In this document: positions 1 through 64,000 of the stretch, in pieces | Position numbering within the stretch: position 1 is the first letter of the stretch | Layout: each line of letters begins with the position of its first letter | NCBI RefSeq assembly: GCF_000165485.1 | Contig: NC_014623.1 | Location: 1,941,501 to 2,005,500, forward strand | DNA from: Stigmatella aurantiaca DW4/3-1 | Lineage (GTDB): Bacteria > Myxococcota > Myxococcia > Myxococcales > Myxococcaceae | Length of the DNA stretch: 64,000 nucleotides | Reading direction: 5' to 3' | The notes under the pieces: generated by a model | Seen by the model: only the letters and a program-made list of their open reading frames with translations | What the model was told of the DNA's origin: nothing | Databases searched by the model: none | Position numbers and translations under genes: made by a program

Positions 1-61
1 AGCGGTAGACCCACCGGCTGCGCGGCGCCTGTCCATCGAGGAGGATGCGGAGCTTGCTCAT
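1..61 (-). CDS. partial CDS, product unknown (5' end only)
   Basis: An ATG on the minus strand at 61 opens a frame that runs off the window after 20 codons (starting MSKLRILLDG). It begins 8 nt after the stop codon of the aminotransferase gene ending at 70, so it is probably the fourth gene of the riboswitch-led operon. No Shine-Dalgarno is obvious and too little is visible to assign a family. Confidence 0.45.
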   Translation of the reverse strand, partial: MSKLRILLDGQAPRSRWVYR

Positions 62-69
62 GGGGTGTC

Positions 70-1413
70 TCAGCGCTTCCCTTCGAGCGGGGCCTCGGCC
101 CGCGTCTGGTGCTTTTCATCGAGCACGCTCAGGCACTCGCCGAGGATGCGGAGCATGACGTCCACCTCGTGCTTGCCCACCACGAGGGGCGGCGCGAAGC
201 GGATGGTGGACTTGCCGCAGGACAGCAGGAGCAACCCCTTCTGGAACGCGAGCTGCTCCAGGTCTCCCACGTAGGTGCTCGCGGGCTCCTGGGTCTTGGG
301 GTGGAGGAACTCGCCCCCCACCATCAGGCCCACGCCGCGCACGTCCGCCAGGATGGGATGGCGCGCCTGAAGGGCTCTCAGGCCCTGCTGGAGGTGCTCG
401 CCCGTGGCGCGCACGTTCTCGAGCAACCCTTCCACCACATCCAGCGTCGCGAGCGCCGCCGCGCAGCACAGCGGGTTCCCGCCGTAGGTGCTGCCATGCG
501 AGCCCCGTGGCCACGTCATGACGCGCTCCCGGGCGATGATGGCCCCCAGCGGCATCCCCGAGGCGATGCCCTTGGCGGACAGGAGGATGTCCGGCATGAC
601 GCCAAAGTGCTCCGCGGCGAACATCTTCCCCGTGCGGCCGATGCCCGACTGCACTTCATCGAAGATGAGCAGGATGCCGTGCTTGTCACAGAGCTCGCGC
701 AGGTTTTGCAGGAAGCTCGTGGGCGGCACGATGTAGCCGCCTTCGCCCAGGATGGGCTCCACGAAGATGGCCGCCACCTCGCGTGGGTCCACGTGGCTGA
801 CGAACCAGTCCTGCTCCAGCAACCGGGCGGGGTTGTACGCCGTCTCGCTCGAGGCGGAGGCATAAGGGATGTGGATGACGCCAGGCAGCAGCGGCCCGAA
901 GAAGGCGCGCTGGGCCACCTTGGAGGAGTTGAGCGAGATGGCCCCGTAGCTGCGGCCGTGGAAGCCTCCCTTGAAGGCCACGACGTACTGGCGGCGGGTG
1001 TGGTGACGCGCCAGCTTGAGCGCGCCCTCCACCGCCTCGGTGCCCGAGTTGGTCAGGAAGACCTTCTTGGGGCCCATCTCGGGCAGGTAGCTGGCGAGCC
1101 GCGCGCAGAGCTGGGCGAATGAGTCGTAATAGAAGTCGGTGCCGCAGATGTGCAGGAAGCGGCCAGCCGCTTCCTGGATGGCCCGGACCACCTGGGGATG
1201 GGCATGGCCCGTGGACGCGACCGCGATGCCGGCCATGAAGTCCAGGAAGCGGTTGCCGTCCACGTCGTAAACCCACGGCCCCTCGCCGTGGTCCATCACC
1301 AGGGGGTATTCCTTGATGTACGAGGGCGAGCTGTAACGCCGGTCCAGGTCGATGATGGCCTGGGCGTTGGGGCCGGGGGGCGCCACCTTCACTTCGGGAT
1401 AGATCGTGCTCAT
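70..1413 (-). CDS. class III aminotransferase (ornithine/acetylornithine/GABA type)
   Basis: A 447-residue PLP-dependent fold-type I aminotransferase, normal length for the class III family (acetylornithine, ornithine, GABA aminotransferases). TNSGTEA at about 121-127 binds the cofactor phosphate, FDEVQSGIGRTG carries Asp252 that contacts the PLP ring nitrogen, and Lys281 in LLSAKGIASGMPLG should form the Schiff base. ATG at 1413 is preceded by GAGGG with suitable spacing. The gene starts 12 nt after the aldehyde dehydrogenase stop. Ornithine or another omega-amino acid as donor would yield a semialdehyde for that dehydrogenase; this substrate is inferred from context. Substrate cannot be read from sequence. 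Confidence 0.88.
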   Translation of the reverse strand: MSTIYPEVKVAPPGPNAQAIIDLDRRYSSPSYIKEYPLVMDHGEGPWVYDVDGNRFLDFMAGIAVASTGHAHPQVVRAIQEAAGRFLHICGTDFYYDSFAQLCARLASYLPEMGPKKVFLTNSGTEAVEGALKLARHHTRRQYVVAFKGGFHGRSYGAISLNSSKVAQRAFFGPLLPGVIHIPYASASSETAYNPARLLEQDWFVSHVDPREVAAIFVEPILGEGGYIVPPTSFLQNLRELCDKHGILLIFDEVQSGIGRTGKMFAAEHFGVMPDILLSAKGIASGMPLGAIIARERVMTWPRGSHGSTYGGNPLCCAAALATLDVVEGLLENVRATGEHLQQGLRALQARHPILADVRGVGLMVGGEFLHPKTQEPASTYVGDLEQLAFQKGLLLLSCGKSTIRFAPPLVVGKHEVDVMLRILGECLSVLDEKHQTRAEAPLEGKR

Positions 1414-1425
1414 GAGGTTCCCTCT

Positions 1426-2985
1426 TCAACCCATCCGCGTTTGGGACTGCTCGCGCATGAACTGCGCGACGTAATAGGGGCCGCAGCCGCCCTTGCCCGT
1501 GGAGCCACTGGATTTCCAACCACAGAAGGACTGCACCCCGGGCCAGGCCCCCGTCGTCGCTCCCGTCCGGCGGTTGGCGTACAGCACGCCCGCTTCGACG
1601 CGGTCCATGAAGGCCTCCACGTCGCTGGGCTTGCGGCTGAAGATGCCGGCGGTGAGCCCGTACTCGCCATCGTTGGCGAGCACCAGGGCCTCCTCCAGGG
1701 TGTCGAAGCCCGTCACCCCCACGAAGGGAAGGAAGAGCTCCTCGCGCATCAGCCGGTGGCCGTGCGCCAGTTCCACCACGGTGGGCGCGACGAAATATCC
1801 CTCGGCGAGGGCTCCCTCCAACCGCAGCCGCTCGCCGCCCGCGTGCACGGTGCCATCGCTGCGGGCCGCCGCCGCCGCGCGCTCGAAGCGCTGGACAGAG
1901 GCCTTGTTGATGACTGGGCCCATGTACACGGAGGCGAGGCTCGGGTCTCCCACCGTCACGCCGCGGGCCTTCTCGGCCAGCCGGGTGATGAATTCCTGCT
2001 GAAGGGACTCGTGCACGTAGATGCGGGACAGCGCGCTGCACTTCTGCCCCGAGAGCCCGAAGGCGGAGCGGTAACAGCCCTCGACCGCCATCTCCAGATC
2101 CGCGTCACGGCAGATGATGGCGGGGTTCTTGCCCCCCAGCTCCAGCAGGCACGGCCGTGCCCTCCCCGTGGAGAGCTGCTGGTGGATGCTCATGCCCACC
2201 GCCTTGCTGCCGGTGAAGGTGACGCCATCCAGGGCCGGATGGCGCACCAGCGCCGCACCGAGGGACTCTCCCTCGCCGTGCACCACCTGGAAGACGCCTG
2301 GCGGGAGGCCCGCGTCCGCGAAGGCGTGGTACAGCCCCTCGGCGCACCAGGGGGTCTCCTCGCTCGGCTTGAGGATGACCGCATTGCCGCCGAGCAGCGC
2401 TCCCGCGCTCATGCCCGCCGCGAGCGCGACGGGAAAGTTGAAGGGGGCGATGACCGCGAACACGCCATAGGGCCTGAGCACGTTCCGGGTGTCTTCGTTG
2501 GGGGACAGCCGCGCCATCGGCTTGACGAAGCCCTGGGCCTCCTCGAGCTGGCCCGCGTAGTAGCGCAGCAGGTCCGCGGCCTCCTCCACGTCGCCCAGCG
2601 ACTCGAGCCGGTTCTTGCCCACCTCGAGCGTCATGCGGGCCGCCAGTTCCATCCGGCGCTCGGTGATGAGCGTCGCGGCTCGCCGCAGAATCCGGACCCG
2701 CTCCCCCCAGGGGGTGGCGCCCCAGGCGCGCTGTGCCTCCCGGGCCACGCGCACCACCCGGTCCACCTCGGAGGCGGGGGTGCGGTGGAAGCGCCCGAGC
2801 AACTCGTGGGGGTTGGCCGGGTTGCGGCTCTCCAGCAGGTCTCCGCTCCGGTAGGCCGTGCCCGCGATCCAGGAGGGGTATTCCGCGCCGAGCCTCGCCC
2901 TCACGGACGAGAGGGTTTGATCAAACTGGGCGTGCAGTGCCGACAGGTCCGCATCGAGCATCGAATAGGTGATTCGAAACGTCAT
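1426..2985 (-). CDS. pruA: aldehyde dehydrogenase, L-glutamate gamma-semialdehyde (P5C) dehydrogenase type
   Basis: A 519-residue NAD(P)-dependent aldehyde dehydrogenase. Visible motifs are PFNFP with Asn183, the Rossmann FTGS near 257, the general-base Glu282 in LELGGKNP and catalytic Cys316 in GQKCSA. The long N-terminal region and the C-terminal stretch with NRRTGATTGAWPG and FCGWKSSGSTGKG are typical of the RocA/PutA delta-1-pyrroline-5-carboxylate dehydrogenase branch, which oxidises glutamate semialdehyde to glutamate. The ATG overlaps the stop of the upstream aminotransferase (ATGA), so the two are translationally coupled. Subfamily is likely; a related semialdehyde substrate is possible. 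Confidence 0.87.
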   Translation of the reverse strand: MTFRITYSMLDADLSALHAQFDQTLSSVRARLGAEYPSWIAGTAYRSGDLLESRNPANPHELLGRFHRTPASEVDRVVRVAREAQRAWGATPWGERVRILRRAATLITERRMELAARMTLEVGKNRLESLGDVEEAADLLRYYAGQLEEAQGFVKPMARLSPNEDTRNVLRPYGVFAVIAPFNFPVALAAGMSAGALLGGNAVILKPSEETPWCAEGLYHAFADAGLPPGVFQVVHGEGESLGAALVRHPALDGVTFTGSKAVGMSIHQQLSTGRARPCLLELGGKNPAIICRDADLEMAVEGCYRSAFGLSGQKCSALSRIYVHESLQQEFITRLAEKARGVTVGDPSLASVYMGPVINKASVQRFERAAAAARSDGTVHAGGERLRLEGALAEGYFVAPTVVELAHGHRLMREELFLPFVGVTGFDTLEEALVLANDGEYGLTAGIFSRKPSDVEAFMDRVEAGVLYANRRTGATTGAWPGVQSFCGWKSSGSTGKGGCGPYYVAQFMREQSQTRMG

Positions 2986-4343
2986 AGCCGCTCCATGAAG
3001 GCGGTGATTCCCCGCGCGAGCTTCTCCACCAGTTCATCCACCTCGGCCTCGGTGATGATGAGCGGGGGGCCGATCATCACGAGGTCTCCGTTCGTTCCGT
3101 CGGCGTGGCCCGTGTTGGACCAGAGGACGAGGCCGTGCGCGAAGAGCTCCGAGAGCAGCCCCTCCACCACCTTGCGTGAGCGCTCAAAGGGCTTCTTGCT
3201 GGCCTTGTCTTCCACGAGTTCCACGCCCGCCATCAGTCCGACGCCCTGGACGGAGCCCACGAACGGCAGGGGCAGGAGCACCTCGCGCAACCGGCGTTGC
3301 AGGTACTGGCCCACCCGCGCCGCGTTCGCCACCACCCCGTGGCGCTCGTAGTAGTCGAGCACCGCGAGTCCGGCGGCCGTCATGGCCGGGGCCTGCAAGT
3401 AGGTCTGGGCGTGCATGAAGCCCCCGGAGCCCAGGCGCATCTGCTCGAGGTGCTCCTGGCGGACGAGCAGGGCGCTCAGCGGGGCGTAGCCGCCGCTGAT
3501 GCCCTTGCCGAGCACGAGGACGTCGGGCGTGAAGTCGTACAACTCGCTGGCGAAGAAGCGCCCCGTGCGGCCACACCCGCACATGACCTCGTCGGCGAGG
3601 GTGAGGATGCCGTACCGGCCGCAGATCTCCTGCACGCGCGCGAAGTAGCCAGGCGGAGGAGGGGAGGCCCCCGCCGAGGAGCCGATGACGGGCTCGGCGA
3701 TGAAGGCGGCGATCGTCCCGGGTCCTTCCCGCTGGAGGGTCTCTTCCAGGAGCCGCGCGTAGTGGTCGGCCCCGTCGCGCGCATAGTCCTCGAGCCCCGA
3801 GCGGTAGGGGTAGGGCGCGGGCGTGGTGACGACCTCGGACAACATCGGGCCGAAGAACTTCTTGTAGTGCGGCCGCCCCGAGAGGGAGAGGGCATACAAC
3901 GTGTTGCCGTGGTAGCTGGGCACCCGGGTGATGACCTTGGCGCGCTGCGGCTCCCCCCGCTCGACCCAGAGCTGCCGGATGAACTTGATGGCCGCCTCCA
4001 CGGCCTCGGAGCCGGAGCCGAGGAACGCCGCCCGTGTAAGCCCCTCGGGGGCCAGGGCGCACAGGCGCGAGGCGAGCTGCTCCGTGACCTCGGTCGTGAA
4101 GTGGGTTCCGTTGACGTAGCCGACCCGGAGCAACTGCTCGTGGATGCGGCCGGCCACCTCCCGGTTGCCGTGTCCCACGCTGGCCACGAGCGCCCCGGCG
4201 GAGCCGTCGAGGTAGCGCTTTCCCTGGGTGTCGAAGAGGTAGACGCCCTCTCCGTGAGACACCACGGGGAAGTCGCGCGCCAGGTGGCGCAACAGGACGT
4301 TGCCCTCAGGGTAGCGGACAGGATGTCCCGCGTCGTTTTGCAT
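2982..4343 (-). CDS. class III aminotransferase (BioA-like branch), first gene of the B12-riboswitch operon
   Basis: A 453-residue PLP aminotransferase with GSGSEA at about 109-114, LADEVMCGCGRTG containing Asp251, and Lys280 in LVLGKGISGGYAPLSA. It resembles the 'aspartate aminotransferase family'/DAPA aminotransferase-like branch more than the aminotransferase at 70-1413. ATG at 4343 is chosen because GGAGGG lies about 6 nt upstream and the conserved N-terminus begins here. The frame stays open to 4721, but that part crosses the riboswitch and is not protein-like. It overlaps the dehydrogenase start by 4 nt. The amino donor is unknown. A leader containing a cobalamin aptamer ends about 270 nt upstream. 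Confidence 0.87.
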   Translation of the reverse strand: MQNDAGHPVRYPEGNVLLRHLARDFPVVSHGEGVYLFDTQGKRYLDGSAGALVASVGHGNREVAGRIHEQLLRVGYVNGTHFTTEVTEQLASRLCALAPEGLTRAAFLGSGSEAVEAAIKFIRQLWVERGEPQRAKVITRVPSYHGNTLYALSLSGRPHYKKFFGPMLSEVVTTPAPYPYRSGLEDYARDGADHYARLLEETLQREGPGTIAAFIAEPVIGSSAGASPPPPGYFARVQEICGRYGILTLADEVMCGCGRTGRFFASELYDFTPDVLVLGKGISGGYAPLSALLVRQEHLEQMRLGSGGFMHAQTYLQAPAMTAAGLAVLDYYERHGVVANAARVGQYLQRRLREVLLPLPFVGSVQGVGLMAGVELVEDKASKKPFERSRKVVEGLLSELFAHGLVLWSNTGHADGTNGDLVMIGPPLIITEAEVDELVEKLARGITAFMERL

Positions 4344-4585
4344 CGGCCGCCCTCCACGCACCCGGGCGGCGGAGGCCGTCCGGTTCAAAGCCGTGTGGAG
4401 AAGCGTCCGTTGCCCGACCGCGGCACCTCCGGCTCGACCGAGCCCACGGACCGACCTTCGCCCCCACGGGCGAGCTGGTGACACGAGGGGGGGGGGTTGG
4501 GGAGCCGAGACGCGCGTGCGGATTCGCAAGAACTGCCGCGCTCGGACCTTCCCGCCTTCCCACGAGGCTCCAGGTCGAATGGCCG

Positions 4586-4607
4586 CCCGTGGATGTCTCC
4601 CCACGGG
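4586..4607 (-). promoter_or_regulatory. hairpin just 3' of the riboswitch, candidate expression platform
   Basis: CCCGTGG and CCACGGG form a 7-bp stem around an 8-nt loop a few nucleotides after the aptamer closes. No uridine run follows, so if it is a switch element it would work by Rho, by pairing with the aptamer 3' side, or not at all. A second small stem (TCGCCC/GGGCGA) lies near 4465-4480. Confidence 0.35.
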
Positions 4608-4609
4608 TG

Positions 4610-4795
4610 GATGCGGGCAGGTCTTCGGACTCGTGAGCGCTCCGGCCCAGGGCCGGATTCCTACGGCTCGCCGCTTCCCAGCCCCCGAGGAGCCAGTGCC
4701 AATGGCGAGATTCGTTCTCACTTACCGCTGCGGGGCAGTCCCGGAATCACACCGGGTTCCCTTTTAAGTCCAGGCGTGAGCCCAGACACCAGCAC
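4610..4795 (-). ncRNA. cobalamin (AdoCbl-type) riboswitch aptamer
   Basis: Read on the minus strand, the leader shows the hallmark cobalamin aptamer order. First comes AAAAGGGAACCCGGTGTGAT, then TCCGGGACTGCCCCGCAGCG (the B12-box-like core), GGTAAGTGAGAACGAA, CACTGG, a GGGAAG segment, and the closing GAGTCCGAAGACCTGCC. It sits upstream of the aminotransferase-dehydrogenase-aminotransferase operon and points into it. No B12 synthesis or transport gene is visible here. Boundaries are approximate because the P1 stem was folded by eye. Confidence 0.93.
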
Positions 4796-4942
4796 AGGCG
4801 CGTCTATAGGGTGGGCGTCTCGCGTGTGTCAATAGGTGCGCCCCGTGACGCGGCGGGCCCTTCCTTCCGGCGGCAAGACGTGGGAATCACCAGAGGGAGA
4901 TGAGCCGGGGCTGGTCCCGCCTCAGGCAAAGGAGGAGTTGCC

Positions 4943-5284
4943 ATGACAGGCCCCGAACGCCGCCGCCACCGCCGCTTTCGCGTCCGCTTGAGCGTGCAGT
5001 TCCTGAGGGGGGAGGTGGAAGTCGCAGGGGAGATTTTCAACATCTCCTGCTCCGGCTGCCTGCTCGTCACCCCGGTGGCCCTGAAGCCTGGCGAGCAAGT
5101 GGCTGTCCACCTGCCCAGTCTGGGCAGCCAGCTGATGTCCTTCCGGGTGGTGCGGGTGCGCCCCGTGGGGCCCTGGTTCGCGGTGGCCACCGCCTTCGAG
5201 CCGAACCTGCCCAGCGAGGCCGCGCTGGAGGAGCTCGCCACGCGTGAGCCGGCCTCGGATGACGAGCCCGAGCACCTTTTCTGA
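4943..5284 (+). CDS. PilZ domain protein (putative c-di-GMP receptor)
   Basis: A 113-residue stand-alone PilZ protein. The arginine-rich N-terminus RRRHRRFRVR supplies the RxxxR part of the c-di-GMP site and NISCSGCLL occupies the D/NxSxxG position. The rest fits the small beta-barrel. GGAGG lies 8 nt before the ATG. It is divergent from the riboswitch operon and convergent with the methyltransferase (3-nt gap). c-di-GMP binding is expected from both motif halves; the output partner is unknown. Confidence 0.82.
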   Translation: MTGPERRRHRRFRVRLSVQFLRGEVEVAGEIFNISCSGCLLVTPVALKPGEQVAVHLPSLGSQLMSFRVVRVRPVGPWFAVATAFEPNLPSEAALEELATREPASDDEPEHLF

Positions 5285-5287
5285 GGC

Positions 5288-6136
5288 TCAGCCCGCCTTG
5301 CGGGCCAGCAGCAGGTGGAGACAGCCGGTATCCTCCGTGCGCACCTCGGCGTGGGCCACCCCGGGCAGCCCCTCCACCAGCCGCAGCATGTCCGCGGGGC
5401 TGCGGTAGACGAGGTACCAATCCAACGCACTCTCGGTGAAGTGGAGCATCGGGTTGTCCGCGTTGAAGTTGCCGAGCACCAGCAAGCCCCCCGGCGCGAG
5501 CCCTGCCCAGAGCCGCGTGGTGAGGCTCCGGGCGAAGCGCTCCGTGAGGTAGTCGTACAGCCCGATGGAGTAGAGGAAGTCCTGGGAGTCGCGCTCCAGC
5601 TCGCTGCGGTTGCGCAGCAGCGCGAGCACCGAGCCGCACCACAGGCGCAGCGCCTCCAGCCGGGTGGCGGGCAGGGCCCCCACGCGGTGGAAGTGGGCCA
5701 GCGCCGAGTCCAGCGCGCCCTGATCCTGATCCATCAGGGTGACGCTGTCGAAGCTCACCTCGCGCGCCACCGCCGACAGCTCCGGCGCCGAGCCGGACGC
5801 CACGTTCATCACCCGGCGGGCCCCTCGCGCATGCTCCTCGCGCAGCAGGGCGCTGAGCATGTCCCGGCGGTTGCGCACCGCCTGGAAGCCCGGCAGATCC
5901 AGCGCCCACGTGTCCAGCCAGAGGCCCAGCGGGCTGTCCCCCGCGGGGACGCGCCGGTAGAGGGCCTCCATCATGAGGAAGTCGCCGGCATACCCGCGCG
6001 GCTTCTCCCAGCAGCGCTTGAGCACCGCGCTCTGCCAGAAGAAGGGGCCCGCCTCGGCGCGGAAGCGGAGCTGGGCCTCCGAGGCCCGGCCCAGGCCGAG
6101 GGCGCCTCCAGTTCCACCTGCACGCCAGACATCCAT
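5288..6136 (-). CDS. class I SAM-dependent methyltransferase-like protein
   Basis: A cytosolic protein with KPRGYAGDF near the N-terminus, followed by a nucleotide-binding segment (VMNVASGSAPELSAV) and an acidic strand (LMDQDQGALD), as in class I methyltransferases. The GYAGD element recalls proteins annotated as 3-hydroxypalmitate methyl ester synthesis (PhcB-like); that link is from memory and tentative. The start is uncertain: ATG 6136 gives 282 aa without a clear ribosome site. The frame stays open to an ATG at 6391, but that would overlap the divergent DUF2378 gene by about 110 bp. Confidence 0.68.
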   Translation of the reverse strand: MDVWRAGGTGGALGLGRASEAQLRFRAEAGPFFWQSAVLKRCWEKPRGYAGDFLMMEALYRRVPAGDSPLGLWLDTWALDLPGFQAVRNRRDMLSALLREEHARGARRVMNVASGSAPELSAVAREVSFDSVTLMDQDQGALDSALAHFHRVGALPATRLEALRLWCGSVLALLRNRSELERDSQDFLYSIGLYDYLTERFARSLTTRLWAGLAPGGLLVLGNFNADNPMLHFTESALDWYLVYRSPADMLRLVEGLPGVAHAEVRTEDTGCLHLLLARKAG

Positions 6137-6281
6137 CAGGAGTGCACTGAGCTGAGCAGAATCTTCCGGAAGCGGTGAATGGTGAACGCGCGCTGAGCTT
6201 GCCAGTGTGTTCAGCCAGCCTGTGAGGGTTGTTAATGTCTCAGTGAAGAGAGGTACCCTGGAGACGGAGGAGGAATCGGAG

Positions 6282-6980
6282 ATGGAGAACGTCAAGGGAA
6301 CTCCGGTGGTGAGACATCCTGCGCCCCCCCCAACCAGCCCCTTAGGAGTGGACCGAGCTGTGACACAATCGAGGGACATGCCTTCCCTCATTCACGAGCG
6401 GGCTGTCAAGGAGTGCCGGGAGCGGCAGGTGTTCACTCCCGAGGTCGCCACCGTGCGAGGGCTGATCTTCAATGCGGTGCTCGGGTTGGTGAGCCGGCAC
6501 CAAGGGGAGGCCTCCGCGGCGGAGCTGCGCGGGCTTGTCTCAAAGAAGTCTTACATCGACTTCTTCCCGTATCCCGCGCGGGACTTCTTGCAACTGCTCT
6601 ACGGCGCCGCGGAGGTGCTCGCACCGTATCACGGGGACTCGCTCGATGAGGCCATCCGGGCGTGTGGTGCCGCGGCCGTGTCGGGGTTCTTCCAGTCGGC
6701 GGTGGGGCGCACGCTCACGAACCTCATCGGGCGAGGGGACCCCAAGCGGCTCTTCTCCAACGCGCCGACGGCTTACTCCACCACGGTGGGGTACGGGCAG
6801 CGGACGTACACGCGACTGAACGACCGGGCCGTGCGCTTGCACTTCCGGGGTGACATGCAGCCGGTGCAGTTTCACCAAGGGGTGCTGGAGGAGGCACTCG
6901 CGGCGGTGGGCTGCAAGGGCCGGGTCCGGGTCCGGGTGCTCGGCCTGGATGAAGCCGAGTACACCATCGAATGGGAGTGA
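6282..6980 (+). CDS. DUF2378 / TIGR02265 family protein
   Basis: A 232-residue member of a myxobacterial paralogous family of unknown function. Recognisable blocks are VRGLIFNAVL, YIDFFPYPARDFLQLLYGAA, the RTLTNLIGRGDPKRLFSNAP segment and a C-terminal beta-rich part ending YTIEWE. ATG 6282 has GGAGGAGG 8 nt upstream; a later ATG at 6379 is the other option. No signal peptide or membrane segment is seen. It is divergent from the methyltransferase and shares its promoter region. Confidence 0.85.
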   Translation: MENVKGTPVVRHPAPPPTSPLGVDRAVTQSRDMPSLIHERAVKECRERQVFTPEVATVRGLIFNAVLGLVSRHQGEASAAELRGLVSKKSYIDFFPYPARDFLQLLYGAAEVLAPYHGDSLDEAIRACGAAAVSGFFQSAVGRTLTNLIGRGDPKRLFSNAPTAYSTTVGYGQRTYTRLNDRAVRLHFRGDMQPVQFHQGVLEEALAAVGCKGRVRVRVLGLDEAEYTIEWE

Positions 6981-6986
6981 GCCCGT

Positions 6987-7023
6987 GTTCCCCGCGCCTC
7001 GCGTGAGAGGAGGCGCGGGGAAC
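6987..7023 (+). terminator. strong GC-rich hairpin after the DUF2378 gene
   Basis: A perfect 14-bp stem (GTTCCCCGCGCCTC with GAGGCGCGGGGAAC) and 9-nt loop starts 6 nt after the stop codon. There is no T-run, so it may act as an mRNA 3'-end stabiliser or a Rho-type end rather than a classical intrinsic terminator. Confidence 0.55.
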
Positions 7024-7111
7024 CCGCGGTAGTGGGCAAGCAGGCAGGCGCGCGTGGACTTCTTGTGAGGGGAAGTCGCCCCCGGTACCATCCGGTTTTC
7101 CCTCTCTTCTG

Positions 7112-8626
7112 ATGAACGCGACCGACACCCCAGAAGTCTCCTCCGCCGAGGTGAAGGCTCGCGCTCAGAAGGGCATCGTCGTCCTGCTGGCCCGGACGGT
7201 GGCCTCCCAGGGGCTGCGCGTCATCAGCGCCCTGTGTCTGTCTCGCCTGTTGTTTCCCGGTGACTACGGCCTGTTTGGCATCGTGGCCTATGCCACGTCC
7301 CTGGGGGTCTTCTTGGGGGACCTTGGCCTGAGTGCCGCCCTCGTCCGCCAGGCGCACGAGCCCACGGAAGACGAGACTTCGACCATTTTCTGGTGTCACC
7401 AGGGGCTCACCGCCGCCATCGTCGCCACGGTGATTGCGCTGGCGCCCACCCTCGTGGAGGGCTACGCGCTGGGCGCGCAGGCGCTGCCCATGGTCTATGT
7501 GATGACCCTGGGCCTGTTCTTCTCTTCCCTGCGCGTCATCCCCTTGATGATGCTGGAGCGGAAGCTGGCCTTTCCCGTCATCGCCCGCGCCGAGCTCATC
7601 GAGAACGTGGCGCAGGTGGTCACCACCATCGGTCTGGCCTCGCTGGGCGTGGGGGCTTGGTCGCTCGTGGGCGGCGGGCTGGTGCGCGGCGCGGTGGGGC
7701 TGGGCTGTATCGTGTGGGCCTCGCCCTGGAAGCCGCGGGGCGCCTTCCGGCTCGACGTCGTCCGGCGCCTGCTGGGCTATGGGCTGGGGTTCCAGCTCCC
7801 ACCGCTGGTGGGGGCCGTGTCCGCGGGGTTCATCCCGCTGGTGGTGGGACACTTCCTGGGCAAGGAGGCCGTGGGGCTGGTGAACTGGGCCTGGGCGCTG
7901 GCCTCCACGCCGATGATGCTCAGCATCATCCTCAACCGGGTGGCCTTTCCCGCCTACTGCCGTCTGCAGGATGATCCGGCCGGGTTCGCGGACTACCTGA
8001 GAACGTCGTTGCGGCGCCTGTCCGCCGTGCTCTGTCTGTTCATCCCGTTGGCGGTGCTCGCCGTCCCGGTGGCCGTGCCGCTCTTCTTCGGGGAGCGGTG
8101 GGTGCCCGCCGTGCCACTCGTCCAGTGGTTCAGCCTGGAGTGTGTGCTCACCACGCTCACCGGCCTGCTCGCCACTGCGCAGAACGCGGGGGGCCGGCCC
8201 TGGGAGCGGCTGGCTGTCACCGTGGGGGTGGGCGTGACAAGGTGGACGCTGGGGGCCTGGCTCATCTCCCGCTTTGGCCTCTCGGGCATCGGGCCCCTGG
8301 GGCTCATCGTTGGATTGGGCGAGCTGTGGGTGACCGCATGGCGTGTCACCCAGCTCAACGCCTCGCTCCGGGGCCTGGTGGCCGAGGTGGTGGAGCCTGT
8401 CGTCACCGTGAGCCTGTTGTTGCTGGGCGCCTTCGTGGTGGCCCCCTCGCTCGTCAGCGAAGGGCTGCTGGCCCAGGCGCTGGTGGGGGCCGCGGTCTTC
8501 GCCGGGCTCGTCTTGCTGCGCGAGCAGCTCCCGGGGCCCGTGCCCTTGGTGGCCGAAGTGCGCGCCATCATTGCCCTGGTGAGCGCCCGGCGCGCTAGGG
8601 TCGCTCCCCAAGAGCCATCGCCATGA
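7112..8626 (+). CDS. wzx: Wzx-type polysaccharide flippase (MOP superfamily)
   Basis: A 504-residue polytopic inner-membrane protein with about 12-14 hydrophobic helices. The N-terminal AQKGIVVLLARTVASQGLRV and LFPGDYGLFGIVAYA segments are typical of oligosaccharide flippases, which turn undecaprenyl-PP-linked repeat units to the periplasm. It heads a run of glycosyltransferases and its stop overlaps the next start (ATGA). A polymerase at 25341 and an initiating transferase at 12988 complete a Wzx/Wzy set. The ATG at 7112 lacks a clear Shine-Dalgarno, but no better start is seen. Confidence 0.88.
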   Translation: MNATDTPEVSSAEVKARAQKGIVVLLARTVASQGLRVISALCLSRLLFPGDYGLFGIVAYATSLGVFLGDLGLSAALVRQAHEPTEDETSTIFWCHQGLTAAIVATVIALAPTLVEGYALGAQALPMVYVMTLGLFFSSLRVIPLMMLERKLAFPVIARAELIENVAQVVTTIGLASLGVGAWSLVGGGLVRGAVGLGCIVWASPWKPRGAFRLDVVRRLLGYGLGFQLPPLVGAVSAGFIPLVVGHFLGKEAVGLVNWAWALASTPMMLSIILNRVAFPAYCRLQDDPAGFADYLRTSLRRLSAVLCLFIPLAVLAVPVAVPLFFGERWVPAVPLVQWFSLECVLTTLTGLLATAQNAGGRPWERLAVTVGVGVTRWTLGAWLISRFGLSGIGPLGLIVGLGELWVTAWRVTQLNASLRGLVAEVVEPVVTVSLLLLGAFVVAPSLVSEGLLAQALVGAAVFAGLVLLREQLPGPVPLVAEVRAIIALVSARRARVAPQEPSP

Positions 8627-9576
8627 AGAAGCCGGACCTGATCATTTCGATCGTCAACCACAGCAATCCGGAGCTGCTGCACGACTGTCTGCGCACGCTG
8701 TTCCAGACGACGAAGGCGTGCACCTTCGAGGTGTGGGTGGTGGACAACGCCACGGATGGGCGGGGCGTGGACGCCATGCGGCGGGACTTTCCCCAGGTGC
8801 GCTGGCTCTTCAACTCCTCCCGGAAGGGCTTCTCCGCCAACCACAACCAGGTCCTCTCCCAGGCCCGGGGCCGCTACTTCTGCATCTTCAACGACGACAC
8901 CCTCGTGCACGAGGGCGCCTTCGATGCGCTCGTCCGCTTCATGGACGAGAACCCCCGCGTGGGCATGGCCGGAGCCCGGCTGCTCAACGCGGATGGCACG
9001 CCCCAGGATTGTGTGTTCCGGGAGATGGGGCTCTCCACGGCGCTCTTCGACATCTGCTTCCTGCCGCGCTTCCTGCACTTCCTCAAGGCGTTGCACGTGG
9101 ATCCGGCGCAGTACGGGAACGATCAGGCCCGGGTGAGCTGGGTGCTGGGCGCGTGCATCGTCGTGCGCGAGCAGACGTTGAGCGAGGTGGGCTTGCTGGA
9201 CGAGAAGCTCTCGCCCCTGGGCAACACCGAGGACACCGACTGGTGCGTCCGGGCATGGAAGGCTGGCTGGGAGGTGGCGTTCTGTCCCGAGGCCGTCATC
9301 ACCCACCTGACGAGCCGCTCCTTCCGGCCGTCCGCGCAAGGGCATGACCGCGTCCGCGTGGAGCTGTGGCGCACGCGCCTGGCCTACTTCCGCAAGCACC
9401 ACGGCCGGCTGCACGAGCAACTCATGCGGCTCATCCTCGTGGGCACCCTGCCGTGGAACTCGGCCGTCCTCACCCAGTCCCTGTTGCGGCGGCGCCTGAG
9501 CCTCGGCGAGTACCAGCGGCAGCTGTCCACCTTCGTGCGGATCTCCGAGATGGGGCTGCGCGCGAGGCTGGGGTAG
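8623..9576 (+). CDS. glycosyltransferase family 2 (rhamnosyltransferase-like)
   Basis: A 317-residue GT-A fold glycosyltransferase. The nucleotide-binding start VWVVDNATDG is at about 37-46, the metal site FNDD at 89-92, and the acceptor-side NTEDTDWCVRAWKAG at about 201-215. This layout matches rhamnosyl- and related GT2 enzymes that build surface polysaccharide repeats at the inner face of the membrane. The start overlaps the flippase stop by 4 nt. Sugar donor and linkage cannot be told. Confidence 0.88.
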   Translation: MKKPDLIISIVNHSNPELLHDCLRTLFQTTKACTFEVWVVDNATDGRGVDAMRRDFPQVRWLFNSSRKGFSANHNQVLSQARGRYFCIFNDDTLVHEGAFDALVRFMDENPRVGMAGARLLNADGTPQDCVFREMGLSTALFDICFLPRFLHFLKALHVDPAQYGNDQARVSWVLGACIVVREQTLSEVGLLDEKLSPLGNTEDTDWCVRAWKAGWEVAFCPEAVITHLTSRSFRPSAQGHDRVRVELWRTRLAYFRKHHGRLHEQLMRLILVGTLPWNSAVLTQSLLRRRLSLGEYQRQLSTFVRISEMGLRARLG

Positions 9577-9581
9577 CCGCC

Positions 9582-10493
9582 ATGCCCTTCTTCTCCATCA
9601 TCATCCCCACCTACAACCGGGCCCGATTGTTGGAGCGGACGCTCGCCTCCGTCTTCACGCAGGAGTGCACCGACTACGAGGTGCTCGTCGTCGACGACGG
9701 CTCCACGGATGACACGGAGGACGTGCTGGCGCGCCACAGCGGCCGGGTGCGGGTGCTGCGCCAGCGCAACCAAGGCCAGGGCGTGGCCCGCAACCTGGCG
9801 ATCCAGCACGCGGCGGGCACGTATGCCGTGTTTCTGGACAGTGACGACCTGTGGTTTCCGTGGACGCTCACCACCTATCTCCAGGCCATCGATATGTACG
9901 GCAGCCCGTCGGTGGTGATGGGCACGGTCGCCTCCTTCGGACGCGAGGAGGAGTTGGCCCCGGTGGGGCGGGAGCCCTTCCGGGCTTGGGCCTTCACGGA
10001 CTACCTGGCCAGCGCGCCGGAGCCGTTCATTCGCACCGCGTGCGTCATCGCCGTGCGCCTGGAAGCCCTCCGGCGCGTGGGAGGCTTCACCGCCCGGCGC
10101 ATCGCCTCCGAGGATCATGATCTCCTCTTCCGCCTGGGCACCGAGCCGGGCTTCGTGTGGATCCAGGCTCCGCTCGTGGTGGGCTACCGGCAGCATGACC
10201 ACTCGTCCTCGCGCAGCCTCGAGCAGAGCCATCAGGGGCTGCGCTTCCAGTTGGAGCAGGAGCAGGCAGGGCACTATCCCGGAGGCGCGGCCCGCCGCCG
10301 GGACCGGTTGACGCTCATCCTGCGTGGGGTGCGGCACGTGACACGCTGGCTGACCGAGCATGGGCGCCCCGATCTGGCGGTGGACCTGTACCGGCGCAGC
10401 CTCGGCGCGCACCTGGAGGTGCCGCGCTGGCGCTACCTGCTGGGCTTTCCTCCCTGGATGATGGCGGCGTCGCTGCGGCACCTGCGCCGCTGA
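9582..10493 (+). CDS. glycosyltransferase family 2
   Basis: A 303-residue GT2 enzyme with FSIIIPTYNRARLLERT at the N-terminus, VVDDGSTDD at 37-45 and the metal-binding FLDSDD at 84-89. An RIASEDHDLLFRL motif supplies the catalytic acidic region. ATG 9582 follows the previous gene by 5 nt and begins exactly at the family start; the reading frame extends upstream only as a shadow inside the preceding gene. It is part of the same transcription unit as the flippase. Donor sugar unknown. Confidence 0.88.
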   Translation: MPFFSIIIPTYNRARLLERTLASVFTQECTDYEVLVVDDGSTDDTEDVLARHSGRVRVLRQRNQGQGVARNLAIQHAAGTYAVFLDSDDLWFPWTLTTYLQAIDMYGSPSVVMGTVASFGREEELAPVGREPFRAWAFTDYLASAPEPFIRTACVIAVRLEALRRVGGFTARRIASEDHDLLFRLGTEPGFVWIQAPLVVGYRQHDHSSSRSLEQSHQGLRFQLEQEQAGHYPGGAARRRDRLTLILRGVRHVTRWLTEHGRPDLAVDLYRRSLGAHLEVPRWRYLLGFPPWMMAASLRHLRR

Positions 10494-10497
10494 AGCC

Positions 10498-11619
10498 TCA
10501 GGGCGCGCGGGCGGGGGCAGGGCGGCCGGAAGGCTCCAGCCACCATCCCCGCAGCTTCAACCCGGGCTTCTCCACGGCCAGGTACGTCCCCCACGCCACG
10601 CCCACGGTCACCGCCAGGAAGAACACCAAGTCCAGCACCCAGAAGCCCAGTGAGAAGTTCATCCGGTCGAAGAACCGCACCACGAGCCCGTGCCACAGGT
10701 ACGTCCCGTAGGACGTCACCGCCACCGTGTACACCGCCTTGCGCGCCCAGCGGGGCAGCCGCATCGCCTCCAGGCCCACCACGAGCAGCGCGAAGCCCAC
10801 GCTCAACCCCGTGAACACCCAGACCCGGGCATGGCCCAGGAGGGTGGGGCCGCACAGCGCGAGCGTCACCGCCAGCACCCCCACCCCCAGCGCGGCGCTC
10901 GCGGCCTTCCACCGGGCCGGCCACTGCCGCCAGTGGGGTGCCGTGCGGGCCAGGAACACCCCGAGCGCCATCCCGTCCAGGTGCAGGTGGGTGGGCCACT
11001 GGAGCAAGGGGACCACCTCCAGCACCGTCAGGTTCTCAGGCAGGGCGCGTGACACCAGCACCCGCCCCACCAGGCTCAGGGCTCCGGGCACCAGCCAGAC
11101 CGCCGCGGGCCACCGTCTGCCGCCCAGCCCGAACGCCAATACCGGCAGCACCAGGTAGAAATGCTCCTCCACGCACAAGGACCAGCTCTGCACGAAGTCG
11201 AACAGCGGGGTGTAGTTCTGGAGGAAGAGCGCGTAGTGCCAGCCGCCCCCGACGAAGGGGGCCTGGAAGACGTGAGGCTTGAGGAGTGCGTAGGTTCCCA
11301 GCACCACGAAGTAGAGCGGCAGCGTGCGCGTCCAGCGCTTCACCCAGAACTCGCGCAGCAGGGCTCCGGCGGGGGCCTCCTGACGCGCGGTGAAGACCTG
11401 GCGGCCGATGAGGTAGCCCGAGAGCACGAAGAACAGATCCACCCCCATCCACCCAAAGGTGAACGCGTGGCGCAGCCCCTCGGGCAGATCATGGGTGACG
11501 CTCCCGGGCGCATGGAAGAGCAGCACCGGCAGGATGGCCAGCGCCCGGAGCAGGTCCAACCCCTCCTGACGAGGCTCGATCGCCGCCGGGGCGGTGGGAG
11601 GGGAGGGGGGAGGAGACAT
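10498..11619 (-). CDS. membrane O-acyltransferase (acyltransferase family 3)
   Basis: A 373-residue integral membrane protein with about 10 hydrophobic helices. It has the family hallmarks LRALAILPVLLFHAPG (conserved histidine) and GVDLFFVLSGYLIGRQVF near the N-terminus. Family members transfer acetyl or other short acyl groups onto surface glycans (OafA/NodX type). It is encoded opposite to its neighbours and converges on the second GT2 gene with a 4-nt gap. An esterase lipoprotein at 15593 could remove such groups. Confidence 0.88.
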   Translation of the reverse strand: MSPPPSPPTAPAAIEPRQEGLDLLRALAILPVLLFHAPGSVTHDLPEGLRHAFTFGWMGVDLFFVLSGYLIGRQVFTARQEAPAGALLREFWVKRWTRTLPLYFVVLGTYALLKPHVFQAPFVGGGWHYALFLQNYTPLFDFVQSWSLCVEEHFYLVLPVLAFGLGGRRWPAAVWLVPGALSLVGRVLVSRALPENLTVLEVVPLLQWPTHLHLDGMALGVFLARTAPHWRQWPARWKAASAALGVGVLAVTLALCGPTLLGHARVWVFTGLSVGFALLVVGLEAMRLPRWARKAVYTVAVTSYGTYLWHGLVVRFFDRMNFSLGFWVLDLVFFLAVTVGVAWGTYLAVEKPGLKLRGWWLEPSGRPAPARAP

Positions 11620-11753
11620 GTCGGAAGCCCGGGGGCGGGGCCCAGTGTGGCCCGAACCTTCGTCTGCTCAAAGCCTCCTGGAGGCCGGTCTCTCGGTGGC
11701 CCTCCACCCAGGCTTGGGCCCTGGTGCCCGCCCACCTCTGATATGGGGGCGGC

Positions 11754-12899
11754 GTGTCCCGTCTGCGCGTCCTTTTCGGCATCCACCATCCCCTCGACCC
11801 GAACCTCGGCGCCCCTGGGGTGACATTGGCCCTGGGGCGGGCGCTCCAGGAGCTGGGCTGCGACGTCTCCTATTATGGATACGGTGAGGCCTTTCCCGGC
11901 GTCACCTCTCACTCGGCGTGGCACTCCGTGCGGTTTCCCTGGGCCTTGAGTGCATGGCTGGCCCGGCACGCGGACCGCTTCGATGTGCTCGACATCACCA
12001 CGGGAGACTCCTGGCCCTGGGCTCGCATGGGGCGCCCGGGGGCTCGGCGCCGCCATGCCCTCGTGACCCGCAGCCATGGCCTGGAGCACGTCGTCTCGGC
12101 GCAGCTCCGCGCCGACGCACGCTCGGGCCAGGCCCAGCTGAGCTGGAAGTACCCGCTCTACCATGGTGGCTTCCGGCTCTGGGAGGTGCGGGAGTCCCTG
12201 CGGCTGGCGGATCACGCCGTGCTCCTCAACCCCACGGATCGCGACTTCGTGCGCGACCGGCTGGGGGTGCCCGGAGCGCGCCTCTCCATCATCCCCCATG
12301 GGCTGGCCGAGCCCTTCCTCGCGCGCCCCGCCCCCGAGCCCTTCGAGGGGCCCCTGCGCATTGCCTTCGTGGGCAGCTGGATCCAGCGCAAGGGCCGCGA
12401 GGAGCTCGTGGCCGTGGCCAGCGCCTTGCGCGCCCAGGGCGTTCCCTTCACCTTGGGATTGCTGGGCACCGGCGCCGCGGAAGAGGAGGTCCGGCAGGCC
12501 TTTTCGCCCGAGGTGCGGCCCCAGATTCACGGGGTGCCGCGCTACCGCCACGAGGACCTGCCCGGGCTGCTCCAGGCATACGAAGTCCTCCTCTTTCCCA
12601 GCCATGCGGAGGGCTACGGCATGGCGCTCGTCGAGGCCATGGCCTGCGGGCTCGCACCCGTGACGACCCCCGTGGGCGTTGCCCCCGAGGTGGTCCAGGA
12701 CGGCCAGACGGGGCGGCTCCTCCCGGTGGGCGATGTGCCAGGCCTGACGCGGGCGGTGCGCGCCCTGGCCGAAGATCGCCCCCGCCTCATGGACCTGCGG
12801 CGCGCCGCTCAACAGGCAGTGAAAGGCATGACATGGCAGCAGGCAGGCGCACGCACCCTGCGCATGTATGAGTCATGGTTTGCCATGTATGAAAAATAA
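11754..12899 (+). CDS. glycosyltransferase family 4
   Basis: A 381-residue GT-B fold retaining glycosyltransferase. The glycine-rich start APGVTLALGRALQELG, the domain-2 strand LRIAFVGSWIQRKG, and the EGYGMALVEAMACG E-x7-E motif that holds the donor nucleotide sugar are all present. The GTG at 11754 is used; its 5' region is shared divergently with the acyltransferase gene (134 bp). It belongs to the polysaccharide locus, acting on lipid-linked intermediates in the cytosol. Donor unknown. Confidence 0.88.
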   Translation: MSRLRVLFGIHHPLDPNLGAPGVTLALGRALQELGCDVSYYGYGEAFPGVTSHSAWHSVRFPWALSAWLARHADRFDVLDITTGDSWPWARMGRPGARRRHALVTRSHGLEHVVSAQLRADARSGQAQLSWKYPLYHGGFRLWEVRESLRLADHAVLLNPTDRDFVRDRLGVPGARLSIIPHGLAEPFLARPAPEPFEGPLRIAFVGSWIQRKGREELVAVASALRAQGVPFTLGLLGTGAAEEEVRQAFSPEVRPQIHGVPRYRHEDLPGLLQAYEVLLFPSHAEGYGMALVEAMACGLAPVTTPVGVAPEVVQDGQTGRLLPVGDVPGLTRAVRALAEDRPRLMDLRRAAQQAVKGMTWQQAGARTLRMYESWFAMYEK

Positions 12900-12987
12900 A
12901 ACAGCCTGCCTGTATAGGCACCAAGGGAGTTTCCAAGGCGACATTGACGCGGCTCGTTAACCGCGCCCACGATGGCCCCGCCTTCGA

Positions 12988-14475
12988 ATGATCACTTTCC
13001 TTGTCACGTTCCTGGTTGCATTGACGGTTTGCCTGGGACTCACGCTGGTCGTCCGCAACAGGGCGTTGGCGTGGGGCTGGGTGGACCAGGCGAATTCGAG
13101 CCGCAAGGTGCACATCCGTCCCATCCCACGGCTGGGAGGGGTGGCCATCGTGGCGGGCTTCTTCGCCCCGCTGTGCGCGCTGTTCCTGGTCGACTCGGGG
13201 GTGGGGCTGCTCTTCCAGTCCTACAAGGAGCTGCTCTGGGGCCTGTTCGGCGGGGGCGTGGTGATTGCCCTGCTGGGGCTGTATGACGACCTGAAGGGCG
13301 CGAATGCCCGGCTCAAGTTCGCCGTGCAGTTCGCCGTGGCCCTCGGGTTGTACCAGCTGGGCTTTCGCGTGGAGCTGATCGCCAATCCGTTCGGCCCGGA
13401 GTTCTCCCTGGGCGTGCTGAGTCTGCCCTTCACCGTGCTGTGGGTCGTGGGCGTCATCAACGCCATCAACCTCATCGATGGGCTGGATGGCCTGGCGGGC
13501 GGCGTCGCCTTCTTTGGCGTGAGCACCAACTTCATCCTCTCGCTGGTGCGCGGAGACGTCGTCATGTGCCTGCTCATGGCCGCGCTGGCCGGGGCCATCC
13601 TGGGCTTCCTCGTCTTCAACTTCAATCCGGCCTCCATCTTCATGGGGGACACCGGCAGCATGTTCCTGGGCTTCGTGCTCGCGGCGGTCTCGCTCAAGAC
13701 CTCCACCAAGAGCGGCACCGCGGTCGCCATGCTCGTGCCCATCATGGCGCTGGGGCTGCCCATCATGGACACCTTGATCGCCATGGTGCGCCGCACGCTG
13801 CTGGGCCGGCCCATGTTCAGCGCCGACAAGGAGCACATCCACCACCGGCTCATGAGCCGGATGGTGCTCAGCCACCGCTCCGCCGTGCTCGTGCTGTATG
13901 GCGTGTGTGTCCTGTTCACGCTCACCGCCCTGGGGCTCAACTTCGCCAACAGCGCCCAGAGCGCGTTGCTCCTCATCGGCATGGGCATCGTCATCGTCGT
14001 GCTCATGCGCAAGCTGGGGTACCTGGACCTGCGCCGGGCCAGCGCGGTGGGGCAGACACGGCGCAAGAACATCCAGCTGCACTCGCTGGTGAAGGACGTC
14101 ACCCGGGCCTCGCGCCGGGCCGACTCCTTCCAGGAACTCTGGGGAGTCCTCCGTCCGCTGGCCGAGGTCCTGAATGCCGCCCGCTTGGAGCTGCGCTTCC
14201 AGCGCCGCTGGAACCATGGGCTCACCGAGGGCGTCGTCTTCGAGACGGAGCGCCCCGCGGGGGCCGCCATGCCCTTGGACATGCGCATCGCGATGAAGGA
14301 CGACGATGTTCAGGTCGGGTGGCTGAGGCTCTCCTGGAAGGATGGGCGCGCGGAGGTCAACCGGGATGAGGAGCTGGCGCTGGAGCTGGTGGCCGATGCG
14401 GTGGCCGAGCGGGCCCATCAGCTGATGGCCCTCGAAGACGCCGAGCCCGGCCGCGTCGTCTCGCTCGGGCGGTGA
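12988..14475 (+). CDS. WecA/MraY-like polyprenyl-phosphate sugar-phosphate transferase with a cytosolic tail
   Basis: A 495-residue polyprenyl-phosphate N-acetylhexosamine-1-phosphate transferase, the step that starts lipid-linked glycan assembly. Motifs: LYDDLKG (Asp100/101), NLIDGLDGLAGG (161-172), IFMGDTGSMFLG (about 217-228) and KEHIHHRLM (HIHHR at 283-287). About 11 membrane helices end near residue 340. The remaining ~155 residues are soluble, longer than WecA (367 aa in E. coli), and not recognised. The stop overlaps the next start (GTGA), coupling it to the nucleotidyltransferase-fold gene. Confidence 0.9.
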   Translation: MITFLVTFLVALTVCLGLTLVVRNRALAWGWVDQANSSRKVHIRPIPRLGGVAIVAGFFAPLCALFLVDSGVGLLFQSYKELLWGLFGGGVVIALLGLYDDLKGANARLKFAVQFAVALGLYQLGFRVELIANPFGPEFSLGVLSLPFTVLWVVGVINAINLIDGLDGLAGGVAFFGVSTNFILSLVRGDVVMCLLMAALAGAILGFLVFNFNPASIFMGDTGSMFLGFVLAAVSLKTSTKSGTAVAMLVPIMALGLPIMDTLIAMVRRTLLGRPMFSADKEHIHHRLMSRMVLSHRSAVLVLYGVCVLFTLTALGLNFANSAQSALLLIGMGIVIVVLMRKLGYLDLRRASAVGQTRRKNIQLHSLVKDVTRASRRADSFQELWGVLRPLAEVLNAARLELRFQRRWNHGLTEGVVFETERPAGAAMPLDMRIAMKDDDVQVGWLRLSWKDGRAEVNRDEELALELVADAVAERAHQLMALEDAEPGRVVSLGR

Positions 14476-15509
14476 CGCCGGTGGGAGCGCGGGCGTTCCT
14501 GACGCTGCTCCGTTCCTGGCCCGAAGCTCCCTGCGGTCCTCCCCCTGAAGAGCCCGAGGCCCTGGTGCGGGCGGCCGCCCGGCACGGGCTGGCGGGCTTC
14601 ACCGAGCATGCCCTGGAGCGCGCGGGGTGGAGGCTGCCGGAGGCTTCACGCGACACCCTGCGCCGGGAGGCTCGCAGCAGCGCGGCGCGGGCCATCCGCG
14701 TGCACGCGCTCCTGGTGCGCAGCCTGGAGGCGCTCGGGGCGGTGGGCGTGGTGCCCGTACTGCTCAAGGGCTACGGCCTGGCCCGGAGGCTCTACCCGGA
14801 GCCCTTCCACCGGGCCACCACCGATGTGGATCTGCTCGTGCTCCCCGCGCAGGTGGCGGCGGCCTCGCGGGCCCTGGAGGGGCTGGGGCTCGTGCCCGTG
14901 TCCGAGCGGCCCGGCCATGGCGGCGCGCACGCGCACCACCACGCGTTTCACGGGCCCGCGGGATGGGTGGAGCTTCACTTCCGGGCGCTCGCGAGCGGAG
15001 GGCAGGCGCTGGAGGCGGAGGGGCTCGTGGCGCACGCCGGGGAGTTCGAACTCGAGGGCCACCGCGTGCGGTACCTGCGCGCGGAGGAGGAACTGGTCTA
15101 CTTGGCCCTGCACGCGAGCAACCACCTGCTCCAGCGCCTCGCCTGGTTGATGGACTTGAAGTTGCTGCTCCGGGCGAACCCAGGGCTGAGCTGGCGCCGG
15201 GTGGTGGAGGTGGCGCAAGGGACGGCGTTCCCTCACCTGGCCTGGTACGCGCTGGATGCCGCGCGGAGGCTGCTGGGGCTGGCCGTGCCGGCGGAGGTCC
15301 TCGCGGCGCTGGCGCCACGGCGCTGGCAACGGGGGCTGGCGGGGCGTTTTTTCTCCGAGGAGCGGCTGCTGAGCGCGCGGCTCGCGGCGCACAAGGCGGA
15401 GTGGCTCCTGGCGAAGCTGCTGCTCGCGCCCCGGGTGAGGCCCATGGCGCGTTATGTGCTGTGGCGGGTGGGAGAGGTGCTCCCCTGGAGAGGTCTTCCC
15501 CCTCATTAG
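14472..15509 (+). CDS. nucleotidyltransferase-fold protein (NTP_transf_5 family)
   Basis: A 345-residue protein of the uncharacterised nucleotidyltransferase family often found in polysaccharide clusters. PVLLKGYGLARRLYPEP (about 95-111) and RATTDVDLLV with Asp118 and Asp120 give the expected LKG and D-x-D metal-site signature. The GTG start overlaps the WecA-like stop by 4 nt. Members are proposed to modify glycans or lipid carriers, but substrates are unknown. Compare the paralog at 19689, which has lost the acidic pair. Confidence 0.8.
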   Translation: MTPVGARAFLTLLRSWPEAPCGPPPEEPEALVRAAARHGLAGFTEHALERAGWRLPEASRDTLRREARSSAARAIRVHALLVRSLEALGAVGVVPVLLKGYGLARRLYPEPFHRATTDVDLLVLPAQVAAASRALEGLGLVPVSERPGHGGAHAHHHAFHGPAGWVELHFRALASGGQALEAEGLVAHAGEFELEGHRVRYLRAEEELVYLALHASNHLLQRLAWLMDLKLLLRANPGLSWRRVVEVAQGTAFPHLAWYALDAARRLLGLAVPAEVLAALAPRRWQRGLAGRFFSEERLLSARLAAHKAEWLLAKLLLAPRVRPMARYVLWRVGEVLPWRGLPPH

Positions 15510-15592
15510 ATGGAGGAAAAACAAACCTCGCGGATGGCTTATCTTCCTGCTTAATTGGTTAATCCTGGATTCTTCAGCCAAGGAGAGCACCG

Positions 15593-16504
15593 ATGAGCAG
15601 ACGCGGGGTTGTGCTGGCGCTGTCACTGCTGGTGGTGGCCTGTGGGGGCGGAGTCGAGGAACTGGAGCCCTCACCGCTGGGCACGCAGACGTCGGGCCTC
15701 TCCATCACGGTGGAAGACCAGGTGGTGGCGAGGCTTCCAGCCAGCACCGGGGCCCTGTACGGCTATGGCGAGTATCTGCCTCCCGGGTATCTGACCTCGA
15801 CGGCGAGCTACCCGGTCATCCTCCACCTCAACGGCATGGGCGAGTTTGGGACCTCGCCCACCGAGGCGGACCTCCTGAACGTCGTGACGCGCCATGGGGC
15901 GCTGAAGCGGATCCGCAACACGGCCCAGGGAAAGGCCTATTTCGGCCAGCACCAGGTGATGGTGTTCACCCCGCGAGCGGCGACAAACTGGGTGCCCGCG
16001 GAGGTCAACGCGTTCGTCGACTTCCTCATTGCCCACTACCGCGTGGATGTGACGCGCATCTACCTGACGGGCATCAGCATGGGCGGGTATGGGAGCTGGA
16101 AGTACGCGTATGAGTACGGCAGCCGGTTGGCGGCACTGGCGCCCATGGCCACCAACATCGGCGCGCCCGGCCCGAAGATTGCCCAACTGCTGAATGTCCC
16201 GGTGTGGGGCGTGCACTCGTTCGCGGATGGGAGTTCGCTCTCCGCGGAGAGGTCGTGGCTGACCGGGGTGACGAAGAACTACGGGCAGAACCAGTCGGTG
16301 AGCGTCCCCAGCGCCCCCTCGACGCAGACGTACCTGTTCAGCGCGGCCACCCACGCCTGGACGCCGCAGCCAGGCGTGGATGCCACGGGCAACTTCATCG
16401 CGCGCCTCACCGTGTACCCGGGCTCCGCGCACGATTGTTGGACGCAGACGTATGACAACGAAGCGTTCTGGGACTGGATGCTCGCCCAGCAGCGCGTTCC
16501 CTAG
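15593..16504 (+). CDS. secreted alpha/beta-hydrolase lipoprotein (carboxylesterase / PHB-depolymerase-like)
   Basis: A 303-residue lipoprotein with signal peptide and lipobox (LLVVAC, Cys17). The nucleophile elbow GISMGGYGS puts Ser162 as catalytic, His280 lies in YPGSAHDCW, and VDVTRIYLTG precedes the elbow as in LpqC/PHB-depolymerase esterases. AAGGAGAG lies about 8 nt upstream of the ATG, in an AT-rich leader (15510-15592) that probably holds its own promoter. Placed beside an O-acyltransferase, a role in trimming acyl groups from the glycan is plausible but unproven. Confidence 0.82.
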   Translation: MSRRGVVLALSLLVVACGGGVEELEPSPLGTQTSGLSITVEDQVVARLPASTGALYGYGEYLPPGYLTSTASYPVILHLNGMGEFGTSPTEADLLNVVTRHGALKRIRNTAQGKAYFGQHQVMVFTPRAATNWVPAEVNAFVDFLIAHYRVDVTRIYLTGISMGGYGSWKYAYEYGSRLAALAPMATNIGAPGPKIAQLLNVPVWGVHSFADGSSLSAERSWLTGVTKNYGQNQSVSVPSAPSTQTYLFSAATHAWTPQPGVDATGNFIARLTVYPGSAHDCWTQTYDNEAFWDWMLAQQRVP

Positions 16505-16579
16505 CGGGGGCGCGTCCAGCGGGAGGGGAAGGGCTCTCCTCCCGCCGGGCGAGGAAGGCCCTTCCCGGGCCGTCAAGGG

Positions 16580-19489
16580 TTACGGCTGGGCGGTCCGCCC
16601 CGCGCGGGCGGTCTTGGCCTGAGTGCTCACCGGCTTCTTGGCGCTGACCACGGTCACCTTGCGCGTCACCTGGGCGGTGAAGGGCACGGGGGTGGCGGAG
16701 TCCTGGACGGTGTACGTCAAGGTATAGATCCCCGGGACATCGGTGTTCAGCGTTCCGGTGCGGACGACGGCCTGGTCCAGGTTGCCGTAGCAGAGGTCGG
16801 ACGAGGACGCGCCCGGGTCGCTGAAGCCCGCGCCGGCGGTGACCGTGACTTCCGCGGGGCCATTGAGCGTCAGGGTGGGAGGCAGGGTGTCCTTCACCAC
16901 CACGGTGCGGGTGAGCTCCGCGGAATGCCACCAGCTGTCGGAGACCTGGTACTTCACCGCGTAGGTGCCCTCGGCCGAGGTGTTCGGGCCTGGCCCGTGG
17001 TCATCGGGATCGTCCTTGCCAGGGATGCCATCGCCATCGTCGTCCCCGGAGTTGAACTTGATGACCGGAAGCGGTCCCTCGCAGTCGTCGGTGGCGACGG
17101 CACCTGGGTCGACATAGGGGCTCGTGCCACACTCCAGCGCCATGACCTCCTCGCCCCGCAGCGTCAGCGAGGGGAGGGTCTCATCGTTGATCTTCACGAT
17201 GCGGACGGGGGAGGTGGCCTGATTGCCGGCGTCGTCCGTCACGCTGTAGGTGACTTCGGAATTGGGCTTCATGGAATGGAAGCCATGCACCTGGAGGCGC
17301 GCGGTGAGATCTCCCACGCAGGTGTCCGAAGCCGTCACGTCCTGGGGCAGCGCGTCGCCGCAGTTCAGCTCCAGGAACGAAGGGCCCGCCAGCGTCAGCT
17401 CGGGCGGGGTGACGTCCACCACCTTCAAGGCCGCCGTGCAGACGGCGCTGGACAGTCCGTCCGAGACGGTCAAGGTGATGGTCTGCGAGCCGGGGCCGAA
17501 CACCCCCGTCGAGGGGCTGTAGTTCCGGGTCAGCGGCAGGGGATAGTCGTCCGGATCATAGCTGCCGTTGTCCACCGGCGCGCTCGTGGCGCTGTAAGTG
17601 GCCCGGCACGTCCGCGCATCGGCCTTCAGCGTGACGTCCTTGCACATGGCCACGGGCGCGAGGTTGTCGTCGCCGCACCGCAGCCGCAGGTCCTTGGACA
17701 GGCTGTTGTTGTCCTCGCGGCACTCCGTCACGACCCCTTCGTTGGAGCCGTTGTCATCCGCCCGGGCGAAGTACGGCTCGGTCTGAGAGGTGGCCGTCGT
17801 CTCCAGCCCGACCTCCACGCTGGCGCCCGCGGGCAGTGGGCTCGCCAGTCCGGCCACGCCCAGCAAGGTGCCGCCCGTGGAGGGCGAGCCCCTGTAGAAG
17901 GAGATCGGCGTTCCTGCCGGCGCGCTCGCATCTCCCTGGTTGAGGACCGTGGCGACGATGCGGGGGGGAGCGCCGGGCAAATCGCAGGCCAGGGCGAGCG
18001 CCGTGAGGGTGAGATCCGGCACCGCGAAGGGGTTCACGCCATTGCCCTGCGTGTTGGCGCGGAAGGTGTTGAGGCCCTTGGAGAGCCAGTTGGTGGCGGG
18101 GTGGGCGGGGAGGGTGCCGTCGCTGTTCACATGGGTGACGGAGTAGGCGTGCTGGTTCCAGATGCGGCGCGTGTTCACCCAGGCGCCCGTCTTCTCCCGG
18201 TACACGCGGATGCCCGCCACGCCCGAGATGGTGGAGTTGTTGGAGGGCACGACGAGCTCCGCGTGGTTGTCGCCGTCCACATCCACGGCGATCGCGTTCT
18301 CGAAGGCGATCGCCGAACTGTGCGTCAGCGACACGCGCACCGCGCCGGTCTGCCCGTCGTAGATGCGCAGCCGCGTCTGGTCCGCGGCGATGATTTCCGT
18401 CTTGCCGTCCCCGTCGAAGTCGAACGCCGAGGAGCTGGCCGCCCCCAAGTTGGAGCCCTGGATGGGGCTGGTCCACTTCACGGTGCCGTCCGTTTCAATC
18501 ACCGTGTAGCGAGCGCTGCCCGCCACGCCAATTTCGGGTTGGCCATCGTGGTCGAAGTCCGCGATCGTGGGCGCGCCCCCGGCGCCGCCGCCTTGCAGGC
18601 TCACGCGCCACTTGGGCGTGCAGTCGCTGTCCATCAGCGCCACGATGCCGCCCGAGACGATGACCACCTCGCCGGCGGGATCGGCATCGAAGTTGCCTAC
18701 GCCCGCGAGCCCCTGGCCCATGTCCGGGTGGGTGCACCGCAACGCGCCATCGTGCTCGTAGATGCTGCGGCCGTTGATGACCTCTTGCAGGCCATCCCCG
18801 TCCAGGTCCGCCGCGAACGAGATGGGGCCGAAGGAGCTGTGGCCCCCCGTGCCATCACTGCCCGTCCACTTCAGGGCGCCGGTGGAGGTGAACACGTGGT
18901 TGCCGTTGAGGATCTCCACGTTTCCGTCGCCGTCCAGGTCCGCCAGGGACGGGCCTCCCCAGGAGTTGGTGGAGCCCGTGGTGCGGAACTTGAAGGTGCC
19001 GTCGTGCTCGAAGCAGAGGACGCCGATGCCGTCCTCGGGCACGGCGCACAGCTCCACCTTGCCGTCGTGGTCGATGTCGCCCGCGGCGATCTGGGCCGAG
19101 CCCCGGACGCGGTAGGCGGGGTTCGTCACCGTCCACAGCTCCGCGCCCGTGGCCCCATTCAGCGCGCGCAGCAGGCCGTTGGTTTGCGAGTTGCTGCCGG
19201 AGAAGGAGCTGAAGACGACGTCCGGGGTGCCATCTTGGTTTACATCCACCACCACGGGGGTGGCCATCACTTGCCGGGAGTCCGGCTGGGTGGTGCTGCC
19301 CGTCCACTCCCACTTCAACTCGGCCTGGAAGCTGGGGGCGGTGGGAGGAAGGAGCACACATTGCTCCTGGAGGGCCGCGCGCTGCTGTCCCGCCTCCTGC
19401 GGGAGGGGAGGCGGGGCGGTTTCAGACCCACAGGCGATCATGGCCAAGGTGGTTACAACACCGATACGTTCACTTAGGACTCGAATCAC
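16580..19489 (-). CDS. lipoprotein with FG-GAP/VCBS propeller and Ig-like (DUF5011, HYR) domains
   Basis: A 969-residue surface protein. The GTG at 19489 follows GGGAG and opens a lipoprotein signal (LAMIACGS). Residues ~50-420 carry repeated calcium-type loops such as DVNQDGTPDVVF, DIDHDGKVELCA and DFDHDGQPEIGV (FG-GAP beta-propeller). Then comes a CARDB-like segment (~470-570) and four or five Ig-like modules, including a HYR module and DUF5011 modules with DPGAVATDDC and DPGASSSDLC. The C-terminal modules belong to the same family as the repeats at 51882-64000. A calcium-dependent adhesin or matrix role is inferred. Confidence 0.8.
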   Translation of the reverse strand: MIRVLSERIGVVTTLAMIACGSETAPPPLPQEAGQQRAALQEQCVLLPPTAPSFQAELKWEWTGSTTQPDSRQVMATPVVVDVNQDGTPDVVFSSFSGSNSQTNGLLRALNGATGAELWTVTNPAYRVRGSAQIAAGDIDHDGKVELCAVPEDGIGVLCFEHDGTFKFRTTGSTNSWGGPSLADLDGDGNVEILNGNHVFTSTGALKWTGSDGTGGHSSFGPISFAADLDGDGLQEVINGRSIYEHDGALRCTHPDMGQGLAGVGNFDADPAGEVVIVSGGIVALMDSDCTPKWRVSLQGGGAGGAPTIADFDHDGQPEIGVAGSARYTVIETDGTVKWTSPIQGSNLGAASSSAFDFDGDGKTEIIAADQTRLRIYDGQTGAVRVSLTHSSAIAFENAIAVDVDGDNHAELVVPSNNSTISGVAGIRVYREKTGAWVNTRRIWNQHAYSVTHVNSDGTLPAHPATNWLSKGLNTFRANTQGNGVNPFAVPDLTLTALALACDLPGAPPRIVATVLNQGDASAPAGTPISFYRGSPSTGGTLLGVAGLASPLPAGASVEVGLETTATSQTEPYFARADDNGSNEGVVTECREDNNSLSKDLRLRCGDDNLAPVAMCKDVTLKADARTCRATYSATSAPVDNGSYDPDDYPLPLTRNYSPSTGVFGPGSQTITLTVSDGLSSAVCTAALKVVDVTPPELTLAGPSFLELNCGDALPQDVTASDTCVGDLTARLQVHGFHSMKPNSEVTYSVTDDAGNQATSPVRIVKINDETLPSLTLRGEEVMALECGTSPYVDPGAVATDDCEGPLPVIKFNSGDDDGDGIPGKDDPDDHGPGPNTSAEGTYAVKYQVSDSWWHSAELTRTVVVKDTLPPTLTLNGPAEVTVTAGAGFSDPGASSSDLCYGNLDQAVVRTGTLNTDVPGIYTLTYTVQDSATPVPFTAQVTRKVTVVSAKKPVSTQAKTARAGRTAQP

Positions 19490-19688
19490 GATGGACTCCC
19501 GGTAATTTTTTCTGCCCCGGATTGGCGGCAGTTCCAAGAGCTACGCTTTTTTACGCTTTCCGCGCAATTGTATATTTCCACGGTAAACAAAGCGTCATAA
19601 ATGAAGCATTCAGATTTCCGACTTCCAGCGTCGAGGTGGGCTCGGGTGGGTTGATTCCCATGCGAGGGGCTCCTAAAGGTGCGCCTTG
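19490..19688. promoter_or_regulatory. AT-rich divergent promoter region
   Basis: This 199-bp spacer between the FG-GAP lipoprotein gene and the NTP_transf_5-like gene contains runs such as TTTTTTACG and TTGTATATTTCC around 19550-19590. It is much richer in A+T than the flanks and likely holds promoters for both directions. No exact boxes are assigned. Confidence 0.4.
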
Positions 19689-20660
19689 ATGGCGCCCAGC
19701 CTGCTCGACATGTTCCGGAACCTGACCTCCTTCGAGCCGCAGCGTGGCTCGCTTCGCGGTGCACCGTGGGAGGACTTCGTGGACTGGGCCATCGCACAGG
19801 GGCTTGCCCCCCTGGCTGCTTACAATCTGGAGTATCGGCTGGGGGGCGCGGATGCACCGGAATGGGCGCGAGATCGGCTGCTTTCGGTTTACCAGGGCAC
19901 CGTCAACGACAACGTGATGAGGCTGGTCTACTTCAAGCGGCTGGTGAGCGCGCTGGAGGGGCGCAAGCTGCTGCTGCTCGGAGGGGTGGCCTTCGCCGAC
20001 TCGCTCTATCCACACGGTGGTTTTCGCCCGGTGCTGGAGATCCAGATCCTCTTGCGGCGGCTGGACGTGGAGGGCTTCTCGGGCTTCCTGGCGCAACACG
20101 AGTTCCGGCCCGAGCCGGAAGAGGAGCCCAGCGGCGCGACCCGGGTGCTGTCCGATGGGCGCACCCTCATCGCGCTCTTCGCGGACGTGCTGGGGCCCGA
20201 GCGGCGCGAGGATCTCAAGGGCCTCTTCGAGCGGGCGCACCCCCAGAAGCTCTATGGCCCGTCGATCTTCCGGCCGGACTTGGAGGACGCGGTGCTGCTC
20301 GTGTGCTTGGAGCAGGCGCGGCAGGGGTATCAGATGCCGTGGCTGTCCTTCGTGGACCTGCGGGAGCTGGTGACGGGGGCCACCTGGATGGAGGGGCTGT
20401 ACTCGCGGCCGTTGAACGTGGAGGTGCTGAAGGAGCGCGCCCGGGCGTGGCGTCTGGAGCGGGCGCTCTACACCTCGCTGTCGATCCTCGCGCGGCTCTA
20501 CCCGCAGACGGCGGCGCCGGTGGAGGCCGCCCTGCCGCCGCTGCGCCGGGCCACGCGCGAGCTGTTGAACCGGCTGGTGGTGGAGCCCTCGAGCGTGGCG
20601 GGCCGCCGCGCGGCGCTTCGGGGCACGGATCGGCTCCGCCGCCTGTTGACCGGGCAGTGA
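19689..20660 (+). CDS. degenerate NTP_transf_5-like protein (acidic pair missing)
   Basis: A 323-residue protein with the same overall layout as the nucleotidyltransferase-fold protein at 14472: KLLLLGGVAFADSLYPHG aligns with its LKGYGLARRLYPEP. However, the D-x-D metal site is replaced by VLEIQILLRR and LKG by LGG. Downstream regions on carrier/substrate side (EDAVLLVCLEQA, LSFVDLREL) are kept. It is therefore likely a non-catalytic paralog with a structural or regulatory role, or a different chemistry. ATG 19689 is preferred over the adjacent TTG; AAAGGTG is upstream. Confidence 0.65.
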   Translation: MAPSLLDMFRNLTSFEPQRGSLRGAPWEDFVDWAIAQGLAPLAAYNLEYRLGGADAPEWARDRLLSVYQGTVNDNVMRLVYFKRLVSALEGRKLLLLGGVAFADSLYPHGGFRPVLEIQILLRRLDVEGFSGFLAQHEFRPEPEEEPSGATRVLSDGRTLIALFADVLGPERREDLKGLFERAHPQKLYGPSIFRPDLEDAVLLVCLEQARQGYQMPWLSFVDLRELVTGATWMEGLYSRPLNVEVLKERARAWRLERALYTSLSILARLYPQTAAPVEAALPPLRRATRELLNRLVVEPSSVAGRRAALRGTDRLRRLLTGQ

Positions 20661-20761
20661 ATTCCCGGCCCGCCGTGAGGGACGCGCGGCGGGCGGAGAC
20701 TTTCCTGATCCGCCACTCCCGCGTATGAGTCGTGGCGCGCCCCGGGCGCCAGGAGGGTGTC

Positions 20762-22063
20762 ATGCGCATCGCCATCATCGGCACAGGCTACGTGGGGCTC
20801 GTGGCGGGAACCTGCTTCGCGGACTCCGGCAATGAAGTCACCTGCGTGGACATCGACGCGCGGAAGATCCGCCTGTTGCAGGCAGGCGGAATGCCGCTCT
20901 TCGAGCCTGGGCTGGAGGAGCTGATCCGCAAGAACGTGCGGGAGCAGCGGTTGGCGTTCAGCACGGACCTGGCGACGGCGGTGGGCCCCGCCCAGGTGGT
21001 GTTCATCGCGGTGGGCACGCCCGAGGGGGAGTCCGGCGACGCGGATCTCCAGTACGTGCTGGCGGCGGCGGAAGGCATTGGCCAGGCGCTGCGCCAGTAC
21101 ACGGTGGTGGTGGACAAGAGCACGGTGCCCGTGGGGACGGCGGACAAGGTGGCGGAGGTGCTCGCCCGGACGGCGCGGGTGGAGTTCGACGTCGTCTCCA
21201 ACCCGGAGTTCCTCAAGGAGGGGGCCGCGCTGGAGGACTTCCTGAAGCCGGACCGGGTCGTCATCGGGACGGCGTCCGAGCGGGCGCGCCGCCTCATGGG
21301 CGAGCTGTACGCGCCGTTCGTCCGCACGGAGAACCCCATCCTCTACATGGACGCGCGCTCGGCGGAGCTGACGAAGTACGCGGCCAACGCGATGCTGGCC
21401 ACGCGCATCTCGTTCATGAACGACGTGGCGGCGCTCTGCGAGAAGGTGGGCGCGGACGTGGACTTCGTGCGCAAGGCGATGGGGGCGGACCGGCGCATCG
21501 GCTATCCGTTCCTCTTTCCGGGGGTGGGCTACGGCGGCTCGTGCTTCCCGAAGGACGTGAAGGCGCTGGTGGCCACGGGGCGGGAGCACGGCCTGGAACT
21601 GGACCTGCTGCGCGCGGTGGACCGCACCAACGAGCGGCAAAAGAAGCTGCTGGTGACCAAGGCGCTCAAGCACTTCGGCGGTTCGCTCGCGGGGCGCACC
21701 TTTGGCGTGTGGGGGCTCTCGTTCAAGCCAAAGACAGACGACATGCGCGAGGCGCCCTCGCTGGAAGTGATTGAAGGATTGCTGGGAAAAGGCGCGCAGG
21801 TGGTGGCGCATGATCCGGTGGCCGAGCGTGGGGCGAGGCGTTACTTCGGCGAGCGCATCCGCTACGCGGCGCTGCCCTATGACGCCCTGGAAGGCGTGGA
21901 CGCGCTCTGCATCGTCACCGAGTGGAACGAGTTCCGGCACCCGGATTTCGAGCGCATGAAGGCGTTGATGAAGACGCCGGTCATCCTGGATGGACGCAAC
22001 ATCTACGATCCTGAGCGCATGCGCGAGCTGGGCTTCACCTACCTGGGCATCGGCCGGAGGTAA
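20762..22063 (+). CDS. ugd: UDP-glucose 6-dehydrogenase
   Basis: A 433-residue enzyme oxidising UDP-glucose to UDP-glucuronate, a precursor for acidic surface glycans. It has the Rossmann GTGYVG at 7-12, DKSTVPVGTA, FLKEGAALEDF and catalytic Cys261 in GYGGSCFPKD. Lys205 is in AELTKYAANA and the UDP-binding LSFKPKTDDMREAPS is also present. Full length for the UDP-glucose/GDP-mannose dehydrogenase family. AGGAGGG sits about 6 nt before the ATG. The product would feed the polysaccharide made by the surrounding transferases. Confidence 0.95.
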   Translation: MRIAIIGTGYVGLVAGTCFADSGNEVTCVDIDARKIRLLQAGGMPLFEPGLEELIRKNVREQRLAFSTDLATAVGPAQVVFIAVGTPEGESGDADLQYVLAAAEGIGQALRQYTVVVDKSTVPVGTADKVAEVLARTARVEFDVVSNPEFLKEGAALEDFLKPDRVVIGTASERARRLMGELYAPFVRTENPILYMDARSAELTKYAANAMLATRISFMNDVAALCEKVGADVDFVRKAMGADRRIGYPFLFPGVGYGGSCFPKDVKALVATGREHGLELDLLRAVDRTNERQKKLLVTKALKHFGGSLAGRTFGVWGLSFKPKTDDMREAPSLEVIEGLLGKGAQVVAHDPVAERGARRYFGERIRYAALPYDALEGVDALCIVTEWNEFRHPDFERMKALMKTPVILDGRNIYDPERMRELGFTYLGIGRR

Positions 22064-22331
22064 AACGAGACAGGGTGTGTTGGGTGACCGGCGTGTGTCC
22101 CGCAGGTCACGAATCCTTGCTTGGAGAACGGCCGAGAGGACATCGGGCCGAGCGAGGAGTCCGATGCTCCGGGGATGGACCGCACTTTCGTGTCTTTCAC
22201 GACGTATGACTCAGTGCGGCGCAGAGCTGTGACTTGTCTCTCGTGTGTCATCGCTCCACAATCCGTCCCCCTTCCCGGTGATCTTCTTCCTGGTTCGGCT
22301 GTTAACCCCCGTTCCCCAGAGAGACACATCC

Positions 22332-23408
22332 ATGTCCCAGCTTGTGACGAAGCGCATTCGCTCGGCCGCGATGGCCGTGGTCTTCACCGCCGCACCGGCC
22401 GCCTTCGCGGGCGCCTCGGATACCTCGGACGGCGCGTGCGGCAGCACGTCCGCGGGGTGGAACGCGCCCAATGGTGCGCTCGTGCTCACCCGGGGCAGCG
22501 GCGGCCCCGTGACATCGGTGCTCAGCGGCGTCGGCGAGTACCGGACGCACTCGCTGCTGTCCCATGGCCCTGGCGGTGAGGTGACCCACGAGACGATGTA
22601 CACCCCGGGCACCAACGGCTGGCCCACCTACTGCAGCACGCCCCTGAAGGTGAACGAACTGACGTCCGGCTACCCGGGCGCGGCGCGCATCAACCAGGGG
22701 GCCATCTACCAGTACCTCTACGGTGGCGGCGGGCTCGAGTACATCGCCTACCAACGCAGCCGCTCCTCGGCCGGGTATGACACCAAGGGGGAGACCATCA
22801 CCAATTGGATGCTCCACTCGATGCCCACGGTGGCCACCGCTTCGAAGAAGGATGGGAGCCAGTCGCTCCTGCGCATCAAGGGCGACAATGGTTACCCCCT
22901 CAACTACACGCTGTATCAATACCGTGACCTCGAGAACGTCCACCTGGGGGCGGCCGGCTGGAACAACGGCATGGTGTGTTCGACGATGATCGCCTACGCC
23001 CAGTACAAGGCGGGTTTCGGGCCCGTGTCGGCCTTCACCTACGACCATGCCACGCTGGTGAGCGCGGGCAACTCGCTCTACAACGCGGTCGAAAACGAGT
23101 GCAACACGGGGCTGGGCTTCTGGACCGACATCGGCTCCAAGGCCACCTGCTTCGAGGGCATCTGTGATGATGCCGCGCGGCAGGTTCGCAATTGTATGGC
23201 GGCGGGCCAGTGTGGCACCGACAGCAGCAGCGTCTGGTCCAACATCGCCAATGATCCGAACACGGTATCCCGGTCCATCAGCCCGGACCGGCTCGGGGGC
23301 TGGAGTGGGCACCCGTACTCCGGCGCTGGCACGACCGTCTGGTCCTATGACACCTCGAACACCGTGCAGTGGAACTCGGGCGGCAACGTCTACGGCTGCT
23401 GGTTCTGA
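22332..23408 (+). CDS. secreted protein, possible permuted papain-like (YiiX/NlpC-type) fold
   Basis: A 358-residue exported protein with a Sec signal peptide (cleavage after AAPAAFA). The first half has GALVLTRGSGG and GEYRTHSLLSHGPGG with His73 and His78. The second half has MVCSTMIAYAQYKAG with Cys216. A histidine ahead of a CSxxx[IV]AYA cysteine is the order seen in permuted NlpC/P60 hydrolases such as YiiX. The assignment is by eye only. Several further cysteines could form disulfides. It lies between ugd and the polymerase, so cleavage of cell wall or lipid substrates around the glycan is possible. Confidence 0.5.
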   Translation: MSQLVTKRIRSAAMAVVFTAAPAAFAGASDTSDGACGSTSAGWNAPNGALVLTRGSGGPVTSVLSGVGEYRTHSLLSHGPGGEVTHETMYTPGTNGWPTYCSTPLKVNELTSGYPGAARINQGAIYQYLYGGGGLEYIAYQRSRSSAGYDTKGETITNWMLHSMPTVATASKKDGSQSLLRIKGDNGYPLNYTLYQYRDLENVHLGAAGWNNGMVCSTMIAYAQYKAGFGPVSAFTYDHATLVSAGNSLYNAVENECNTGLGFWTDIGSKATCFEGICDDAARQVRNCMAAGQCGTDSSSVWSNIANDPNTVSRSISPDRLGGWSGHPYSGAGTTVWSYDTSNTVQWNSGGNVYGCWF

Positions 23409-23423
23409 CCAGTGGAGGCGCGC

Positions 23424-24890
23424 GTGAGCCGGAAGCGTCAGGTGGGAGCGGCCGTGCTGGGGGTATGTGCCCTGGCGGTGCTCGGGATCTGGCTGGGGAG
23501 CGGGGAGGCGCCCGCGGCGGTGGCTTCACCGCCTCCGCCCCCCATGCCTGGCCCGAGGCGGATGGCTTCCGAGCCTGACGCCGTGGCCGCGGCGCCCTCC
23601 GCCCCGGAGCGCCCCGTGGTGTCCCCGCCGGCCCCGGCGGATCCGGCCGCGCCCGTGATTGATGAAATCACCGTCGAGAAGAGCGAAGTATGCGAGGGCG
23701 AGGAGAACCTCATCAGCCTGCGGGCGCACACGCCGAATGGGAAGGATGCCTTCCTGCATTACTCGGTGGGAGGGCGGCAGGGGCAGCGCATTCCGGTGCG
23801 CTCGTGGATCGCCGATGACGGGGAGGCTCCGAAGCTCGAGGTGAAGGTGTTCGGGCCTGACGGCAAGGTGACCGTGGCGGACGTGCCACCCTTCACGGTG
23901 AAGCCGTGCAAGCCCGCCCGCTCGGCGTTCATCACCGCGCGGGTGCGGGCCAATACCTGGAGCGAGTTCGAGTTCGAGGCGAAGCTCGTCGAGAACGCGC
24001 AGCCCCAGGGCGGCGTGGCATTCCAGCCCCGCTCCTACGAGTGGACCTTCGGAGATGGGGAGACGGCGGTCACCCAGACGCCGTATGCGCTGCACAGCTA
24101 CGAGGGGCGCAAGCAGGACACGATGTTCTCCCACCTCCTGGTCGAGGTGAGGGTGCGGGGAGACGGGGGCGAACCCGTGGTGGGGCGTACCGCGCTCCAG
24201 CTTGTCAATCCGGCCTTCGAGGATCTGGCCACCAAGGGCGTGGTGACGCTCTTGGTGCAGTTCACGCCGCGCTTCCCGGAACTGGGCAGCGATGGGGTGG
24301 TGCGCCAGAAGGTGCGGCTGTTTCACCACCAGGATCGCCCCGTCTTCATCCACAACGCGCTGCGGTTCCGCCACCGCATGGCCCCCACCGAGCCCACCGG
24401 GCATCAGGTGGTGGATCCCTCGGCGCTGCTCGGCGCGAGCACCGTTCCTCCGGGCCGTGGGCTGGAATTCGAGATCCAACTGGACACGCGCAAGGAACCG
24501 GACGTGTTCTCGATGGAGTACTCCCTGGAGGGCAAGGACTCGGAAGGCCGCCCCGTCCGGGGAGCGTTCTCGGTGATGCGGCCGCCGGCTCGGCCCACGC
24601 GGGAGAACAGCCACCCGGTGGAGGATCCGCTGCTCAAGGCGAAGATCCTCGAGGCGCGCAAGCTCCTCAACCGGCCCTATGTGACGGATGAGGACCTGTG
24701 GCAGCTCCAGCGCCAGGGGAAGTTCGCGGACCTCGAGGCGCGTGCTCAGGCCGCGCAGGGGACGCAGCGCCCGGAAGAGGGACGGGAGGTGCCAGCGAAG
24801 GACCCGGGGCTTCCGCCCCCAGGCCCGACCGCTCCGCCCGGAGCGCTGGACGGACGGACCTCCGCGCCCCCGAAGCCCCGGGCACCGTGA
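23424..24890 (+). CDS. membrane-anchored hypothetical protein with PKD-like domain
   Basis: A 488-residue protein with an N-terminal membrane helix (about 7-24), then an Ala/Pro-rich linker to ~75 and beta-rich extracellular modules. YEWTFGDGETAVTQTPYALHSY resembles a PKD repeat; I cannot name the others. The last ~50 residues are Pro-rich and low in complexity. GTG 23424 is chosen because GGAGG lies just upstream; GTG 23412 is the alternative. It follows the papain-like gene by 15 nt and is probably co-transcribed with it. Function unknown. Confidence 0.65.
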   Translation: MSRKRQVGAAVLGVCALAVLGIWLGSGEAPAAVASPPPPPMPGPRRMASEPDAVAAAPSAPERPVVSPPAPADPAAPVIDEITVEKSEVCEGEENLISLRAHTPNGKDAFLHYSVGGRQGQRIPVRSWIADDGEAPKLEVKVFGPDGKVTVADVPPFTVKPCKPARSAFITARVRANTWSEFEFEAKLVENAQPQGGVAFQPRSYEWTFGDGETAVTQTPYALHSYEGRKQDTMFSHLLVEVRVRGDGGEPVVGRTALQLVNPAFEDLATKGVVTLLVQFTPRFPELGSDGVVRQKVRLFHHQDRPVFIHNALRFRHRMAPTEPTGHQVVDPSALLGASTVPPGRGLEFEIQLDTRKEPDVFSMEYSLEGKDSEGRPVRGAFSVMRPPARPTRENSHPVEDPLLKAKILEARKLLNRPYVTDEDLWQLQRQGKFADLEARAQAAQGTQRPEEGREVPAKDPGLPPPGPTAPPGALDGRTSAPPKPRAP

Positions 24891-24911
24891 GGGCAGGGCC
24901 CGCGGACTGCT

Positions 24912-25184
24912 TCAGCGGGACAGGCCGCAGGCCGCCTTGCCTTCGTCGGTTTCGATCTTCCGGCAGTCGCACGTCTCCAGCTTCTGCTCGCACAGGGCCT
25001 CGTCGTCCGCGGTGGGCTCGGTGCGGGCCTCGGAGTTGGCGGCGATCTGGACGCACTGCTCCCGGGCGACGGAGCTGACGGCGCAGTCACACAGCTTCTC
25101 GGACAGCTCCCGGCAGGGCCCCTTGCAGCCAAACAGGCCAAGGAGGGCGGCGGACAGCACGGTGGTTGCGGCAAGGCGGCGCAT
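24912..25184 (-). CDS. small cysteine-rich lipoprotein
   Basis: A 90-residue lipoprotein: signal peptide MRRLAATTVLSAALLGLFGC with lipobox Cys20, followed by eight more cysteines (CRELSEKLCDC, QCVQ, LCEQKLETCDC, AACG) that could form four disulfides. No family recognised. It is convergent with the preceding gene and divergent from the polymerase gene. A GTG 27 nt upstream is an alternative start. Confidence 0.6.
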   Translation of the reverse strand: MRRLAATTVLSAALLGLFGCKGPCRELSEKLCDCAVSSVAREQCVQIAANSEARTEPTADDEALCEQKLETCDCRKIETDEGKAACGLSR

Positions 25185-25340
25185 GGGCGGGCCGAAGATG
25201 CCAGATGTCACTCCGGATGCAAGCGGCCCGCTTCACGAAGCGGTGCTCTTTCGGGGGGGGGCCGCCTGGCCGCCCCTCGTCCTTGAACGGGGGGCGGAAG
25301 AGGCATTCACGAGGGCCCGTGCGATAGTCGCGGCGCCGTC

Positions 25341-27956
25341 ATGCCCTCTCCCTCCCGCCGCACGTCGCGGTTCAGCCTTGGCGCCGAAGTGTTGCTGGCA
25401 GGGCTCCTCGTCCTGGGGCCGTTGGCCTTGGGAGGAGCGCCTTCGTGGATGCCGTGGCCCCTGGTGGGGTTCGCGGCGGTGGCGGCCGTGCTGGCGTCGG
25501 TCGGGGCGCGGCGCCAGGGGCGCAAGCTCCACGTGCCCCTGCTCGCGCTGCCCTTCGTGGCGGGCGCGGGGCTGTGCCTCGTGCAGTTGGTGCCTTTGCC
25601 ACCGGGATGGCTCGCGTGGGTAAGCCCCGAGGCGGCCGCGCTGCGCGAGTTTGCCCTCGTTCCGCTGGGCTTTCCGGCGGCGGGTCCCGTCTCCCTGGAT
25701 CCGCCCGCCACCTGGCGTGAGCTGGCCAAGTCCCTGGCCTATGCGCTGGTCTTTCTCGCCGCCGTGGAGGTGTGCCGCTCGCAGCGCTCGCGGCGGCGGT
25801 TGCTGGCCACCCTGGCCTTCACGGGCGCAGGGGTGGCGCTCGTGGGGCTGGGGCACGCGATGCTCGGCCTCGACCTGCTGTTCGGCGTCCGCACCTATGC
25901 GCACGTGCAGCCTCCTTTGGTGACGCCCTTCGGCAACCCGAACCACCTCGCCGGATTCCTGGGATTGTCCGCCACGGTGGCGCTTGGGTTGGCGCTCACC
26001 CAGGAGCGGCTGAAGCGGGTGGCCTTCTTCGCCTCGGCGGTGCTCTCTGGGGTGGGGGTGCTCCTGTCGCTGTCACGCGCGGGCATCTTCTTCTTCCTCG
26101 TGGGTCAGGTCCTCGTGGCGCTGGGGGTGTTGCGCCAGCGTCGGCCGGGTTCGGGGCGGCGCCCTTCGCGGTCCGCCTGGGGAGGGGGCCTCGCGGTGCT
26201 GCTCGTGCTCTGTGCCTCGCTGGGGGCGGGCGGCTACGTGGCCTGGGAGAAGCTGGTGGCGGAGGCGTCCACCGCGCGCAGCGTGGAGACGCTGCGGCGG
26301 GGCAAAGTGGAGCTGTGGCCGATGATGGCTGAGGCCGCCTGGGCCTTCCCCGTGCTGGGCATGGGCCGGGGGGCTTTCGAGGCGGCCTTCCCGCGCTACC
26401 AGTCCGAGCCCAACCCGAACACCCTCACGCACCCGGAGAATGCGGTGTTGCAGCTCGCGGCGGAGTTCGGCGTGCCCGGACTGGTGCTGCTCGCGGTGAT
26501 GGGGTGGGGCTTCGCGCGCCTGCTCTTTCGCAGGCGGTTGGAGCGCGTGGAACTGGCGGTGCTCGCGGGGGTGTTCGCGCTCGGGTTGCACAACCTCTTC
26601 GACTTCAGCCTGGAGCTGCCCGCTTGTGCCGTGGCCGCGCTGGTGGCGCTCGCCACCGTGGTCCGGCCGGAAGCGGGGGAGCGCCCGGAGGGCGCGGTTT
26701 CTCCCGCGCGCTGGAGCCTGTCGCCCCGATGGGCGGTGGCGGGGGCCGTGGGGTTTGGCCTCCTGGGTTTCGGGGCGCTCGTGCCCGGTCGACACACGCT
26801 CGCGGCGTCGGAGGCGGAGCTGACGGCGCTCATCGCATCCCGGGCGCCGCTCGAGGAGGTGCGGGCCCGCGGGCTGAGCCTCATCGGCCGGCACCCCGCG
26901 GATTACCTGCTCTATGGGCTCGTCGGGACGGCATACACGGAGGCGGGGGACGCGCGGGCGGGCGAGGCGCTCGCCTTCATCAACCGCGCCCTTTATTTGA
27001 AGCCCGTGGACGCGGGCGCACACCGGGTGGCCGCCCGGGCGTTGCTGGTGCTGGGCCATCGCCAGCAGGCCTTCCTGGAGTATCGCCTGGCCCGGGAAGC
27101 CGGGGATTCGGAGGCGCTGAGCCACGAGGCCCTGCGGCAGGTGCGGACGGTAGAGGAACTCCAGACGCTCACCCCGGAGAAGGGAGCGCTGGCCTGGGAG
27201 CTGGCCGCGGCGCTGGTGGCTCAGCCTGCTCCCATGGAGCGGACGCTGGCCTGGTTTGCCTGGGCCCGCGAGCACTTCGCCACGGTGCCGGGCTCGGAGA
27301 GCCTCTGGATGGACGAGGTGCGCTTGCGCCTGGGGCGTGGCGAACTGCGAGAGGCGGAGGGGCTCTGCGACGAACTCGAACAGCGGGTTCCGGACAAGCT
27401 CGAGTACCAGGTGCTCCGCGCGGAGCTGCTTCGGGCGCAAGGGCAGGGCCTGGAGTCGATCCAGCGTTTGGAGCGGCTCGTGCCGCGCTATCCGGAGGAC
27501 GTGGGGTTGGCATTCACGCTGGCCAGCCAGCTCCTCGAGGCGGGGCTGACCCGCAGGGCCCGCGAGGTGCTGGGGCGGGCGACTCCCTTTGTCATGGACT
27601 CTTCCCAGCGGGCGCGGCTGCTGACGCTGGAGGGGGCCTGCTTCGAGCGGGAGGGCTTGTTGTCTCGCGCCCTGGAGCGGTACCAGACGGTGACGTGGCT
27701 CATCCCCAGTGCGGAGGCCCACTTCACGGTGGCCCGGCTTCAGGAAGCCATGGGCCGTTATGGCGATGCGGCCCGGTCCGTGCGCGAAGGGGGGCAGCGG
27801 TTGCCTGTCGAGGCTCGAAAACAATGGGAGCCCTGGGTGGCGCGGCTGGAGGATCGGCAGCGGCAGCTCATGGAAGATCGGCGGCAGGAGTTGTTGAGCA
27901 ATCCGCACGAGCAGGAGGCGGAGCACCTGCTTCGGACAGCAGAGGAGCCGCCGTAG
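25341..27956 (+). CDS. wzy: Wzy-type O-antigen polymerase/ligase with TPR-like C-terminus
   Basis: An 871-residue membrane protein. About 11-12 membrane helices fill residues 15-475. The O-antigen ligase/polymerase signatures are FGNPNHLAGFLG (about 197-208), SLSRAGIF, a large periplasmic loop with THPENAVLQLAAEFG, and HNLFDFSLE. From ~500 to the end the protein is soluble, helical and repetitive (YLLYGLVGTAYTEAGD, ALFDxx-style TPR pairs). In Wzx/Wzy pathways this enzyme polymerises flipped repeats in the periplasm. The TPR extension is seen in other large Wzy proteins and may bind glycan or partners. Confidence 0.87.
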   Translation: MPSPSRRTSRFSLGAEVLLAGLLVLGPLALGGAPSWMPWPLVGFAAVAAVLASVGARRQGRKLHVPLLALPFVAGAGLCLVQLVPLPPGWLAWVSPEAAALREFALVPLGFPAAGPVSLDPPATWRELAKSLAYALVFLAAVEVCRSQRSRRRLLATLAFTGAGVALVGLGHAMLGLDLLFGVRTYAHVQPPLVTPFGNPNHLAGFLGLSATVALGLALTQERLKRVAFFASAVLSGVGVLLSLSRAGIFFFLVGQVLVALGVLRQRRPGSGRRPSRSAWGGGLAVLLVLCASLGAGGYVAWEKLVAEASTARSVETLRRGKVELWPMMAEAAWAFPVLGMGRGAFEAAFPRYQSEPNPNTLTHPENAVLQLAAEFGVPGLVLLAVMGWGFARLLFRRRLERVELAVLAGVFALGLHNLFDFSLELPACAVAALVALATVVRPEAGERPEGAVSPARWSLSPRWAVAGAVGFGLLGFGALVPGRHTLAASEAELTALIASRAPLEEVRARGLSLIGRHPADYLLYGLVGTAYTEAGDARAGEALAFINRALYLKPVDAGAHRVAARALLVLGHRQQAFLEYRLAREAGDSEALSHEALRQVRTVEELQTLTPEKGALAWELAAALVAQPAPMERTLAWFAWAREHFATVPGSESLWMDEVRLRLGRGELREAEGLCDELEQRVPDKLEYQVLRAELLRAQGQGLESIQRLERLVPRYPEDVGLAFTLASQLLEAGLTRRAREVLGRATPFVMDSSQRARLLTLEGACFEREGLLSRALERYQTVTWLIPSAEAHFTVARLQEAMGRYGDAARSVREGGQRLPVEARKQWEPWVARLEDRQRQLMEDRRQELLSNPHEQEAEHLLRTAEEPP

Positions 27957-28102
27957 CCCGCGTCCTGACTCGGCCTTGTCGAAGAGACTGTTTCGGTGAA
28001 TGGCTTCGCCAGTTCCTCCCCTGAGAAGCGACTGGGTGTGCTTGGCGCAACGCCACATGAGCAGTGCTTTCTTCAGCACTACCGCACAGTAATCTGTGCT
28101 CC

Positions 28103-28492
28103 ATGATTGCAGCACAAAGCGCGCCAGCGCGGCGCCACCTGCCCGTCCTTCTCGCGATATTCTCGATGAGTTGTGCCACCACTGCCGGGGGTTGTATGGA
28201 CAGTGAGACGTGCTGCATCGAAACCCACCCTGGCAATCCCGCTGCGTGCGGCCTCACCGAAGCCGAAGCTGCTGCCATTCTAGGCGCTGCTGCCGGAGTG
28301 GGAGTCGCCACAACCGAGTGGGACGATTCTCACAATGCACACTTGCCCGATTGGAAACGGCGATGCATTCGGAACTATGGAGACTGCAAGGAGGGACGTT
28401 TCATGGGCCCCTGCTACGATTGCCTGCGCCGTTGCGAAGGACAGCACGATTGGCCCCTGGACATGTGCCGTCCGGCAAAGCAGAGGCATTGA
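28103..28492 (+). CDS. small cysteine-rich lipoprotein paired with DUSAM protein
   Basis: A 129-residue predicted lipoprotein (signal to ~23, Cys24 in IFSMSC; the lipobox is not canonical). A hydrophobic glycine/alanine helix (AAAILGAAAGVGVAT) is followed by a compact C-terminal domain. That domain holds five cysteines plus conserved-looking GPCYDCLRRCEGQHDWP. I recognise no family. It lies 3 nt before the DUSAM gene, in DNA richer in A+T than the neighbours. The short exported toxin-like domain next to a small cytosolic protein suggests a polymorphic-toxin/immunity pair, but this is inference. Confidence 0.6.
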   Translation: MIAAQSAPARRHLPVLLAIFSMSCATTAGGCMDSETCCIETHPGNPAACGLTEAEAAAILGAAAGVGVATTEWDDSHNAHLPDWKRRCIRNYGDCKEGRFMGPCYDCLRRCEGQHDWPLDMCRPAKQRH

Positions 28493-28495
28493 GCA

Positions 28496-28855
28496 ATGGA
28501 TGACCAACCTGACTGGGGGCCGTTCCGATCACTCTCACGCAGGATTCTGCAAGAAAAGGTCCCCCTGACACTCACAGAGGACGTGCGCGCTCTGCTCCTG
28601 CGCACTGCGCGGGAGGTTGCCATCCCAGACGCGGAAGCCACTTTGAGTACGGAGGCTGGAGCATTGGCATTGATCAGTGAGGCCGAGCGTCGCATCTCTG
28701 ACGGCTCCAACAGGCTCACGGATGCACTGCATAGGATGTGGCGCCTCCAAGAGTCCGGTGACTTCGATGGTGCGCGACAGGAAATGAGCGAAGTGCTCGC
28801 TGTCGAGGTCGTGCCCTACTACCGGATGCTTGCTCAGGAGCAGCTTGATCGCTGA
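28496..28855 (+). CDS. DUSAM domain protein
   Basis: A 119-residue soluble, mostly helical protein that matches the DUSAM (DUF2379) pattern by eye: LTEDVRALLLRTAREVAIPDA, a central SEAERRISDGSNRLTDALHRM, and GARQEMSEVLAVEVVPYYR at the end. The family is known mainly from Cystobacterineae, in many paralogous copies of unknown function. It starts 3 nt after the lipoprotein stop. No signal peptide. Immunity protein is one possible role. Confidence 0.8.
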   Translation: MDDQPDWGPFRSLSRRILQEKVPLTLTEDVRALLLRTAREVAIPDAEATLSTEAGALALISEAERRISDGSNRLTDALHRMWRLQESGDFDGARQEMSEVLAVEVVPYYRMLAQEQLDR

Positions 28856-28875
28856 GTGAGCGGAAGCTCCCCGGT

Positions 28876-30198
28876 TCACTGCTGGAAGTCGTAGACGCTG
28901 CCAAGCTTGAGGAGGCGGGTCAGCACGTCGAGCGCCGTCATCGTCTCCCGGGCGAGCGCCGGATCCTTCAGGTCCTCCGGGTACAGCGTCTCGCGGTAGT
29001 GCTTCGTCACCCAATCTGCCAGGGCATCGTGCAGGTCCGGAGTGTAGAAGACGTTGGCTTTCACCGCGGCGCGCTCGGCGTCGGTGAGGCAGATGCGCTG
29101 ACGCAGGCACGCGGGGCCGCCGCCGTTGTTCATGGACTGGCGCAGGTCCAAGTAGTGGACCTGCTTCACCGGGTTGCGCTCGGCCACCACGCGCTCCAAG
29201 AAGCGCCGGGCCGTCTCCGTCTCCTGGCTCTCCACCGGGGCGATGATGGCCATGGAACCGTCCGGCAGGGTGAGCACTTGGGAGTTGAAGGGGTACGCCT
29301 TCACGGCGTCCTTCGAGGGCAACTCCGCCTCCGTGGCGAGGATGGAGGTGAAATCTTCCCCCAGCTTCTCCCGGAGGGTGCTCAGCAGCCCGGTGGGGTC
29401 CACGAAGGCCCGCTCGTGGAGCATGAGGAAGCCGCCGTTGCCCACGGCGACCACGTCGGTGTGAAAGGCCCCCGCGTCGATGCCCTCCGGGTGCTGCTGG
29501 GGGAACAGCGTGCGCTCCGGGTCGAGCTGGTGCAGCCGGGCGAGGGCCTGGCTGGCCTCCAGCGTCTGCCGGGCGGGGAAGCGCTGGGGGCCCGTGAACT
29601 CCTTCCAACTGCTGCGGCCCCAGGCCAGCAAGTGCACCGCGGCGCGGCCGGGGGTGAACAGGCGGGTGTGGTTGGCGGCCCCTTCATCGGCGAACTGGCC
29701 CCCGCCGGGCAGGGGCGCATGGACGGCGAAGCGGGCCTCGTCCGCGAAGATGGCGCTCAGGACGGCGTGGGTGGTCTCGGCCTCCAGGGCCCGGTGGAAC
29801 ATCTGCTGGAGGTTGGCGGGCGTCAGGTGCATCCGTTGATCGCCCGTGTCCGAGGAGGGGGCACAGGTGGCGGCGTTGGCCGTCCACATGGCCGCGGCGC
29901 TGGAGGTGAGCCGCAGCAGGTGCTCGGCCTCGCGGGCGGCGCGGGTGATGACCGCCTCGTCGGGGCCCGTAAAGCCCAGCCTTCGCAGGTTCCGCAAGGA
30001 GGGGCGCGGTTGGGGCGGCAGCACGGCCTGGCCAACCCCCAGCCCCGCGACGAAGCGCATCTTCTCCAACCCCTGGAGCGCCGCCTGGCGCGGGTGGCTG
30101 GCCTTGCCCCCATGCGAGGTGGACGCCAGGTTGCCGGCCGAGAGACCGCCGTAATTGTGGGTAGGACCGACGAGGCCGTCGAAGTTGTACTCGCGCAT
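28876..30198 (-). CDS. astB: N-succinylarginine dihydrolase
   Basis: A 440-residue enzyme of the arginine succinyltransferase (AST) pathway that hydrolyses N2-succinylarginine to N2-succinylornithine, ammonia and CO2. It begins MREYNFDGLVGPTHNYGGLS, the family hallmark. The triad is visible as Glu172 (DEGAANHTR), His246 (AGAFHTDVVAVGNGG) and Cys364 (NNGGGPACLRQRI). Length is close to E. coli AstB (447). No other ast gene is visible in the window. The start faces that of the LpxL-like gene with only 17 bp between, so promoters must overlap coding sequence. Confidence 0.95.
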   Translation of the reverse strand: MREYNFDGLVGPTHNYGGLSAGNLASTSHGGKASHPRQAALQGLEKMRFVAGLGVGQAVLPPQPRPSLRNLRRLGFTGPDEAVITRAAREAEHLLRLTSSAAAMWTANAATCAPSSDTGDQRMHLTPANLQQMFHRALEAETTHAVLSAIFADEARFAVHAPLPGGGQFADEGAANHTRLFTPGRAAVHLLAWGRSSWKEFTGPQRFPARQTLEASQALARLHQLDPERTLFPQQHPEGIDAGAFHTDVVAVGNGGFLMLHERAFVDPTGLLSTLREKLGEDFTSILATEAELPSKDAVKAYPFNSQVLTLPDGSMAIIAPVESQETETARRFLERVVAERNPVKQVHYLDLRQSMNNGGGPACLRQRICLTDAERAAVKANVFYTPDLHDALADWVTKHYRETLYPEDLKDPALARETMTALDVLTRLLKLGSVYDFQQ

Positions 30199-30215
30199 TG
30201 GGTATAGAACCCCTT

Positions 30216-31175
30216 GTGGACCGTCCTCCCTTAGCAAAGCGGCTCAAGCGTTTCCTCCGCTACCTGCTTGTCCGGGCCGCGTTGGCCCTGGTGCACCCGC
30301 TGCCCCTGGGGCTGGCGGGGTGGCTGGGGGTGCGCTTCGGCGCGCTGGCATTCCTTCTGGCCGGGGGGGAGCGGCGCAAGGCCCTGAAGTCCCTGACCCA
30401 GGCCTTTCCCGAGCTGTCCGAGGCCGAGCGGCTCGCCCTGGCGAGGGCCGCCTTCCGCCACCTGGGCGCTGCCCTGTTTGAAGTGGGCTGCACGGCGGCG
30501 CTCGACCGCGAGTTGAAGCAGCGCGTCACGTGGCCCGAAGCGGAGCGCCGCGTGCTGGAGGAGGCGCTCGCCCGGGGCAAGGGCGTGGTGTTCGTTTCTG
30601 GGCATGTGGGCAACTGGGAGCTGCTGGCCCGGCGGGTGGCGAGCGAGGGCTTCCCCTGCCAGAGCATCGCCAAGGAGACCTCGGACCCGCGGCTCACCGC
30701 GCTCGTGGGGCGCTTCCGGGAGCGGGGCGGCGTGCGGAGCATCTGGCGGGGGCAGGATGGCGCGGCCCGGCACATGCTCCGGGCGCTCAAGGGCGGAGAA
30801 ATCCTGGGGCTCCTCATCGACCAGGACACCAAGGTGCAGTCCTTCTTCGTGCCCTTCTTCGGGGAGCTGGCCGCCACGCCCCGGGCGGCGGCGGACCTGG
30901 CGCTGCGCACCGGGGCGGCGGTGGTGGTGGGCTTCTGCCAGCGCCAGGCGCAGGGGGGCTATCTGCTGACGATGCGCGATGTGCCCCTGCCTTCCGGCGA
31001 GGACCGGGAGGAGGCGGCGCTGGCGTTGACCGCGGCGCTCTCCCGGCACATTGAAGAGGCCATCCGCCGCACCCCCGAGCAATGGGTGTGGATGCACCAG
31101 CGGTGGAAGACCCGGCCCTCGGGTGAACCGTCGACACTCGCCTCACGCGGCAGCGCGCCCGTTCCGGCCCGGTGA
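30216..31175 (+). CDS. LpxL/HtrB-type lipid A acyltransferase
   Basis: A 319-residue lysophospholipid acyltransferase family protein. It has an N-terminal hydrophobic segment (about 10-50), the catalytic FVSGHVGNWE (H-x4-E) and the substrate motif IDQDTKVQSFFVPFFG, ending with PEQWVWMHQRWK. The family adds secondary acyl chains to lipid A at the inner membrane. GTG 30216 is used; an upstream TTG at 30198 is possible. It is followed by the LptC-like gene with a 14-nt gap, so it belongs to the LPS-export operon. Confidence 0.85.
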   Translation: MDRPPLAKRLKRFLRYLLVRAALALVHPLPLGLAGWLGVRFGALAFLLAGGERRKALKSLTQAFPELSEAERLALARAAFRHLGAALFEVGCTAALDRELKQRVTWPEAERRVLEEALARGKGVVFVSGHVGNWELLARRVASEGFPCQSIAKETSDPRLTALVGRFRERGGVRSIWRGQDGAARHMLRALKGGEILGLLIDQDTKVQSFFVPFFGELAATPRAAADLALRTGAAVVVGFCQRQAQGGYLLTMRDVPLPSGEDREEAALALTAALSRHIEEAIRRTPEQWVWMHQRWKTRPSGEPSTLASRGSAPVPAR

Positions 31176-31189
31176 TAGGAAGAGGCTCC

Positions 31190-31732
31190 GTGTTCCGTCT
31201 CCTGCCTTCCAGCCTCCTCGTTCTCCTGGCCGCCTGTGGCCGGCCTCCGGCCGCCTCAGGTCCGGCCTCCGAGCCGCCTCAGGTGGTGCTGCACGGCGTG
31301 GAGCTCCAGTCCTTCGAAGCCGACCGGATCGTTCTTGCCGGGCGGGCCGAGCGGATGACCTACCAGCGGTCCGAGGGGTTGTTCGCGGCCACGGACACGG
31401 TGCTGCGCCTGCCCAGCCAGGGCGGTGCCCAGCGCGCCGTTTCGGGCCCCCAGGGCGCCATGGAGATTCGCGCGCCGCTGATGGAGGGCAGCCTCTCCAC
31501 GCGCCAACTCGAGGCGTCGGGCGGCGTGGTCCTGAGGACCGCGGAGGGCGTGGTGGCGCGCACGCCCCGGGCCACCTATGACGCTCCGGCGCAGACCGTC
31601 CGCGGGCGGGAGGGCGTGGCCATGCAGGGGCCAGACTTCGCGCTCCGGGCGGACCAGTTCAACCTGTCCCTGCCGGAGGGGACATTCTCCTTCGAAGGCT
31701 CGGTCGAGACCGTGGTGGGAGGAGCACCGTGA
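31190..31732 (+). CDS. lptC: LptC-like LPS export lipoprotein
   Basis: A 180-residue protein starting at GTG 31190, with AGGAAGAGG upstream. Signal peptide and lipobox LLVLLAAC (Cys about 16) make it a lipoprotein, whereas E. coli LptC is bitopic. The body is a beta-jellyroll with repeats ending VVLRTAEGVVARTPRATYD and FALRADQFNLSLPEG, as in LptC/OstA proteins that carry LPS across the periplasm. It overlaps lptA (GTGA). Assignment rests on the neighbours and the fold pattern. Confidence 0.8.
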   Translation: MFRLLPSSLLVLLAACGRPPAASGPASEPPQVVLHGVELQSFEADRIVLAGRAERMTYQRSEGLFAATDTVLRLPSQGGAQRAVSGPQGAMEIRAPLMEGSLSTRQLEASGGVVLRTAEGVVARTPRATYDAPAQTVRGREGVAMQGPDFALRADQFNLSLPEGTFSFEGSVETVVGGAP

Positions 31733-32247
31733 TTGAGTTTCTCGCGATGGCGTTCCTCGTCGCCGAGCCCACGGCCGCGGCCGATGGCGGGGCGGATGGG
31801 GGCACGCGGCCGCCCATGCTCGGGTCCGTGGCGCTGCGTGACCCCGTGGAGATCACCGCGGGCCTCGTCACCGGCGGCCGGGACTCGACGACCTTCACCG
31901 GCAACGTGAAGGTGAAGCACCGCACGATGGACCTGCGCTGCCAGAAGATGACGGCCTTCTACACCTCGAGCCGCGAGGTGACGCGCGTGGAGTGCACCGG
32001 TGGCGTGGAGGCCCAGGACGGGGACCGGTATGCCCGGGGCGACCGGGCCGAATACAACGTGTCCAGCGGGGTGCTGGTGGTGACGGGCTCGCCGGAGGCG
32101 CGGCAAGGCGCCACCTATATGACGGGGACGAAGGTCCGCCTGACGCTGGGCAGTGAGCGCGTCGAGGTGGAGAACGCCCGCATCGTCGTCGAGACCGCCC
32201 CCAAGGCCTCCTTGCCGCGGGGCAAGCCCGCTCCAAAGAAGCCATGA
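31729..32247 (+). CDS. lptA: LptA-like periplasmic LPS transport protein
   Basis: A 172-residue protein, start GTG 31729. An N-terminal hydrophobic stretch ([16 protein letters not shown]) is a likely signal, then an OstA/LptA jellyroll: [48 protein letters not shown] and ARGDRAEYN. These repeats pair with LptC and the next LptA to form the periplasmic bridge. It overlaps lptC upstream and lptB downstream by 4 nt each. Confidence 0.85.
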
Positions 32248-32984
32248 GCCGCGGGCAGCTGTGGGCCGAGGGCCTCCAGAAGAGCTTCCGCAAGCGCCAG
32301 GTGGTGCGCGGCGTCTCCTTCAATGTCACCCAGGGCGAAGTGGTGGGGCTGCTTGGACCCAACGGCGCCGGGAAGACGACCAGCTTCAACATGGTGGTGG
32401 GGCTCGTCACCCCGGATGCGGGCCGCGTGCGCGTGGAGGACGAGGAACTCACACACCTGCCCATGCACCGGCGCGCGCGCCGGGGGCTGGGGTACCTGCC
32501 CCAGGAAGCCTCGGTGTTCCGCAAGCTCACGGTGCGGCAGAACTTCCTGGCCGTGCTGGAGCTCCAGAAGGACCTGGACCGGAAGACGCGCGAGGCGCGT
32601 GCCACGGCCCTCATCGAGGAGTTCGGCCTGGGCCGCGTGGCGGACTCGCTGGGGGAGACGCTCTCGGGCGGGGAGCGGCGGCGCGCGGAGATCGCCCGCT
32701 CCCTCATCCCCAACCCGCGCTTCATCCTCTTCGACGAGCCCTTCGCCGGGGTGGACCCCATCAATGTGGGAGATCTCCAGAAGCAGATCGCCCTGCTCCG
32801 GGATCGCGGCCTGGGGGTGCTCATCACCGATCACAACGTCCAGGACACCCTGGGCATCTGTGACCGGGCGTACATCATCGCCCAGGGGCAGATCCTCGAG
32901 GAGGGCACCCCCGCGCAGATCGCCGCCTCGCCCCGGGCGCGCGCGGTCTACCTGGGAGAGCGCTTCCGGCTGCTGGTTCCCTGA
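32244..32984 (+). CDS. lptB: LptB, ATPase of the LPS export ABC transporter
   Basis: A 246-residue cytosolic ATP-binding subunit. Walker A GPNGAGKT at 38-45, Q-loop Gln87 (YLPQEASVF), signature [15 protein letters not shown] at 140-154, Walker [14 protein letters not shown] with Asp164/Glu165, and H-loop His197 in LITDHNVQD. The [12 protein letters not shown] segment and the [10 protein letters not shown] region are specific to LptB. It powers extraction of LPS by LptFG, not encoded here. Its start overlaps the lptA stop; 237 bp separate it from rpoN. Confidence 0.96.
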
Positions 32985-33144
32985 GGTTCCAGGGGGTTGG
33001 CCCAGCCTTTGCGTCAACAGGTGAACAACCGAGCACTGTTGCCCAAAGCCCCCCTAACTCTGTGATTCTACAGAGGAAATTCACTAATGCAAGCAAGAGG
33101 CCACACTCTCAGACACTAGACGAACCGGAGGGGTCTTGCTAGTT

Positions 33145-33160
33145 TGGCACGGTCCTTGAT
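33145..33160 (+). promoter_or_regulatory. candidate sigma-54 (-24/-12) promoter upstream of rpoN
   Basis: TGGCACG-GTCC-TTGAT matches the sigma-54 consensus TGGCACG-N4-TTGCT except for A instead of C at the -12 GC position. Spacing is exact, and an in-frame start of rpoN follows 62 nt later. The imperfect -12 element would make it weaker. Confidence is moderate because single elements arise by chance in this GC-rich background. Confidence 0.45.
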
Positions 33161-33221
33161 TGGTGGCGGTCCTCGTCCCCCCGTCAAGGCTCCGTTTCGC
33201 CTCGGTGGGGAGTCCTCGTTC

Positions 33222-34736
33222 ATGGGTATGGAACTCAAGCAAAGCCTGAAACTCACGCAGCAGCTGGTGATGACACCGCAGCTGCAACAGGCGATCAAGC
33301 TTCTCCAGCTTTCCAGGATGGAACTGCTGGAGCAGGTCCGGGAGGAGATGGAGCAGAACCCGCTGCTGGAGCAGCCGGAAGAGCAGGCCCCGGGAGATGT
33401 GACGGACAAGGAGCCGGGGGAGGCCTCCCTGGAGGCCGCCAACATGGAGGTCCACCAGGACCGGGACGCCACCCCGGTGGGTGACAGCACCCCGGAGTTC
33501 AAGGGCGACTCGGACAACCCGCCGGAGATCGACTGGGAGGCGTACCTCAACAGCTACCAGTTCAACGAGCAGAGCACCGCCTCCAACCGCGGCAACGTGG
33601 CCACCGAGGACATGCCGTCCTTCGAAGCCAACATGGTGAAGAAGGAGGACCTGGTCGACCATCTGCAAGAGCAGATGGGGATGCTGCGGTTGAACGAGGC
33701 CGAGCGCCGGGTGGCCATGCTCATCATCGGCAACCTGGATGACGACGGCTACCTGAAGCTGCCGGACGTGGAGGGAGATCCGCTCATCCGCCTGACCAAC
33801 GAGGCGGACGTGCCCATGCACGTGGCGGAGCGGACGCTGCGGCGCATCCAGAACCTGGAGCCCAAGGGCTGCGGCGCGCGGGACTTGCAGGAGTGCCTGC
33901 TCATCCAGGTGCAGGGGCTGAAGGACCGCAGCGCGCCCCTGCTGGGGCTGATGATCAAGCGGTACATGAAGTACCTGGAGAGCAAGAACCTGCCGGCCAT
34001 CGCCAAGGAGCTGAAGATTTCGATGGATGAGGTGGTGGCGGCGGCGAAGCTCCTGCCCAAGCTGGACCCGAAGCCGGGCCGCAACTTCAGCGGCGATGAC
34101 GCGCCGTACATCACCCCGGACGTCTTCATCTATAAGATGGGGGACGAGTACACGGTGGTGCTCAACGACGATGGCTTGTCCAAGCTGCGCATCTCCGGCG
34201 CGTACCGGAACGCGCTGAAGAACGGCTCGGTGTCGCCGGGGCAGGCCAAGGAGTTCATCCAGGACAAGCTGCGCAGCGCGCAGTGGCTCATCCGCTCCAT
34301 TCACCAGCGCCAGCGCACCATCTTCAAGGTGACCGAGAGCATCGTGAAGTTCCAGCGCGACTTCCTGGAGAAGGGCATCGCCCACCTGCGGCCGCTCATC
34401 CTCCGGGACGTGGCCGAGGACATTGGAATGCACGAGTCGACGGTGTCGCGCGTCACGACGAGCAAGTACGTGCACACCCCCCAGGGCATCTTCGAGCTGA
34501 AGTACTTCTTCAACTCGTCCATCGCGCGCGTGTCGGGCGACGACACGGCCAGCGAGGCGGTGAAGCACCACATCAAGCAGCTCGTGTCGCAAGAGAACCC
34601 GCGCGAGCCGTACTCGGACCAGAAGATCGTCGAGCTGCTCAAGTCCCAGGGCACCGAGATTGCCCGGCGCACGGTGGCCAAGTACCGCGAGGTGCTCGGC
34701 ATCCTCCCCAGCAGCAAGCGCAAGCGCTACTTCTGA
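33222..34736 (+). CDS. rpoN: RNA polymerase sigma-54 factor
   Basis: A 504-residue sigma-54. Region I (about 1-55) is rich in Gln and Leu (LTQQLVMTPQLQQAIKLLQL), followed by an acidic region II. The core-binding and -12 DNA-binding helices follow, with the RpoN box ARRTVAKYRE at 481-490 recognising the -24 element. ATG 33222 follows GGGGAG; ATG 33228 is also possible. In myxobacteria sigma-54 with enhancer-binding proteins controls development and motility. A sigma-54-like promoter lies just upstream. Confidence 0.97.
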   Translation: MGMELKQSLKLTQQLVMTPQLQQAIKLLQLSRMELLEQVREEMEQNPLLEQPEEQAPGDVTDKEPGEASLEAANMEVHQDRDATPVGDSTPEFKGDSDNPPEIDWEAYLNSYQFNEQSTASNRGNVATEDMPSFEANMVKKEDLVDHLQEQMGMLRLNEAERRVAMLIIGNLDDDGYLKLPDVEGDPLIRLTNEADVPMHVAERTLRRIQNLEPKGCGARDLQECLLIQVQGLKDRSAPLLGLMIKRYMKYLESKNLPAIAKELKISMDEVVAAAKLLPKLDPKPGRNFSGDDAPYITPDVFIYKMGDEYTVVLNDDGLSKLRISGAYRNALKNGSVSPGQAKEFIQDKLRSAQWLIRSIHQRQRTIFKVTESIVKFQRDFLEKGIAHLRPLILRDVAEDIGMHESTVSRVTTSKYVHTPQGIFELKYFFNSSIARVSGDDTASEAVKHHIKQLVSQENPREPYSDQKIVELLKSQGTEIARRTVAKYREVLGILPSSKRKRYF

Positions 34737-34979
34737 CCGTCTCACCGGGTGAACACCCCTGGTGAAAGGAAGGTCTAGGTAGGAAAAAGAAGCAAAGCCA
34801 ACCGCCCCTTCGGCGCGCCCCGTCCGCCGCGCCCGCTGGTAGAAGGGACTCAGGCAGGCAAGCAGGGGCCCCTTGGGCTGTAGGCGCATTGCTCGCCCCG
34901 GCCCCGGGTTTTGAAAACTCTGTGTGAACACCGGTGGGGGTCATCAGCCTGTGACATGGGAGCTCTAGGTTGATGGGCG

Positions 34980-35978
34980 ATGAAAGGCCCATCCACCATG
35001 GTTCTTGCGACGCCCCGGCCCTTGTTCGCTGCCATCGACGTCGGCACCAATGCCGCCCGCATCGAGTTGGCCCAGCTGAGCCCCGGTGGCGTGTTGGAGC
35101 GGGTCTTCAAGGAGCGAGAGGCCATCTGTCCCGGTGAAGGCGTCTTCGCCCGGGGGTCCATGTCGCCCGAGGCCGTGGAGCGGCTGGTGAACACCCTGCG
35201 GCGCTACGCGGAGCGGTGCCGGCGTCACGACGCCCGGGTGCGCGCGGTGGCGACCAGCGCCCTGCGGGACGCACGCAACCAGGCGAAGGTGCTCCGGCGG
35301 GTGCGCGAGGAAACGGGCCTGGAGTTGGAGGTGGTGAGCGGCGAGGAGGAAGCCCGGCTCATCTGCCTGGGCGTGCTGCACCGCACGCCGGTCCGGGAGC
35401 GCTCGCTGCTGGTGGACATCGGCGGAGGCTCCACCGAGATCGTGCTCGCCACGGGCGAGCGGCCCCAGGGGCTGTGGAGCCTGCCACTGGGCGCGGTGCG
35501 GTTGACGCAACACTTCGACACCTCGGCGGAGGTGCCGTCCGCCCAACTGCGGCGGATGCGCGAGGACATCGATGCGCGGCTGCGGGAGTCGCTGCCGGGC
35601 TTCGTGCCGCGGTTGCCCCGGGTGGCGCTGGGCTCCTCGGGCACCATCCGCGCGGTGGTGGACTTCGCGGCCCGCGAAGCCGGGGAGGGGGCCTCTCAGG
35701 AGCAGCTCACCCGGGCTGTGGAGACCCTGGCGAGGATGTCCCCCCGGGAGCGGCGCGGGCACTTCGAGGACCGGCGCGCGGACATCATCGTCGCGGGGGC
35801 CCTGCTGCTGGAGCGGGTGGTCCGGCACCTGGGCGTGGAGCGCGTCCTCGCCGTCAAGCGCGGCCTGCGGGATGGCGTGCTCGTGGACCTGCTGGCCCGG
35901 GAGGAGCTCGTGTCGCGGCCCAAGTCCGCCGAGGCCACCCCCTCGCACCGCCGGGCCACGGGCTCGCGCGGGGCGTAG
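34980..35978 (+). CDS. Ppx/GppA-family phosphatase
   Basis: A 332-residue exopolyphosphatase/pppGpp phosphatase-like protein of the actin-like ATPase fold. Phosphate-1 loop AAIDVGTNAARIEL, EVVSGEEEARLICLG with the catalytic glutamate, phosphate-2 LLVDIGGGSTEIVL and adenosine-side GSSGTIRAV are all seen. It has the short two-domain form, without the C-terminal HD region of E. coli Ppx. ATG 34980 or 34998 may start it. 243 bp of featureless spacer separate it from rpoN. Confidence 0.88.
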   Translation: MKGPSTMVLATPRPLFAAIDVGTNAARIELAQLSPGGVLERVFKEREAICPGEGVFARGSMSPEAVERLVNTLRRYAERCRRHDARVRAVATSALRDARNQAKVLRRVREETGLELEVVSGEEEARLICLGVLHRTPVRERSLLVDIGGGSTEIVLATGERPQGLWSLPLGAVRLTQHFDTSAEVPSAQLRRMREDIDARLRESLPGFVPRLPRVALGSSGTIRAVVDFAAREAGEGASQEQLTRAVETLARMSPRERRGHFEDRRADIIVAGALLLERVVRHLGVERVLAVKRGLRDGVLVDLLAREELVSRPKSAEATPSHRRATGSRGA

Positions 35979-36030
35979 GACGGAACATCTGCCTCTTTCG
36001 AGGGGCGGCGCTCGCGGGCACGATGCGCCC

Positions 36031-36657
36031 ATGAGCACGACCGGAGCGCTTCCCCACAGAGCCCTCATCCCCCTGGTGGTTCCCCCCGTGACGCTGGAGG
36101 GCCACGGGGTGAGGCTGGAGCCCCTGAGGCCAGAGCATGCCGGGGCGCTGGCCTCCCTCTGTGAAGACACCGTTTTCGAGTTCACCGTCCAGGTGCTGAG
36201 GACGCAGGCGGACCTGGAGCGCTACATCACCGTGGCGCTGGAGGCGGAGGCGCGTGGCACCGAGCAGCCCTTCCTCATCCGGAACCAGGAGACCGGCGAG
36301 CCGCTGGGGACCACGCGCTACATGACCATCTCCCGCCACGACCGGACGCTGGAGATTGGCAACACGTGGCTGGCGCGCGCCGCGTGGCGCACGCGGGCCA
36401 ACACCGGGTGCAAGTTCCTGCTGCTGCGCCACGCCTTCGAGACGCTCCAGGTGATGCGGGTCCAGCTCAAGACGGACCAGCGCAACGCGCGCTCGCGCGC
36501 CGCCATCGAGCGGATTGGCGCGAAGTTCGAGGGCATCCTCCGCCACCACATGCTGGTCCGGGACGGCGTGGTGCGGGACACGGCGTACTATTCCATCCTG
36601 GACACCGAGTGGCCGGGCGTGAAGGCCGGGTTGGAGGAGCGGCTGGGGCGAGGGTGA
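36031..36657 (+). CDS. GNAT acetyltransferase (RimJ/RimL type)
   Basis: A 208-residue N-acetyltransferase. GVRLEPLRPEHAGALASL opens the domain, LGTTRYMTI and TLEIGNTWLA form the central strands, and LKTDQRNARSRAAIERIGAKFEG is the acetyl-CoA and RimL signature. The substrate is unknown, but this branch often acetylates N-termini of proteins or small molecules. ATG 36031 fits the family start. The gene stands alone between the phosphatase and a lipoprotein. Confidence 0.86.
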   Translation: MSTTGALPHRALIPLVVPPVTLEGHGVRLEPLRPEHAGALASLCEDTVFEFTVQVLRTQADLERYITVALEAEARGTEQPFLIRNQETGEPLGTTRYMTISRHDRTLEIGNTWLARAAWRTRANTGCKFLLLRHAFETLQVMRVQLKTDQRNARSRAAIERIGAKFEGILRHHMLVRDGVVRDTAYYSILDTEWPGVKAGLEERLGRG

Positions 36658-36673
36658 TAGGGTGCCGGGCCCC

Positions 36674-37465
36674 ATGATTCGCTCCCGACCTGTTTTTCTG
36701 TCCTCGCCCCTCGTGGCGTTGCCGTTGCTCCTGTCCGGAGGGCTTGCCGGCTGTGGTGGCCGTACCGAGGCGACCACGGTTCCCCTGGCCGAACTGGCGA
36801 GCCGCACCCTGACGTACACGCTGGTGGACACGGACCTGCTCGAAACACCGGATGCGGCCGGTTCCCACCGCTTCACGGTGACCTTCTCCCAGGCGGACCG
36901 GGGCTGTACGCGGCTCAACGAGGGCGTGGTGGCCACCTTCAACGGCCAGCCCATGACCCTGAACCTGGGCGGCGTGGTGGACACGGGAGGCCGCGACTCT
37001 TGCGAGCAGACGCAGGCCTGGTTGGACTTCGAGCCGGAGGCCTGGGCGGTCGAGCCCATCGAGGACATCCGGGTCTTCCTGGAGGAGCCGGGGGGCGAGC
37101 ACACCGTGTCCCTCATCCTGCGGCGGGCAAAGACCAAGCGCCGCTTCGCGTACCAGGGCGTGGGCAGCGGGACGACGCTGCGGCGAGGGCAGACCTACTC
37201 GTACCTCTGGGAGCCGGTGGAGGAGGTGCCTGGGCCCGCGATCGTCACCCTGTTGAGGGAGGAGGGACGGGCGCCCGCGACCCTCGAGACGACGCAGGAA
37301 GAGGGCACCGTGACCTTCAAGCTTCCGTCCGCGACCCCCATCTCCATCCACCTGCTGCGCTTGCTCGCCACCACGCCGGGCGAGGTGGCCGAGTGCGAGG
37401 GGGTGGAGAAGTGCGAGGGCTCCTTCGTTCACTCCAGCGACTACGAGGTGAACGTGGCGCAGTAA
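36674..37465 (+). CDS. hypothetical lipoprotein
   Basis: A 263-residue lipoprotein: signal MIRSRPVFLSSPLVALPLLL followed by GGLAGCGG (lipobox LAGC). The mature part is predicted beta-rich with no family recognised; FNGQPMTLNLGG and LRRAKTKRRFAY are its more regular parts. It starts 17 nt after the GNAT gene and so may be co-transcribed with it. Function unknown. Confidence 0.6.
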   Translation: MIRSRPVFLSSPLVALPLLLSGGLAGCGGRTEATTVPLAELASRTLTYTLVDTDLLETPDAAGSHRFTVTFSQADRGCTRLNEGVVATFNGQPMTLNLGGVVDTGGRDSCEQTQAWLDFEPEAWAVEPIEDIRVFLEEPGGEHTVSLILRRAKTKRRFAYQGVGSGTTLRRGQTYSYLWEPVEEVPGPAIVTLLREEGRAPATLETTQEEGTVTFKLPSATPISIHLLRLLATTPGEVAECEGVEKCEGSFVHSSDYEVNVAQ

Positions 37466-37593
37466 GCCGCCTGGCCGGTGGGGGCTCGGGGGACGGACCC
37501 CGGGGTTTCGGGAGACGCGGGAGGGGCGGTGCCGGTTGCCGGGAGCGCCAGGCACCCCCACCGTGCCGGGGAACCCTTTGAACCGGAAAGCCC

Positions 37594-38475
37594 ATGCCCC
37601 GCACGCCCGACCCGCGCACCGCTGGCCCCCAGACCCCTTTTCCCGAGCAGACCCAGGCCCACCCTGGAATCGAAGCACGGATGTCCCCGGCGCCGGACTA
37701 CGGGGAGGACTCCTACAAGGGCCTGGGCCGCATGAAGGACCGGGTGGCGCTCGTGACTGGAGGCGACAGCGGCATTGGCCGCGCCGTGTGCCTGTCCTTC
37801 GCCCGGGAGGGCGCGGACGTGGCCTTCGGCTACCTCAACGAGCACGAGGACGCGGAGAAGACCCAGCGCATCATCCAAGACGCGGGGCGTCAGGGGCTGG
37901 CGGTGTCGGGCGACCTGGCCGTGGAGGCGCACTGCCGCGAGCTCATCGAGAAGACGGTGAAGCGCTTTGGCCGCATCGACGTGCTGGTGAACAACGCCGC
38001 CTTCCAGGGCAAGGCGGTGGAGAAGTTCGAGGAACTGGACGCGGAGCGCATCGAGCGAACCTTCCGGGTGAACATCCTGGCCATGTTCCACCTGGCACGC
38101 CTGGCACTGCCGCACATGAAGCCGGGCGGCTCCATCATCAACGTCGCCTCCGTGCAGGCGTATCAGCCCTCCCCCTCCATCCTCGATTACGCGAGCACCA
38201 AGGGCGCCATCGTCACCTTCACCAAGGGCTTGGCGCAGTCGCTCATCGAGCGCGGCATCCGCGTCAACTGCGTGGCGCCGGGCCCCGTGTGGACACCGAT
38301 CATTCCCCAGTCTTACGAGGGCGAGAAGGTGAAGAAGTTCGGCGAGAACACGCCCATGGGCCGTCCCGCACAGCCCGCGGAGCTGGCCCCCTCCTTCGTC
38401 TTCCTCGCGTGCGATGAATCCCGCTACGTCAACGGTGAAATCCTCGGTGTGACCGGTGGAAAAGTGCTCGCCTGA
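37594..38475 (+). CDS. SDR family oxidoreductase (YghA/YdaD-like)
   Basis: A 293-residue short-chain dehydrogenase. The N-terminal ~45 residues are an extension common in the YghA-type SDRs. The cofactor motif TGGDSGIGRAV, the NNAA motif (VLVNNAAFQG), and the catalytic set Ser (INVASVQAY), Tyr and Lys (YASTKGA) follow, then VNCVAPGPVWTPI. NAD(P)H-dependent reduction of an aldehyde or ketone is expected; the substrate is unknown. GGAAAG lies just upstream of the ATG. Confidence 0.88.
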   Translation: MPRTPDPRTAGPQTPFPEQTQAHPGIEARMSPAPDYGEDSYKGLGRMKDRVALVTGGDSGIGRAVCLSFAREGADVAFGYLNEHEDAEKTQRIIQDAGRQGLAVSGDLAVEAHCRELIEKTVKRFGRIDVLVNNAAFQGKAVEKFEELDAERIERTFRVNILAMFHLARLALPHMKPGGSIINVASVQAYQPSPSILDYASTKGAIVTFTKGLAQSLIERGIRVNCVAPGPVWTPIIPQSYEGEKVKKFGENTPMGRPAQPAELAPSFVFLACDESRYVNGEILGVTGGKVLA

Positions 38476-38688
38476 GCTTCACGTCTGGCCGGCAAATGAA
38501 ACCAGGTCTGAGGGAAACGCGCCAAGTCAACGTGGGAATAAGGTCTTTTTTCACATGTCGGATGGATGGCAGTCCCCGTCTTGGGGGCAGCCATCAAGCA
38601 AGCGGGAGGCGGGGCGGGTTGATTTTGGCCCCGCAGACCGTTTCTGATCTGTGACGGAGCACCGTCCTACCCACGGAGGCAGCTACGC

Positions 38689-39360
38689 ATGCAGATGAAC
38701 ATCACCTTCCGTCAGTTCGGAGCGTCGGATTCCCTCAAGGAGTACGCACGCGAAAAGGTCGACCGGGTCAACCGGTTGCTAGACCGAGCCGGGGAAGCGC
38801 ACGTGGTGCTGTCGCTGGAGCGCCATCTGCACCACGCGGACATTACGATCCACTCGGGCTCGTGGATCCTGCGGGGTCGCGAAAAGAGCGAGGACATGTA
38901 CGCGTCCATCGACCTGGCGATGGACAAGATCGAGCGGCAGTTGCGCCGTTACAAGGACAAGCTCAAGACGCACCATGGCCGTGAGCGGGTGCACCACCGG
39001 CAGGACCTGATGAGCCAGCTGGCGCGGGGCGTGCGCCACGCGGTCTTCGACATGCCCGAAGATCCGGAGACGGCCACGGCCACCCCGCCGCAGGCGCAGG
39101 CCCCCGCCCCCGCGGCGCCCGAGACCGCTGGCGACGCGAGCACCCACCGCGTGCTCCGCACCACGCACCTGACCGTCAAGCCGATGCGGGTGGACGAGGC
39201 GGTGATGCAGATGAACCTGATGAACAACGACTTCTACGTGTTCCACAGCGTGGAGACGGACTCGATGTGCGTCCTCTACCGCCGCAAGGATGGGCAGTAC
39301 GGCCTTATCGAGCCCCACGAGCCCACTGCCCCCGTGGCGGCGGCGGCCGGGGCCCGGTAG
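38689..39360 (+). CDS. hpf: ribosome hibernation-promoting factor, long form
   Basis: A 223-residue protein. Residues 1-110 form the S30AE/YfiA domain (ITFRQFGASDSLKEYAREKV, MDKIERQLRRYKDKLK). An Ala/Pro-rich linker (~125-150) follows, then the long-HPF dimerisation domain (VKPMRVDEAVMQMNLMNNDF and FYVFHSVETDSMCVLYRRKDG). Such proteins pair 70S ribosomes into 100S dimers in stationary phase. GGAGG lies 8 nt before the ATG. It sits in the rpoN-hpf-ptsN neighbourhood common to Gram-negatives. Confidence 0.95.
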   Translation: MQMNITFRQFGASDSLKEYAREKVDRVNRLLDRAGEAHVVLSLERHLHHADITIHSGSWILRGREKSEDMYASIDLAMDKIERQLRRYKDKLKTHHGRERVHHRQDLMSQLARGVRHAVFDMPEDPETATATPPQAQAPAPAAPETAGDASTHRVLRTTHLTVKPMRVDEAVMQMNLMNNDFYVFHSVETDSMCVLYRRKDGQYGLIEPHEPTAPVAAAAGAR

Positions 39361-39426
39361 CGCCTTCGCACGGGCGCGCGCTGCGGTCCTTCGCGGGAAC
39401 GCGGTGCGCGCCACGAACACACGGCT

Positions 39427-41262
39427 TCAGCGCCCGGCCTCCTGGGAACTGGAAGGGGAGGCCGGTGACGAGGAGAGGCCCGGGGTTGCCGCGGCTTGCT
39501 TGCGCCCCGTGAGCTCCAGCCCGTGGCCAAAGTGGAGCTCGCGCAGGTTGACGGGCAACCGGCCCGGTGTGCCGATCTCCCCGAAGAGGGCCGCCGCGGC
39601 CGCGTCCGTGGCGGCGGGCTGGTACGAGTAGACGGCGAGCACGGCGCGGGCCTCCACCACCTGCTCGGTGAGGTAGGGCAGCCCCATGGACACCACGGCC
39701 ACGGGCCGGCCGGTGGCGGCCGCCGCGGTGACGAGCTCCAGTTGCCGCGCGTTGATGACGCCCACCACCACCACATCCGCCTGGAGCGCGGCCTTCCGGG
39801 CCTGCCGGCGCAGGGCGGCTCGCCGCGAGGGCGAGGGGTAGGCGGGCACGGTGAGCTGGGTGACGCGGGGAGCCCGGGTGGCGAGGGCCTCCCCGAGGGA
39901 AGGCTCCGCGGTGATGACGGCGATGCGGGCCTCGCGGGACAGGGGCAGGGCCCCTTCCTTCGTGCGCAGCAGGGTCACGGAGGCACGGGCAATGAGGTGG
40001 GCCACCTCGTCGTTGCCGGGGGGAGGGGGGGCGGCCAGCCGCTCCTCGAGCAGGGGCGGGGCCTCGAAGAGCCCCCGGCGCAGCTTGGCAATGAGGATGC
40101 GGCGCACGGCCTGCTCCAGGCGCTCCGGGGGCAGTTCTCCCTCGTGCGCGGCGTCGAGCAGGGCCTCGTACACCTCCGTCTTCTTCTCGGGCCGCCAGGG
40201 GACGAGCACCATGTCCGCCCCCGCCTTCATCGCCAGCACGGCCGCGCGGCCCACGCCATAGCGCTGGACGATGGCCTCCATCTCCAACTCGTCGGTCAGG
40301 ACGAGCCCATCGAAGCCCAGATCCCGGCGCAGCAGCCCCTCCAGCACCTGGGGGCTCAGGGTGGCCGGCACGCTGTCGCCGGTCAGCCCGGGAATGGCCA
40401 CATGGGCCGTCATCAACCCATCCAGCCCCTCTTGGAGGACGGCGCGGAAGGGCTCCATCTGCGTGAGCACCTCCTCGCGCGTCTCGCGCATGACGGGCAG
40501 GACCTCGTGGCTGTCCGTGCTGGTGGAGCCATGTCCGGGAAAGTGCTTGGCCACGGTGACCAGCCCGGCCTCCTGCTGTCCCCGCGCGAAGGCCCGGCCC
40601 ATCTCCGAGACGAGGGACACGCTGTCCCCATAGGAGCGGATGCCGATGACGGGGTTGTGGGGGTTGAGGTTCACATCCAGCACGGGGGCCAGGTTCATGT
40701 TGAAGCCCAGCCTCCGCAGGTCCTCCCCCTGCGCACGACCCGCGGCGTAGGCCAACTCGGTGGATCGGGTGGCCCCCAGGGCCATGTTGCCCGGCAGCCG
40801 CACCACCTGATCGCTGACGCGCACCACGTTGCCCCCCTCTTGATCCAGCGCGACGAAGGGGGGGATGTGGTCGGCCAGCAGCCGGCGAAGACCATCATTG
40901 AGGCGGGCCACCTGCCGGGCGCTGTGGATGTTGTGCTTGAAGAGGCACACGCCCCCCACCCGCCGGCCGCGCACCAGGGACTCCACCTCCTCGTCGAGCA
41001 CCGTCCCCCGGAAGCCCACCATCATCACCTGGCCGATCCGGTCCTCCAGGGAGAGGTGGGAGAGGAGGGCCTCCACGCGGTCCAGGTCCACGGGGGCGCT
41101 GGGGCTGGGGGGAGGCGCGGGCGGGGGACCCGCGGGGGTGGAGGCAAGCGCGGAGGCCCACGTGCCGAGGAAGACCAGGAGAAGGACAGGGGGGAGAGAA
41201 CGAACGGGCACGCGGGGGGGAATGCTAATCGAGGGGGGCTCCCCCCTCCATCTTCCTGCCAT
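39427..41262 (-). CDS. glycoside hydrolase family 3 (beta-N-acetylglucosaminidase, NagZ-like)
   Basis: A ~611-residue secreted enzyme. The N-terminus has a hydrophobic export segment (VLLLVFLGTWASALAS), a Pro-rich linker, then the GH3 barrel with VAKHFPGHGSTSTDSHEV (the NagZ His/Asp loop), LAPVLDVN and nucleophile Asp in VLTDELEMEA. A ~200-residue second domain follows. It probably cleaves beta-N-acetylglucosamine from peptidoglycan or chitin fragments, outside the cytosol unlike E. coli NagZ. The start is uncertain: ATG 41262 is used; ATG 41325 lies further upstream. Confidence 0.82.
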   Translation of the reverse strand: MAGRWRGEPPSISIPPRVPVRSLPPVLLLVFLGTWASALASTPAGPPPAPPPSPSAPVDLDRVEALLSHLSLEDRIGQVMMVGFRGTVLDEEVESLVRGRRVGGVCLFKHNIHSARQVARLNDGLRRLLADHIPPFVALDQEGGNVVRVSDQVVRLPGNMALGATRSTELAYAAGRAQGEDLRRLGFNMNLAPVLDVNLNPHNPVIGIRSYGDSVSLVSEMGRAFARGQQEAGLVTVAKHFPGHGSTSTDSHEVLPVMRETREEVLTQMEPFRAVLQEGLDGLMTAHVAIPGLTGDSVPATLSPQVLEGLLRRDLGFDGLVLTDELEMEAIVQRYGVGRAAVLAMKAGADMVLVPWRPEKKTEVYEALLDAAHEGELPPERLEQAVRRILIAKLRRGLFEAPPLLEERLAAPPPPGNDEVAHLIARASVTLLRTKEGALPLSREARIAVITAEPSLGEALATRAPRVTQLTVPAYPSPSRRAALRRQARKAALQADVVVVGVINARQLELVTAAAATGRPVAVVSMGLPYLTEQVVEARAVLAVYSYQPAATDAAAAALFGEIGTPGRLPVNLRELHFGHGLELTGRKQAAATPGLSSSPASPSSSQEAGR

Positions 41263-41379
41263 CCTGGTGGCTGGTGAGCGAAGCGGGGCGGGAAGCGCTC
41301 CGGAGAGGGCAGGCGACCCTTGCACGAAAGGGTATCGAGGAGTAATTGCCCGGCGAGGAGCGCCACCGCGGGAGCGTCA

Positions 41380-41841
41380 GTGAGAATCGCCGAGTTTCTC
41401 AGCCCTCAAGCCATCATCGCGGACATGCAAGCGCGCACCAAGAACGAGGTGTTGCGCGAGCTGAGCGCGGCGCTGGTGCGTGCGCATCCCCATCTCCAGG
41501 AGGACAAGCTGGTCGAGGTGTTGCGCGAGCGGGAGAAGCTCGGTTCCACGGGCATCGGCGAAGGGGTGGCCATCCCCCACGGCAAGCTGGGGGGCATGAC
41601 GCAACTCTTGGCCACCTTCGGCGTCTCGCGCGAGGGGCTGGACTTCGAGGCGATCGACGGCAAGCCCACGCACCTGTTCTTCGCGCTGGTGGCGCCCGAG
41701 AACAGCGCCGGGGTGCACCTCAAGGCGCTGGCGCGGATCTCCCGGCTCTTCAAGAACCCCCGCTTCCGGACCGCCATCCTGGAGGCCCCCACCGCGGCGG
41801 ACATTCACGCCCTCATCGTCCAGGAAGACGCGCGCCCCTGA
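41380..41841 (+). CDS. ptsN: PTS nitrogen-regulatory EIIA (EIIA-Ntr)
   Basis: A 153-residue EIIA-type protein with phosphorylated His67 in GIGEGVAIPHGKL, and the LFFALVAPENSAGVHLKALARISRLF region of the EIIA-Ntr/fructose family. GTG 41380 follows GGGAG by 6 nt. It links nitrogen PTS signalling to the rpoN neighbourhood; HPr and EI-Ntr are not in the window. The neighbouring gene starts 33 nt downstream. Confidence 0.92.
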   Translation: MRIAEFLSPQAIIADMQARTKNEVLRELSAALVRAHPHLQEDKLVEVLREREKLGSTGIGEGVAIPHGKLGGMTQLLATFGVSREGLDFEAIDGKPTHLFFALVAPENSAGVHLKALARISRLFKNPRFRTAILEAPTAADIHALIVQEDARP

Positions 41842-41874
41842 GGAAAGGGCCAGGCCCCTGGGCCGAGGAGAACC

Positions 41875-42720
41875 ATGGACGTCGTCCTTCGGCCCCTCAG
41901 CGAGCGGTTCTTCCAGGAAACGGTCCTGCCGTTTCTCACCCTGGCCATGACGAACGCCACCGGGGCCTTGGAGGCGCTGGCGCCCCGGGTGGCCGATGAG
42001 GAGGTTCGCTTCCTCTGTGAGCATCTGCTGGCCTCGGCCCTCCCGGGCGGGTTGCGCGCGGTGGAGGCGGAGCCCTGGACGCGGTTGGTGGAGCGGCTCA
42101 TCTTTCTCCAGTGGCGCGAGGGCCCGGCCGGATGGGAGCTCGATGGCGCCCGGGCCGGCTACGCGGGGGATTGGGACGAGGCGCTGCACCTGGCCCTGAT
42201 GGTGGAGTCACCGGACTACCCTTACTGGGACGCCCGGGCGGCCCGGGCCGAGCGGGATGCCTGCCGGCTCAAGCCGCCGGAGCGCTTGGGGCTGGCCTCG
42301 ATGATGGTGGGCCTCTGGGAGCCCTTCCCCGAGTTCCCCCCGGATCAGGTCTTCTCCACGCAGGGGCGCGGTGGCTACGTGTTGAGTGCGCACTTCGCCT
42401 TCGCGGACTGGACCTGGCGGCCCTCCCCCACCGTGCGGCAGTGGCACGTGAACCTGTTCCGCAAGCTGGAGCGGCTCCTCGCCCGAGAGCAGGAGCGGCT
42501 GAAGCTGCCCTCGCTGCCGGAGCGGGACGAGGTGCTGGCCTACTGGGGGGGCAAGGCCCCGCAGCCGCCGCCGCTGGTGGTGAGCTTCTCCGGGCTGGGG
42601 GCTCGCGCCACCCAGTGGATCCGGGAGCTGGGGGTCATCACCGGCCATGTCCGCGAGGCGGCGCAGGGCCGCACGGCCCTGGTCTCGATGGTGACCCAGG
42701 GCAGCCACGCCCGGTTCTGA
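41875..42720 (+). CDS. hypothetical protein following ptsN
   Basis: A 281-residue soluble protein, no family recognised. It has an aromatic-rich central part (TWRPSPTVRQWHVNLFRKLERLL) and a conserved-looking opening (PLSERFFQETVLPFLTLAMTNA). No signal peptide or membrane helix. GAGGAGA lies just before the ATG. Probably co-transcribed with ptsN, convergent with dtd (7-bp gap). Confidence 0.7.
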   Translation: MDVVLRPLSERFFQETVLPFLTLAMTNATGALEALAPRVADEEVRFLCEHLLASALPGGLRAVEAEPWTRLVERLIFLQWREGPAGWELDGARAGYAGDWDEALHLALMVESPDYPYWDARAARAERDACRLKPPERLGLASMMVGLWEPFPEFPPDQVFSTQGRGGYVLSAHFAFADWTWRPSPTVRQWHVNLFRKLERLLAREQERLKLPSLPERDEVLAYWGGKAPQPPPLVVSFSGLGARATQWIRELGVITGHVREAAQGRTALVSMVTQGSHARF

Positions 42721-42727
42721 GGGAGGC

Positions 42728-43189
42728 TCAGACGGCAGGGGCGCTCGGGCCGGGGGTTTCCAGCAACAGGGTGACGGGGCCATCATTGAGGAGGGCCACC
42801 TTCATGTCCGCGGCGAAGAGGCCCGTGCCCACCGTGAGCCCCCGGGCCCGGAGCCCCTCGCAGACGCGCTCGTAGAGCACCTTGGCCGTGACGGGCTCCA
42901 TGGCCTCGGTGAAGCTTGGCCGCCGGCCTTTGCGCGCATCTCCATAAAGGGTGAATTGGCTGACGACGATGAGCTGCCGGTGCGTGTCCTCCAAGGACAG
43001 GTTCATCTTCCCCGCCGAATCCTCGAAGATGCGCAAGGTGGCCAACTTTTCCACCATCCAGGGGACATCTGCCTCCGAGTCCCCCTTGCCCACTCCTAGC
43101 AGCACCAACAAGCCGGGGCCGATCTGGCTGACTCGCTCTCCATGGACCGAGACGGACGCCTCGAGCACCCGCTGCACCACCGCGCGCAT
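42728..43189 (-). CDS. dtd: D-aminoacyl-tRNA deacylase
   Basis: A 153-residue DTD that hydrolyses D-aminoacyl-tRNAs. The diagnostic [17 protein letters not shown] and, near the C-terminus, the GPVT motif ([12 protein letters not shown]; family NxGPVT) are present, and it begins [23 protein letters not shown] sits at ideal spacing before the ATG at 43189; an upstream open frame lacks family similarity. Divergent from the PBP4 gene with 159 bp between. Confidence 0.96.
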
Positions 43190-43348
43190 CGCGCACCTCC
43201 TGGAAGGACCGAGGGCTATGTACGCTGCTGTCATGAGAGAGGCCATGGACATCTGTGGGCATGGCGCATGGGGCTTGCCCGAGGAGCGAGCGCCCAGCCA
43301 TGGACGCATGCTCCCTTCCTCACTTGACCCCCTGACACCGCCTTTTCC

Positions 43349-45616
43349 ATGATGGCCTTCGACTTCCCCGGAGAGCGTGTGCAGGTTCATCGAGCCAAAT
43401 CCATCTTGGCCGCGGCGGCCGTATTCATTCTGGCGCTTCCTTCGGCCTATGCGGCGTCCCCGGCGGACAAACGGGCGGAGCGTGAGGCGCTAAAAGCGGC
43501 CTTGCTCGACGTCATTCAAACGACGCCCTTGAAGACCAGCCGCGTGGGCATCCACATGGTGAGTGTGGACGACGGCTCGGTGGTGTTCAGCCAGAACGCG
43601 GACGAGCTGCTCAACCCGGCCTCCAACGTGAAGCTCGTCACCGCCGCGGCGGCGCTGGTGACGTTGGGGCCCGAGTTCCGGTTCGACACCGAGTTCATCA
43701 TCGAGGCGGATCTGCCGGCCGACGGCAAGGTCAAGACGCTCTTCGTGCGCGGCAAGGGCGATCCGTCCATGACGACCGAGCGCCTGTACGCCAGCGTCTC
43801 GGAGCTGTTCCACACCGGCCTGCGCGAGGTGCAGGACATCGTCATCGATGACTCCTGGTTCGACCCCGAGCGCACCCCGCCCGGGTATGACCAGGAGGAC
43901 TCGGACCGGGCGTACATGGCGCCCACGGGCGCGGTGAGCCTCAACTGGAACGCGGCGGCCATCTACCTGCGCCCCGGGGGCGCGCCCGGCGCCAAGGGCA
44001 CGGTGGAGATGGAGCCTCCGAGCGACTACTTCGTGGTGGAGAACAACCTGACGACGGGCAGCAGCCGGGCCCGCCGGGTCTCCGTCACCAGCAAGCCCGG
44101 CGGGGAGAAGCAGAAGATCCTCGTGCGCGGCCAGCTGCCGGACAACGAGGGCAGCCTGAGTGTCTGGAAGAAGATCGACAACCCGCCGATGTACTTCGGC
44201 TACACGCTCAAGCAGCTGCTGATCTCCCGGGGCATCAAGGTCAAGGGCCGGGTGAAGCAAGGCCTGGCGCCCTCGCGGGCGAAGCTGCTGCACGTGGCCC
44301 AGTCGGAGACGTTCGACATCATCCTCAAGCGGCTCAACAAGCTCTCCAGCAACTTCGTGGCGGAGATGCTGCTCAAGGCGATGGGCGCGGAGCGGGGCGG
44401 GGCCCCGGGCACCTTCCAGAAGGGCGTCGCGGTGGTGGAGGCGTTCCTCGAGCGCGACGTGGGGATTCCCAGCGGCACCTACGTGATGAAGAACGGCAGC
44501 GGCCTGAACGACGCCAACCGGTTCTCCGCCGCGCACCTCAATCGCATCCTGCGCCACATGTACGAGCGCTTCCCGCTGTCCCCCGAGTACCTGTCCTCGC
44601 TGGGAATCGCCGGCAAGGACGGCACGCTGAAGTACCGCTTCGAGGGCAGCGAGGCGGTGGGCCGGTTGCGCGCGAAGACGGGCACGCTGGAGAACGTGTC
44701 CGCGCTGAGCGGCTACGTGCAGGCCGCGGGTGGCGAGAAGTTCATTTTCGCGATGATGGTGAATGACTACTCCGGCCGCTCGGGCCCGGTGGTGCGGGGG
44801 CTGGATGCGCTGGGGGCGGCGGTGGCCGCCAGCGGCTCGGTGATGGGGCCTTCCCGCGCGGTGGCGGCCATCTCGGACAGCACCCGTCCGGCGGCCGATG
44901 GGGGGGAGGTGGCCAGCCGCATCAAGACGTACCTGGAGCTTGGCAAGCAGCGGGATCAGCGCAACATCAGCTTCCTGCGCACGGCGTGGCGCAGCGAGAA
45001 GGATCCCGCGGTGCGCGCGGTGCTGGCCGAGGGCCTCTACCAGTCCAACCCGAATGACTACCTGGGCGCCCGGACCTTGCTCGACAGCTACTCGGCGGGG
45101 GCGGACGTCTATGGACGGCTGCGCATGGTGGCCAAGGCCCTGTCGATGGAAGTCCCCGGGGTGACGAGCATGGTGGAGCTGGCTGCGGGCGGCAACGCCG
45201 AGGCGCTCGTGCGCGTGGTGGAGCTGGCGGCGGCCTCCCGGGGCGACGTGACGGCCGAGGCGGAGCTGGCCCTGGCGCTGGGCGAGGTGGCCCGCACCGC
45301 GCCAGAAGAGCTGGTGGTGGCCCTGCGCGAGGCGGGAGGGTCGGAGCGGGACACGTCCGTCTCGTTGCTGGCGCGTGGCCTGGTGCAGTCGGGCGAGGCG
45401 GAGCACCCCTTCTGGAAGTCGCTGCGCAAGCAGCTGGGGGCCACGGACCCGACACTGGCCGCGTTCGCCCGGAGCCTGGATGCGACGCTGTCGCAGAAGG
45501 TGGCCGAAGCGAAGGCGCCCCCAGGGCCCATCGTCCTTCCCAACGTGGTGCCTGGCTCGGTCATCCCCGGTGGCAGCGCGCCCGCCCAGACCGCCGAGTC
45601 GCGTCCAGGCGGGTAG
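43349..45616 (+). CDS. dacB: PBP4-type D-alanyl-D-alanine carboxypeptidase/endopeptidase with C-terminal extension
   Basis: A 755-residue periplasmic serine peptidase of the S13 family. After a signal peptide (to ~36) come the active-site SxxK (PASNVKLV, Ser92 and Lys95), SxN ([10 protein letters not shown]) and KTG ([15 protein letters not shown]). Together these cover about 500 residues, as in E. coli PBP4 (477 aa). A further ~230 residues are helical and repetitive ([38 protein letters not shown]), resembling HEAT repeats, then a Pro-rich tail. It trims peptidoglycan; the extra helices may bind partners. Confidence 0.9.
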
Positions 45617-45647
45617 CGGCCACATCTCGCTACAGGGATGCGGCCTT

Positions 45648-45668
45648 GCCCGGAGGTCCCCTCCGGGC
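45648..45668 (+). terminator. hairpin downstream of dacB
   Basis: A perfect 9-bp stem GCCCGGAGG/CCTCCGGGC with a 3-nt loop begins 31 nt after the dacB stop. No T-run follows (CAGGCAGG). It is likely the 3' boundary of the dacB transcript, or a stability element. Confidence 0.45.
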
Positions 45669-45819
45669 AGGCAGGCAGGCGTGCCCCGGAGGGGCCGCGC
45701 GCCAAGAACGCGCTGCGGTGACAGCCCCAGGGTATAGCTTCAGTATTCCACCGGATGTATCCGGGGAATGAAGCCGCTCCGTGGTGGAGGGGCTATCGGC
45801 AGAGAAAGGAAGCGCAGTC

Positions 45820-46299
45820 ATGGCTGGAGGCGTCAACAAGGTCATTCTCATTGGCAACCTCGGTGCGGACCCCGAGGTGCGATTCACGCCGGGGGGACAA
45901 GCGGTCGCCAACTTCCGGATCGCCACCAGCGATAGCTGGACGGACAAGAACGGACAGAAGCAGGAGCGGACCGAGTGGCACCGCATCGTCGTCTGGGGAA
46001 AGCTCGCGGAGCTGTGCGGCGAGTACCTGAAGAAGGGCCGGCAGTGCTTCGTCGAGGGCCGGCTCCAGACGCGCGAGTGGACGGACAAGGAGAACCGGAA
46101 GAACTACACCACCGAGGTGGTGGCCAGCTCGGTCACGTTCCTGGGCGGGCGTGACGCGGGCGAGGGCTCGGGCATGGGGAGCCGTCGCGGCGGAGGCGCT
46201 TCTTCCCGGGGAGGCGAGCCCGACTACGGCGCTCCGCCTCCGGGGATGGACGACGGCATGAACCAGGGCGGCAGCGGGGACGACGACATCCCGTTCTAG
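45820..46299 (+). CDS. ssb: single-stranded DNA-binding protein
   Basis: A 159-residue SSB. The OB fold runs [20 protein letters not shown] through about residue 110 ([21 protein letters not shown]). A Gly/Ser-rich linker and the acidic partner-binding tip DDDIPF follow. AAAGGAAG lies before ATG 45820. It coats ssDNA during replication and repair. Convergent with the channel gene after an 82-bp spacer. Confidence 0.96.
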
Positions 46300-46381
46300 C
46301 CTGGTGGCCTCAGGGCTTCGGTACGCCGGCCGCTCCCAGCAGGTGGGGGCGGCCGGTCCGTTTTCCTGCGGCGGCGAGGGG

Positions 46382-47224
46382 TCATGGGCCTTTCCAGTCC
46401 AGGGCCGTCCCGCACCGTTTGCAGAAGCGTGCGTCCAGGTCATGGCCCTGGGTGCCACAGCCCGGGCAGGCTTGGGTGTCGGGGCGCTGACGGGTGGCGG
46501 CGGCCAGCTCCACGGACACGATGCCCGTGGGCACCGCGATGATGCCGTAACCCATCACCATCAACACCGACGCGATGAGCTGTCCGTAGACGGTCTTCGG
46601 GGTGATGTCGCCAAAGCCCACCGTCGTCATCGTCACGATGGCCCAGTACATGGAGCGGGGGATGTTGTCGAAGCCATTCTCCTCGCCCTCCACCATGTAC
46701 ATCACCGCGCCCATGATGACGTCGATGGTCAACACCGTGCCGAGGAAGACGGTGATCTTCGGCCGGCTGGCCCTCAGGGCCGTCAGCAACACCTCCGCCT
46801 GTCCGAGCAGGTGCCCCAGCTTGAGGATCCGGAAGACGCGCAGCAGCCGGAGCACGCGCACCACCAGCAGCGTCTGGGCCCCCGGGAACAGCACGCTCAG
46901 AAAGGACGGCAAGAGCGCCATCAGGTCCACGATGCCGAAGAAGCTGCGCGCGTAGTCCAGGGGCCGGCGCACCGCGACGAGCCGCAGCACGTACTCCACC
47001 GCGAAGAGCAGGGTGAAGCACCACTCGGCGGCGTGCAGCACGTGGCCGTAGCGCGTGCGCACCTGCGAGACGCTCTCCAGCATCACCGCGCCCACGCTCA
47101 GCACGATGGCCCCCAGGAGGGCCACGTCGAACGCCTTCCCCGCAGGGGTGTCCGCCTCGAAGATGATGGTGTGCAGGCGGGCGCGAAAGCCGCCCACGGG
47201 ACTCTGTTCAGAGGGCCGGTTCAA
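46382..47224 (-). CDS. voltage-gated-type potassium channel with C-terminal zinc ribbon
   Basis: A 280-residue ion channel. Six helices are visible: the S4-like VVRVLRLLRVFRILKLG carries regularly spaced arginines, and the pore loop YWAIVTMTTVGFGDITP gives a K+ selectivity filter TVGFGD. The cytosolic tail is short. It ends in a four-cysteine ribbon (CPGCGTQGHDLDARFCKRCG) instead of an RCK domain. Gating by voltage is expected from S4; the role of the ribbon is unknown. Confidence 0.87.
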   Translation of the reverse strand: MNRPSEQSPVGGFRARLHTIIFEADTPAGKAFDVALLGAIVLSVGAVMLESVSQVRTRYGHVLHAAEWCFTLLFAVEYVLRLVAVRRPLDYARSFFGIVDLMALLPSFLSVLFPGAQTLLVVRVLRLLRVFRILKLGHLLGQAEVLLTALRASRPKITVFLGTVLTIDVIMGAVMYMVEGEENGFDNIPRSMYWAIVTMTTVGFGDITPKTVYGQLIASVLMVMGYGIIAVPTGIVSVELAAATRQRPDTQACPGCGTQGHDLDARFCKRCGTALDWKGP

Positions 47225-47370
47225 GGCCGCGCAGCTTAGCCCTACGAAGAAGCGGGGACGTGGCTCATTCGCTTACACGAGCGCTTATGACTTTGTGCAC
47301 ATGTCTTTTCTGACAACGGCCTGTACGGTTCGACCCATCACAGCGAGATGCATCACCAGGAGGTTTCACC

Positions 47371-48039
47371 ATGCATTGGATGGGAAAGCTTGCCGTGGGA
47401 GTTGCTGCTGTTCTGTGTTCTCCGGCCGGGGCGGCTGGGGAGGATACGTTCAACACAGCGGAGATTGTGTTCACCAAACAGGTCTCCGCCACCTGGAATG
47501 GCTGCACGTACACGCTCCTGGTGGAGCGCGAGCGGCAGACCTCGTACCCCCCGCCCGATTACATGATCTCCCTGCGGAGCACGGCGGCCTCTTCGGGCAC
47601 GTGCCTGGCGGCACCGGCAAACCGCAGCCTCGGAAGCTCGCAGGCCGAGCCGACCATCGCGATCGTGGCGGAGTCCGCGGGGCTCGTGGTGGCCTATTCG
47701 ACCGGGGGGTATTCCCATGGCGTGGGGGGGGAGAGCACCCAGGTTCACCAGATCGATCCGGCCACCCTGGGCACCGTGAGGAGCGTCTGGGTGGGCGGCT
47801 CGAATACGACGGATACGTGCGGAGCGGGCGGCGGGGGCGTCGCCCGGATCACGCAACTGACCGTCTACAACCATGCGCTCCTGGCCATTCAGGGCCCCTT
47901 CGGGGGGAACTGGCTCTCGGTCTCAGGGGCACAGTCGGCGACGCTGTGCACGGGGCCCGTGCGCACCCTCCCCAATTATACGGTCCTCATTCCCGCGTTC
48001 TTTACCAGCCCGCAAGCGCCCGTTCTCTACACGTACTGA
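47371..48039 (+). CDS. secreted hypothetical protein
   Basis: A 222-residue exported protein with signal peptide ending AGAAGEDTF. Predicted beta-rich, with four to five cysteines (NGCTY, SGTCLA, TDTCGAG, ATLCTG) likely to be oxidised. No family recognised. AGGAGG lies at good distance before the ATG, and the spacer upstream is relatively AT-rich. Function unknown. Confidence 0.65.
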   Translation: MHWMGKLAVGVAAVLCSPAGAAGEDTFNTAEIVFTKQVSATWNGCTYTLLVERERQTSYPPPDYMISLRSTAASSGTCLAAPANRSLGSSQAEPTIAIVAESAGLVVAYSTGGYSHGVGGESTQVHQIDPATLGTVRSVWVGGSNTTDTCGAGGGGVARITQLTVYNHALLAIQGPFGGNWLSVSGAQSATLCTGPVRTLPNYTVLIPAFFTSPQAPVLYTY

Positions 48040-48048
48040 CCAAGGGGC

Positions 48049-48741
48049 TCAGAGCACCTTCTCGATCGCGCCGCGAAGCTCCTCCTGGGTCATCCTGCCC
48101 ACGGCGCCTACAGGCGTGATCAGCAGCAGGGACTCTTGCTGCCGGAGCACCTGCGCGGCCGAGCCCACCGCCAGGTGCAGCGTGCGCACATGGGTGCGCA
48201 AAGCCTCCAGTCCGAGCAGTTCGCGGGACAGCCCCTCCAGCACGCCGAAGGCCCGTGTGCTCAGCGTGTCCAGTGCCTCCAGGGCTTCGGGCTCTGGAGG
48301 GAACCGGTCCCAGTCCACCTCGAGCTCCAGCGGGGTGCCCAGCGCCGCGGCCAATGAATCCCGGCGCTGCGCGAGCTTCCGCCGCAGCTCCAGCTTGCTG
48401 GGGGGGGGCGGGAGGTCCCTGGAGGGCTGACCGAGGGAGGGGAGATCATGCACGGTGATGGCCTCGATGGCCTCCGGCCGGACGAAGAGGACGTCCGGCT
48501 CGGCCCGCCGTGCATGGGCACTCATGACATGGAGCACGACGGCCTTGCCCCGCTGGGGCTCCTCGCGCAGCTCCAGGAGGGCCCCCTGGAGTTCCTTGCC
48601 GCTGCGCAGGTGGAGCGTCACCTGCGGCAGCCGCACCGGCTCCCCCCTGGCGCGCAGGGACTGATACTCCGCCAGCCGCAGGAGCAGCTCCTCGAGGGTG
48701 CGGGCCTCCAGGCCCTTCAGCGCTTTCTCCAGGGGATCCAC
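48049..48741 (-). CDS. hypothetical protein
   Basis: A 230-residue soluble protein. N-terminal helices (EKALKGLEARTLEELLLRLA) are followed by a beta segment resembling an Sm-like strand set (LHLRSGKELQGALLELREE) and C-terminal helices ending MTQEELRGAIEKVL. No family recognised. GTG 48741 follows GGAG. The frame continues upstream to 49014, but that part overlaps the neighbouring real gene and is not protein-like. It begins 17 nt after the stop of the gene at 48759. Confidence 0.6.
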   Translation of the reverse strand: MDPLEKALKGLEARTLEELLLRLAEYQSLRARGEPVRLPQVTLHLRSGKELQGALLELREEPQRGKAVVLHVMSAHARRAEPDVLFVRPEAIEAITVHDLPSLGQPSRDLPPPPSKLELRRKLAQRRDSLAAALGTPLELEVDWDRFPPEPEALEALDTLSTRAFGVLEGLSRELLGLEALRTHVRTLHLAVGSAAQVLRQQESLLLITPVGAVGRMTQEELRGAIEKVL

Positions 48742-48758
48742 GGGGGGCTCCAGGGCGG

Positions 48759-49169
48759 TCAGAGCTTGGATTCGAGCAGCTTGCGGATGCCCTCGGTGCG
48801 ATCCCGGACATCGTCCACGTTCGTGTGGGGTTGGTGGTCCAGCAGGAGGGTGCCGTTTTCGAAGGACGCGATCCGATCTCCGTAGATGGCACCCGCGCGG
48901 TTTTGGATCTCGATCTTCTTCAGGCCGGCCTTGAGCGCCTCCTTGCCCATGTCGTCGAAGGAGATGCCCTTGAGCGCCGCGATGAGCGGCTCGAAGTACA
49001 CCTTGGGCCAGCACTCGTCATAGAGGTGCGACTCGCCCTCCTTGGCCAGCGTGTCCCATTGCACCGTCACCGGCACCTCGAAGCCCGCGGCCTCGTCGAT
49101 GTCCTTCTTGAACTGGGGAAAGCGCTTGGTTTCGAACTCCTTGGCGGCCCTACGCTCGGCAAGTCCCAT
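48759..49169 (-). CDS. hypothetical protein
   Basis: A 136-residue soluble protein beginning MGLAERRAAKEFETKRFPQF. It has alternating charged helices and a middle block DECWPKVYFEPLIAALKGIS. No family recognised. AGGAGC lies just upstream of the ATG. It is likely transcribed with the gene at 48049. Confidence 0.65.
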   Translation of the reverse strand: MGLAERRAAKEFETKRFPQFKKDIDEAAGFEVPVTVQWDTLAKEGESHLYDECWPKVYFEPLIAALKGISFDDMGKEALKAGLKKIEIQNRAGAIYGDRIASFENGTLLLDHQPHTNVDDVRDRTEGIRKLLESKL

Positions 49170-49283
49170 GGTTGCTCCTGACGAAGAGGTGGATGGCCGC
49201 GCAGCCAGGGCCGCGCGGAGCGCCCGGGACGCTAGCGCGGGCCCTCTCAGGAGGCTACCGGGTCCAGTGCCCTGCTGGGCGGC

Positions 49284-50474
49284 TCAGGCGGGGGTGAACC
49301 GGAGCGGCAGGGCGTGGGGCCCCCGGACCGTGATGGCCTGACTCCAGGTGAGCTCCGCGGAGGTGCGCTGGAAGCGGCTGAAGCGGGAGAGCAGCGCCTC
49401 CAGGCCGCAGCGGGCCTCCATCCGGGCCAACTGAGCGCCAATGCAGTAGTGGGCGCCATACCCGAAGGAGATGCTGGACTGCTCGCGGTGGAGATCGAAG
49501 CGGTCCGGCTCGGGGTATTGGCGCTCGTCCCGGTTGGCCGAGGCGATGATGGCGAGCACCACCTCGCCCTTGGGAATCGTCACCCCCGCGACGGTCACGT
49601 CGGAGGTGACGATGCGCACCAGGGACTGGACGGGAGAGTCGTAGCGCAACATCTCCTCGATGAACCTGGGGATGAGCGTGGGGTCCGCGCGCAAGCGCTC
49701 GGATTCCTCGGGACGCTCCGCCAGGAAGAGCAGCGAGTTGGCCAGGAGGTGGACCGTGGTCTCCAGGCCCGCGATGAGCAGGAGGATCAGGAAGTCGACG
49801 ATCTCCCGGGTCGTCAAGGACTGTCCATCCACCTCGGCGCGGACCAGATCGCTGACCAGATCCTCGGCGGGCGAGTGGCGGCGCGCCTCGATGACCTCGG
49901 TGATGTAGCGCGTCGCGTCCGAGATCGCGGTCAGCGTGCGCTGGGCATACTCGGGGCTCAAGGGCTCGGGCGTGACGCTGGCGATGTCATCCGACCAGCC
50001 CTTGAACCGATGGTGGAGGGAGATGTCCAGTCCGAGCAGCTCGCCAATGACGAACGTCGGCAGCGGCATGGCGAACTGGGAGACGAAGTCCGCCTCGCCC
50101 TTCTGTGCCAGCTCGTCCGCGAGCCGGTGGGCGAGCTTCCGGATGCGGGCCTCCAGCCGCTGGATGGCGCTGGCGTTGAAGGCCCGGCTCACCAGGGTCC
50201 TCATGCGGGCATGCCCCGCCCCGTCCGTGGCGATCATCGAGTTGGCCAGGGGGTTGTATCCCACCCACGCGGGTTGCCACGCCGCCTTGAAACCTTCGGA
50301 AGAGAACAGCTGGGGGTTCTTGATGACGAAGGCCACGTCGTCATAGCGGGAGATGGCCCAGAACCCTGCGGGCTCTACCTGGACGACAGGGGTGTCGCGG
50401 CGAAGCTGGGCATAGCCAGAATGGGGATCGGCTCGGAACTCGGGAGACAGGATGTTCACGCGTTGAGGGGTCAC
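49284..50474 (-). CDS. cytochrome P450
   Basis: A 396-residue soluble bacterial P450. The I-helix LLLIAGLETTVHLL has the AG-x-E-T-T oxygen-activating motif, EMLR is the K-helix ExxR, and FGYGAHYCIGAQLARME holds the heme-thiolate cysteine. GTG 50474 follows GGAG with good spacing; ATG 50510 is possible but has no ribosome site. The substrate is unknown; this type hydroxylates small hydrophobic metabolites. No redox partner gene is adjacent. Confidence 0.92.
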   Translation of the reverse strand: MTPQRVNILSPEFRADPHSGYAQLRRDTPVVQVEPAGFWAISRYDDVAFVIKNPQLFSSEGFKAAWQPAWVGYNPLANSMIATDGAGHARMRTLVSRAFNASAIQRLEARIRKLAHRLADELAQKGEADFVSQFAMPLPTFVIGELLGLDISLHHRFKGWSDDIASVTPEPLSPEYAQRTLTAISDATRYITEVIEARRHSPAEDLVSDLVRAEVDGQSLTTREIVDFLILLLIAGLETTVHLLANSLLFLAERPEESERLRADPTLIPRFIEEMLRYDSPVQSLVRIVTSDVTVAGVTIPKGEVVLAIIASANRDERQYPEPDRFDLHREQSSISFGYGAHYCIGAQLARMEARCGLEALLSRFSRFQRTSAELTWSQAITVRGPHALPLRFTPA

Positions 50475-50656
50475 GCAGGGGCTCCGGTCTGCTGACCTTC
50501 GAGCAGCCATGGGGAGTGGATTCCACGGGAAGAGAATCCCTTCATACCCCATGTATGGGTCTGCATCCAGGGACCCTCGAACGCCTCTCCCCCGGAGGCA
50601 AAGCGCTCCGGGGGAGTTCGCCACCTTCGCCGCTCAGGGGCGAGGAGGGTTGGGCG

Positions 50657-51619
50657 TCAGCTCCGGGCCCGGCGGCGCATCAGGCCCAGCAGGCCCAGCA
50701 GTCCCACGCCCCACATCGCCAGGGCCGGACCGCTGGAGGCCGAGCAGCTGACCCCCTCCAGCTCTCCCTGGGCCGCCCCGTTCAGGCTCCACGTCACGGT
50801 CGCCTCGGGGTCGCAGTCCGTCGCGCCGTCGTACTGGATTTCGACCCGCTGGCCGTCCGTGGTGAGCGTCGTCTTGCCGGAGATCGCCTCGGAGGCACAG
50901 GTGTCGGAGTGAGTCACCTCGTTCTGGGTCTCCACGGAGATCACGCCCGTGTCCGCGTAGCCGATGCGCCCCGAACCATTCCAGGTGGTCGGCTCGGACT
51001 GATCCTCCGAGCTCGCTCCAGAGGAGGTCCCCTTGTAATCCACGGCGGAGACGGACGCCGTCGTCTCGCACGTCTGCTCATCCACCTCGAGGGCGTCCAT
51101 GACGATCAGGGCCTCGAACCCCTGCGTCGTCCCGGTCGCAGAGGTTTTCAGGGAGCCGTCGTAGATAAGCTTGCTCTTGGCGCTCTTCCCGTCGCAGGTG
51201 ACGGTCTGGGAGAAGCCAAAGCCTGAATAGACGTAGGTGATGGTGCCCGACATCCCAATCTTCACCTCCATCGAGCCCACCCACTCCACCCCATTCTTGT
51301 CGGTGCAGCCGCCCTTGGTGCGCGTGGTGAGGCTCTCCGTGGTGGTCACGGGGCAGTTGGGATCCGTCTCTTCACCGTTGCTGGGACCTGAGGAGATGAG
51401 CGAGGCCGTGTTGACCAACGTGTAGATGTTGGGGGCGCTGGCCTTGGTGGCCCAGTACTTCGCGTCCTCACCGTTGCTGAGCGAGCCCTTCTTGAAGCTG
51501 TTCAGCTTCTCCGTGGCCGGATTGGGCGTCTGGTCCGGATTCTCGGAATCCTTCGGATCATCTCCGCACGCCACGAACAACCAGGACATCGCAACCATGG
51601 GCAACCAACGTGCTTGCAT
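50657..51619 (-). CDS. lipoprotein with MYXO-CTERM-like C-terminal anchor
   Basis: A 320-residue secreted protein. It has an N-terminal lipobox (LFVACGDDP, Cys about 18). A Ser/Thr-rich body of about 270 residues follows, then a tail resembling MYXO-CTERM: SCSASSGPALAMWGVGL, a hydrophobic segment and MRRRARS. GGAGGG is upstream of the ATG at 51619. It is unusual to have both lipid and C-terminal sorting signals. Body function unknown. Confidence 0.68.
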   Translation of the reverse strand: MQARWLPMVAMSWLFVACGDDPKDSENPDQTPNPATEKLNSFKKGSLSNGEDAKYWATKASAPNIYTLVNTASLISSGPSNGEETDPNCPVTTTESLTTRTKGGCTDKNGVEWVGSMEVKIGMSGTITYVYSGFGFSQTVTCDGKSAKSKLIYDGSLKTSATGTTQGFEALIVMDALEVDEQTCETTASVSAVDYKGTSSGASSEDQSEPTTWNGSGRIGYADTGVISVETQNEVTHSDTCASEAISGKTTLTTDGQRVEIQYDGATDCDPEATVTWSLNGAAQGELEGVSCSASSGPALAMWGVGLLGLLGLMRRRARS

Positions 51620-51844
51620 ACAACCCTCCCCCCGGAGTGGATCCGGGAGCGTTGTGGAAAGCTCGCGTTGGTCACGGCATGAACGATGGGGTGAAGGGCC
51701 GGTGTCCGTCGCGGAGCAGCCTCTCGACGCGACGATGTGTCCGGTATTCAAGGCCGGTTCACACGATTTCGGGCCCCGGCTCCCGGGGAGAAAGGGCCGG
51801 TTTCGTGTGGATGATCCGGGATATTAGGAGAGCTGAGGGAAACG

Positions 51845-51870
51845 GGCCCCTCCCTGGGAAGGGAGGGGCC
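51845..51870 (-). terminator. terminator-like hairpin at the 3' end of the 1,833-aa lipoprotein gene
   Basis: A perfect 10-bp stem, GGCCCCTCCC/GGGAGGGGCC, with a 6-nt loop, 11 nt after the stop codon at 51882 and followed on the transcribed strand by CGTTTCCC. An almost identical hairpin ends the paralog at 58391-58416. Confidence 0.6.
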
Positions 51871-51881
51871 TGAGCGGAGTG

Positions 51882-54800
51882 TCAGTGAGAGGAGAGAGCC
51901 AGAGGCTGAGCAGGAGAGAGGGGAGGAGGAAGGCAGAGGTCCCAGTCGCCGAGGGGATTGAGGTGTCCTTCGGCATTGCCAGAGAGGGACTTGGCATAGA
52001 GGCCGCCATCGAAGCTGCCGTTGTTGAAGTTCACGTGAGCGTTGGGAGCCAGGAGGGTGCCCCACAGGCTGTAACGAGAGGCGTTGATGGAGGTGGCGTC
52101 GACGAAGTTGAAGAGGACGCCACGCTGGTCGATGCCGCCGCTGAAGGAGTGACCGCCGGAGAGCGTGGCGGAGGCGCCGCGGATGTTGAGGACGACCAAG
52201 GAGCCCGAGGGAGCATCGATGGAGAGCAGGACGGTGCCGGAGAAGTCGCTGGCGTTCACATCGAAGACGTTCACGTGAGAGGAGGAGCCAGAGAGCATGA
52301 GGCCACCCCAGGACTCGCGGCGAGTGAGGGAGTTGGCGGGCAAGGAGGCCAGACGGGTAGAGAGGGTGCGGACCTGGGCAGCGCGAGTGGCGAAGTCCAC
52401 GGGGAAGCCCTGGGAGGGAGCACCGCGGACGTACGACACGTTCTTGGCGCTGTAGGTGCCGCCGTGAGAGGCGTCGCCCCAGATGCCGCCCTGAGAGAGG
52501 GTGAGGTTGCCACCTGCGACGAGGACGGGAGCGGAGTCCCAGGCAGGGAGGTTCCAACCGACGGAGAAGTTCGTCATGGAGATGTTGCCGCCAGCAGCGA
52601 CGCGGCCCTCGACGTCGGTGCCCAGGGTGTAGTCCTCGGTGAGAAAGACGTTGTAGTCGTTGAGGCGGACGGAGATGTCGCTCTGGGTGACGGTGCGAGA
52701 GACGGGAGCGACGGCGCGGTTACCGGAGGGGTCCTGGACGCTGTAGGAGATGGTGAAGGTGTTGGGTTTGCCGGGGACGGGGGTGCGAGTGGCGACGACG
52801 TGAGGAGTGAGGTCGCCGGCACAAGCGTCGGAGGCGGTAGCGCCGGGGTCGATGTACTGGCCGCCGCAGGAGAAGGTGTCGGAGAGAGGGCCCCGGACGG
52901 AGATGAGGGGGGCGAGGGAGTCGCTGACGGTGACGGTGCGGTTGAGGGGAGAGGCGGAGTAACCACTGGGGTCGGTGACGGAGTAGGAGACCGACTGAGA
53001 GCCGAGCAGATGGGTGTTGATGGAGCCGGTGCGCTGGACGGAGCCCGACAGGTCACCGAAGCACAGGTCGTTGGCGGTAGCGCCCGGGTCGGCGTACGGC
53101 GTGCCGCATTCCAGTGGCTGATGGGCAGGACCCACCAGGGCCAACGCGGGGGCAAGGGTGTCGACCACGTTCACGTCGCGAATGGCGGTGCTCTGTCGAC
53201 CGCTCTTGTCCGTGGCGGTGTAGTTGACCGCGTAGTCGCCCGGGATCGCCGGGTTGACGCTTGAAGAGTCCGCGATGACGGTCGACGAGCCAGAGCACAG
53301 GTCGTTGGCCGTGGCACCGGGCTCCACGTATGAGTCGCGGTTGCACTCCAGGCTCACCGGGTTGTCGCCCAGCAGGGTAATGGCGGGAGGCAGGGAGTCA
53401 TTCACCTGCACCGTGCGGGTGACCGTCGGCGAGGTGTTCCCGGCCGTGTCCTGGGCGCTGTAGCTCAGGACGTAGTTGCCTGCCTGGGTGGTGTCCACCG
53501 TGCCCGTCACCGTCACAGGCACGGTGCCCGCGCACAGGTCGATCGCGCTGGCACCCGGATCCACGAAGGGCTCCGAGCACTCGACGGTGATGGAGTTCGC
53601 ACCAATGAGCGAGATGCTCGGGGGCGTATCGTCGTTCACCTTCACCGTGCGGCTGACCGGCGAGGTGGCCGTGTTGCCAGCCGGATCCTGCACGCTGTAG
53701 GTGATGGTGAAGTTGCCCGGCTGGCCCGGGACCGTGGTGCGCGTGGCAACGACGGCGCCCGTCAGGTTGCCGTAGCACTGGTCGTTGGCCGAGGCGCCGG
53801 GGTCGGTGTACTCGCCGCCGCACTCGAAGGTGTCGTTGAGCGGACCCTGGACGGTGATGACCGGGGCCAGCGTGTCGCTGACGTTCACCTGGCGGGTGAC
53901 TGGTGGTGCGCTCTGACCGGACGGATCCGACACGTTGTAGATGACCGTGTAGGGGTTCGGCACGTTCGGGTTGACCTCGCCCGAGCGGGTGATGTTGGCC
54001 GTCAGGTCTCCCACGCACGCGTCCTGCGCCGTGGCGCCCGGGTCGTTGAACGGCGTGCCACATTCCAGGCCCTGCGTGGCGGGACCGTTGAGCGCCAGCA
54101 CGGGCGGCTCGTTGTCCTCCACGCGCACCGTGCGGCTCGAGGTCGACGTGGCCGTGTTGCCCGAGGGGTCCGTCACGCTGTAGCTGATGGTGAAGGAGCC
54201 CGGCTGGCCCGCGATCGGCGTGCGCGTGGCCACGATGTTCGCCGTCAGATCGTCGGCGCACAGGTCGTTGGCCGTGGCACCGGGGTCCACGTAGGTCGAG
54301 CCGCACTCGAACACCTGGTCGAGCGGACCGTTGACCGCGATGGCCGGAGCCAGCGAGTCGTCCACCGTCACCGTGCGGCTGACCGGCCCGGCGGTACGGC
54401 CACCCGGATCCTGAACGGTGTAGGAGACCATCTGGGCACCGAGCTGCTTGTTGTTGATGGAGCCCGTCCTCTGGATGGAGCCCGTCAGGTCACCCGCGCA
54501 CTGGTCATCCGCGGTGGCGCCCGGATCGTTGTACGGGGTACCGCACTCCAGTGGCTGGTTGGCAGGGCCCAGCAGGGCCAGCGTGGGCGGCAGGGTGTCC
54601 TCCACCGTGACGGTGCGCCCGGTGTTCCCGACGCCCGTGTTCCCGGACGGGTCCGTGGCGCTGTAGGTGATGGCCACCACGCCCGGCACGGCCGGATCCA
54701 CCTCGGTGCTCGGCGTGGCGGGCAGGGTCCCCGCGCAGGCATCTTCCGCCATCGCGCCCGGATCCTGGAACCCGTTGTCACCGCACTCCACGGCCAGCGA

Positions 54801-57383
54801 GGCCGGACCATTGATCGTGACCACCGGGGCCAGCGTGTCACTCACCGCCACCGTGCGGCTGACCGGTGCGGCCGTGTGGCCTCCCTGGTCCGCCACGTTG
54901 TAGGTCAGCGTGTAGTTGCCCACCGCGCCCTGGTTGAGCGTGCCGGTGCGAACCACCGCGCCGGACAGATCGCCCTCGCACAGGTCATTGGCGGTGGCGC
55001 CCGGGTCGTTGAACGGGGTGCCGCACTCCAGACCTGCCGTGGCCGGACCATTGAGGACCAGCGTCGGGCCCTGCGTGTCCTGCACCGTCACCGTGCGGTT
55101 GACCGGAGCGGCGACGTTGGCGGCCGAGTCGGTCACGTTGTAGGTGAGCGTGTACTGAGCCGGCACCGCGGGGTTCACCGTACCGGTCACGGTGATGTTC
55201 AGGTTGTCGTCGCACACGTCCTCGGCGATGGCGCCCGGGTCCGTGAACGAGGTGCCGCACTCCAGCGGGAGGTTGGCCGGACCGTTGAGGGCCAGCACCG
55301 GAGGTGTGCTGTCATCGGACGTCACCGTGCGGGTCACCGGCGCGGTCGCGCTGTTGCCCGATGGATCCGTCACAGTGTAGGTGATGGTGAAGCCGCCCGG
55401 CACGGAGGCTCGCGAGGTCTCCACGTGGTTGGACACATCTCCAGCGCACGCGTCGTTGGCCGTGGCGCCCGGGTCCACATAGGTGCCACCGCACTCGAAC
55501 GTGTCATTGGAGGAGCCGTTGAGGGCGAGGACCGGCGCCAGCGTGTCCTTCACCTGGACCACACGGCTGATCTCCGAGGCCTTGTTGCCTTCGGGATCCT
55601 GCACGTTGAACTTGACGGAGTAGGTGCCCAGCACGGCGGTGTCCACTGAGCCCGTCTGGACGATGGCGGAGGTGAGGTTGCCCGCGCACACGTCACTGGC
55701 GGTGGCGCCTGGGTCGTTGTACGGCAATGAGCACTCAGCGGTGGTATTGGCCAGACCATTGAGCGCCAAGGTCGGCTTCTGCGTGTCCGAGACCCCCACG
55801 GTGCGCTTGACGGGGGGGGCCGCGTTGCCCGAGGAGTCCTTCACGTTGTAGGTCAGCTCGTAGTAGCCCACGGCGCCCGGGTTCACCGAGCCGGTGACGG
55901 CCACCTTGCTGGACAGATTTCCCTCGCAGACATCGGCGGCGGTGGCACCCGGGTCGGCGTAAGTGCCCGGAGCGCACTCAAGCTGCTCGTTGCCCCCCAC
56001 CAGGGTGAGCGTCGGCGTGTTTTGGTCTCGCACCGTGATGGTAGCGGAGCACGAGTCAGTATTGCCCTTGGAGTCGGTGCAGGTCAGGGTGACGTTGGTG
56101 GTACCGACAGGGTAAGGACCGATGGGGCGCTGCTGGCAGCCAATGAGGTCCTCATCCGGGTCCCAAGACCCATTGTTGACCGAGCCATCCGCGCCGCAGG
56201 TGAGGTCGGCGGCGAGTTCGAGATTCTTGCAGATGGCGTCGGGCGGTTCGTCGGTGTCGAAGTTGGGGATCTTGCAGAACGAGGAGCAGGCCCCGATGGT
56301 GCCGGCGGCGTCCTGAACGCGGCCATTGAGGAGGCCATCGTCGCACTCTTCACCATGTTCCGTGTCCACATGGCCGTCACCGCACCACTGCAACTGGCAG
56401 GAGAACGAGCACGTCTGCTCGGGCGGGGTTCCTGGAGGCGCCGGCTTGCCGTTGTTTTCGGGGCCTAATTCACATGTCAGCCCGGCCAAGCCGATGCCGC
56501 AGCCTGAGCTGAGCGCCTGGGAACCGCGCGTCACGATGTAGGGGGTACCGGTGTAGACCTTCGGATTCCCATCATTGTCCGTCTCAAGCCACTCAAAGTA
56601 TGAACTCGTGTTGGGCAGTGTCCCCGACTCATCCAGCGCCAGAGCCACTGGGGCGAAGGTGTTCTGCGGATAGCTGCTGAACACGGCGCGTGTCACACAG
56701 CCATTGGCACCACCCAGGGCGCCATCGTTCGAGACGAGACCGTCCGACAGGAAGCTGGGCTCCATCTGGAAGATGTGGCCCCCCTCGGTGAAGCACCCCG
56801 TACCGGCTACCGTGAAATCGCCGAACGGCTTCAGCAAGGGCACTGGCGTGTTCGGGGCGGCATTCTGATAGGCGCAGCCCAGCGAGATGTACATACCGGA
56901 CGTGCTCTCCCGCGCGACGATGTAGGAGACCGCGTTCTCGACGAACTGGGGCGTCCCGTTGTGGGTCGCGTCCGAGCCGGTGATGACGACGTTGCCGTCG
57001 ACGGCGGCACCCCAGATGTTGCTGTTGTCGATGGCGGCCTGAACGGCGCTGGTATCGCCCTGGCAGGCGGCATCCCCGATGATGATGCCGTTGTACTTCT
57101 GGAAATCCTCCGGCGTCATCGCCTTCCACTGAGCGGGCGTGACGACGGTCACCGGATAGCCCAAGCTCAGCGCGGCCTGAGCCTCCCGGCTGGACTGGCC
57201 GCCGGTGACGGTTGAGCCGAGCACCAGCACCCTGCCGGTGGTACGGGCCTCTTGCCGGACGGAGCGCGTTGCCTCCGAGGCCGATGTTGTCAGAGGGGCG
57301 CTCTGGTCCTTTTCACAGGAGAGAGAGACGGCAGACAGGGCGGCAAAGAGGACGCCCGCGAATTTGAAAGTGGCCCTTCGCAC
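51882..57383 (-). CDS. giant repeat lipoprotein: Cys-rich repeat, HYR, 14 DUF5011 modules, choice-of-anchor-A domain
   Basis: A 1,833-residue surface lipoprotein, GTG start at 57383 after AAGGAG. Signal with lipobox LSCEKD (Cys about 23), then an N-terminal globular domain (~30-320) with unidentified fold. A myxobacterial cysteine-rich repeat (WCGDGHVDTEHGEECDDG) and a HYR module follow. Nucleotides ~56035-52685 encode 14 tandem ~80-residue modules; each carries DPGATAxDxC and closes near YxVTDPSGN. The C-terminal ~265 residues (NDYNVFLTEDYTLGTDVEG, AAGGNISMTNFSVG) fit the choice-of-anchor A family. A cell-surface or matrix adhesin is inferred. Upstream lies an IS remnant. Confidence 0.88.
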   Translation of the reverse strand: MRRATFKFAGVLFAALSAVSLSCEKDQSAPLTTSASEATRSVRQEARTTGRVLVLGSTVTGGQSSREAQAALSLGYPVTVVTPAQWKAMTPEDFQKYNGIIIGDAACQGDTSAVQAAIDNSNIWGAAVDGNVVITGSDATHNGTPQFVENAVSYIVARESTSGMYISLGCAYQNAAPNTPVPLLKPFGDFTVAGTGCFTEGGHIFQMEPSFLSDGLVSNDGALGGANGCVTRAVFSSYPQNTFAPVALALDESGTLPNTSSYFEWLETDNDGNPKVYTGTPYIVTRGSQALSSGCGIGLAGLTCELGPENNGKPAPPGTPPEQTCSFSCQLQWCGDGHVDTEHGEECDDGLLNGRVQDAAGTIGACSSFCKIPNFDTDEPPDAICKNLELAADLTCGADGSVNNGSWDPDEDLIGCQQRPIGPYPVGTTNVTLTCTDSKGNTDSCSATITVRDQNTPTLTLVGGNEQLECAPGTYADPGATAADVCEGNLSSKVAVTGSVNPGAVGYYELTYNVKDSSGNAAPPVKRTVGVSDTQKPTLALNGLANTTAECSLPYNDPGATASDVCAGNLTSAIVQTGSVDTAVLGTYSVKFNVQDPEGNKASEISRVVQVKDTLAPVLALNGSSNDTFECGGTYVDPGATANDACAGDVSNHVETSRASVPGGFTITYTVTDPSGNSATAPVTRTVTSDDSTPPVLALNGPANLPLECGTSFTDPGAIAEDVCDDNLNITVTGTVNPAVPAQYTLTYNVTDSAANVAAPVNRTVTVQDTQGPTLVLNGPATAGLECGTPFNDPGATANDLCEGDLSGAVVRTGTLNQGAVGNYTLTYNVADQGGHTAAPVSRTVAVSDTLAPVVTINGPASLAVECGDNGFQDPGAMAEDACAGTLPATPSTEVDPAVPGVVAITYSATDPSGNTGVGNTGRTVTVEDTLPPTLALLGPANQPLECGTPYNDPGATADDQCAGDLTGSIQRTGSINNKQLGAQMVSYTVQDPGGRTAGPVSRTVTVDDSLAPAIAVNGPLDQVFECGSTYVDPGATANDLCADDLTANIVATRTPIAGQPGSFTISYSVTDPSGNTATSTSSRTVRVEDNEPPVLALNGPATQGLECGTPFNDPGATAQDACVGDLTANITRSGEVNPNVPNPYTVIYNVSDPSGQSAPPVTRQVNVSDTLAPVITVQGPLNDTFECGGEYTDPGASANDQCYGNLTGAVVATRTTVPGQPGNFTITYSVQDPAGNTATSPVSRTVKVNDDTPPSISLIGANSITVECSEPFVDPGASAIDLCAGTVPVTVTGTVDTTQAGNYVLSYSAQDTAGNTSPTVTRTVQVNDSLPPAITLLGDNPVSLECNRDSYVEPGATANDLCSGSSTVIADSSSVNPAIPGDYAVNYTATDKSGRQSTAIRDVNVVDTLAPALALVGPAHQPLECGTPYADPGATANDLCFGDLSGSVQRTGSINTHLLGSQSVSYSVTDPSGYSASPLNRTVTVSDSLAPLISVRGPLSDTFSCGGQYIDPGATASDACAGDLTPHVVATRTPVPGKPNTFTISYSVQDPSGNRAVAPVSRTVTQSDISVRLNDYNVFLTEDYTLGTDVEGRVAAGGNISMTNFSVGWNLPAWDSAPVLVAGGNLTLSQGGIWGDASHGGTYSAKNVSYVRGAPSQGFPVDFATRAAQVRTLSTRLASLPANSLTRRESWGGLMLSGSSSHVNVFDVNASDFSGTVLLSIDAPSGSLVVLNIRGASATLSGGHSFSGGIDQRGVLFNFVDATSINASRYSLWGTLLAPNAHVNFNNGSFDGGLYAKSLSGNAEGHLNPLGDWDLCLPPPLSPAQPLALSSH

Positions 57384-57497
57384 AGAGACTCCTTGGAAAA
57401 GGCAGAGAAAAGGCAAATCAGTCCAAGACCAAGGAGACCCGGCGATGTGCAGTTATGCACGATTCGCGCGAATCCTGTTGCTGGCACTTTGTTCCAA
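57384..57497. promoter_or_regulatory. leader and likely promoter remnant of the 1,833-aa lipoprotein gene
   Basis: These 114 bp hold the ribosome site (AAGGAG) and AT-rich stretches before the IS boundary at 57498. The normal promoter of this gene would be expected at or beyond this boundary, so the IS copy may have displaced or replaced it. Confidence 0.35.
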
Positions 57498-57513
57498 GAG
57501 CGTATTTCAAAAT
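57498..57513 (+). repeat. left terminal inverted repeat of the IS5-family element
   Basis: GAGCGTATTTCAAAAT, exact reverse complement of 58212-58227. Confidence 0.9.
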
Positions 57514-57776
57514 GAGAGGTGATGGTGTGGGCTGAGCGTGCGCACTTTGGGCGCCCGGAGCGCGCATGAACCTGCCTCGGTTTTGTGTCTCTCCCGCCCG
57601 TTGTGTGGCTGCCCACCAGGAGCTTCCGCTTCGCCCCTCCCGAAGAGGGAAGGCACGAACCTGTCCGACAAGCAGACAGGTTCTGTGAGGCTGCGACAGG
57701 CACACGCCCTTGTGAATTCCTCAGAACGCGAGCCACACGAAGCGCGGGAGAGCCACAATATCGGGACAAGCCCTGC

Positions 57777-58218
57777 ATGGCTGAGTCCTTGGTGCCTGAA
57801 GAACTGTGGCGACGAGTCGAGCCGCTGCTGCCCAAACGCCGCCGCAGTCGCCACCGGCGGTATGCAGGCAGAAGGCCTGTGGATAACCGCAGAGCTTTCG
57901 AGGGTATCGTCTTCGCAGTGAAGACGGGAGTGCCCTGGTCCGCCTTGCCCGCCGCCTCCCAGTGGCCCAGGGGTGTCACGTGCTGGCGACGGCTGACGCA
58001 GTGTCACCGCGCGGGCGTCTGGAAGCGGATGTTTGAATCATTGTTGGCCGAGATGCAGGCGCGTGGGCTGCTGCATCGGGCTCGAGCTGACGGCGGGCAA
58101 ACGCCACGACATCATCCGCAGGCTCCGCATCCGGTTCGAGAAGACGGCCCCACCTCACCGAGCGATGTTGCTGCTGTGCACTCTCTTCTGCTGTCGGCGG
58201 CTGCACCCTGTATTTTGA
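57777..58218 (+). pseudogene. IS5-family transposase, internally deleted
   Basis: ATG 57777 opens an IS5-type N-terminus (MAESLVPEELWRRVEPLLPK, then RRAFEGIVFAVKTGVPWSAL) for about 100 residues. It loses the frame near 58076. The +1 frame then resumes with GLELTAGKRHD, the region after the first catalytic Asp in this family, and joins directly to RRLRIRFEKTAPPHRAMLLL, the C-terminal end, stopping at 58218 inside the right repeat. The D-x-G and E catalytic parts in between are gone, so it encodes no active transposase. Confidence 0.8.
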
Positions 58219-58227
58219 AATACGCTC
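58212..58227 (+). repeat. right terminal inverted repeat of the IS5-family element
   Basis: ATTTTGAAATACGCTC, exact reverse complement of 57498-57513. Confidence 0.9.
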
Positions 58228-58390
58228 CAAGTAGGTGCGTGGCGGTATGGCCCGCCGTCTGGAAAGCCGATGATGGACCTAGCCTCCTTGCTACCCATTG
58301 GATGGGCAGAAGAAGGCCTCGGCGATGACAAGCACAGGATGTGAGGATGAACAGAGTAGCGGCTCATCCCTCGGTAGGCTTCTCCTTGTT

Positions 58391-58416
58391 GGCCCCTCCC
58401 CGGGAAGGGAGGGGCC
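58391..58416 (-). terminator. terminator-like hairpin at the 3' end of the second giant lipoprotein gene
   Basis: A 10-bp stem GGCCCCTCCC/GGGAGGGGCC with 6-nt loop, 11 nt after the stop codon at 58428. Nearly the same sequence and spacing as the hairpin at 51845-51870, showing the duplication includes the 3' end. The segment 58228-58390 between IS and hairpin shows no gene. Confidence 0.6.
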
Positions 58417-58427
58417 GGAGTGGAGTG

Positions 58428-61400
58428 TCAGTGGGAGGAGAGAGCCAAAGGTTGAGAAGCAGAGAGGGAAGGAGGAAGGCAGAGATCCCAGTCGCCGAGG
58501 GGGTTGAGGTGTCCTTCGGCATTGCCAGAGAGGGACTTGGCATAGAGGCCACCATCGAAGCTGCCGTTGTTGAAGTTCACGTGAGCGTTGGGGGCCAGGA
58601 GGGTGCCCCACAAGCTGTAGCGAGAGGCGTTGATGGAGGTGGCGTCGACGAAGTTGAAGAGGATGCCGCGCTGGTCGATGCCGCCGCTGAAGGAGTGACC
58701 GCCGGAGAGTGTGGCGGAGGAGCCGCGGATGTTGAGGACGACCAGGGAGCCAGAGGGAGCGTCGATGGAGAGCAGGACGGTGCCAGAGAAGTCGCTGGCG
58801 TTCACATCGAAGACGTTCACGTGGGTGGAGGAGCCCGAGAGCATGAGACCGCCCCAGGACTCACGGCGAGTGAGGGAGTTGGCGGGCAAGGAGGCCAGAC
58901 GGGTGGAGAGGGTGCGGACCTGAGCAGCGCGAGTGGCGAAGTCCACGGGGAAGCCCTGGGAGGGAGCACCACGGACGTACGACACGTTCTTGGCGCTGTA
59001 GGTGCCGCCGTGAGCGGCGTCGCCCCAGATGCCGCCCTGGGAGAGAGTCAGGTTGCCACCGGCGACGAGGACGGGAGCGGAGTCCCAGGCAGGGAGGTTC
59101 CAACCGACGGAGAAGTTCGTCATGGAGATGTTGCCGCCAGCAGCGACGCGGCCTTCGACGTCGGTGCCCAGGGTGTAGTCCTCGGTGAGAAAGACGTTGT
59201 AGTCGTTGAGGCGGATGGAGATGTCGCTCTGGGTGACGGTGCGGGAGACAGCAGCGACGGAGCGGTTACCGGAGGGGTCCTGGACGCTGTAGGAGATGGT
59301 GAAGGTGTTGGGTTTGCCGGGGACGGGGGTGCGGGTGGCAACGACGTGAGGAGTGAGGTCGCCGGCACAAGCGTCGGAGGCGGTAGCGCCGGGGTCGATG
59401 TACTGGCCGCCGCAGGAGAAGGTGTCGGAGAGAGGGCCCCGGACGGAGATGAGGGGGGCGAGGGAGTCGCTGACGGTGACGGTGCGATGGAGGGGAGTGG
59501 CGGAGGAACCACTGGGGTCAGTGACGGAGTAGGAGACCGACTGAGAGCCGAGCAGGTAGGGGTCGATGGAGCCGGTGCGCTGGACGGAGCCCGACAGGTC
59601 ACCCGCGCACAGGTCGTTGGCGGTAGCGCCTGGGTCGGTGTACGGCGTGCCACACTCCAGTCCAGCGGTGGCCGGACCATTGAGGGTCAGCGTGGGGGCC
59701 TGCGTGTCCTGCACCGTCACCGTGCGGTTGACCGGAGCGGCGGCGTTGGTAGCCGAGTCGGTCACGTTGTAGGTGAGCGTGTACTGAGCCGGCACTGCGG
59801 GGTCCACCGTACCGGTCACGGTGATGTTCAGGTTGTCGTCGCACACGTCCTCGGCGATGGCGCCCGGGTCCGTGAACGAGGTGCCGCACTCCAGCGGGAG
59901 GTTGGCCGGACCGTTGAGGGCCAGCACCGGAGGTGTGCTGTCATCGGACGTCACCGTGCGGGTCACCGGCGCGGTCGCGCTGTTGCCCGATGGATCCGTC
60001 ACAGTGTAGGTGATGGTGAAGCCGCCCGGCACGGAGGTCCGAGTAGGCACCACGCGGTTGGACACATCTCCAGCGCACACATCGTTGGCCGTGGCGCCCG
60101 GGTCCACATAGGTGCCACCGCACTCGAACGTGTCATTGGAGGAGCCGTTGAGGGCCAGGGTCGGAGCCAGCGTGTCGGACACCGTCACCGTGCGGTTGAC
60201 CGGCGTGGGCGCGCGGCCCCCCGGATCCGTCACGGAGTAGGTGATCGTCTGGGGGGTGGTGAGCAGCTTGTTGTCGATGCTGCCCGAGGTCTGGATGCGG
60301 TTGCTCACGTCGCCCGCGCATTGGTCGAAGGCGTTGGCGCCGGGATCGTTGAACGGCGTGGCGCACTCCAGCGGCAGGTTGGCCGCGCCGTTGAGCGCCA
60401 GCGTCGGCGGCAGGGTGTCGGCCACCGTCACGATGCGGCTGGCAGCCGAGGTGGCGGTGTTCCCGGAGGTGTCCTGCGCCGTGTACTTGATGCTGTAGGT
60501 GCCTTCCTGGCCTGGGTTGACGACCGTGCTCGCCACCGCGGGCACGGGCCCGACGCACACGTCATTGGCGGTCGCACCCGGATCCACATAGTCATCGCCA
60601 CCGCACTCGATGGTGGCGGCCAGCGGGCCGGTCACCGTGATGACGGGAGCCAGCGAGTCGCCGACGTTCACCGTGCGGGTCACCGCCGGAGCACTCTGCC
60701 CGGCCGGGTCGGTCACGTTGTAGGTGAGCGTCTGGCTGCCGAGCTGCTTGTTGTTGATGGAACCCGTCACGGTGATGCGGTTGGTCACATCCCCGAAGCA
60801 CGCATCGTTGGCGATGGCGCCCGGGTCCGCGTAGGGATTGCCGCACTCGAGCGCCTCGGTGGCCAGGCCCCGGAGCGCCAGCGTGGGCGGCGCGTTGTCG
60901 TCCACCGTCACGTGGCGGGTGACTGGAGACGTAACGCTGTTGCCTGACGGGTCCGTCGCGCTGTAGCTGATGATGAAGGAGCCCGGCTGGTTGGCGTCGC
61001 CCACCTGGGTGGCCGTGACGGGCACCGCACCGACGCAGGCATCCTCTGCCGTGGCGCCCCGATCCGTGTAGGGCGAGCCACATTCGAAGGTGTCCTCGAG
61101 CGGTCCGGTGAGGGTGATGACCGGCGCCAGCGTGTCGTCCACTTCCACCGTGCGGCTGGCAGAGGCAGTGCGGCCCGACGGGTCCGTCACGCTGTAGCCC
61201 AGCACATGGCTGCCGAGCTGCTTGTTGTTCACCGTGCCCGTCTTGACGATGTCATCGGTCAGGTCGCCCGCGCACTGGTCATTGGCCGTGGCGCCCGGGT
61301 CGTTGAACGGCGAGGCGCACTCGAGCCCCATGGCGGCATCGCCCAGCAGGGTCAGCGCCGGAGGCAAGGTGTCCTGCACGTTGACGGTGCGGCCCGTGGC

Positions 61401-64000
61401 CGAGACGCCCGTGTTCCCGGACGGGTCCGTGGCGCTGTAGGTGACGGTCACCGCGCCGGGCTGGCCCGGGTTCACCGCGGGGCTGGCCACCGTCGGCAGC
61501 GCACCCGCGCACGCATCGTTGGCCGTGGCGCCCGGATCGTTAAACGGACCGCCGTTGCACTCGATGTTCACGGAGGTGGGCCCGGTCACCGTCACCACCG
61601 GCTTCTGGGTGTCGGAGACGTCCACCTGGCGAGAGACCGGCGGCGCGCTCAGGCCCGCCACGTCCGTCACGTTGTAGGTGACCGTGTAGGTGTTTGGCAC
61701 GTTCGGATTGACCGTGCCCGTCACCGTGATGCGGTCGTTGATGTCATCGGTGCACACATCGCTGGCGATGGCGCCCAGGTCCGTGTACGGCGTAGCGCAC
61801 TCCAGGGCCTGAACCGCAGGCCCGTTGAGCGCCAGCACCGGCGGCGTATTGTCGCCCGACCTCACCGTGCGGCTGGTGGGCGACGTGACCGTGTTACCCG
61901 ACGGATCCGTCACGCTGTAGGTGATGGAGAAGGCGCCCGGCTGGCCCGGGATCGGCGTCCGCGTGGACACGATCTCCGGCGTCAGGTTGCCGACGCACAG
62001 GTCGTTGGCCTCGGCACCCGGATCCACGTAGGCCGAGCCGCACTCGAACGTCTGGTCGAGCGGGCCGTTGACCGTGATGGCTGGCGCCAAGGTGTCATCC
62101 ACCGTCACCGTGCGGGTGAGGGGCCCGGCGGTGCGGCCGCCCGGATCCTGCACGGTGTAGGAGATGCTCTGGTCGCCCAACTGCTTGTTGTCGATGGAGC
62201 CCGTCTTCTGGATGGCGGCCGTCAGGTTGCCGAAGCACTGGTCGTTGGCCGTGGCGCCCGGGTCCGTGAACGGCGTACCGCACTCCAAGTTCTGCGGGCC
62301 AGGCGTCAGGGTCAGCGTCGGCGGCAGCGTGTCCGCCACCGTGACGGTGCGGCCCGTGGCCGAAGTCCCCTCGTTGCCCGAGGAGTCGGTGGCCTTGTAG
62401 GTGACGGTCACCGTCCCCGGCACGCTCGGATCCACTGCGGTGCTCGGCACTGCGGCCAGCGGGCCTTCGCACGCATCATTGGCGGTGGCCCCCTCGTCGG
62501 TGTAGTCGCCGCTGCCGCACTCGATCTGCTGCGACAGTTCGCCCTGCATCGTCACGGACGGCGCCAGTGTGTCCCGGACCGTCACCGCGCGGTCGGCCGA
62601 GGCGCTCTGCCCCGCTGGATCCTGCACGGTGTAGTGGATCGTCTGGGTGCTGAGGTTGCGGTTGTCGATGGTACCCGTCTTCTGGATGGCGGCCGTCAGG
62701 TCTCCCGCGCACTGGTCATTGGCCGTGGCGCCCGGATCGTTGTACGGAGAACCGCACTCCAGGTTCTGCGCGCCCCCCACCAAGCTCAGCGTCGGAGGCA
62801 GGGTGTCCTCCACCGTGACGGTGCGGCCCGTGGCCGAGACGCCCGTGTTCCCCGAGGGGTCCGTGGCGCTGTAGGTGATGGTCACCGTGCCCGGCTGATT
62901 CGGATTCACGGTGGTGCTCTGGTCCGTCGACAGAGTGCCGGCGCACGCATCGGTGGCCGTGGCCCCCTCATCGTTGTATTCGCCCGCGCCGCACTCGAGC
63001 CTCACGTTGGTGGGACCGTTCACCGTCACCGTGGGCTTCAGCGTGTCCTTCACCTGGACCACACGGCTGATCTCCGAGGCCTTGTTGCCTTCGGGATCCT
63101 GCACGTTGAACTTGACGGAGTAGGTGCCCAGCACAGCGGTGTCCACTGAGCCCGTCTGGACGATGGCGGAGTTGAGGTTGCCCGCGCACACGTCGCTGGC
63201 GGTGGCGCCCGGATCGGTGTACGGCGAGGCGCACTCAGCGGTGATGTTGGCCAGACCATTGAGCGCCAAGGTCGGCTTCTGCGTGTCCGAGACCCCCACG
63301 GTGCGCTTGACGGGGGGGGCCGCGTTGCCCGAGGAGTCCTTCACGTTGTAGGTCAGCTCGTAGTAGCCCACGGCGCCCGGGTTCACCGAGCCGGTGACGG
63401 CCACCTTGCTGGACAGATTTCCCTCGCAGACATCGGCGGCGGTGGCACCCGGGTCGGCGTAAGTGCCCGGAGCGCACTCAAGCTGCTCGTTGCCCCCCAC
63501 CAGGGTGAGCGTCGGCGTGTTTTGGTCTCGCACCGTGATGGTAGCGGAGCACGAGTCAGTATTGCCCTTGGAGTCGGTGCAGGTCAGGGTGACGTTGGTG
63601 GTACCGACAGGGTAAGGACCGATGGGGCGCTGCTGGCAGCCAATGAGGTCCTCATCCGGGTCCCAAGACCCATTGTTGACCGAGCCATCCGCGCCGCAGG
63701 TGAGGTCGGCGATGAGTTCGAGATTCTTGCAGATGGCGTCGGGCGGTTCGTCGGTGTCGAAGTTGGGGATCTTGCAGAACGAGGAGCAGGCCCCAATAGA
63801 GGAATTGGCGTCATCGGCGCGACCATTGAGGAGGCCATCGTCGCACTCTTCGCCATGTTCCGTGTCCACATGGCCGTCACCGCACCACTGCTGTTGGCAG
63901 GAGAACGAGCACGTCTGCTCGGGCGGAGTTCCTGGTGTCGCCGGAATGCCGTTGAGTTCGATGCCTCCCTCACACGCCAGCCCGGCCAAGCCGATGCCGC
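58428..64000 (-). CDS. giant repeat lipoprotein paralog, 5' end outside the window
   Basis: At least 1,857 residues, the N-terminal ~330 of which are beyond 64000. The visible order is the same cysteine-rich repeat (WCGDGHVDTEHGEECDDG) and HYR module, then 18 tandem DUF5011-like modules (nucleotides ~63535-59226) and the same choice-of-anchor-A C-terminal domain. The last ~1.2 kb and the first two modules are almost identical to the paralog at 51882-57383; the middle modules differ. An apparent TTG start at 63989 is just an internal codon, as the frame matches the interior of the paralog (GIGLAGL). Confidence 0.87.
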   Translation of the reverse strand, partial: GIGLAGLACEGGIELNGIPATPGTPPEQTCSFSCQQQWCGDGHVDTEHGEECDDGLLNGRADDANSSIGACSSFCKIPNFDTDEPPDAICKNLELIADLTCGADGSVNNGSWDPDEDLIGCQQRPIGPYPVGTTNVTLTCTDSKGNTDSCSATITVRDQNTPTLTLVGGNEQLECAPGTYADPGATAADVCEGNLSSKVAVTGSVNPGAVGYYELTYNVKDSSGNAAPPVKRTVGVSDTQKPTLALNGLANITAECASPYTDPGATASDVCAGNLNSAIVQTGSVDTAVLGTYSVKFNVQDPEGNKASEISRVVQVKDTLKPTVTVNGPTNVRLECGAGEYNDEGATATDACAGTLSTDQSTTVNPNQPGTVTITYSATDPSGNTGVSATGRTVTVEDTLPPTLSLVGGAQNLECGSPYNDPGATANDQCAGDLTAAIQKTGTIDNRNLSTQTIHYTVQDPAGQSASADRAVTVRDTLAPSVTMQGELSQQIECGSGDYTDEGATANDACEGPLAAVPSTAVDPSVPGTVTVTYKATDSSGNEGTSATGRTVTVADTLPPTLTLTPGPQNLECGTPFTDPGATANDQCFGNLTAAIQKTGSIDNKQLGDQSISYTVQDPGGRTAGPLTRTVTVDDTLAPAITVNGPLDQTFECGSAYVDPGAEANDLCVGNLTPEIVSTRTPIPGQPGAFSITYSVTDPSGNTVTSPTSRTVRSGDNTPPVLALNGPAVQALECATPYTDLGAIASDVCTDDINDRITVTGTVNPNVPNTYTVTYNVTDVAGLSAPPVSRQVDVSDTQKPVVTVTGPTSVNIECNGGPFNDPGATANDACAGALPTVASPAVNPGQPGAVTVTYSATDPSGNTGVSATGRTVNVQDTLPPALTLLGDAAMGLECASPFNDPGATANDQCAGDLTDDIVKTGTVNNKQLGSHVLGYSVTDPSGRTASASRTVEVDDTLAPVITLTGPLEDTFECGSPYTDRGATAEDACVGAVPVTATQVGDANQPGSFIISYSATDPSGNSVTSPVTRHVTVDDNAPPTLALRGLATEALECGNPYADPGAIANDACFGDVTNRITVTGSINNKQLGSQTLTYNVTDPAGQSAPAVTRTVNVGDSLAPVITVTGPLAATIECGGDDYVDPGATANDVCVGPVPAVASTVVNPGQEGTYSIKYTAQDTSGNTATSAASRIVTVADTLPPTLALNGAANLPLECATPFNDPGANAFDQCAGDVSNRIQTSGSIDNKLLTTPQTITYSVTDPGGRAPTPVNRTVTVSDTLAPTLALNGSSNDTFECGGTYVDPGATANDVCAGDVSNRVVPTRTSVPGGFTITYTVTDPSGNSATAPVTRTVTSDDSTPPVLALNGPANLPLECGTSFTDPGAIAEDVCDDNLNITVTGTVDPAVPAQYTLTYNVTDSATNAAAPVNRTVTVQDTQAPTLTLNGPATAGLECGTPYTDPGATANDLCAGDLSGSVQRTGSIDPYLLGSQSVSYSVTDPSGSSATPLHRTVTVSDSLAPLISVRGPLSDTFSCGGQYIDPGATASDACAGDLTPHVVATRTPVPGKPNTFTISYSVQDPSGNRSVAAVSRTVTQSDISIRLNDYNVFLTEDYTLGTDVEGRVAAGGNISMTNFSVGWNLPAWDSAPVLVAGGNLTLSQGGIWGDAAHGGTYSAKNVSYVRGAPSQGFPVDFATRAAQVRTLSTRLASLPANSLTRRESWGGLMLSGSSTHVNVFDVNASDFSGTVLLSIDAPSGSLVVLNIRGSSATLSGGHSFSGGIDQRGILFNFVDATSINASRYSLWGTLLAPNAHVNFNNGSFDGGLYAKSLSGNAEGHLNPLGDWDLCLPPSLSASQPLALSSH

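Follow-up and report, generated by a model that had tools for sequence, protein, structure and literature searches.

A cobalamin riboswitch in front of genes for a putative B12-free route of lysine breakdown in Stigmatella aurantiaca

A cobalamin riboswitch precedes an operon of two class III aminotransferases and a P5CDH-like aldehyde dehydrogenase in Stigmatella aurantiaca DW4/3-1. Comparison with about 100 related genomes suggests that these genes belong to a B12-free way of breaking down lysine, through beta-lysine and 3-oxoadipate, that is probably shut off when B12 allows the usual B12-dependent lysine enzyme to work. The analyzed stretch of DNA (the window) comprises 64,000 nucleotides of contig NC_014623.1. 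An initial annotation, made from the sequence alone, had proposed a cobalamin aptamer leading three minus-strand genes, and perhaps a fourth at 1-61, and this observation was confirmed. The interval assigned to it, 2982-4795, covers only the riboswitch and the first gene, whereas the aptamer match starts at 4808 and includes the -10 hexamer. The features of the locus are as follows.

4803-4832, minus strand: promoter, TTGACA (4832-4827), 18-nt spacer, TATAGA (4808-4803)
4599-4808, minus strand: cobalamin riboswitch aptamer, RF00174
4586-4607, minus strand: hairpin CCCGTGG-loop-CCACGGG directly after the aptamer, in the P13 position, candidate expression platform
4440-4477, minus strand: conserved leader element CAGCTCGCCCGTGGGGGCGAAGGTCGGTCCGTGGGCTC, role unknown
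2982-4343, minus strand: AT1, class III aminotransferase, 453 aa, first gene of the operon
1426-2985, minus strand: aldehyde dehydrogenase, P5C-dehydrogenase-like, 519 aa
70-1413, minus strand: AT2, class III aminotransferase (PRK05769 family), 447 aa
47-52, no strand: junction of a ~3.0-kb deletion that removed CoA transferase A, CoA transferase B and thiolase
1-61, minus strand: start of S103, a 103-aa ORF of unknown function that continues 251 nt beyond the left edge of the window

The aptamer was identified with the Rfam covariance model RF00174 (101.3 bits against a gathering score of 31.5, E 3.5e-24, model positions 1-189 complete), and it is the only Rfam hit in the window; the absence of such a hit had been named in advance as a refuting outcome. 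It lies in a 5' leader, behind a promoter and before a gene on the same strand. The promoter was read from the sequence. A strict consensus scan did not list it, as the second hexamer had to end in T in that scan, but the -35 and -10 are kept across 17 relatives and also in three relatives that lost the aptamer. Cobalamin binding and its effect on expression were not measured here. AT1 most likely starts at the ATG at 4343, with GGAGG at 4355-4351; a longer GTG ORF to 4721 overlaps the aptamer and is not the likely start.

The hairpin after the aptamer is present in the predicted fold and broadly kept in relatives with some sequence change, and its function is inferred. The leader element at 4440-4477 is nearly identical in the AT1 leaders of relatives, and related sequence was also found downstream of the metE aptamer, of some nrdA aptamers and of lipoprotein aptamers. 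A hairpin that could sequester the Shine-Dalgarno sequence (GCCGCCC/GGGCGGC, just upstream of the AT1 start) was seen in this sequence, but the pairing is not kept in several relatives and it is therefore not claimed. The fold of the whole leader was no more stable than that of shuffled sequences (z 0.26) and was uninformative.

AT1 and AT2 both match PF00202, and AT2 scores 569 bits with NF004426, over its cut-off of 552. The aldehyde dehydrogenase matches PF00171. Its closest solved structures are P5C dehydrogenases, and the columns of E282 and C316, the presumed catalytic residues, are invariant among relatives. However, it is far below the curated cut-offs of the P5CDH models (NF002852, 417 against 648; TIGR01237, 383 against 660), and membership in the L-glutamate gamma-semialdehyde (P5C) dehydrogenase family is not supported by these scores. 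The locus resembles ornithine/proline breakdown, that is, ornithine aminotransferase plus P5C dehydrogenase, in having an aminotransferase of an acetylornithine-aminotransferase-type family (AT2) and a P5CDH-like dehydrogenase, but differs in these low scores and in the added second aminotransferase, CoA transferase and thiolase.

The link between riboswitch and operon is conserved. In 17 genomes of the family the same switch lies about 275-300 nt (418 in one) before AT1. The initial annotation had named as a counter-test the finding, in relatives, of the riboswitch beside a different gene with these genes elsewhere; this arrangement was not encountered in the family, where the exceptions are three genomes that also lack KamD and Kdd, and two with deleted operons. 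Chance placement of these genes behind a riboswitch that belongs to something else is rejected by this synteny and by the conserved leader of about 290 nt. It is the least likely of the alternatives, although orphan riboswitches do occur in this family and the window genome has a decayed metE behind another riboswitch 30 kb away.

In each of the 19 relatives with a complete locus, AT2 is followed by two CoA-transferase subunits and a 3-oxoadipyl-CoA-thiolase-like gene, and S103 homologues end the operon in 16 of the 19. The homologue in G036, a relative, gave no Pfam or NCBIfam match. In S. aurantiaca the CoA transferase and thiolase genes were lost by the 3.0-kb deletion; in a BLASTN comparison with the nearest relative, L005 14047-14052 joins L061 7740 to 4772 (L005 and L061 being the loci compared). 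Reading the operon of this genome alone is consequently misleading, and neither the truncation nor the full set in relatives could have been known to the initial annotation. The remaining genes show no sign of decay: dN/dS was 0.05-0.14 (0.14 for AT1 against G036), similar to neighboring genes, with amino-acid changes even between branches. The CoA transferase A/B and thiolase of the full operon are 46-56% identical to pca-cluster enzymes, although the thiolase is below the pcaF cut-off (547 against 597).

The B12-dependent competitor, lysine 5,6-aminomutase (KamDE), is encoded elsewhere in the genome together with Kdd and Kce; KamD, KamE, Kce and Kdd were all found as equivalogs. A KamA-like enzyme is also encoded elsewhere in the genome. 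It is below the lysine 2,3-aminomutase cut-off (472 against 525), but has residues matching R134, D293 and D330, the lysine-binding residues of 2a5h. Where KamD is present, every determinable operon in the family carries the riboswitch (17/17). In contrast, the three determinable family genomes lacking KamD and Kdd (G032-G034) keep KamA, the operon and its promoter but have lost the aptamer (0/3). As these three are close relatives, this probably represents one event. The operons of G051 and G013 are cut at contig ends and were left out of the riboswitch counts. Two further genomes lost the operon but kept KamD and an orphan riboswitch. Over all 96 genomes, operon presence against KamD absence gave p 0.08 (0.01 without three small genomes), which is weak on its own, and one genome with KamA (G090) has neither KamD nor the operon.

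Outside the family the module is widespread, and no riboswitch was seen beside it. The association does not hold there, as G134 and G144 have KamD and the module, or part of it, without an adjacent riboswitch. A KamA-family gene lies inside the module in Anaeromyxobacter only, among 80 named loci, and KamA is not adjacent to the module in most genomes. KamA co-occurs in 29 of 35 module-bearing genomes, but this is weak evidence, as no background was measured.

Our preferred explanation, to which we assign a probability of roughly 0.7, is a cobalamin riboswitch that controls an operon for a B12-independent route of lysine breakdown. In this view, KamA makes L-beta-lysine (3,6-diaminohexanoate) and one aminotransferase removes the 6-amino group. 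The product, 3-amino-6-oxohexanoate, would cyclize to a five-membered pyrroline like P5C, which the P5CDH-like dehydrogenase would oxidize to 3-aminoadipate, and the other aminotransferase would give 3-oxoadipate. The CoA transferase and the 3-oxoadipyl-CoA thiolase would then yield acetyl-CoA and succinyl-CoA. Enzymes for every step of the proposed pathway are encoded together in the 19 relatives with a complete locus. In S. aurantiaca itself the local operon is a partial one, and a pca cluster elsewhere could supply the missing CoA transferase and thiolase. The RNA match, the promoter, the gene families, the synteny, the deletion and the association with KamD rest directly on the analysis, whereas the substrate, the assignment of the aminotransferases to their steps, and repression by B12 and its molecular form are inferences, no enzyme or expression data being available. 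Of the three roles offered by the initial annotation, a B12-independent replacement for a B12-dependent amino-acid mutase route is supported by the comparative evidence, with the mutase identified as lysine 5,6-aminomutase, while generic amine catabolism and B12 side-chain metabolism gain no support; its interpretation is thus partly supported.

Other substrates were considered. Degradation of alpha-lysine by the aminoadipate route, with lysine 6-aminotransferase, piperideine-6-carboxylate/aminoadipate-semialdehyde dehydrogenase and 2-aminoadipate aminotransferase, and with CoA transferase and thiolase acting later, would still be a B12-free alternative to the Kam route. Two aminotransferases and a semialdehyde dehydrogenase fit, AT2 has similarity to 2-aminoadipate transaminase (338 bits), and the association of riboswitch and KamD fits equally well. 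We consider this route unlikely, as the dehydrogenase scores less with the piperideine-type Pcd than with P5CDH, AT2 is far below the aminoadipate-transaminase cut-off of 650, a 3-oxoadipyl-CoA-type thiolase and pca-type CoA transferase are not expected, and KamA is kept where KamD and Kdd are lost. Similarly doubtful is the degradation of another amine or amino acid (ornithine, GABA, 5-aminovalerate, putrescine or a beta-amino acid), with the riboswitch reflecting some other B12-dependent demand. Class III aminotransferases and aldehyde dehydrogenases are hard to assign by sequence, and the family scores are mostly below curated cut-offs, but this reading explains neither the loss of the aptamer exactly where KamD and Kdd are gone nor the pcaF-like thiolase.

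The lysine fermentation route (KamA, KamDE, Kdd, Kce, Kal or Kat) shares its start, beta-lysine from KamA, with the proposed pathway, but needs adenosylcobalamin and ends in acetoacetate and 3-aminobutyryl-CoA (PMC3149608), whereas the operon has no aminomutase and predicts 3-oxoadipate. The aminotransferase and thiolase might instead finish this B12-dependent route, like the acyl-CoA beta-transaminase Kat that replaces Kal, which is also a class III-type aminotransferase working in lysine fermentation (PMC3149608). This is very unlikely, although KamDE, Kdd and Kce are in the genome, because complete operons persist in G032-G034, where such a route has no input, and the semialdehyde dehydrogenase has no place in it. 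In comparison with the beta-ketoadipate (pca) pathway, 3-oxoadipate would come from an amino acid and not from protocatechuate.

The closest known regulatory case is the cobalamin riboswitch on metE, the B12-independent methionine synthase, for which repression of the B12-independent isozyme is stated (PMC2211319); repression of the present operon when cobalamin is plentiful is presumed by analogy. The aptamer family is the same, it is likewise placed before a B12-free alternative to a B12-dependent enzyme encoded in the same genome, and in this family the same switch precedes metE and nrdA. In contrast to metE, the target is a multi-gene catabolic route and not one isozyme, and the B12 enzyme it stands in for would be lysine 5,6-aminomutase. 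Literature searches for cobalamin riboswitches with lysine aminomutase, and for beta-lysine with 3-oxoadipate, found nothing in a collection lacking most subscription journals, so that novelty is provisional. It appears more likely than not that L-beta-lysine to acetyl-CoA and succinyl-CoA through 3-aminoadipate and 3-oxoadipate is an undescribed catabolic route, widespread in bacteria as an AT-ALDH-AT-CoA-transferase module and, in Myxococcaceae, under a riboswitch that selects between it and the lysine 5,6-aminomutase branch.

Cobalamin riboswitches are known on transport and synthesis genes and on B12-free isozymes. Here, the evidence points to a B12-free pathway as the target, and it names a likely substrate and the B12 enzyme for which the pathway stands in. 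The losses observed in the family, of the aptamer where KamD and Kdd are gone and of the operon, with the riboswitch left, where KamD remains, act like a natural genetic test. If the route is right, the AT-ALDH-AT-CoA-transferase modules found in several bacterial phyla gain a testable function, and a route from lysine to 3-oxoadipate would be of use in metabolic engineering.

A match to the Rfam cobalamin model had been named beforehand as a test of the aptamer proposed in the initial annotation, and the window was scanned with cmscan. The scan found one RNA family, a complete cobalamin aptamer (RF00174) scoring 101.3 bits. The initial annotation, which had placed a cobalamin riboswitch in front of aminotransferase and aldehyde dehydrogenase genes, is correct in this observation. 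The elements of the locus are as follows, in the order in which the riboswitch leads them:

TTGACA-18-TATAGA, a promoter at the 5' end of the aptamer
4808-4599 (minus strand), complete cobalamin aptamer
2982-4343 (same strand as the aptamer), aminotransferase AT1
1426-2985, P5CDH-like aldehyde dehydrogenase (ALDH)
70-1413, aminotransferase AT2
S103, an ORF of 103 aa that crosses the window edge

The chromosome (10,260,756 bases) holds four such aptamers. A second one (contig C1 of this genome, 1915928-1916130, minus strand; locus L006, 7037-8131), about 30 kb from the one studied here, leads broken pieces of metE in different frames, i.e., a metE pseudogene. Elsewhere in the window, a protein of 367 aa without any Pfam or NCBIfam match is encoded at 5288-6391 (minus strand), upstream of the divergent PilZ gene. 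It is conserved in G036, the nearest relative.

Synteny of riboswitch and genes in relatives had likewise been put forward as a test and was examined in 96 family genomes. Of these, 22 encode an orthologue or close homologue of the dehydrogenase: 20 at 76-100% identity, genome G013 as a fragment at 62%, and genome G051 at 48%. In 17 of the 22, RF00174 lies immediately upstream of AT1 on the same strand. The conserved box of the aptamer ends 274-300 nt before AT1 in the relatives measured, and 418 nt before it in genome G029, and the leader is strongly conserved. This is a fixed arrangement, not a chance neighbour. In G029, two cobalamin riboswitches stand in tandem (locus L079, 6833-7895), the first leading a thioesterase-like gene and the second the operon. 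A database record titled Comamonas sp. KCTC 72670 (locus L169) also carries the myxococcal operon with riboswitch and matches the layout of genome G066; the record is probably mislabelled.

In the other 19 genomes with a complete locus, the gene order is AT1-ALDH-AT2-CoA transferase A-CoA transferase B-thiolase, followed by S103 in all but the three genomes G032-G034. G036, whose AT1, ALDH and AT2 are 95-98% identical to those studied here, has the full set, whereas the present genome lost about 3.0 kb between AT2 and S103. The thiolase is closest to 3-oxoadipyl-CoA thiolase models, though below their cut-offs. The CoA transferase subunits and the thiolase are 46-56% identical to those of protocatechuate clusters of Pseudomonas veronii, Azospirillum and Rubrobacter. 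The present genome carries a pca (protocatechuate) cluster elsewhere (locus L284, 937-8785; contig C1, 1.628-1.636 Mb), with PcaDC, PcaB, PcaH, PcaF (709 bits) and CoA transferase. No close copy of its CoA transferase A was found in the six same-genus genomes searched. This cluster could supply the missing steps.

Two aminotransferases, one semialdehyde dehydrogenase, one 3-oxoadipate-type CoA transferase and one 3-oxoadipyl-CoA-type thiolase match the skeleton of beta-lysine step by step. In this view, 3,6-diaminohexanoate loses its 6-amino group, is oxidised to 3-aminoadipate, loses its 3-amino group to give 3-oxoadipate, and is cleaved to acetyl-CoA and succinyl-CoA. The semialdehyde from beta-lysine would close to a five-membered pyrroline, like P5C, which fits a P5CDH-like enzyme better than a piperideine-carboxylate dehydrogenase (best solved P5CDH 299 bits, Pcd 242 bits). 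This ring closure is chemical inference, and neither the substrates of the enzymes nor repression by B12 were assayed. A KamA (lysine 2,3-aminomutase-like) is encoded elsewhere in the genome, and its alignment to 2a5h conserves R134, D293 and D330, residues that reportedly bind lysine. KamA2, a diverged KamA paralogue (locus L112, 8879-10249, minus strand), lies next to KamA throughout much of the family and inside the AT-ALDH module in Anaeromyxobacter. In Anaeromyxobacter terrae, a KamA-family gene lies between AT2 and the dehydrogenase.

The known way on from beta-lysine is lysine 5,6-aminomutase, KamDE, which needs adenosylcobalamin. KamD, KamE, Kce and Kdd are all present in this genome over NCBIfam cut-offs, and KamD is found in 88 of the 96 family genomes. 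The exceptions provide the test of the link to B12. G032, G033 and G034 have neither KamD nor Kdd, keep KamA-family genes and the full operon, and have no aptamer before AT1. Their sequence keeps the promoter (G034 TTGACAAGCCAAAGAGGCGGACAGTAAGAAC against TTGACAGTCCGAAGAGGCGGACAGTACAAAC in genome G054) and the first bases of the leader, but the distance from the -35 to the AT1 start is 190 nt instead of about 500. These genomes still have three cobalamin riboswitches elsewhere; in G034, these lie before nrdA, a cbiM-like gene (assigned by reading the sequence) and lipoprotein genes. Their congener G035 has KamD and Kdd and no operon. Conversely, the family genomes G065 and G075 have KamD, lost the operon, and keep riboswitch and leader with scraps of AT1, thiolase or S103. 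These orphan riboswitches lie at approximately 8448-8960 (minus strand) of locus L285 in G065 and 8619-9190 (minus strand) of locus L286 in G075. The riboswitch stands at the operon in 17/17 cases with KamD and in 0/3 without (Fisher p 0.0009), and with other families included in 17/19 against 0/7 (p 5e-5). These p values ignore relatedness, and the three aptamer-less genomes share a genus and probably represent one event. The initial annotation had proposed, among other readings, that the genes replace a B12-dependent mutase route; that reading is supported and can be made specific.

Outside the family, the AT-ALDH-AT-CoA-transferase module occurs in Elusimicrobia, Gemmatimonadota, Chloroflexi, Bdellovibrionota and others. 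No riboswitch was seen beside it in the seven Myxococcota loci scanned with Rfam, and a simple motif search of the 80 named loci found one only at the two Myxococcaceae-type loci. Anaeromyxobacter terrae (G134) has KamD and the module without one. So riboswitch control looks like a family trait, and the module is older or more widely spread.

As to the mechanism of repression, which was not assigned, no intrinsic terminator is seen on this strand, and a hairpin in the P13 position and a conserved 38-nt leader element (4477-4440) are candidates. This element, around CAGTCGCCCGTGGGGGCGAAGGTCGG and of unknown role, was compared across leaders L001-L060; it follows cobalamin aptamers of AT1, metE and some nrdA genes, with looser versions before lipoprotein genes.

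In this family of genomes, cobalamin riboswitches also stand before metE, nrdA, BtuB-like receptors and a lipoprotein pair. The riboswitch-led pair of lipoprotein genes (locus L007, 13584-15658, minus strand; locus L122, 6833-8952, minus strand), one with a weak LIC_13355-family match, was found in several genomes and possibly serves B12 uptake. MetE and class I NrdAB are B12-free alternatives. Where both isozymes are encoded, the B12-independent one is repressed by cobalamin (PMC2211319). The operon fits that rule, extended from an isozyme to a route.
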